In this document: positions 1 to 21,934 of the stretch, in pieces
Position numbering within the stretch: the stretch's first letter is position 1
Layout of the letters: every line of letters starts with the position of its first letter
Position numbers and translations under genes: made by a program
Origin: a virus
IMG/VR virus record: IMGVR_UViG_3300017771_000136
Location: 1 to 21,934 of that record
Direction: 5' to 3' (one strand)
Length of the DNA stretch: 21,934 bases
The notes under the pieces: model-generated
Told to the model about the DNA's origin: nothing
Seen by the model: the letters and a program-made list of their open reading frames with translations, nothing else
The model's database searches: none

Positions 1-360
1 GCCACGCCGTTTGAGCATCGGTCATTTGGCGATGAGTTGCGTAGATGTCAGAGATATTATTATCAAACTAATGATAGTGAAAACTCAGTTCATTTGCAAA
101 GAAGTTACAACAACCTCAACTATTACTATGGTCAGCTTGACTATCCAGTAACAATGAGGTCGCAGCCAACTTTAACTTTTCAAAACGCTTCTGCTAGTGT
201 TTTGTTGCCCTCTATACATACTACTAGCTGTTCTTGGGGGGCATTAAGTCGGACGAATCATAGCGTAATAATTGAAGCGCAGCCCGGCTCTGATGCTGGA
301 GCCTATACATATACTGCTATATGTACGTCAAACAGTGTTAGATTAGATGCGGAGTTATAG
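1..360 (+). CDS. Tail fibre-like protein, C-terminal part (5' end outside window)
   Basis: The frame is open from base 1 (A-T-P-F-E-H-R-S-F-G-D-E-L...) and ends at a TAG at 358-360, so this is the last 119 codons of a gene that begins upstream. The first residues, PFEHRSFGDELRRCQRYY, match a conserved C-terminal motif that I recognise from tail fibre or receptor-binding proteins of many marine phages and prophages. The rest is rich in Tyr, Ser, Thr and Asn, as expected for a beta-rich fibre tip. A TTG at 37 could be read as a start, but the conserved motif begins upstream of it, so an internal start is rejected. The next gene begins 2 nt after the stop. Function as host recognition is inferred from the family and position; the receptor cannot be guessed. 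Confidence 0.75.
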   Translation, partial: ATPFEHRSFGDELRRCQRYYYQTNDSENSVHLQRSYNNLNYYYGQLDYPVTMRSQPTLTFQNASASVLLPSIHTTSCSWGALSRTNHSVIIEAQPGSDAGAYTYTAICTSNSVRLDAEL

Positions 361-362
361 TA

Positions 363-566
363 ATGAACATTACATCAGCCAGATATGCGCAAAACAGAAT
401 CTTAAATGATAGCGATGAGTTAGTTCTTGATGGGGTAAATAAAGCAATTATAGCCACGATTGACAATGTGGAAATGGACGTACCTCTTGACCCAGCCAAC
501 CGCCACTACGACGAAATCATGCGACAGGTCGCAGCCGGTACACTGACCATAGCAGATGCGGATTGA
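363..566 (+). CDS. Small tail-fibre-associated protein, 67 aa
   Basis: The gene starts at ATG 363, two bases after the stop of the tail-fibre gene, with GCGGAG upstream as a weak ribosome site, and ends 3 nt before the next ATG. The protein has a short beta-prone centre (NKAIIATIDNVEMDVPLDPA) and a helical C-terminus (NRHYDEIMRQVAAGTLTI). I recognise this pattern, with VPxDPxNRHYxEI, from small proteins that follow tail-fibre genes in marine phages; no biochemical role is known to me. A role as a fibre chaperone or assembly factor is only inferred from position. Base composition rises sharply in its second half (from about 480), see the composition finding. Confidence 0.7.
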   Translation: MNITSARYAQNRILNDSDELVLDGVNKAIIATIDNVEMDVPLDPANRHYDEIMRQVAAGTLTIADAD

Positions 567-569
567 TGA

Positions 570-2438
570 ATGCCACTAAGCAAACTGCAATTCAAACCGG
601 GCATCAACAGAGAGGGCACAAACTACTCTAATGAAGGTGGCTGGTTTGATGGGAACAAAATCAGGTTTCGTAACGGCTATGTCGAGCGCATAGGCGGTTG
701 GGTTCGTGTATCAAACAACAAGTTTACCGGCATAGCTCGTAAGATATACGATTTCGTTACCTTGGCTTCGGCCAATCTGTTGTTTATAGGCACAGAGCAA
801 AAGGTCTTTCTTGAAGACTCCGGCGTCTTTAACGACATCACTCCGATTCGATCTACCGTTAGCCTTGGATCAAATCCTGTAAACACAACAGGCGGAGCGG
901 GTAGCGGCGTAGTTACCGTAACCACGCAATCTGCACATGGCGCAATCACAGGCGACTTTGTTACACTTGCGGGTCTTGCAACCACTGATGGCGTTACGGC
1001 GGCGCAGTTAAATATTGAGCACAAAATTACAAGTGTACCAACCACCACCACATTTACTATTAGCACCGCAGGATCTGCTTCTTCTGGCAGTACAGCAGGT
1101 GGCGGATCGTCTGGTACTGCCGCTTTTCAGATCAACATCGGCATAACAACCACGATCCTTGGCACAGGTTGGGGTGCAGGCACATGGGGCCGCTTTGAGT
1201 GGGGGTCTAGTTCTGGTGCTCTTGCTGGTCAGACATTACGCCTGTGGGCCGCAGACAACTTTGGTGAAGACCTGATCTTTAACGTTATGAACGGAGAAAT
1301 TTTTTATTGGGACGCTACGAACGGAACAAGTACAAGAGCCGTATCATTAACAAGTCTTACAGGAGCAAGTGATGTTCCTACAGTAGCTCGTAAGATTTTA
1401 GTATCTGACGTTGATCGTCATTGTATTGCTTTCGGTACTAATGAAATAGGTTCAGCTGTTCAAGACCCACTTCTTATCCGGTTTTCTAGTCAAGAATCTG
1501 TAGTCGATTGGACACCTAAAGCAACTAATACCGCTGGAGATTTACGCTTATCTAAAGGTAGTGAAATTATTACAGCGATTCAAACAAGCCGTCAGATACT
1601 GGTTTGGACAGACCAAGCTCTGTATTCCATGCAGTTTCTAGGGCCACCGTTTACTTTCGGCGTTTCAATGCTAGGCGATAATATTCGTATTGCAGGACCA
1701 AATACAGTCGTAGGTGTAAACGATGTTGTATTTTGGATGGGCCAAGAAAATTTTTATGTTTATGACGGTCGGATACAAGCTATACCGTGTAGCGTTCGTG
1801 ATTATGTTTTTAACGACATGAATAACCAACAGTCGTTTAAATTTCATGGCGGTTCGATTGCTAGTCAGACAGAAATTTGGTGGCATTATTGTTCTTCGGG
1901 GTCAACTGAAATTGATAGATACGTTGTTTATAATTACGGACAGCAAGTCTGGTATTATGGCACTTTAGTACGGACTACTTGGAATGATCGCGCCACAGGT
2001 TTGCGTAGTTTTCCTCAAGGCACAGGTACAGACTTTTATTTATATGACCATGAAAATGGGTTAGACGATTATAGTAGCGGTAGTGCTGTAGCAATAAATG
2101 CTTTTGTTGAATCTTCTGATTTTGATATCGGAGACGGTCATCAATTTATGCTGGTTAATAGGATTCTTCCTGATTTAAGTTTTAGTGGATCGTCTGCCGC
2201 TAATCCTGCTGCTTTATTTACAATTCGTAGTAGGGATTTCGGAGGTGATAATTTTACTGAGTCACCTTCAGATTCTGCGATAAGAACAGCTACGTCTCCT
2301 GTAGAACAATACACAGATAAAATTGATCTTAGAGCACGTGGTCGGCAAATGTCGATTAGAGTCGAAAATACAGGAACAGGAGTAAAATGGCGGTTAGGCG
2401 CACCTCGGATGGATGTTCGTCCGGATGGTAGACGATGA
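570..2438 (+). CDS. Virion stabilisation / tail accessory-like protein, 622 aa
   Basis: The N-terminus (PLSKLQFKPGINREGTNYS, then GGWFDGNKIRFRNGYVERIGGW) is the hallmark of a protein found in very many marine phages, often annotated as phage stabilisation protein or simply hypothetical. Residues of about 100-180 are a Gly/Ser/Thr-rich insert with a beta-sandwich pattern (VTLAGLATTDGVTAAQLN), likely an Ig-like add-on. The remainder has recurring Trp/Tyr-rich beta strands (ILVWTDQALYSMQF, VVFWMGQENFYVYDG), consistent with a beta-propeller like that of P22 gp10-type tail proteins. It follows the fibre genes and overlaps the next gene by 4 nt (ATGA). Structural role is well supported by family and context; the exact analogy to gp10 is inference. 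Its first 700 bases are clearly richer in GC than the rest. Confidence 0.7.
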   Translation: MPLSKLQFKPGINREGTNYSNEGGWFDGNKIRFRNGYVERIGGWVRVSNNKFTGIARKIYDFVTLASANLLFIGTEQKVFLEDSGVFNDITPIRSTVSLGSNPVNTTGGAGSGVVTVTTQSAHGAITGDFVTLAGLATTDGVTAAQLNIEHKITSVPTTTTFTISTAGSASSGSTAGGGSSGTAAFQINIGITTTILGTGWGAGTWGRFEWGSSSGALAGQTLRLWAADNFGEDLIFNVMNGEIFYWDATNGTSTRAVSLTSLTGASDVPTVARKILVSDVDRHCIAFGTNEIGSAVQDPLLIRFSSQESVVDWTPKATNTAGDLRLSKGSEIITAIQTSRQILVWTDQALYSMQFLGPPFTFGVSMLGDNIRIAGPNTVVGVNDVVFWMGQENFYVYDGRIQAIPCSVRDYVFNDMNNQQSFKFHGGSIASQTEIWWHYCSSGSTEIDRYVVYNYGQQVWYYGTLVRTTWNDRATGLRSFPQGTGTDFYLYDHENGLDDYSSGSAVAINAFVESSDFDIGDGHQFMLVNRILPDLSFSGSSAANPAALFTIRSRDFGGDNFTESPSDSAIRTATSPVEQYTDKIDLRARGRQMSIRVENTGTGVKWRLGAPRMDVRPDGRR

Positions 2439-2722
2439 CTAAAAAAGTTGTACGACCTATACTACCGATCGCTCCTGATCAATATGATCCTGTTTACGTT
2501 AATCAATTAGCTCGGGCTTTAGATCGGTTAATAGATGAGGTTCGAGATGCAAAAGTTAATTTCCAAGGTATTCCTAGTTCAGGCGCAGCAAATACTTTGG
2601 AAAATGGAGATTTTTATATCGGAGAAGCAGGGTTTTTAAGGGTGGTTGCGACTACGGATATATTTTCTGGTAGTGTTAGCGCAACGACTTCTGTCGGTAC
2701 AGTGACCGTGACTGTTTCTTAA
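2435..2722 (+). CDS. Small virion-associated protein, 95 aa
   Basis: The ATG at 2435 overlaps the stop of the preceding gene (ATGA), suggesting translational coupling. The N-terminal half is helical and contains PDQYDPVYVNQLARALDRLI, a pattern I recognise from small proteins next to the stabilisation-like gene in marine phages. The C-terminus is a short beta-rich Ser/Thr/Val tail (SATTSVGTVTVTVS) similar to the repeats in tail-associated beta domains. No enzymatic motif is visible. A role in the virion, perhaps at the tail or head-tail junction, is inferred from neighbours and family resemblance. The stop at 2722 is followed by a 44-base spacer with a small hairpin. Confidence 0.65.
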   Translation: MTKKVVRPILPIAPDQYDPVYVNQLARALDRLIDEVRDAKVNFQGIPSSGAANTLENGDFYIGEAGFLRVVATTDIFSGSVSATTSVGTVTVTVS

Positions 2723-2742
2723 CAACAGTTGCGTCATAATGA

Positions 2743-2760
2743 AGAAAGAGGTATCTTTCT
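2743..2760 (+). promoter_or_regulatory. Small hairpin just upstream of a ribosome site
   Basis: AGAAAGA (2743-2749) and TCTTTCT (2754-2760) form a perfect 7-bp stem with the four-base loop GGTA. The stem ends directly before AAAAAGGTG, the ribosome site of the next gene. There is no T-run after it, so it is not a terminator in this direction. It could modulate translation or mRNA decay; AT-rich stems of this size also occur by chance. Confidence 0.3.
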
Positions 2761-2775
2761 AAAAAGGTGATGAAT

Positions 2776-3846
2776 ATGCAGCAAACGGCTCAATATGAAA
2801 ATATAGCTAAAGGTTTAGCTTCTCTTGGTCGCTATGAGGACAATTATATTGTTCATGCGGCGGAAGGTGAGACGGTAGTTCCTGCTGAAGTTTTAGAAGC
2901 AAACCCCAAATTAAAAAATAGTTTATTTAAACAAATGAAAGCTGTCGGGATTACAAATCCTGAGCGTTATATTGTTGGTAACGAACTTAATTCAATTAAC
3001 CCCGATACAGGACAACCTGAATTTTTCTTTAAATCTTTAGGAAAAACCCTTAAAAAAGCCGCACCTATGATTGGTTCTATTGTAGGTTTTGCAGTAGGTG
3101 GTCCTGCAGGAGCCGCTATTGGCGGTGGTATCGGAGGGTTAGCCGCTGGTCAATCACCCGAACAGGCTCTTCTTACAGCGGGTATGAGCTTTGCAGGGGC
3201 AAAGTTTCTTGGTCCAGGATTAGATAGCGGTATAGCCGCCGCTGGGGGCGGTTCGCCTACTTTAGGTAGCTTAACAGGTAACGCCGCCGCAGGAGCCTTA
3301 CCACAGGCCGCAGGAACTGGGATTATGGGACAACTAGCCGCTGTACCCGCAGGAACAGCGGCGGCGTTAGCTCTATCTCCTGCTATTGGTGGGGTGTTTA
3401 CAGACGCTATGAAACCAGATGAAGTAGCCTCTCCAAATAAACGTAGTATCGTAGATGAATATTATGCTGCTTTAGCTAGAGGTGAAAACCCCCGTTTACC
3501 GGATGAATTAACGCCTCCACCACAAAATTCTCTATTTGGTTTAGAACAAACAATAGCATCTTCTAATCCTGCTGATTATGTAACTGATTACCAACCGTTC
3601 CAACGTGATCCGCTTGGACGCCCTATGTTTAGGCAAGCCGCTTACGGTGGTTATATTACAGGTCCAGGAGGACCAAGGGACGATAAAATTCCAACGTTAC
3701 TTTCTAATACAGAATTTGTTCAAACGGGCAAAGCGGTAGCTGGGGCGGATCCGACTGGACAAAACAACCCCGACCGTGGTGCAAAAACTATGATGGGAAT
3801 TATGAGAGCGTTCGAGCGTAAAGCAGATGCTAACGCAAAAGCGTAG
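2776..3846 (+). CDS. Gly/Ala-rich virion structural protein, 356 aa
   Basis: I place the start at ATG 2776 because AAAAAGGTG (2761-2769) then lies 6 nt upstream; the GTG at 2767 and ATG at 2770 would overlap the ribosome site. The N-terminal part (EDNYIVHAAEGETVVPAEVL, then NPERYIVGNELNSINPDTG) and the C-terminal part (GGYITGPGGPRDDKIP, LLSNTEFVQTGKAV) are recurring motifs in virion proteins of marine phages, in which a domain of this kind precedes internal virion proteins. Between them lie hydrophobic Gly/Ala-rich stretches (GSIVGFAVGGPAGAAIGGG and beyond) that resemble membrane-active or packing segments. No catalytic motif is seen. Likely an internal or tail-associated structural protein; membrane insertion during ejection is inference. 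Confidence 0.65.
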   Translation: MQQTAQYENIAKGLASLGRYEDNYIVHAAEGETVVPAEVLEANPKLKNSLFKQMKAVGITNPERYIVGNELNSINPDTGQPEFFFKSLGKTLKKAAPMIGSIVGFAVGGPAGAAIGGGIGGLAAGQSPEQALLTAGMSFAGAKFLGPGLDSGIAAAGGGSPTLGSLTGNAAAGALPQAAGTGIMGQLAAVPAGTAAALALSPAIGGVFTDAMKPDEVASPNKRSIVDEYYAALARGENPRLPDELTPPPQNSLFGLEQTIASSNPADYVTDYQPFQRDPLGRPMFRQAAYGGYITGPGGPRDDKIPTLLSNTEFVQTGKAVAGADPTGQNNPDRGAKTMMGIMRAFERKADANAKA

Positions 3847-3855
3847 GAGCGATTT

Positions 3856-4746
3856 ATGGCTGAAACACAAACAGTAGAAAATATTACCCGCCTTGCTCCT
3901 TTTATGGAGGATTATACTCGTAAGCTCCTTGAATCGGGTTATAAGCGAGTTCAGACCCCTCAAAACGTTCCTAATATACAAGTTGCAGGGCTAACCCCAG
4001 AACAAATTCAAGCTGGTCAATTAGCTAACCAAGGTGTTGGTGCATATAGTCCTTTTATGCAATCTGCGACAAACTTGACTACGCAGGGTGCCGGAATACT
4101 TGCAGACCCGACTGCTTATCGTCAATTTATGAGTCCGTATACGCAAGATGTTATTGACCAAGTTGGTCAAGATATCGAACGTAATCGTCAAATTCAAGCG
4201 CAAGGTATTGCGGGAAACGCTGTTTCCCGAGGGGCTTTTGGTGGGTCTCGCGAACGTCTTGCACAAACTGAATTAGCTGGAGCCGCTGGTCGTCAATTTG
4301 CGGACACAGCGGCTAAATTACGTGAAGCTGGTTATCAGTCTGCACTTGGTCAACAACAACGAGTCGCTCAAGGGTTAGGTCAGTTCGGTGGACAAATGGC
4401 TGGGTTAGGAGCACAGCAACAACAACTTGGTCAGCAAGATATTTCTAATCTTTTGGGTATTGGTTCGCTTTATCAGCAACAAGCACAAGGTGTTGTAGAT
4501 GCTCAACGAGCTACTGCTCTTCAACAATCTTATGAACCGTATCAACGGTTAGGCTTCTTTAGTGATTTACTTCGTGGCGTACCAACTACTCAGTCTTCGC
4601 TTTCTGTAGGGACAACACCTAGCCAAAGCCCATTAAGCCAAATCGCAGGTATTGCTGCAACGGGTCTAGGATTAGCTGGTCAATTAGGTTATCGCCCACA
4701 AATGTTTGGCGGGACTGGGTTAAATCTTGGTGGAGGAACTCCGTAA
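3856..4746 (+). CDS. Gln/Gly-rich probable internal virion protein, 296 aa
   Basis: ATG 3856 follows the previous stop by 9 nt with GGAGCG as ribosome site. The protein starts with a helical segment (APFMEDYTRKLLESGYKR), then a middle region with a conserved look (SPYTQDVIDQVGQDIERN, then AVSRGAFGGSRERLAQTEL) and a long Gln/Gly/Ala-rich helical stretch (QQQQLGQQDISNLLGIGSL). I recognise this architecture from marine phage proteins that sit upstream of the largest virion proteins. The low-complexity Gln runs explain the repeated CAA/CAG codons at about 4350-4500. Function is unknown; a role inside the capsid or in DNA ejection is inferred from the neighbours. The stop overlaps the next start (TAATG). 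Confidence 0.6.
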   Translation: MAETQTVENITRLAPFMEDYTRKLLESGYKRVQTPQNVPNIQVAGLTPEQIQAGQLANQGVGAYSPFMQSATNLTTQGAGILADPTAYRQFMSPYTQDVIDQVGQDIERNRQIQAQGIAGNAVSRGAFGGSRERLAQTELAGAAGRQFADTAAKLREAGYQSALGQQQRVAQGLGQFGGQMAGLGAQQQQLGQQDISNLLGIGSLYQQQAQGVVDAQRATALQQSYEPYQRLGFFSDLLRGVPTTQSSLSVGTTPSQSPLSQIAGIAATGLGLAGQLGYRPQMFGGTGLNLGGGTP

Positions 4747-7100
4747 TGGCTCTTGATCCTCGGACTTTGACTCCTGCAGCTGCAAAATCTTTGTTTTTGC
4801 AACAAACTGCACCGCGTGTAGGTTTTCCGCAAAATACTTCAGGAATGAGTATGCCTCAAATTGATGCGGGAAGAGGCATGAGTTTGGGTATGTTTCCTGA
4901 AACTACACAGAACCAGTTGCTTAGTGATGAAGCTGCAAAAGATGTAGGCCAACAAATATTTGGCCCAAGGTTAGATAACGCTGATCCCGACAAACTTATG
5001 ACTATGGCGACAGACGATAATAATAAAGTCGACCCTAGTGTACAAGATATTCATAACGAAAACCCTGAAATAGCAAAAATTTTAGGGGCTGTTGTAAAAC
5101 TTCAAAACGATACCTCGTCTACTCAACTTTTAAAAAGTTTAGTCGGTGAAAAAGCAACACCCGAAGCAGCAAAAGCTGAAGTTCAAAAGTTTTTTGATCT
5201 AAAGAAAGACGATGAAGTTCCTGTGTGGGCAGACGTTGCTTTAACTATTGGTTTAGATTTACTTGATCCTAAAACAAGTACTGGGTCGTTTTTAGGTGAT
5301 ATAGGTGGAGCAGGTAAAAAAGGTTTAGCTGTCGGTAAAGCGCGAGGAAAAGAAGCACGTGCGCGGTCTGACATGATGGATAAATTAGCTTTCGGTATTT
5401 TCCGAGAGGATGAAAAATCACGTAAAACATTAGGTGTTCAGCTCGCAGGTCAACTTGCTAAACAAAAAACTGACTCACTTAGTTTAGCAATGGATCTTGC
5501 TAAATTTTTTCAAGCAGAAGAAAAAATTTCTGACGCAGAAGCTAAAGCTAGGTCAACAGCGATTACATCTTCGATTAATACTTTGACTTCTGATCAAAAA
5601 GAAAAAGCGTTACCAATTATCGCTCGTTTTCCTAATGCGTTTAAAGGCGTTTCTGTTGATCAAGTACCTTCGACTTTTTATGCCTTGTTAAAAAACAACG
5701 GTCTAAGACTAGATAATATTTCTGATGCGTCGAATATTGTAGAATCTACTTTTACTATTTCTGATGAAGCTACTTATAATCGTTATAAGACCGCCTTTCC
5801 AACCGCTTTCCCAGAGGCTTTTGTAGTTGGTAAAGAATATAAAGTACAAGGGTTTAGTGATAAATCTAAACCAGCTACCGAACTAGCAATGACGAATGTT
5901 TTAAGCGTAGATAAATCTATAGGTGGTCAAGACGAGCTTAGTCGGCAATTCACAGCTAGAGCTGAACTAATTACAGCAAGAAACGCAATTACTAACACAG
6001 ATAGTGATGAATATAAACGAATAGTTAATGAATTAAATGAAGTTGAAGGGCGGATTGATATACTATCAGAACGCAAATCTCCTCAAAGCTATGTTTTCGT
6101 AGAAGGACGCATGGTGGCTGCAGGTGAAGGTGCGGCAGGAGCATTTACTGCTGCTGATGCAGCTAGTAAAGCTGTAACACTTTCTAAACAAGGAGATAGT
6201 CTCGCAGCCGCTTTTGGTCTTGGTGACAATATTTTAAGATCTTTATCTAATACTCCCGCCCCTGCGGATTCGGTAGGTGTTGTTGCGCAATTTGGTAAAT
6301 TTATCGGTGGGGCTAAAGGACAGCTAGATGCTGTAACTGGAGCCTTTGGCGAACGGGCTTCCGATAACGCTGGTAATTATGCTAGTGGCGTTATTACGCC
6401 GTCTATGTTAGGTAGTACAGAAAGAATTGGTAACACCACAGTCGGCAAAGTCTTTACTAATTTGCAAAGTCTTGCTCAAGGAAATGCTGAAGTACAAAGT
6501 CAATTAATGAGTTTTGCTTACGCTTTAGCGGGTAGCCGTGAAACAGGTAAGCTAACGGATAAAGACGTGGCAGCGGCTCTTGTTACTTTTGGTGGCGGTG
6601 ATATAGCAGAAGGTAAATGGTTTGCTAATGCAGATATGTTGATTACGGGTATTAACCAAGCTCTTGATACAGCAACTAATGCTTATGCGATTAGTTTTGA
6701 TAGTGTTCATCAGTCTCCCGCGAATATAAAATATTTAAGAGATGTTGAAAAGTTAAGTGACGATGAGATTGCTAATAAAACTAAATTTAATTTGCCTAGC
6801 TTTTTAAAAAATAATGAGGGAATTCGAACTGGTCTTGCTGATCGGGTTGGGTTAGTTAATGGTCGAATTAAATTCCAATCAGTAGACGCTTATCGTGGGG
6901 ATGGCGCAGGTAACGTTGATGGGCAACCAACATATTCAGCAAGAGAGCTTAGTTTTATTGACGTTCTTAACGATGCAGCGAGACGTTCACAACTCGATCC
7001 GTCAGACCCTTCGTATATTACGCCTGATCAATTAGACGTTATTATAAACACAGTTCCTGCTGATATTTTAGATAAATTTAAACAACAGGCGACACCCTAA
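4746..7100 (+). CDS. Large probable internal virion protein, 784 aa
   Basis: The start ATG 4746 overlaps the preceding TAA by one base, and the end overlaps the next gene in the same way, so three large genes are translationally linked. The protein is mostly alpha-helical, Ala/Lys/Asp-rich, and has no motif that I can assign. It has a Gly/Lys-rich stretch (GAGKKGLAVGKARGKEARAR, about residues 186-205), followed by long helices (SLAMDLAKFFQAEEKISDAE), and a C-terminal helical region. Length, composition and place between smaller virion proteins and a 985-aa protein resemble ejection proteins of podoviruses such as T7 gp15/gp16, but no sequence similarity to these is claimed. Confidence 0.55.
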   Translation: MALDPRTLTPAAAKSLFLQQTAPRVGFPQNTSGMSMPQIDAGRGMSLGMFPETTQNQLLSDEAAKDVGQQIFGPRLDNADPDKLMTMATDDNNKVDPSVQDIHNENPEIAKILGAVVKLQNDTSSTQLLKSLVGEKATPEAAKAEVQKFFDLKKDDEVPVWADVALTIGLDLLDPKTSTGSFLGDIGGAGKKGLAVGKARGKEARARSDMMDKLAFGIFREDEKSRKTLGVQLAGQLAKQKTDSLSLAMDLAKFFQAEEKISDAEAKARSTAITSSINTLTSDQKEKALPIIARFPNAFKGVSVDQVPSTFYALLKNNGLRLDNISDASNIVESTFTISDEATYNRYKTAFPTAFPEAFVVGKEYKVQGFSDKSKPATELAMTNVLSVDKSIGGQDELSRQFTARAELITARNAITNTDSDEYKRIVNELNEVEGRIDILSERKSPQSYVFVEGRMVAAGEGAAGAFTAADAASKAVTLSKQGDSLAAAFGLGDNILRSLSNTPAPADSVGVVAQFGKFIGGAKGQLDAVTGAFGERASDNAGNYASGVITPSMLGSTERIGNTTVGKVFTNLQSLAQGNAEVQSQLMSFAYALAGSRETGKLTDKDVAAALVTFGGGDIAEGKWFANADMLITGINQALDTATNAYAISFDSVHQSPANIKYLRDVEKLSDDEIANKTKFNLPSFLKNNEGIRTGLADRVGLVNGRIKFQSVDAYRGDGAGNVDGQPTYSARELSFIDVLNDAARRSQLDPSDPSYITPDQLDVIINTVPADILDKFKQQATP

Positions 7101-10057
7101 TGGCAGAAGATGATGTAGTTAATCTTGATCCTTTGATTTTACAAAGGCTTTCGCAGTCGTCGGCTAATGCAGCTTCGACCTCTGCTATTCCTACAGCTAC
7201 GCCTCCCGTTCAAACTAGGCCACCTTCTTTTAATGCACTACCTGATATTGGTTCAAGTGTTGCTGATTATTTATCTAAATCTTTTCTTGGCGATTATGAA
7301 GATGATGCTCAGGTTACAAGAAGCACTGCTCAACAAGTAGCTCAAGAAGGAATACTTAACGAAGGATTACCTACGCTGTTGCGTGCACAATTAAGTACGA
7401 CAACTCTTTTTGATCCAGAGCTTCAAAAGAAAAATGTAGAGCATAACTTAAAACGTTATTTTATGGGTGAGGGTCTTGTTAACGATGACTATGATTTTGG
7501 TCTTCGTGTTGGTCCTGTTAGTAATAAACTAGAATTTAAAGATCCAAGGTTCGAGGGGAAGTATAACCTTATCGACCCTTATGCGACTCTTGATAACGTT
7601 TTAGACCTTCCTGGGGATTTAGCTGATATATCCGCAGATACTTTATTGCCTATTGCAACTGAAGTAACCGCTGGCGTTTTAGCTGCAGGTATTCCAGGAG
7701 TTGGTCAAACAGGTGTGCCTTCTATTATTGCATCGTCATTAGCGGCGGGAGCAACTTCATTAACTCGTTTAAAATTTGCTCAAAATATGGGGTACTTACC
7801 CGAAGACGTAAACGACGAACAAATTTTACGTCAGGCTTTTGAAGAAGCAAAATGGTCGGGAGCTTTTGGTGTTGGAGGTGCATTAGCCTTTAAAATGTTT
7901 GCCCCTGTTCTTAGGGGTATAGGGTTAGCTAATCCAAAATTTAATTTCGATATTGATGAAGCTACGTTTTTGCGAGCTTACGAAAAATATGTAACATCTC
8001 CGGCTGGTAAAGCAGCGGATAAAAAAGGAATAATACCTTCTTCAGCGCAAGTATTAGAAGCAGGAGCTAAAGACGCTACTAATATAGGTGATGCAGCAGC
8101 GATGCAAGCATCAGCAACAGAACTTGCTGAACGTGAAGCGGGTGTAATTACTTCGCCCTCTCGAGAAACGGCAGAAGGGATATTAACCCCGAGTCGAACA
8201 GCGGCGTTAACTGCTGAGAGAGCTTTAAAAGAAGCGGCAACTGAACCCCCTATGCCTGTAGGTGTAGAAGGCACAGCTGCAAAAGCAGGTGAAGTAGAAC
8301 GTTTACGTTTAGGCGAAAGTATTCAAACTGAAGCGGCGATCCGGTTAGAAACGCAAACTAGGCAAACTCAAACAATTATTGATGATTCGCTTTCTAACGT
8401 ACAAACAGCAATCGACGATGCAGTTAATCTACCATCTAGCGTAGCAGACGCCTCGTCTATAGGTGCTGCTGCTAGGGACGCTATTGGAGATTCTTACGCA
8501 ACTGCTAGTGCAGCTATCGGAAAACAATACGAAGATTTATTTAGTCGTTGGTCTGCAGCAACTGGGGTTGATATCAACTCTGTTGTTATTGGTAAGGGCG
8601 GTATAAAGCCCACTGAAGCTGTGAACTTTGCTCTTGATATAAGAAAAACACTACCTGATCGACCTTTTGCAAGTCCACAAGATACTCAAGTCATAAATAG
8701 AGTTCTTGATTCTTTTTTAGAAAGTCAATCTGGCGCGGCTATTAAAGTAAAACCTGTTTCTCTTCGTACACTTAACGAAAATATTCGTGACCTAAGACGA
8801 CTAGAACGTAAGGCGTTTAACGCCGCTCAAAGAGGCGAAGACGCACCTAGCCCTGAAACTATCTCAGGAATGGTTGATGCATTAGAAACGGCACGAACTC
8901 GAATTCTTTCTCGTAAAGACGCTCCCGCAGGAATGGCTGATGAACTACGTGCACTAGACGATAGTTTTGCTGATTTTTCTGCTCGGTTTAGAAATGCAAC
9001 AAAATCTGCCGTTGCTAAATTGCGTAATGCTAAAAACCCAGAAGCGGCGTGGAATTTATTATTTCAACCTGACCGTACAGGAAAAACCGCTGTTTTAGAT
9101 ATTGCTTCTGAACTTAATATTCCTGCTAACGCCGATTTATTTGCGGATGTCGGCGCAACTATTCGTAAAAAATGGTTAGATACAGTAGTAAAAACAGATA
9201 GCCGTGGTCAAATACAAAAAATAGATGTTGTCGCCCATAATCGTTTTATAGAAACTTACGGTACGGCAATGGACACTTATTTAACTCAAGCTGAAAGGAA
9301 TGCGTTAGGTTCAGCTACAGAATTTTCTGAACAAGTGCTTCAAATTCAAGCTCGACAAAAAGCTACTCTAGCTAAAATCAATGATAAATTTGATCTTGGG
9401 GGTGGTAAAGCTCTTGAGCCAGAAACTATATTTGAAAATACATGGAAGGCTGATCGGTTTGCTAAATTCGATCAAGTTTATTCGTTACTACGAGAATCTC
9501 CTGATCTTTTAGATACATTTAAAGCGTTCGTTTATAAAGACATGTGGGATCCTGCGGCGGGTAGGGTAAAGACTGTTAACGGTCGAGAAGTCGTAGATCC
9601 TGCTGCAATGCGCGAATATATAGATGGTAATAGAGATAAGATGACGACACTTTTTGGCGCGGATTATGTAAATAATCTTCGCACTGTTGTTGACGCTACA
9701 GAAGTAGCTCTTACAGAAGTTCCAAAACGAGGAGCACGTCAAGAAGGAAATATGTTAACAGGTCTTATTCGGGGCTATGTTGGTATGTTTACGCGTCCTG
9801 GTCGTTTTTTGACAGCATTTAACAAAATTCGAGGAAACGTAAAACAAGATGCTTTAACAATCGCTCTTTCTGATCCAAGGGCTATGGCGGAATTAGCTAA
9901 GTTATCTAAAAAATCAATATTCGCGGCTGAAGTAGAAAAAACATTGGGTCGAGTTTTATTAGGTCGTTACGACTATCCTGATGATAGAGGTTTACCTGTC
10001 GATAAACCGAATGCTGCAAGAGCTATTTTACAAGAACTAGAAGCAGGGAACAGATGA
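7100..10057 (+). CDS. Very large probable internal virion / ejection protein, 985 aa
   Basis: This is the largest gene in the window, starting at ATG 7100 in a TAATG overlap. After an acidic N-terminus there is a region with DPRFEGKYNLIDPYATLDNV, then a hydrophobic, Ala/Gly-rich block (TEVTAGVLAAGIPGVGQTG and SIIASSLAAGA, about residues 195-220), then GAFGVGGALAFKMFAPVL at about 252-270. The rest is long, charged and helical, with coiled-coil-like stretches (TLNENIRDLRRLERKAFNAA) and a helical C-terminus. The mix of hydrophobic segments and long helices fits a protein ejected to span the host envelope. I see no lytic transglycosylase, peptidase or polymerase motif. The function is inferred from size, composition and place only. 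Confidence 0.55.
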   Translation: MAEDDVVNLDPLILQRLSQSSANAASTSAIPTATPPVQTRPPSFNALPDIGSSVADYLSKSFLGDYEDDAQVTRSTAQQVAQEGILNEGLPTLLRAQLSTTTLFDPELQKKNVEHNLKRYFMGEGLVNDDYDFGLRVGPVSNKLEFKDPRFEGKYNLIDPYATLDNVLDLPGDLADISADTLLPIATEVTAGVLAAGIPGVGQTGVPSIIASSLAAGATSLTRLKFAQNMGYLPEDVNDEQILRQAFEEAKWSGAFGVGGALAFKMFAPVLRGIGLANPKFNFDIDEATFLRAYEKYVTSPAGKAADKKGIIPSSAQVLEAGAKDATNIGDAAAMQASATELAEREAGVITSPSRETAEGILTPSRTAALTAERALKEAATEPPMPVGVEGTAAKAGEVERLRLGESIQTEAAIRLETQTRQTQTIIDDSLSNVQTAIDDAVNLPSSVADASSIGAAARDAIGDSYATASAAIGKQYEDLFSRWSAATGVDINSVVIGKGGIKPTEAVNFALDIRKTLPDRPFASPQDTQVINRVLDSFLESQSGAAIKVKPVSLRTLNENIRDLRRLERKAFNAAQRGEDAPSPETISGMVDALETARTRILSRKDAPAGMADELRALDDSFADFSARFRNATKSAVAKLRNAKNPEAAWNLLFQPDRTGKTAVLDIASELNIPANADLFADVGATIRKKWLDTVVKTDSRGQIQKIDVVAHNRFIETYGTAMDTYLTQAERNALGSATEFSEQVLQIQARQKATLAKINDKFDLGGGKALEPETIFENTWKADRFAKFDQVYSLLRESPDLLDTFKAFVYKDMWDPAAGRVKTVNGREVVDPAAMREYIDGNRDKMTTLFGADYVNNLRTVVDATEVALTEVPKRGARQEGNMLTGLIRGYVGMFTRPGRFLTAFNKIRGNVKQDALTIALSDPRAMAELAKLSKKSIFAAEVEKTLGRVLLGRYDYPDDRGLPVDKPNAARAILQELEAGNR

Positions 10058-10060
10058 TAT

Positions 10061-10756
10061 ATGGATCCAGTAAGTGCAATGGCCACTGCTTCAGCGGCCT
10101 TCGGAGTATTAAAAAAAGGGTTTGCAGTTGGTCGTGATATAGAATCAATGGCATCCGACCTTTCGCGTTGGATGGGTGCGCTTTCTGATCTAGATCAGAT
10201 GGAGAAAGAGGCCAAGAATCCCCCAATATTTAAAAAGTTATTTGGTGGTCAAAGCGTTGAGCAAGAGGCCATAATGACTTTTGCCAACAAACAGAAAGCC
10301 CAACAACAGAGATACGAACTTCAGCAGTGGATCGGCCTGACTATGGGTAGGTCAAAATGGGACGAGCTAGTTCGTATGGAAGGCCAGATCCGGAAACGCA
10401 GACAAGAAACGCTATATAAACAACGCGAACGTCGTCAGAAGTTTGTCGAGATAGTAGCTTGGATAGTGATGATCGGCTTCGGTGCAGCGGCTCTTACATT
10501 CTTTGTGATGTTTTTACAGGGTAAGGCAGCAAGTGCGGCTGATCAAATGACCACCTGCCGCAAGGTAAAGTGCGAGAAGATGGAGAACAAACAGGTCATT
10601 TGTGTTTTCCGAGGCCAGAACAATACGATTGAATCTCAAATATTTGAATACATGGAGTTTATTCCATCAGAGTATCAATGCAAGTACGACCCTAACGCTA
10701 AGAAAGAGATGACCGTACAGGAGACTCTTAAAGCCGTACGAGAGAGTCAAAAATGA
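10061..10756 (+). CDS. Single-TM membrane protein with cytoplasmic coiled coil and Cys-containing tail, 231 aa
   Basis: The gene starts 3 nt after the virion module. The N-terminal part (PVSAMATASAAFGVLKKGFA, GRDIESMASDLSRWMGA, KNPPIFKKLFGG) is a pattern that I recognise from marine phage proteins, including those of cyanophages, of unknown function. Residues about 70-128 are a charged, Gln/Arg/Lys-rich helix likely to be a coiled coil, then one strong membrane segment (about 129-152, VEIVAWIVMIGFGAAALTFF). The part after the membrane has Cys165, Cys170, Cys180 and Cys207, which could form disulfides if it faces the periplasm. Position at the head of the lysis cassette suggests a lysis or envelope role (spanin-like architecture), but this is inference. 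Its last codons overlap the next gene (ATGA). Confidence 0.65.
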   Translation: MDPVSAMATASAAFGVLKKGFAVGRDIESMASDLSRWMGALSDLDQMEKEAKNPPIFKKLFGGQSVEQEAIMTFANKQKAQQQRYELQQWIGLTMGRSKWDELVRMEGQIRKRRQETLYKQRERRQKFVEIVAWIVMIGFGAAALTFFVMFLQGKAASAADQMTTCRKVKCEKMENKQVICVFRGQNNTIESQIFEYMEFIPSEYQCKYDPNAKKEMTVQETLKAVRESQK

Positions 10757-11070
10757 GCAAGAAGTTTCAAAAAGATACCGCATACGCTAAGTATGACCTT
10801 GACGGGGACGGTGAAATTACTGATGAAGAACTAGAACACGCCAAAGAGATCCGAGAAACAGAGCGTGATTTACGAAAGAGTCTTGCTCAACTTAGAATGG
10901 CAAGATTCACTCTGATTGGGATGGGCGTGTTTACTGCGGCGATGTTTACCCCGTGGGTTTCTGTTGAACGTATTTCTGCGTTAAGTGAAATTAGTAGTTT
11001 ATTCTATATTAGTGGCGCGGGTATTGTTGGTGCGTATATGGGGACAACTGCTTGGATGGCAAGAAAATGA
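10753..11070 (+). CDS. EF-hand protein with two membrane segments, 105 aa
   Basis: ATG 10753 overlaps the previous stop by 4 nt. Residues 15-26 (DLDGDGEITDEE) form a complete 12-residue EF-hand loop with Asp15, Asp17, Asp19, the Glu21 backbone position, Thr23 and Glu26 in the canonical places; only one loop is visible. A charged helix (ELEHAKEIRETERDLRKSLA) follows, then two likely membrane segments at about 49-68 (ARFTLIGMGVFTAAMFTPWV) and 82-102. A small protein with two TM segments next to a holin and a lysozyme may act as a holin partner or antiholin; calcium control of lysis is a hypothesis only. The EF-hand motif is seen directly; calcium binding is known for the motif and not shown for this protein. 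Confidence 0.65.
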   Translation: MSKKFQKDTAYAKYDLDGDGEITDEELEHAKEIRETERDLRKSLAQLRMARFTLIGMGVFTAAMFTPWVSVERISALSEISSLFYISGAGIVGAYMGTTAWMARK

Positions 11071-11071
11071 A

Positions 11072-11299
11072 ATGGTTGATGTATTTTTACTTCTTGTATA
11101 CTTAGGAACAGGCGACTTTCGAAAACTAGAGTCAGGAAATATGTATTTTTATTCTGTAACAGAATGTAATTATTTTGCTTCACAAGTGTCAAAAAGATAC
11201 GGTAATTACCAGTACTCACAATATCTTGATGCAAAAGATAGAGTAACGGCATATTGTGTACCAAGGAAAGTTGATTCAGAACAAGTAAAGGTGTACTGA
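11072..11299 (+). CDS. Small signal-anchored protein, 75 aa
   Basis: The frame is open further upstream (to 10985), but that part lies inside the EF-hand gene. The likely start is ATG 11072, one base after the EF-hand stop, with the end in a 1-nt overlap with the holin. The N-terminus is hydrophobic (MVDVFLLLVYLGTGDFR) like a signal peptide or anchor, followed by MYFYSVTECNYFASQVSKRY and a second Cys in TAYCVPR, so an exported domain with one disulfide is plausible. I recognise similar short proteins (ECNYFASQVVKRYGNY pattern) in marine phage lysis regions. Its role is unknown; accessory lysis or envelope function is inferred. The ribosome site is weak, which suits translational coupling. Confidence 0.6.
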   Translation: MVDVFLLLVYLGTGDFRKLESGNMYFYSVTECNYFASQVSKRYGNYQYSQYLDAKDRVTAYCVPRKVDSEQVKVY

Positions 11300-11685
11300 T
11301 GCTACAAGCACTAATCGGACCTGTTTCTGGCCTAATCGGGTCGTGGATGGATTCAAAAACAGAAGAACAACGTGGTAAATCTGCAGTTGCTAAAGCAAAA
11401 GCTGAAGCTGAAGCCAAGGTAATGGTTTCAGCAGCAACGTCAACAGCTGACTGGGAAAAACTGATGGCGAAAGGTAGTCAGTCGTCTTGGAAAGATGAAT
11501 GGCTAACTATTTTGTTTTCGATCCCACTTATATTAGCTTTTACTGGAGAATGGGGGAGAATTATTGTTGCAGAAGGTTTTGCTGCTTTAGAAGTAATGCC
11601 GGATTGGTATCAATATACGTTGGGCGTGATCGTAGCGGCTAGTTTCGGAGTTCGGTCAGCAACTAAATTTTTCGGGAAAAAATAA
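11299..11685 (+). CDS. Holin of the GTA/3TM family, 128 aa
   Basis: Residues from about 50 (DWEKLMAKGSQSSWKDEW) to the C-terminus carry the typical pattern of the 3TM holin family first named from gene transfer agents: a W-K-x-E-W segment, a membrane helix at about 67-84 (WLTILFSIPLILAFTGEW), then GFAALEVMPDWYQYTLG and a second helix at about 103-120 with ASFGVRS. The N-terminal hydrophobic part (MLQALIGPVSGLIGSWM) may be the third segment, followed by a Lys/Ala/Glu-rich linker. Such holins make holes in the inner membrane and release or activate endolysin at the end of infection. The lysozyme gene begins at its stop (TAATG), as expected for a holin-endolysin pair. Confidence 0.8.
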   Translation: MLQALIGPVSGLIGSWMDSKTEEQRGKSAVAKAKAEAEAKVMVSAATSTADWEKLMAKGSQSSWKDEWLTILFSIPLILAFTGEWGRIIVAEGFAALEVMPDWYQYTLGVIVAASFGVRSATKFFGKK

Positions 11686-12128
11686 TGGATATAGAAAAAC
11701 TAAAGAGAGACCTTGAGGCAGATGAAGGCTGTGTATACGCGGTCTATCTTGATCATCTTGACCTTCCAACCTTTGGCATTGGTCATTTAATTAGAAAGAA
11801 CGATCCTGAATATGGATTAGATGTTGGTTCTGCTGTGTCGTCTGAACGGGTATTAGAAGCGTTTGAGGAGGATATACAGGTCGTTATAAATGATTGTGAA
11901 AACCTGTACCAAGACTTCGGTGACTTACCCGAAGACGTACAGTTGATCGTGGCTAACATGATGTTTAACCTTGGATACCCTCGATTATCTAAATTTAAAG
12001 GTATGAAAGCCGGTATCGACGCCCGTGATTGGAACAAGGCGGCAGACGAAATGATAGACTCGCGTTGGTATAAACAGGTAACTAACCGTGCTGAACGTCT
12101 TGTTCAACGGATGCGAGCGGTTGGATAG
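11685..12128 (+). CDS. Endolysin, T4-type lysozyme (glycoside hydrolase family 24), 147 aa
   Basis: Residues 13-34 (DEGCVYAVYLD..., TFGIGHLI) carry Glu14, Asp23 and Thr29, with the same 9- and 6-residue spacing as E11/D20/T26 of T4 lysozyme, so the catalytic triad is intact. The GIGHL motif and a downstream MMFNLGYPRLSKFKGM block are typical for the family. It cuts the glycan strands of peptidoglycan between MurNAc and GlcNAc. There is no signal peptide, so release depends on the holin encoded just upstream (1-nt overlap). The last 47 bases are also covered, on the other strand, by the 3' end of the XRE-type gene. Confidence 0.9.
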   Translation: MDIEKLKRDLEADEGCVYAVYLDHLDLPTFGIGHLIRKNDPEYGLDVGSAVSSERVLEAFEEDIQVVINDCENLYQDFGDLPEDVQLIVANMMFNLGYPRLSKFKGMKAGIDARDWNKAADEMIDSRWYKQVTNRAERLVQRMRAVG

Positions 12129-12306
12129 TAACTTCATAACCCATCTTGTTTAACACTTTATTGAAATTAGACAAGGTGGGTTGTCGTTGTTTAGCTTCCC
12201 ACGTGTACACTGTAATCAAACTTACGCCTGTGTCTTCCGATACGTCTTTTTGAGACAGCCCCGATTGTTTTCGTAGTTCTTTGAATTCTTGAATTAAATC
12301 AGCCAT
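12082..12306 (-). CDS. Small XRE (Cro/CI) family DNA-binding protein, 74 aa
   Basis: The HTH is at about residues 16-37 (GLSQKDVSEDTGVSLITVYT) and fits the XRE pattern with SQ at the start of helix 2 and TVYTWE in the recognition region. I choose ATG 12306 with GGAAAAA close upstream; a TTG nine bases further upstream (12315) is possible. The start lies inside the 3' end of the helicase gene, so the two are co-transcribed and probably coupled. The last 15 codons overlap the end of the lysozyme gene, tail to tail. It most likely regulates phage transcription, possibly of its own divergent promoter region. Length and single domain resemble Cro-like or antitoxin-like regulators; no toxin partner is seen. 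Confidence 0.75.
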   Translation of the reverse strand: MADLIQEFKELRKQSGLSQKDVSEDTGVSLITVYTWEAKQRQPTLSNFNKVLNKMGYEVTIQPLASVEQDVQHG

Positions 12307-13742
12307 TTTTTCCAATCTTCTTCTAATACCTGTGTTGCGATGTTAATCTTCTTCCGAAGTGCACCGACTATTTTTTCGTCTACCGTTTTTTGCGCGATTA
12401 AGTCGATGTATGTAACCGCATTAGATTGACCGATTCTGTGCGCACGATCTTCTGATTGTAACCTTACTTCAAGATCATAGCTGTTACTATAATATATTAC
12501 TGTTGATGCAGCGGTTAAAGTCAAACCGTACCCACCTGTGCGAGGTTGTCCAACAAAAAAGCGTAGTTCTTCGTCCTCTTGGAAACGATCTACAATATTT
12601 TGTCTTTCTTCGCCATCAGTGTCGCCAAAATAAGTAGCAACAGATCTTGGTCCATAAACTTTCGATATTTCGTTTTTGATAGCCAGGATATCGTGTCGAT
12701 AGTTAGCCCAAATAATAGCTTTCCCGTTTAGTTCTTCTAAGATCGCAAGTAATTCGGACATGCGATTGTTTTTAATTTCAACCACATTACCGTCATCCGT
12801 ATTAATAAAACCACAACTAATTTGATGTAAACGCAATAGTTGAGTAATAACTGCATTAGCTGTAACCATTTCCATGTCGTCTAACAAAGTTACAGCGGTC
12901 TTTTTCATTTGGTCGTACAGGTTCTTTTGTTCTGAAGTTAGCTCTATCGTTCGCATTGTATAAGTTTTTTCAGGTAGGTCGAGACACTCTTCTTTCGTAA
13001 CGCGGTACGAGTGCGGCTTTATTGATTCAGTAAGTTCGTCAAGATTTCTAAAACCAAGTATCTGATTATATTGATGACCACCTCCAGACGCACTACGTTT
13101 TATCATGTCTGCGTAACGAGCGCAAAAAGCATAATACGACTTAAAGCCTAATAATTCTTCTCCTAAAAATTGAAACTGCGAAAACAAATCAAGTGGTGTT
13201 TTTGTAATGGGAGACCCTGTAAGGATTCGTTTATATTTACACCGCTTAGACAACCTCATTGCCGCCTTGCTTCTTCGAGCTTTGTGGTTCTTTATAACTG
13301 TAGATTCATCAATAGCAATAAGAGTCGAACCGCCGTGTGCCGCAATAAATTTAGTCGCGACTTCTTCTGCTTTGCCTGTGGATAAGGCTTCAATATTCAT
13401 TACAAAAATATGCAAGTATTTATTTGGTCGCCAAATATCGCGGATAGCGTCTTTATGTTTATTGGTTAACGGCGAAGCCCAATACGCAACTTTATGTTCA
13501 ATGCTGTCTGGCAAGTGTGCTGGTATTTCTTTACCGACCCAGTTTTTATAAACACCCTTTGGAGCAAGGATTAAAACAGAATTAATTTCATCAGTTGCGT
13601 CAAGATACGCGATCGTATCAATAAGAACTTTTGATTTACCCGTTCCCATATCCATAAGAAGCGCAAACGATTTCTTCAGGTAAGAAATCTCTAATGCTTT
13701 TAGCTGGTGCTTATATGGTTTGGTCTTAAATTTAAAATTCAT
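12294..13742 (-). CDS. SNF2-type (SF2) DNA helicase/translocase, 482 aa
   Basis: All main helicase motifs are visible: motif I MDMGTGKS (residues 30-37), motif II DEST (145-148), motif III LTGSPI (174-179), and motif VI SEDRAHRIGQ (430-439), preceded by GGYGLTLTAAS (motif V). The Q-H-R-IGQ context is diagnostic for the SNF2/Rad54 branch, which moves along double-stranded DNA without unwinding in most members. It is in line with the length of compact phage SNF2 proteins. It may help replication, recombination or displacement of bound proteins. AGGGG lies 6 nt before the start (minus strand). It is the first gene of a two-gene minus-strand operon; its 3' end overlaps the XRE gene. Confidence 0.85.
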   Translation of the reverse strand: MNFKFKTKPYKHQLKALEISYLKKSFALLMDMGTGKSKVLIDTIAYLDATDEINSVLILAPKGVYKNWVGKEIPAHLPDSIEHKVAYWASPLTNKHKDAIRDIWRPNKYLHIFVMNIEALSTGKAEEVATKFIAAHGGSTLIAIDESTVIKNHKARRSKAAMRLSKRCKYKRILTGSPITKTPLDLFSQFQFLGEELLGFKSYYAFCARYADMIKRSASGGGHQYNQILGFRNLDELTESIKPHSYRVTKEECLDLPEKTYTMRTIELTSEQKNLYDQMKKTAVTLLDDMEMVTANAVITQLLRLHQISCGFINTDDGNVVEIKNNRMSELLAILEELNGKAIIWANYRHDILAIKNEISKVYGPRSVATYFGDTDGEERQNIVDRFQEDEELRFFVGQPRTGGYGLTLTAASTVIYYSNSYDLEVRLQSEDRAHRIGQSNAVTYIDLIAQKTVDEKIVGALRKKINIATQVLEEDWKKWLI

Positions 13743-13766
13743 AAAAAACCCCTATACGTTGACGCG

Positions 13767-13795
13767 GTTATAATATAGTATAGCTTTCGAGTAAA
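13767..13795 (-). promoter_or_regulatory. Candidate sigma70-type promoter for the minus-strand operon, in divergent region
   Basis: On the minus strand, TTTACT (13790-13795) and TATAAC (13767-13772) are separated by exactly 17 bases, 25 bases before the helicase ATG at 13742. A TATAAT is also present on the plus strand at 13769-13774, but without a good -35 box at the right distance. The whole 73-bp gap between the divergent genes (13743-13815) is AT-rich. It is the natural place for both divergent promoters and for an operator of the XRE protein, though I see no clear palindrome. Confidence 0.4.
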
Positions 13796-13815
13796 CCCAC
13801 AGAAAGGATAGAGTT

Positions 13816-14406
13816 ATGGGCCAATACTCTCTTTCCGAGAAAATATATAATACGCGAATGGCAGGACGCATAAGGCGTTTGCACATTCGTCCTGTGAACG
13901 GAGAAGAGCAAAATGTAGCCGCCCACACTTGGGGGCTGTCTATGATCCTCTTAGACTTATTTCCAGATATATCAAAGGACGGTTTAGTGTTTGCGCTTCG
14001 CCATGATATTCCTGAAGTTGTTACAGGTGATATACCTGCTAATGTAAAGTGGGCTAATCCGGATCTAGAAAAAGCTCTTGAGGAGCGTGAAAAAAGTTTT
14101 TTGAAAGATATGGGTTGGAAATCTGAACACGGGGGAGTCCCCTCTTGGGGGCGTGAAAATCTTTATATAAAAATAGCAGATCGTATCGAGCTTTTGTTTT
14201 ATTGCTTAGAACAAATGTACATGGGCAACTGGCTCTTGGCTGACGTTTACATAAACATACGGGATAAAATCGCTGTGGATATTGAAGTTTTGGAAAAGAA
14301 GGTACGGGCTAATGTTATCCGCTATATCGACGCCTATAATGAATATCTAGCAGATAATTTTTCTCAAAAGGCGATTTCACCCCGCGACGGCTTATCGTTC
14401 TCATAA
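13816..14406 (+). CDS. HD-domain phosphohydrolase, YfbR-like 5'-deoxynucleotidase, 196 aa
   Basis: The metal-binding set is visible: His37 in AAHTWG, the His63-Asp64 pair and Glu67 in FALRHDIPEVVTGDIPANVK (residues 59-78), and a further Asp in IADRIELL. The HDxxEVxTGDxPxxVK pattern is that of the YfbR/YGK1 group, which hydrolyses deoxyribonucleoside 5'-monophosphates. AGAAAGGATAGAG gives a strong ribosome site (AAGGA 8-9 nt before the ATG). It is the first plus-strand gene of the replication module, divergent from the helicase. In a phage that may replace thymine, the role could be removal of dTMP or control of the dNMP pool; the substrate cannot be read from sequence. Confidence 0.75.
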   Translation: MGQYSLSEKIYNTRMAGRIRRLHIRPVNGEEQNVAAHTWGLSMILLDLFPDISKDGLVFALRHDIPEVVTGDIPANVKWANPDLEKALEEREKSFLKDMGWKSEHGGVPSWGRENLYIKIADRIELLFYCLEQMYMGNWLLADVYINIRDKIAVDIEVLEKKVRANVIRYIDAYNEYLADNFSQKAISPRDGLSFS

Positions 14407-14554
14407 TGTCATATGTTATATCATAGGATAGTTTAGCAATTATAACATACAGTTAACTACTAAATTATGAGATTATGAGATTATGATGGACTTAGACATT
14501 AAAACGTAGTTTAAAACCTACCCAGATAGATATAGGGTAAAAAACGGAGGAAAA
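14407..14554. promoter_or_regulatory. AT-rich intergenic region with tandem and inverted repeats
   Basis: This 148-bp gap has no coding frame that I can support. It holds a 9-bp inverted repeat (TATGTTATA 14412-14420, TATAACATA 14441-14449), the 8-bp palindrome AGTTAACT (14451-14458), and three tandem 8-bp units (ATTATGAG, ATTATGAG, ATTATGAT) at 14464-14487. A ribosome site CGGAGG precedes the next ATG. The arrangement could be an operator/promoter or a replication origin with iterons; I could not fit a convincing -35/-10 pair. Confidence 0.45.
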
Positions 14555-14872
14555 ATGTCCAGTAGCGTTTATCTGGTGCAAGAGACGGGCAAGCACAATT
14601 TTGCCCCTGCCAGAAAATTTGGAGAAATAGAAGTTCTATTACCCCCAAACTACCAGATCAGTTTTAACGCTAAGTGGGCGATTGAACAGATTCATCAGGG
14701 GCTAAAGAATATAAAGCAAGGCGATTACGTTTTGCTTTCTGGAGATCCGACCCTTATAGGTTTGACTGTTGCGATAGCATCAGACTACTTGGAAGGGGAG
14801 GTAAACTTGCTGAAATGGGATAGGCAAGAAAAACTATATATCCCTATAAGCTGTAGTCTTTACGGAGAATAA
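14555..14872 (+). CDS. Conserved phage protein of unknown function, 105 aa
   Basis: ATG 14555 has CGGAGG 6 nt upstream, the strongest ribosome site nearby. The N-terminus (SSSVYLVQETGKHNFAPARK, FGEIEVLLPPN) is followed by a helix (AKWAIEQIHQGLKNI) and a core GDYVLLSGDPTLIGLTVAIA, ending with LLKWDRQEKLYIPI. The GDxVLLSGDPxxI...LKWDR pattern is one that I recognise from hypothetical proteins of cyanophages and other marine phages, but no function is known to me. No Cys, membrane segment or catalytic motif is evident. Two bases separate its stop from the TTG start of the next gene, so it belongs to the same operon as the SSB-like and primase genes. Confidence 0.65.
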   Translation: MSSSVYLVQETGKHNFAPARKFGEIEVLLPPNYQISFNAKWAIEQIHQGLKNIKQGDYVLLSGDPTLIGLTVAIASDYLEGEVNLLKWDRQEKLYIPISCSLYGE

Positions 14873-14874
14873 AA

Positions 14875-15441
14875 TTGGATAAAGACATACTCGACGATAT
14901 CCTCGGGGGCGAGGCAATAAATACCCTAGCAGTCGAGGCAACCGATGGTGAAATACATCGCATTGCTGAGTTGGCAAATAAACAACTCGAACTGGAGCGC
15001 GGGGTTACTGCGCTTGAGTTAGAACTGAAAGCGAAAAAAGAAGAATTGCGTTCTGTACAAGAGCACGACCTTCCTGACGCTTTGGCTGAAGCTGGCGTAT
15101 CAGAGATACGTCTTGCGGATGGCTCTAGGGTAAAAGCTGAACCGTTCGTTACCGCACACATTACAAAAGCTAAAGCTGACGAGGCCCACACGTGGCTCGT
15201 TAAGCACGGTTTTGGTGACATAATTAAACGTGAGGTAACAGCTAAATTTGGTAAAAATGACGATAAATGGAAGCTCGCAGTAGAAGCACTGCAAGCTAAA
15301 GGTATCGAAATCGACACCAAAGAAGCAGTACATCATTCGACCCTGAGGGCATTTGCCAAAGAACAAATGGAAAAGGGCACAGATATACCTGTGGACTTAT
15401 TCGGTTTGTATTCAGGCTTCAAATCTAAAATCGCTAAATAG
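14875..15441 (+). CDS. Phage replication-region protein with N-terminal coiled coil, 188 aa, TTG start
   Basis: The reading frame has no ATG near its beginning; TTG 14875 is placed 7 nt after GGAG (14863-14866) and is the only reasonable start, giving (M)DKDILDDILGGEA. Residues about 40-65 form a charged heptad-like helix (LELERGVTALELELKAKKEE), followed by an alpha/beta domain (LPDALAEAGVSEIRLADGSR) and a C-terminal tail (RAFAKEQMEKGTDIPVDLF, GLYSGFKSKI). I recognise the ending (IPxDLFGxYxGxKxKI) from proteins next to SSB-like genes in marine phages; they have no assigned role. Association with single-stranded DNA or the replisome is inferred from the neighbours. The stop is followed 10 nt later by the SSB-like ATG. 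Confidence 0.65.
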   Translation: MDKDILDDILGGEAINTLAVEATDGEIHRIAELANKQLELERGVTALELELKAKKEELRSVQEHDLPDALAEAGVSEIRLADGSRVKAEPFVTAHITKAKADEAHTWLVKHGFGDIIKREVTAKFGKNDDKWKLAVEALQAKGIEIDTKEAVHHSTLRAFAKEQMEKGTDIPVDLFGLYSGFKSKIAK

Positions 15442-15451
15442 GAGGATTACC

Positions 15452-16255
15452 ATGGCGAAAATTACTGAAGTTGCTGTAAAAGCAGAAGGCGGCGCAGTCG
15501 CAATTATGGACGATGAACTGTTAGCTTATGGAACTGGTTTAGAAGAAGTAACACCAGATGATGTATCTATTCCGTTCATACAAATTCTACAGGCTCTTAG
15601 CCCACAGTTGAATAAGAACGACGGTAAATATATCAAAGGCGCGGAGCAGGGTAATATTCATAACTCCGTCCTTAATACAGTTGTTGATGGTGATGAAGGT
15701 ATTATCGTTGTGCCTTGTTACTACAACAAAAAATATCTTGAATGGACACCGCGTGAAGCAGGGGGCGGTAAAGTAGCTGAACACGATTCTCGTGATATTC
15801 TTTCGCAGTGCACAAAAAACGATCGTGGTCAGATGGTGTTATCAAATGGTAACTACATTGCGGAGACCGCCCAGTTTTTTGTTATGGTTTGTAACGAGAA
15901 CGAAACTGAGTGGTCACAAGCAGTCATAGCTATGACTTCTACTCAGTTGGGTAAAGCTCGTAAGTGGCTCGCTCAAATGTTACAACAGCGTGTTGTTAAT
16001 AGTGCTGGTGTAACACAAGACGCACCCATGTTCATGTTTAAATACCGTTTGAAAACGGTCCAAGAACAGAACGACCGTGGTTCATGGATGGGCTGGTCTA
16101 TTGGTTTAGAAGGCCCGACGACTAACGGCTCTATGGCTAAAGAAGGTGCTAAATTCCTCAGTAAGATTAAGGCCGGAGACGTACAGGTTAAATCTCCTGA
16201 CGAAGAGGCTACTGAGCAGAGTAAGCAAGATTTGAACGACGAAGTTCCTTTCTAA
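15452..16255 (+). CDS. Single-stranded DNA-binding protein-like, 267 aa, SSB-type tail
   Basis: The frame is open 33 codons further upstream, but the AGGAGG at 15440-15445, 6 nt before ATG 15452, decides the start. The core (DVSIPFIQILQALSPQLNKN, then EGIIVVPCYYNKKYLEWTP, and TQLGKARKWLAQMLQQRV) is a conserved phage family of replication regions without a classical OB-fold signature that I can recognise. The C-terminal 50 residues are acidic and end in DLNDEVPF, very like the DDDIPF tip that bacterial SSB uses to recruit partner proteins. The gene is followed at once by primase and helicase. A role as the phage SSB is therefore likely but inferred; it could also be a different DNA-annealing or recombination-related protein. 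Confidence 0.65.
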   Translation: MAKITEVAVKAEGGAVAIMDDELLAYGTGLEEVTPDDVSIPFIQILQALSPQLNKNDGKYIKGAEQGNIHNSVLNTVVDGDEGIIVVPCYYNKKYLEWTPREAGGGKVAEHDSRDILSQCTKNDRGQMVLSNGNYIAETAQFFVMVCNENETEWSQAVIAMTSTQLGKARKWLAQMLQQRVVNSAGVTQDAPMFMFKYRLKTVQEQNDRGSWMGWSIGLEGPTTNGSMAKEGAKFLSKIKAGDVQVKSPDEEATEQSKQDLNDEVPF

Positions 16256-16262
16256 ATAAAAA

Positions 16263-16305
16263 TAAGGGGGGAACGGCGTACATTCCCCCCTTAATGTACA
16301 CCGTT
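16263..16305 (+). promoter_or_regulatory. Two overlapping, mutually exclusive hairpins
   Basis: Hairpin A: TAAGGGGGGAA (16263-16273) pairs perfectly with TTCCCCCCTTA (16283-16293), loop of 9. Hairpin B: AACGGCGTACATT (16272-16284) pairs with AATGTACACCGTT (16293-16305), 12 of 13 bases, loop of 8; the only mismatch is C16277 with A16300. The two share the bases 16272-16273 and 16283-16284, and the loop of A is an arm of B. The primase ribosome site (AGAAAGGA, 16306-16313) starts directly after B. There is no T-run, so a classical intrinsic terminator is not supported. Confidence 0.6.
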
Positions 16306-16319
16306 AGAAAGGATAAAGT

Positions 16320-17858
16320 ATGAGTACCCTTGCCCAAAATTTTGCTCAGTTATTTGCTGGTTTAAGACTAGCTTATGGTTGTTATCGCCCAAATGAAGAT
16401 AACGGTCCAGGAAAACAAAAAGGTCAATATCGAGTTATATCGGAAGATATAAGCGATGAAAAATTAATAGAATTATGGACTAATCATTTAGAGGGAAAAG
16501 AGTCGGTTGGCATTGTTCCTATTCGTGAGGATAATTCTTGCGTATGGGGGGCAATAGATATTGATGTTTACCCCTTAAAACTTGATGAACTTGTTGAACG
16601 GTTAGTTCGACGAAATGAGTTACCTTTTGTTGTTGCTCGCTCTAAATCGGGCGGAGCACATGTTTATTGTTTTGTAAAAGAGCCAGTACCCGCTTCTGTT
16701 ATGCAGGGTAAGTTAAAAGAAATAGCATCAGCTCTTGGTTATGGAACAGCTGAGATATTTCCAAAGCAAACGAAGCTCCTCTTAGAAAAAGGGGATCGCG
16801 GTAATATTTTAAATATGCCGTACTTCGGTGGTAATACATCGACAAGGTATTGTCATAACGACCAAGGCGAAGGCATCTTAGATTTAGAAGAATTTATAGC
16901 TCACGTTAAGAGTAAAATGATTACTCGACGAGAGTTAGAAAATTTAACAGCTAAAGCTGTTAACGACGCTGAGACTGATCCAGATCTTGAAGGTGCACCA
17001 CCTTGTTTAAAAGCTCTTTGTACAATGGGCTTTCCAGAAGGTACTCGTAATAATGGGCTGTTTGATCTAGGGGTTTTTGTTCGTAAAAAGTTCCAGGATA
17101 CATGGGAACGTAAGGTTGAAGAATTTAACTTCAAGTTTATGAAACCCCCGTTAGGTGCGCAAGAAGTCTTAACAGTTATCCGCGCTCTAAATAATAAGGA
17201 TTATCACTACAAATGTAATGATCAGCCTATAGCCGCGTTTTGTAACTCTGCTGTTTGTCGAACATGTGAGTATGGTGTAGGTAGTTCAGGCGGTATGCCT
17301 CAGTTTGGTAATCTTCAAAAACAGGATTCTCAACCTCCGATCTGGTTTCTTGATGTTGAGGGTCATCGTTTAGAATTAACTACAGAGGAATTACAAAATC
17401 AAACCAAGTTCCAACGGCGTTGTATGGATGCGCTTAATTTTATGCCACCAACGCAAAGGCAGAATAATTGGAGAAATATAATACAGCAGTTATTGGACGC
17501 TGTTTCTGTAATTGAGGTTCCAAAAGACGTTTCAGTAGAAGGCCAGTTTATGGAACTACTAGAAGCGTTTTGCACTGAACGAGCGCAAGCTCAAAGCCGC
17601 GATGAATTATTATTGGGTAAACCTTGGACAGAAGAGGGTAAAACTCATTTCCGTTTGAAAGATTTATTAGATTATTTTAGTCGCCAGCAGTTTCGTGATT
17701 ACGGTCGTAATAATATAGCGGCACGGATTCGTGAGCTAGGCGGGGGCCACCATTTCTTTCACGTAAAAGGCAAGGGCGTTACTGTTTGGTATATACCAGA
17801 GTTTTCTGCACAAGAAGGAAGTTTTGATTTACCGGATATGAAAGAGGAGCCTTTTTGA
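16320..17858 (+). CDS. Archaeo-eukaryotic-type (TOTE-type) primase, 512 aa
   Basis: The N-terminal domain has the AEP catalytic pattern: Asp80 and Asp82 in WGAIDIDVY, SKSGGAHVY with His114 (108-116), and EIFPKQ with Glu145 (145-150). This layout fits the AEP domain that NCBI/Pfam call TOTE conflict system primase. A second region (LKALCTMGFPEGTRNNGLFD, about 228-247) resembles a PriCT-type domain, and Cys299, Cys308, Cys313 and Cys316 could bind zinc. The C-terminal part is helical and basic, then ends in the acidic PDMKEEPF. It makes primers or acts as a primase-polymerase for phage replication. AGAAAGGATAAAG provides the ribosome site. The stop overlaps the helicase ATG (TGATG). Confidence 0.8.
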   Translation: MSTLAQNFAQLFAGLRLAYGCYRPNEDNGPGKQKGQYRVISEDISDEKLIELWTNHLEGKESVGIVPIREDNSCVWGAIDIDVYPLKLDELVERLVRRNELPFVVARSKSGGAHVYCFVKEPVPASVMQGKLKEIASALGYGTAEIFPKQTKLLLEKGDRGNILNMPYFGGNTSTRYCHNDQGEGILDLEEFIAHVKSKMITRRELENLTAKAVNDAETDPDLEGAPPCLKALCTMGFPEGTRNNGLFDLGVFVRKKFQDTWERKVEEFNFKFMKPPLGAQEVLTVIRALNNKDYHYKCNDQPIAAFCNSAVCRTCEYGVGSSGGMPQFGNLQKQDSQPPIWFLDVEGHRLELTTEELQNQTKFQRRCMDALNFMPPTQRQNNWRNIIQQLLDAVSVIEVPKDVSVEGQFMELLEAFCTERAQAQSRDELLLGKPWTEEGKTHFRLKDLLDYFSRQQFRDYGRNNIAARIRELGGGHHFFHVKGKGVTVWYIPEFSAQEGSFDLPDMKEEPF

Positions 17859-19360
17859 TGAGAGACTCAAGCACGTGGTCTATTATCCTTGGCCCTCCTG
17901 GAACAGGCAAAACGACAACAATTCTGAATTTAATTGAACTAGAAATGGAGCGAGGTACACACCCTGACCGCATAGGTTATTTCGCATTTACTAAAAAAGC
18001 ATCAGAAGAAGGGCGCGAAAGGACTATGGAGCGTTTTGGTCTAACTCAAAAAGAGTTGCCTAATTTCCGAACGCTTCATTCTTTATGCCACCGTATGTTA
18101 GGTTTGTCCAGAAGCTCTGTCTTAAATGGACAAACACTTCATGAGTTTAACGATCTGATGGGTTTACGGCTTACAGGTTCTAATAAACTTGAGGAAGGTG
18201 CAATATCTCTTTTATCGAAAGACGACCGCCTGAGTTTTATTGAAGGTTTATCCCGATTACGCTGTGTGCCTTTACGACAACAGTGGCACGATCATTATGA
18301 TGAAGATATCGACTGGTTTGCGTTAGAACGATTTCAAAAAGGGTTAAAGCAGTTTAAAGATTCAAGGGGCTTACATGATTTTACAGATATGTTAGATCTG
18401 TGTGTTCAAAAACAGTTGTCCCCTAAATTAGATGTTATGTTTGTAGATGAGGCGCAAGATCTCAGCCCTCTACAATGGCGTCTAGTAGAATTGTTGGCAG
18501 AGAACTCTCAACGTGTCTATATTGCCGGAGATGACGATCAAGCTATTTTTAGATGGGCAGGGGCAGATGTAGATCATCTGGTAGGGATAAGCAAAGGTAA
18601 CGCTCGTGTCTTGGATCAAAGTTACCGCATCCCTCGCAGTGTTCATCGGGTAGCTGACAGCATTATACGCCGTGTTAAGACACGAACAGATAAAACTTGG
18701 AACCCTCGGCATGAGGAAGGACAGGTTATCAGCGAAGCAAGTTTCGAGCATGTGGACCTATCTACGGGTGAATGGTTAATCTTATCGCGGTCTAATTATT
18801 TATTAAATGAGATTGATGCCCATTGTAGAAATCTTGGGGTATATTTCGAGCGTAAAGGCGACCCTTCTATCTCTGATAAAAAGGTTGCCTCTGTTCAAGC
18901 TTGGGAGCGATTAAGACGTGGCGATCTTGCATACCCAGAAGACGCATTATCAGCTGTTGCGTATATTAAGAGCGCGAAGAAGAAGGTTTTTGACACTTTC
19001 GAGCCAACGCAGAGGTTCACGCTTTCGCAAGTCTTAGAAATAGCAGAGTTAAGCGAACCAAAGATATGGCACGATATGTTCGATGCTATATCAGTTCAAG
19101 AGCGCAGTTATATTCTTTCTATTTTACGTCGCGGCGAAAAAATCACTAAGAAGCCTCGTATAAATCTCTCTACAATACATTCAGCCAAGGGTGGGGAGGC
19201 AGACAACGTTTTACTCCTTACTGATATTCCTCACCGTACATGGAAAAGTTTTGAAAAAAATCCTGACGACGACACCCGCGTCTTTTATGTTGGCCTTACT
19301 AGAGCAAAGAAAAACTTGCATATCGTACAGCCGATGAGCAATAAATATTTCCCGATATAG
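17858..19360 (+). CDS. UvrD/Rep-like SF1A DNA helicase, 500 aa
   Basis: I take ATG 17858, overlapping the primase stop by one base, rather than the TTG one codon upstream. The motifs are complete: GPPGTGKT (residues 12-19), FVDEAQD (about 195-201), GDDDQAIFRWAGA (motif III), LDQSYRIPRSVH (motif IV), STIHSAKGGEADNV (motif V) and VFYVGLTRAKKNL (motif VI, about residues 473-485). This is a 3'-5' helicase family; at 500 aa it is shorter than host UvrD (about 720) and lacks large inserts. Coupled with an AEP primase it could act as the replicative or repair helicase of the phage. Direction and role are known for the family and not shown here. Confidence 0.88.
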   Translation: MRDSSTWSIILGPPGTGKTTTILNLIELEMERGTHPDRIGYFAFTKKASEEGRERTMERFGLTQKELPNFRTLHSLCHRMLGLSRSSVLNGQTLHEFNDLMGLRLTGSNKLEEGAISLLSKDDRLSFIEGLSRLRCVPLRQQWHDHYDEDIDWFALERFQKGLKQFKDSRGLHDFTDMLDLCVQKQLSPKLDVMFVDEAQDLSPLQWRLVELLAENSQRVYIAGDDDQAIFRWAGADVDHLVGISKGNARVLDQSYRIPRSVHRVADSIIRRVKTRTDKTWNPRHEEGQVISEASFEHVDLSTGEWLILSRSNYLLNEIDAHCRNLGVYFERKGDPSISDKKVASVQAWERLRRGDLAYPEDALSAVAYIKSAKKKVFDTFEPTQRFTLSQVLEIAELSEPKIWHDMFDAISVQERSYILSILRRGEKITKKPRINLSTIHSAKGGEADNVLLLTDIPHRTWKSFEKNPDDDTRVFYVGLTRAKKNLHIVQPMSNKYFPI

Positions 19361-19428
19361 ATTATTTTGAGCTTTATCTGCCACTATATCTAGTCTAAAC
19401 TCTTTAGAAAGTAGGACTGGAGGTTGAA

Positions 19429-19839
19429 ATGGGCGGCTGGATTCAAACATCGTCAGACGGATGGATGTGGTCTCCTGATCATGACTTTGGTGAGCAAAAA
19501 ACGTGGCCTCGTAATAAATGGCCTTCTGAATATCACAAAGGAAAGAAGATAATGGAACCTGAAGTTATCGCGGAAGTAAAAAAAGCTGAAGCGGGTCGTA
19601 GCCTTACGGGTCGTTTAAAAGTCGGCGCGAAGATCGAGTTTGTTAAGTATCCAGATAAAGGTCCAAAACAGATGCTTCATATTTTAGAGGAGCTAGAAGT
19701 GTTTGAAGGCGGGATTACTATCGGTATGTTTTGGGAAAAGCTTGAAGGAAAGCTCGTGTCTAAACAGTCTGTAGATCGCGTTTATAAACACTATCATCGT
19801 GAGATGGTCGACAAAGGATACATTCGTATTCTTAGCTAG
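19429..19839 (+). CDS. Uncharacterised protein with possible winged-helix C-terminus, 136 aa
   Basis: TGGAGG (19417-19422), 6 nt before ATG 19429, supports this start; an internal ATG at 19551 with GGAAAG upstream is an alternative that would remove an odd Trp-rich N-terminus (GGWIQTSSDGWMWSPDHD). The C-terminal half has a helix (GPKQMLHILEELEVFEGG), then ITIGMFWEKLEGKLVSKQSV and VYKHYHREMVDKGYIRIL, a helix-helix-helix-strand order that would fit a winged-helix DNA-binding fold. I do not recognise the family. The 68-bp gap before it has no clear promoter. It lies between the helicase and the modification genes, so a regulatory or DNA-binding role is possible. Confidence 0.55.
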   Translation: MGGWIQTSSDGWMWSPDHDFGEQKTWPRNKWPSEYHKGKKIMEPEVIAEVKKAEAGRSLTGRLKVGAKIEFVKYPDKGPKQMLHILEELEVFEGGITIGMFWEKLEGKLVSKQSVDRVYKHYHREMVDKGYIRILS

Positions 19840-19851
19840 TCTCACCGATGC

Positions 19852-19942
19852 GGGGGAAGTTGGCTTGTGCCGTATGGGAAAAGCGTTCCTTGCCAGTTTG
19901 GTTAATACATCAAGTACCTGAGCCTTAGTGTTAGCTTCCCCC
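19852..19942 (+). promoter_or_regulatory. Possible structured leader of the methyltransferase gene
   Basis: The 127-bp gap after the preceding gene holds GGGGGAAG (19852-19859) and CTTCCCCC (19935-19942), a perfect 8-bp closing stem around 75 bases. Inside are GGCTT (19862-19866), which can pair with GAGCC (19920-19924), and GGAA/TTCC around AAGCG (about 19878-19890). AGGAG (19956-19960), 6 nt before ATG 19967, is outside the stem. This looks like a folded leader or small RNA; no known riboswitch was recognised. Confidence 0.4.
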
Positions 19943-19966
19943 ACCCAGTTTTATTAGGAGAAATAA

Positions 19967-20806
19967 ATGGCATCTATTCGTCGTAAACTCGCGGTAAACG
20001 CGAATAATTCTAAGAACACCCGTATGGACATTGCTTCAGCGGGTACGCTGGCTAACTGGCGACCTGATGAGCTGGCGCACATCAGTCGTTTTTGTAAAAT
20101 GGGTCAGCTGATTATGGAACGTGCTAAAAAACTTGATCGACCTGTAGATATACTTGAAATAGGTTGCGGGGAAGTTTGGACATTGCGCTATCTCTATAAA
20201 GCCTTTGTCTCTCGTAAGGCTGAGATTGTTAATAGCTATACGGGTATGGATATTGATCCTGCTTGTTTAGAAGATTGGTGGGTGGACGACGATTTACCCG
20301 TTACAGAACATAAATGGTTTCAAACTATGTCAGGTAATAAAGGTCGTATCGTTTTACAGGACTTAACTATTGATCCTGAGCCCCCCATAGAAGACGAGTC
20401 GATAGATGTTTTTATGACAACTGAAGTTATTGAACACATGGGGAGAGAGTTTATTGAGCCATGGATCGAAGCCGCCGCACGTAAAATCCGTTCAAACGGC
20501 ATTGCGTATGTCTCGACGCCGAACCACGATGGGTCTAACGACATTCTGCCAAAAGACCACATCTACGAATGGGGGTATGAAGAACTCAAAGAACTCCTCG
20601 AAAAGTATTTCGTTATCGAAAAACATTACGGAACGTTTACCCAAATGAATAACTTTAAGGGTAATCACCGCGCTAATTTACGTTGGCCTCAACACGTTAT
20701 TGATGATATCGAGGGACGGTTTGATAAACATTGGCAACGTGTAATCCTCGCAACTGCGTATCCAGAAACAGCTAATAATGTAAACTGGATTATGAGGAAG
20801 AAGTAA
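19967..20806 (+). CDS. Class I SAM-dependent methyltransferase, 279 aa
   Basis: Motif I is ILEIGCGEVWTLRYLY (62-77), motif II YTGMDIDPA (91-99) and motif IV/post-IV IDVFMTTEVIEHMG (146-159), then NGIAYVSTPNHDG (177-189), which is the methyltransferase type 11/12 pattern of small-molecule and nucleotide-sugar methyltransferases rather than a DNA-base N6/C5 enzyme: neither DPPY nor PC motifs are present. A basic N-terminus (ASIRRKLAVNANN) precedes the fold, and a C-terminal extension has FTQMNNFKGNHRANLRWP. It overlaps the next gene by one base (TAATG), so it is probably part of the thymine modification pathway and could methylate a modified base or a side chain. The substrate is unknown. Confidence 0.75.
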   Translation: MASIRRKLAVNANNSKNTRMDIASAGTLANWRPDELAHISRFCKMGQLIMERAKKLDRPVDILEIGCGEVWTLRYLYKAFVSRKAEIVNSYTGMDIDPACLEDWWVDDDLPVTEHKWFQTMSGNKGRIVLQDLTIDPEPPIEDESIDVFMTTEVIEHMGREFIEPWIEAAARKIRSNGIAYVSTPNHDGSNDILPKDHIYEWGYEELKELLEKYFVIEKHYGTFTQMNNFKGNHRANLRWPQHVIDDIEGRFDKHWQRVILATAYPETANNVNWIMRKK

Positions 20807-21633
20807 TGGAACCAATAGAAAGGTTCTTTTGGTGGATGGAGGAGAGGCATCGTATTTTTCTAAAGAAGAATATGGGCCTCTCCCGCCAGCAGTGGACAGA
20901 TGATGAGATTTTAAAGACCTATCGCTTTACTAATCCCTTTAGAGAGAACGACAAGACCACCGTTTGGTTTAGGGAAAATATGCGCGACCCTTTGAAAGAT
21001 AACGATGCTGTTCTTATGGCAACTGTTATTTTTCGTTGGTTTAATCTTATCCAAACAGGTGAAACTCTTCTCGCTAATAATTTACATATAGATTGGAACC
21101 CAGAGGTTGCTCGGGAAGAAATCAAAAAGCAATCTAAATATGTAACGGGTGGGTACATAATTAAAACTCCTGACGGGATGGATAAAGTCGATGGGGTGAT
21201 TTGGTGCGTAAACCGTATCTGGCCCCAACGCGAACAACTCGCCAATGATATCCGTTCGAACAACCTCCGTGGTTCTTGGAACTTGTTTATGCAATTTCCG
21301 TACCTAGGAGCGTTTATGTCATATGAATTAATTACTGATTTACGTCATACACATTTATTGCATTCAGCCGATGATATTTATACTTGGGCTAATGCTGGTC
21401 CTGGAGCCATGCGAGGCTTGAACCGTATACACGGTAGACCCCTGAACTTTAAAAGTCGTAAACATAATTTTAATTCAGAAATGAGAGACTTATTAAGTAT
21501 GTCTCCCTTGCATTTAACAAAAGATTTTTTGCCTAAATTAGAAATGCGGGATATCGAACATAGTCTTTGCGAGTTTGATAAATACGAACGAGTGCGTAAC
21601 GGAGAAGGCGCACCACGAGGGAGATATCCATGA
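20806..21633 (+). CDS. Alpha-glutamyl/putrescinyl-thymine pyrophosphorylase (HMUDK_hel) family protein, 275 aa
   Basis: Several family signatures are visible: EERHRIFLKKNMG (12-24), WTDDEILKTYRFTNPFRE (30-47), VWFRENMRDP (53-62), GPGAMRGLNRIHGRP (198-212) and HSLCEFDKYERVRNGEG (252-268). In the literature on hypermodified phage DNA (Iyer and Aravind; Lee, Weigele and colleagues) such helix-rich, DNA-glycosylase-like proteins are linked to 5-hydroxymethyl-dU that has been pyrophosphorylated or phosphorylated and then receives an amino acid or polyamine. I see no Walker A motif, so despite the family name of one group (5-hmdU DNA kinase helical domain) this protein is not itself a P-loop kinase. 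It is coupled to the methyltransferase (1-nt overlap) and to the thymidylate-synthase-like gene (4-nt overlap). Confidence 0.8.
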   Translation: MEPIERFFWWMEERHRIFLKKNMGLSRQQWTDDEILKTYRFTNPFRENDKTTVWFRENMRDPLKDNDAVLMATVIFRWFNLIQTGETLLANNLHIDWNPEVAREEIKKQSKYVTGGYIIKTPDGMDKVDGVIWCVNRIWPQREQLANDIRSNNLRGSWNLFMQFPYLGAFMSYELITDLRHTHLLHSADDIYTWANAGPGAMRGLNRIHGRPLNFKSRKHNFNSEMRDLLSMSPLHLTKDFLPKLEMRDIEHSLCEFDKYERVRNGEGAPRGRYP

Positions 21634-21934
21634 AAGTAATACGCGGTGTAAATGTCAACGAGGTATTTCAAGTAGCTGTTATGAACTTGCGAGAAGACCA
21701 AGCTCTTTTAGAGACAGACTCCCGCAATGGTCCTGTGTTGTCGTTTCCGACACCACTTACGACTATTTACGAAAGACCGAATGAGCGTGTTCTGTTTAGT
21801 GCGGAACGTAACTGTAACCCCTTCTTTCATTTTATCGAAGGGCTGTGGATGATCGCGGGTCGGCAAGATCTAAAAACGCTAACGATGTTCGCTAAGAAGA
21901 TGGCGGACTTTTCGGATGATGGTGTTTTAGTAAA
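21630..21934 (+). CDS. Thymidylate synthase-family protein, N-terminal part (cut by window end)
   Basis: ATG 21630 overlaps the preceding stop (ATGA); 101 codons are present before the sequence ends. The start MKVIRGVNVNEVF, then SRNGPVLSFPTPLTTIYERP, ERNCNPFFHFIEGLWMIAGR and KKMADFSDDG is the N-terminal pattern of a phage thymidylate synthase-like group that also contains dUMP and dCMP hydroxymethylases. These enzymes transfer a C1 unit from methylene-tetrahydrofolate to C5 of dUMP or dCMP. The catalytic Cys and the residues that separate methylation from hydroxymethylation lie beyond the window. Given the pyrophosphorylase-family gene just upstream, dUMP hydroxymethylase is the favoured reading. 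Confidence 0.8.
   Translation, partial: MKVIRGVNVNEVFQVAVMNLREDQALLETDSRNGPVLSFPTPLTTIYERPNERVLFSAERNCNPFFHFIEGLWMIAGRQDLKTLTMFAKKMADFSDDGVLV

Follow-up and report, generated by a model that had tools for sequence, protein, structure and literature searches.

Which thymine modification, if any, could be completed by a marine phage locus that encodes a methyltransferase, a protein of the helical 5-hydroxymethyl-deoxyuridine (5-hmdU) kinase family and a thymidylate-synthase-like enzyme? The window analyzed here (21,934 nucleotides) is the entire IMG/VR record IMGVR_UViG_3300017771_000136, and at its end three plus-strand genes follow one another: MT (19967–20806), encoding a 279-aa class I SAM methyltransferase of Pfam Methyltransf_23; HEL (20806–21633), encoding a 275-aa HMUDK_hel protein (PF18723, phrog_2396) with a predicted HhH-GPD-like fold; and TS (21630–21934), the 5′ part of a TS-like gene (phrog_5131) for a predicted dUMP hydroxymethylase, whose reading frame runs open for 101 codons to the record end. 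These family matches, from Pfam for MT and HEL and from PHROG for TS, are all far above chance. A longer, near-identical copy, IMGVR_UViG_3300022074_000048 (G001; 56,087 bp), has 725 of 731 30-mers in common with the window.

The open reading frames and both overlaps given in a preliminary description of this DNA were recovered by direct reading of the sequence: MT and HEL share 1 nt in a TAATG stop/start overlap (20804–20808, plus strand), which makes their translational coupling likely, and HEL and TS share 4 nt in an ATGA start/stop overlap (21630–21633, plus strand). By eye, a purine-rich Shine-Dalgarno-like stretch lies upstream of each of the three starts, that of MT being AGGAGA, 5 nt before the start (19956–19961, plus strand), while promoters and terminators in 17800–21934 were no more numerous than in shuffled sequence. 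The order MT–HEL–TS on one strand is retained in all 74 distinct triples, defined as loci with all three genes present and leaving uncounted those cut before HEL or TS. With spacing measured from the most upstream start, HEL and TS overlap or are separated by at most 10 nt in 41 of the 74; because MT and HEL are this tightly spaced in 67, joint action of these two is suggested.

The third gene, described earlier as the start of a TS-family gene, is confirmed as such by its match (E 2.5e-32) to phrog_5131, a thymidylate synthase family of PHROG, with no Pfam match of the window fragment above cut-off. Enzymes of this kind select dUMP through an Asn and dCMP through an Asp at one position. The complete TS, 347 aa in a near-identical contig (L002:10825-11868), has Asn there, like SPO1 gp29 and the enzymes of M6 and a ViI-like phage, whereas T4 gp42 and the AXL3-type enzymes discussed below have Asp. 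TS is therefore predicted to be of the dUMP type and a putative hydroxymethylase; it is 46% identical to the M6 enzyme as against 19% to E. coli ThyA.

HEL matches PF18723 over residues 5–266 (E 4.2e-42, 144.9 bits against a cut-off of 25) and phrog_2396 (E 9.6e-57). The preliminary description had read it as combining HMUDK_hel and aGPT-pyrophosphorylase signatures and had proposed an HMM search with both families; the HMUDK_hel part stands, but PF18724 gives no match, even though the available text of PMC9599517 names a protein of related phages aG/PT-PPlase1. By its profile matches, HEL is a member of the helical 5-hmdU-kinase family (PF18723) and not an amino acid:DNA transferase (ADDT; PF18724). 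The latter identity was also rejected on an HEL–ADDT hhalign probability of 3%, the two having only a similar fold as predicted for HEL. Searches by sequence against solved structures gave no template for HEL. Its AF2 model (pLDDT 95) resembles HhH DNA glycosylases and the PaMx11 glycinyltransferase gp46/PUGT in fold, with VIA-align Z scores of 11.2 to 3knt and 11.0 to 8z2n (3.8 Å over 219 residues), values to be read beside the ~13 that mostly helical models reach without kinship; rows under the HhH and related matches drop to Z 3.4, and Foldseek similarity to glycosylases is weak (best E 0.14). The predicted helical fold is similar to that of gp46/PUGT (8z2n), which we take to be linked to ADDT, but the ADDT and HEL profiles do not match one another.

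The SAM methyltransferase call for the first gene likewise holds, with Methyltransf_23 matched at E 2.5e-9 (37.5 bits, cut-off 27), a class I fold match and a SAM motif I, GCGE, invariant in eight diverse homologs. The protein is under purifying selection (dN/dS 0.027–0.077 in seven of nine comparisons, the other two being saturated). At the position of motif IV it reads TEVIEHM in all 25 homologs, and not (D/N/S)PP(Y/F/W) or PC, the alternative form in canonical DNA methyltransferases, and we accordingly rejected it as a canonical N6, N4 or C5 enzyme. The (D/N/S)PP(Y/F/W) form is that given for canonical DNA methyltransferases in the consulted part of PMC1397878. MT instead has the Hen1/UbiG-like residues E153-V-I-E156-H157, S183-T-P-N186 and D197-H198. 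By eye, its ExxEH, TPN and second His correspond to the HEN1 metal ligands E796, E799, H800 and H860 plus TPN motif, as set out in the portions of PMC10781085 and PMC1397878 available to us. The four candidate ligands E153, E156, H157 and H198 are invariant both in the 25 MT homologs and in the eight diverse ones. By these residues, MT is predicted to be a Hen1-type metal-dependent O-methyltransferase. Its predicted fold aligns with HEN1 (3htx) at Z 15.9, 2.9 Å over 189 residues, a score tied with those of many class I methyltransferases (best Z 16.9); fold neighbors include many small-molecule enzymes, and the model has low confidence in a stretch of the metal-site loop (pLDDT <50 at 188–194). 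Sequence searches against solved structures gave no clear template, the best hit (4.3e-6) being a generic methyltransferase. Against the curated families TIGR01983 and TIGR04074, MT reached 15.7 bits with the UbiG model (cut-off 102.95) and did not match the Hen1 model. MT thus resembles Hen1 and UbiG-COQ3 in the ExxEH, TPN and second His and in fold, but differs from them in substrate, falls below or outside their family matches, and has a metal dependence that is predicted.

With which partners does HEL occur? We required 5 kb on both sides, which reduced 138 distinct HEL loci to 98, a locus counting as distinct unless its HEL matched another exactly across the final 200 residues. MT is the partner in 53 of these, a recognized glycosyltransferase without a kinase in 21 and a P-loop kinase in 18, class sizes that are not frequencies, the loci having been gathered with HEL and MT of the window as similarity queries. 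The remaining six comprise four with a protein (cluster c64) of no known family, one with FkbM only and one with no partner. For this census, family profiles came from clustering the loci themselves, and each open reading frame was assigned to its best family. ADDT is also present in 13 of the 18 kinase-type loci and never without a kinase, and MT loci have no other partner class within 6 kb. The c64 and c60 proteins were considered as glycosyltransferases and rejected, with no Pfam or PHROG match for either and no solved relative for c64. A HEL tree implies at least eight partner changes among methyltransferase, glycosyltransferase and kinase (8 with the four c64 loci kept out of the glycosyltransferase class, 9 with them included), the tree being a quick one of 96 rows with long branches, some meeting each other. 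Gene content thus shows HEL to be the constant component and its chemical partner the exchanged one. At least 90% conservation is seen for 37 HEL residues in each of the three partner classes. N43 and H252, conserved with kinase partners, are altered in 31 and 32 of 51 MT rows, which counts against the reading favored below, though the window HEL keeps both.

The preliminary description had placed the activating kinase elsewhere in the genome, a suggestion that found no support. Searches with PF18748, PF13671 and a 26-row kinase profile detected a P-loop 5-hmdU kinase in none of 22 MT contigs, and profile searches detected ADDT in none of them, absences that apply within these contigs, which are 49–68 kb long, classed as linear and so possibly incomplete; controls were positive in four of four cases for each. 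With their own rows included, Ab18, Epa5, M6 and G038 score no worse than E 1.6e-57 against the kinase profile, and when each row and its >50% identical relatives were removed, 26/26 kinases (worst E 6.3e-24) and 17/17 ADDTs (worst 2e-36) were still recovered. Curated Pfam models, independent of the profile rows, agree on both absences. One weak sub-cut-off kinase match, in contig G018, falls within a UvrD-like helicase. TAGT glycosyltransferases were likewise absent above cut-off from the 22 contigs (controls 2/2 positive), the one weak match, in G023, being below cut-off in a 71-aa frame; other glycosyltransferase types were searched in the HEL loci only. With neither kinase nor ADDT detected in the MT contigs, activation and addition of a side chain may not be required, and MT itself is the likeliest finishing enzyme.

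A second setting for this methyltransferase was found in an AXL3-type set comprising Stenotrophomonas phage AXL3, Pseudoxanthomonas phage PW916, ctUtU524 and 22 viral-contig loci. The AXL3 protein is homologous to MT (~30% identity over 218 residues, E 4e-9; profile E 1.5e-19), and the four candidate metal ligands are retained in AXL3-type homologs. Its Hen1-model score is 28 against the 340 needed, and its automatic alignment to 4xcx matches ELIEH and STP and slides near the second His. As in the window, the methyltransferase adjoins a TS-like hydroxymethylase, but this is the Asp (dCMP-type) enzyme in all 24 readable loci, and HEL was found in none of the 24; the cassette includes an NTP-PPase, a thymidylate-kinase-like gene and a deaminase, the NTP-PPase and kinase-like gene setting it apart from the window. 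These 24 loci include near-copies and some without a detected NTP-PPase, kinase-like gene or deaminase. HEL is thus not required by every methyltransferase of this kind, and AXL3 itself yielded neither HEL nor ADDT. According to the accessible part of PMC7504290, two of the 37 enzymes tested cut AXL3 DNA, each at a site made up of A and T only, and the DNA resists the other 35, whose sites all include G/C. Since homologous methyltransferases stand beside a dUMP-type enzyme here and a dCMP-type enzyme in AXL3, the common substrate element would be the 5-hydroxymethyl group.

Taken together, we give roughly even chances to the cassette being a thymine hypermodification system without kinase or amino-acid chemistry, in which MT O-methylates HEL-exposed 5-hmdU to 5-methoxymethyl-dU. 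Judging from its family and Asn residue, the TS-like enzyme would convert dUMP to 5-hydroxymethyl-dUMP, so that 5-hmdU enters phage DNA; HEL would recognize the base there and, as its modeled fold suggests, probably flip it; and MT, with a metal bound by E153, E156, H157 and H198, would methylate the exposed hydroxymethyl group. From this we infer both the role of HEL and the product, 5-methoxymethyl-2′-deoxyuridine, a methyl ether that would mask the hydroxyl from host enzymes attacking or glycosylating 5-hmU. The hypermodified thymine of the preliminary description remains probable, and its suggestion that the methylation is a new one agrees with the literature searched: by title and abstract start, no methoxymethyl base in DNA appeared among the papers listed, and the term 5-methoxymethyl was absent, with deoxyuridine or phage DNA, among the matches listed. 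We likewise found no published biochemistry for this methyltransferase or for HEL without a kinase. O-methylated 5-hydroxymethyluracil, which probably takes the place of thymine in the DNA of this phage, would be a kind of DNA base undescribed in the searched literature, reached by a simpler route than the kinase-and-amino-acid one of other phages.

More tentatively, at somewhat less than even chances, HEL may be an exchangeable 5-hmU-presenting subunit that different phages combine with a kinase, with a glycosyltransferase or, in the present lineage, with an O-methyltransferase. On the same reading, 5-methoxymethyl-dU of marine phages and 5-methoxymethyl-dC of AXL3-type phages would belong to a naturally occurring class of DNA bases, the methyl ethers of 5-hydroxymethyl-pyrimidines, for which a single methyltransferase family is responsible in both gene settings. 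Were the cassette to O-methylate 5-hmdU, this chemistry, in marine phages, would join phosphorylation and the additions of amino acids, polyamines and sugars known for thymine hypermodification, the role of HEL would be separable from that of the kinase, and methyl-ether bases could serve as DNA caps resisting glycosylation and restriction.

Other readings redistribute these roles. MT might act before polymerization on 5-hmdUMP or 5-hmdUTP (5-hmdCMP in AXL3-type phages), with HEL a separate guard that binds 5-hmU, or a derivative of it, in DNA, for instance against host base-excision repair. The nucleotide enzymes around the AXL3-type methyltransferase, where HEL is lacking, would fit this, as would the small-molecule enzymes among the fold neighbors of MT and a nearby HD-domain YfbR-like 5′-deoxynucleotidase (13816–14406, plus strand; Pfam YfbR-like E 3.2e-12), a possible nucleotide-pool enzyme consistent with pool control, which matches the NCBIfam 5′-deoxynucleotidase at E 9.2e-7, under the model cut-off, and within the MT lineage accompanies the locus in some members only. 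We nevertheless regard it as unlikely: the close MT–HEL spacing suggests joint action, the same 37 HEL residues are kept whether the partner is a kinase, glycosyltransferase or methyltransferase, and the known 5-HMU kinase works on 5-hmU within DNA, going by the available text of PMC6457204. Less probable still is a classical route in the spirit of the preliminary description: 5-hmdU would be activated by a kinase, either divergent or supplied by the host, and a side chain attached by some further transferase would then be methylated by MT. The HEL family is named after the 5-hmdU kinase and HEL adjoins a P-loop kinase in M6 and Ab18, and divergent kinases do exist, the Ab18 kinase matching PF18748 at only E 0.0061; yet the kinase profile that finds Ab18, Epa5, M6 and G038 finds none in the 22 MT contigs, ADDT is equally missing there, and AXL3 also lacks HEL and ADDT.

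Slightly more doubtful again is a methyltransferase unconnected to DNA modification, acting on a host metabolite, RNA or protein beside an ordinary thymidylate synthase. Its class I nature and small-molecule-like motif IV, EVIEH, in place of the DNA-methyltransferase motif would allow this, but the place of MT before HEL and TS never varies across the 74 triples, and in the AXL3-type phages too a homologous methyltransferase adjoins a hydroxymethylase-like gene. Both speak against it, as does the closeness of TS to the M6 enzyme over ThyA. We consider least probable, indeed very unlikely, that the group MT moves onto the 5-hydroxymethyl is a different one derived from SAM, for example the carboxymethyl of carboxy-SAM, in a CmoB-like manner. 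The AXL3 methyltransferase weakly matches the tRNA mo5U34 methyltransferase 4p7c (E 0.0051), presumably CmoB, and phage DNA carboxymethylation is known for CmoX (PMC12783734, in the part available); against this, the Hen1-type ligands are invariant in MT, and no CmoA-like gene is among the listed Pfam families of G001 (25 of 36; 68 open reading frames scanned).

Among the closest known systems is the M6/ViI-like thymidine hypermodification locus, which also combines HEL (PF18723) with a TS-like dUMP-type enzyme and in M6 lies near a DNA polymerase. The M6 locus holds ADDT, a PALP enzyme, a radical SAM enzyme, a P-loop kinase and Nmad5, whereas the window lineage has MT instead, with kinase and ADDT not found in its 22 contigs. 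The HTVC023P-type pelagiphages may have a related replication backbone of PolA and helicase-primase, the polymerase (POL) of the lineage being 48–54% identical to those of HTVC027P, HTVC023P (51%) and 023Pt_psg01 (54%). The available text of PMC9599517 places pelagiphage TS and aG/PT-PPlase1 close to PolA, and in its main text on HTVC023P-type phages the word methyltransferase has zero occurrences. Across the full-length records of HTVC023P, 023Pt_psg01 and DSL-LC04, HEL and MT were each found in 0/3; in the annotated region flanking the polymerase, the same three show no TS.

Upstream of MT, a UvrD-like helicase (17855–19360, plus strand; Pfam UvrD-helicase E 7.1e-32) forms the left border of a variable slot, a position it also holds in many relatives. 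Between it and MT lies a 136-aa protein (19429–19839, plus strand; cluster c12) with no Pfam or PHROG match, which some members of the MT lineage retain.

Three overlapping genes, as proposed in the preliminary description, were recovered as open reading frames: the SAM methyltransferase MT at 19967-20806 (Pfam Methyltransf_23, E 2.5e-9), the 275-aa protein HEL at 20806-21633, and, from 21630, the first 101 codons of the thymidylate-synthase-like gene TS (PHROG thymidylate synthase phrog_5131, E 2.5e-32). MT and HEL overlap by 1 nt (TAATG) and HEL and TS by 4 nt (ATGA), and a Pfam search upheld the proposed HMUDK_hel identity of HEL (PF18723, E 4.2e-42). The window is the entire IMG/VR record (21,934 bases); the full TS (347 aa) lies on G001 (IMGVR_UViG_3300022074_000048), a longer, near-identical contig (56,087 bp; 725 of 731 30-mers common to the window), where it is followed by a small gene and then DNA polymerase, one G001 ORF matching DNA_pol_A. 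Elsewhere in the window, an SNF2-type helicase (12294-13742) occupies the minus strand, opposite to most window genes and in a place similar to that in many relatives, and a primase (16320-17858) carries the AEP domain of TOTE conflict systems (PF22548, E 1.2e-13).

Across 25 MT sequences (the other 24 being 48-92% identical to that of the window), the motifs E153-V-I-E156-H157-M, T184-P185-N186 and D197-H198-x-Y-E-W are invariant. For HEN1, the reported metal ligands are E796, E799, H800 and H860 (PMC10781085) and motif VI is TPNXE(F/Y)N (PMC1397878), and the same His has been related to UbiG and COQ3 (PMC9774615). HEN1 (3htx) is one of the structural matches to the MT model (Z 15.9; 189 residues at 2.9 A; 19% identical), on a par with numerous other class I enzymes, and the model itself is of fair quality only (pLDDT 74, with residues 188-194 under 50). 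Against curated families, the window MT scores far under the UbiG cut-off and does not match the Hen1 model, and we therefore call it a putative Hen1/UbiG-like enzyme, not a Hen1. In comparisons of nine relatives with the window, MT is conserved above HEL in eight, with one tie, and above TS in seven, with TS higher in two; its dN/dS is 0.027-0.077 in the seven of nine comparisons that are unsaturated.

The same methyltransferase family also occurs in a different gene context. A search of 50,697 phage records with the window MT gave four matches with E of at most 0.01, namely AXL3 (two records), PW916 and ctUtU524, whose homologs are 27-30% identical to it (best E 4e-9). AXL3 matches the MT profile at E 1.5e-19, and the AXL3 protein itself has sub-threshold matches to both the UbiG and Hen1 models (4.6e-8 and 7.6e-7). 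Downstream of MT, AXL3 encodes an NTP pyrophosphohydrolase, a kinase-like protein, a TS-like enzyme and a dCMP deaminase, an arrangement shared, as far as annotated, by PW916 and ctUtU524. The residue equivalent to E. coli ThyA Asn177 is Asn in TS-like enzymes from the window's lineage (locus L002), M6, Ab18, SPO1 (gp29) and a ViI-like phage, and Asp in the T4 gp42 dCMP hydroxymethylase, AXL3, PW916 and ctUtU524. A TS-like gene with the Asp motif is present in 24 of 25 AXL3-type loci, the 25th being cut off ahead of it. None of these 25 loci yielded HEL, a HEL-type kinase, an amino acid:DNA transferase (ADDT) or a TET-associated glycosyltransferase (TAGT) at E 1e-3, nor was PF18723 found in the whole records of AXL3, PW916 and ctUtU524. 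Only two of 37 enzymes cut AXL3 DNA, both at A/T-only sites (PMC7504290), a pattern consistent with modified cytosine (or guanine). Because one MT family thus stands next to a predicted producer of 5-hmdU in one group of phages and of 5-hmdC in the other, its genomic setting points to a hydroxymethyl group as the probable substrate.

Profile searches over fetched loci recovered 138 distinct HEL proteins, 98 with 5 kb or more of flanking sequence on each side. The loci were drawn by similarity to the window, and the class counts, which are not to be read as frequencies, are MT in 53 of the 98, a recognised glycosyltransferase without kinase in 21 (13 TAGT, 8 of group 1 type), a P-loop kinase in 18 (with ADDT in 13 and a protein of cluster c60 in two), a protein of cluster c64 in four, FkbM methyltransferase only in one and none of these partners in one. 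TS lies at most 6 kb away in 92 of the 98; within the same distance, no MT locus in this census contains a kinase, ADDT, glycosyltransferase or c64 protein, and ADDT never occurs without a kinase among the 98. The c60 and c64 proteins matched no Pfam or PHROG family, though they are glycosyltransferase-like by eye; representative partners typed by Pfam include TAGT, FkbM, Glycos_transf_1, cytidylyltransferase with a mannose-isomerase-like cupin, SPASM radical SAM, ADDT and DAO oxidoreductase. In a 96-row HEL tree, the MT, glycosyltransferase and kinase classes require at least eight changes without the c64 rows and nine with them; the MT class taken by itself requires two. Since 37 HEL residues are nonetheless the same in at least 90% of each class (51 MT, 25 glycosyltransferase including c64, and 18 kinase rows), HEL appears to perform one task that serves different chemistries.

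The preliminary description had placed an activating kinase elsewhere in the genome. Phage M6 carries ADDT, a PALP enzyme, radical SAM, P-loop kinase, HEL, Nmad5 and TS as hypermodification genes. Profiles built from P-loop kinases of 26 relatives and ADDTs of 17 match all four positive controls (M6, Ab18, Epa5 and contig G038), none of four control contigs that belong to other HEL classes and lack a kinase, and none of 22 MT contigs (49-68 kb), which argues against such a kinase. The positive controls contribute rows to these profiles; with each row and all rows >50% identical to it left out, they still recovered all 26 kinases (E 6.3e-24 or better) and all 17 ADDTs (2e-36 or better). The Pfam models PF18748 (kinase) and PF18724 (ADDT) agreed with this in an earlier 24-record set, each matching four at E 1 or better, namely three reference phages and contig G017, with two of the PF18748 and all four of the PF18724 matches above cut-off. 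As the MT contigs are classed linear, the absence of kinase and ADDT from this lineage is strong but not absolute.

The AlphaFold2 model of HEL (54-row alignment) has a mean pLDDT of 95. No Foldseek match reached E 1e-3, the top hits being the Methanocaldococcus and Thermotoga 8-oxoguanine glycosylases (E 0.14 to 0.41), followed by the PaMx11 gp46/PUGT glycinyltransferase (E 0.45 to 0.68). VIA-align gave Z 11.2 for MjOgg (185 residues, 4.4 A), 11.0 for 8z2n (219 residues, 3.8 A) and 6.3 to 10.6 for many HhH-type glycosylases and DUF2419 queuosine-salvage enzymes before a drop to 3.4, values that helical folds can reach without kinship. The HEL and ADDT profiles do not match each other. The natural reading of the model would be a base-flipping protein with a fold related to that of the known transferase.

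Gene order, close spacing, the absence of kinase and ADDT from the searched contigs, partner swapping and residue conservation are direct observations; we infer, with confidence about evenly balanced, a pathway in which the TS-like enzyme would hydroxymethylate dUMP, HEL would flip the base and MT would perform a metal-dependent O-methylation yielding 5-methoxymethyl-dU. In the chief rival explanation, MT would methylate free nucleotides and HEL would serve as a guard. The literature searched gave no report of methoxymethyl pyrimidines in phage DNA.

The G001 polymerase is closest to those of phage 023Pt_psg01 (54%), Pelagibacter phage HTVC023P (51%), phage DSL-LC04 (50%) and Pelagibacter phage HTVC027P (48%). 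In HTVC023P-type pelagiphages, TS and aG/PT-PPlase1 are reported near PolA in several clades, in a study whose main text does not contain the word methyltransferase (PMC9599517). Between helicase and polymerase, HTVC023P and 023Pt_psg01 have two small genes, whereas DSL-LC04 has none. A search positive for both HEL and MT in G001 found neither in the whole records of these three phages (0 of 3 each); the slot is thus empty in some related phages and filled by the cassette here. Between loci L009 and L002, MT and HEL are 99% identical and TS only 74%, a pattern suggestive of recombination at the HEL-TS border.

Several HEL loci merit separate mention. TAGT accompanies HEL without a kinase in L078 (10843-11619; PF20691, E 8.6e-24; phrog beta-glucosyl-HMC-alpha-glucosyltransferase, E 3.2e-50), L081 and 11 others, which suggests that glycosylated 5-hmdU is formed there without phosphorylation. 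In L034 (10831-12706), a fused cytidylyltransferase-cupin (mannose-isomerase-like) sits next to a c64 protein in the HEL-TS slot, as though this phage itself supplied the activated sugar for its DNA, and in L038 (10896-13230), an FkbM methyltransferase and a group 1 glycosyltransferase lie between HEL and TS, possibly for a methylated sugar on 5-hmdU. HEL residues N43 and H252 are conserved where the partner is a kinase and are retained in the window protein, but most of the 51 MT rows have Gln (31) and Gly (32) there; the two residues may mark kinase-specific contacts. M6 gp54 matches HMUDK_HMUD1, and P-loop 5-hmdU kinases or candidates carry the public label 'terminase small subunit' in L119 (7393-7956), L149 (7333-7995) and L118 (7414-7983). 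HEL genes also occur in 18 loci of bacterial or archaeal MAG contigs (L231-L248), several with kinase and ADDT, and these are probably phage sequence binned with hosts.
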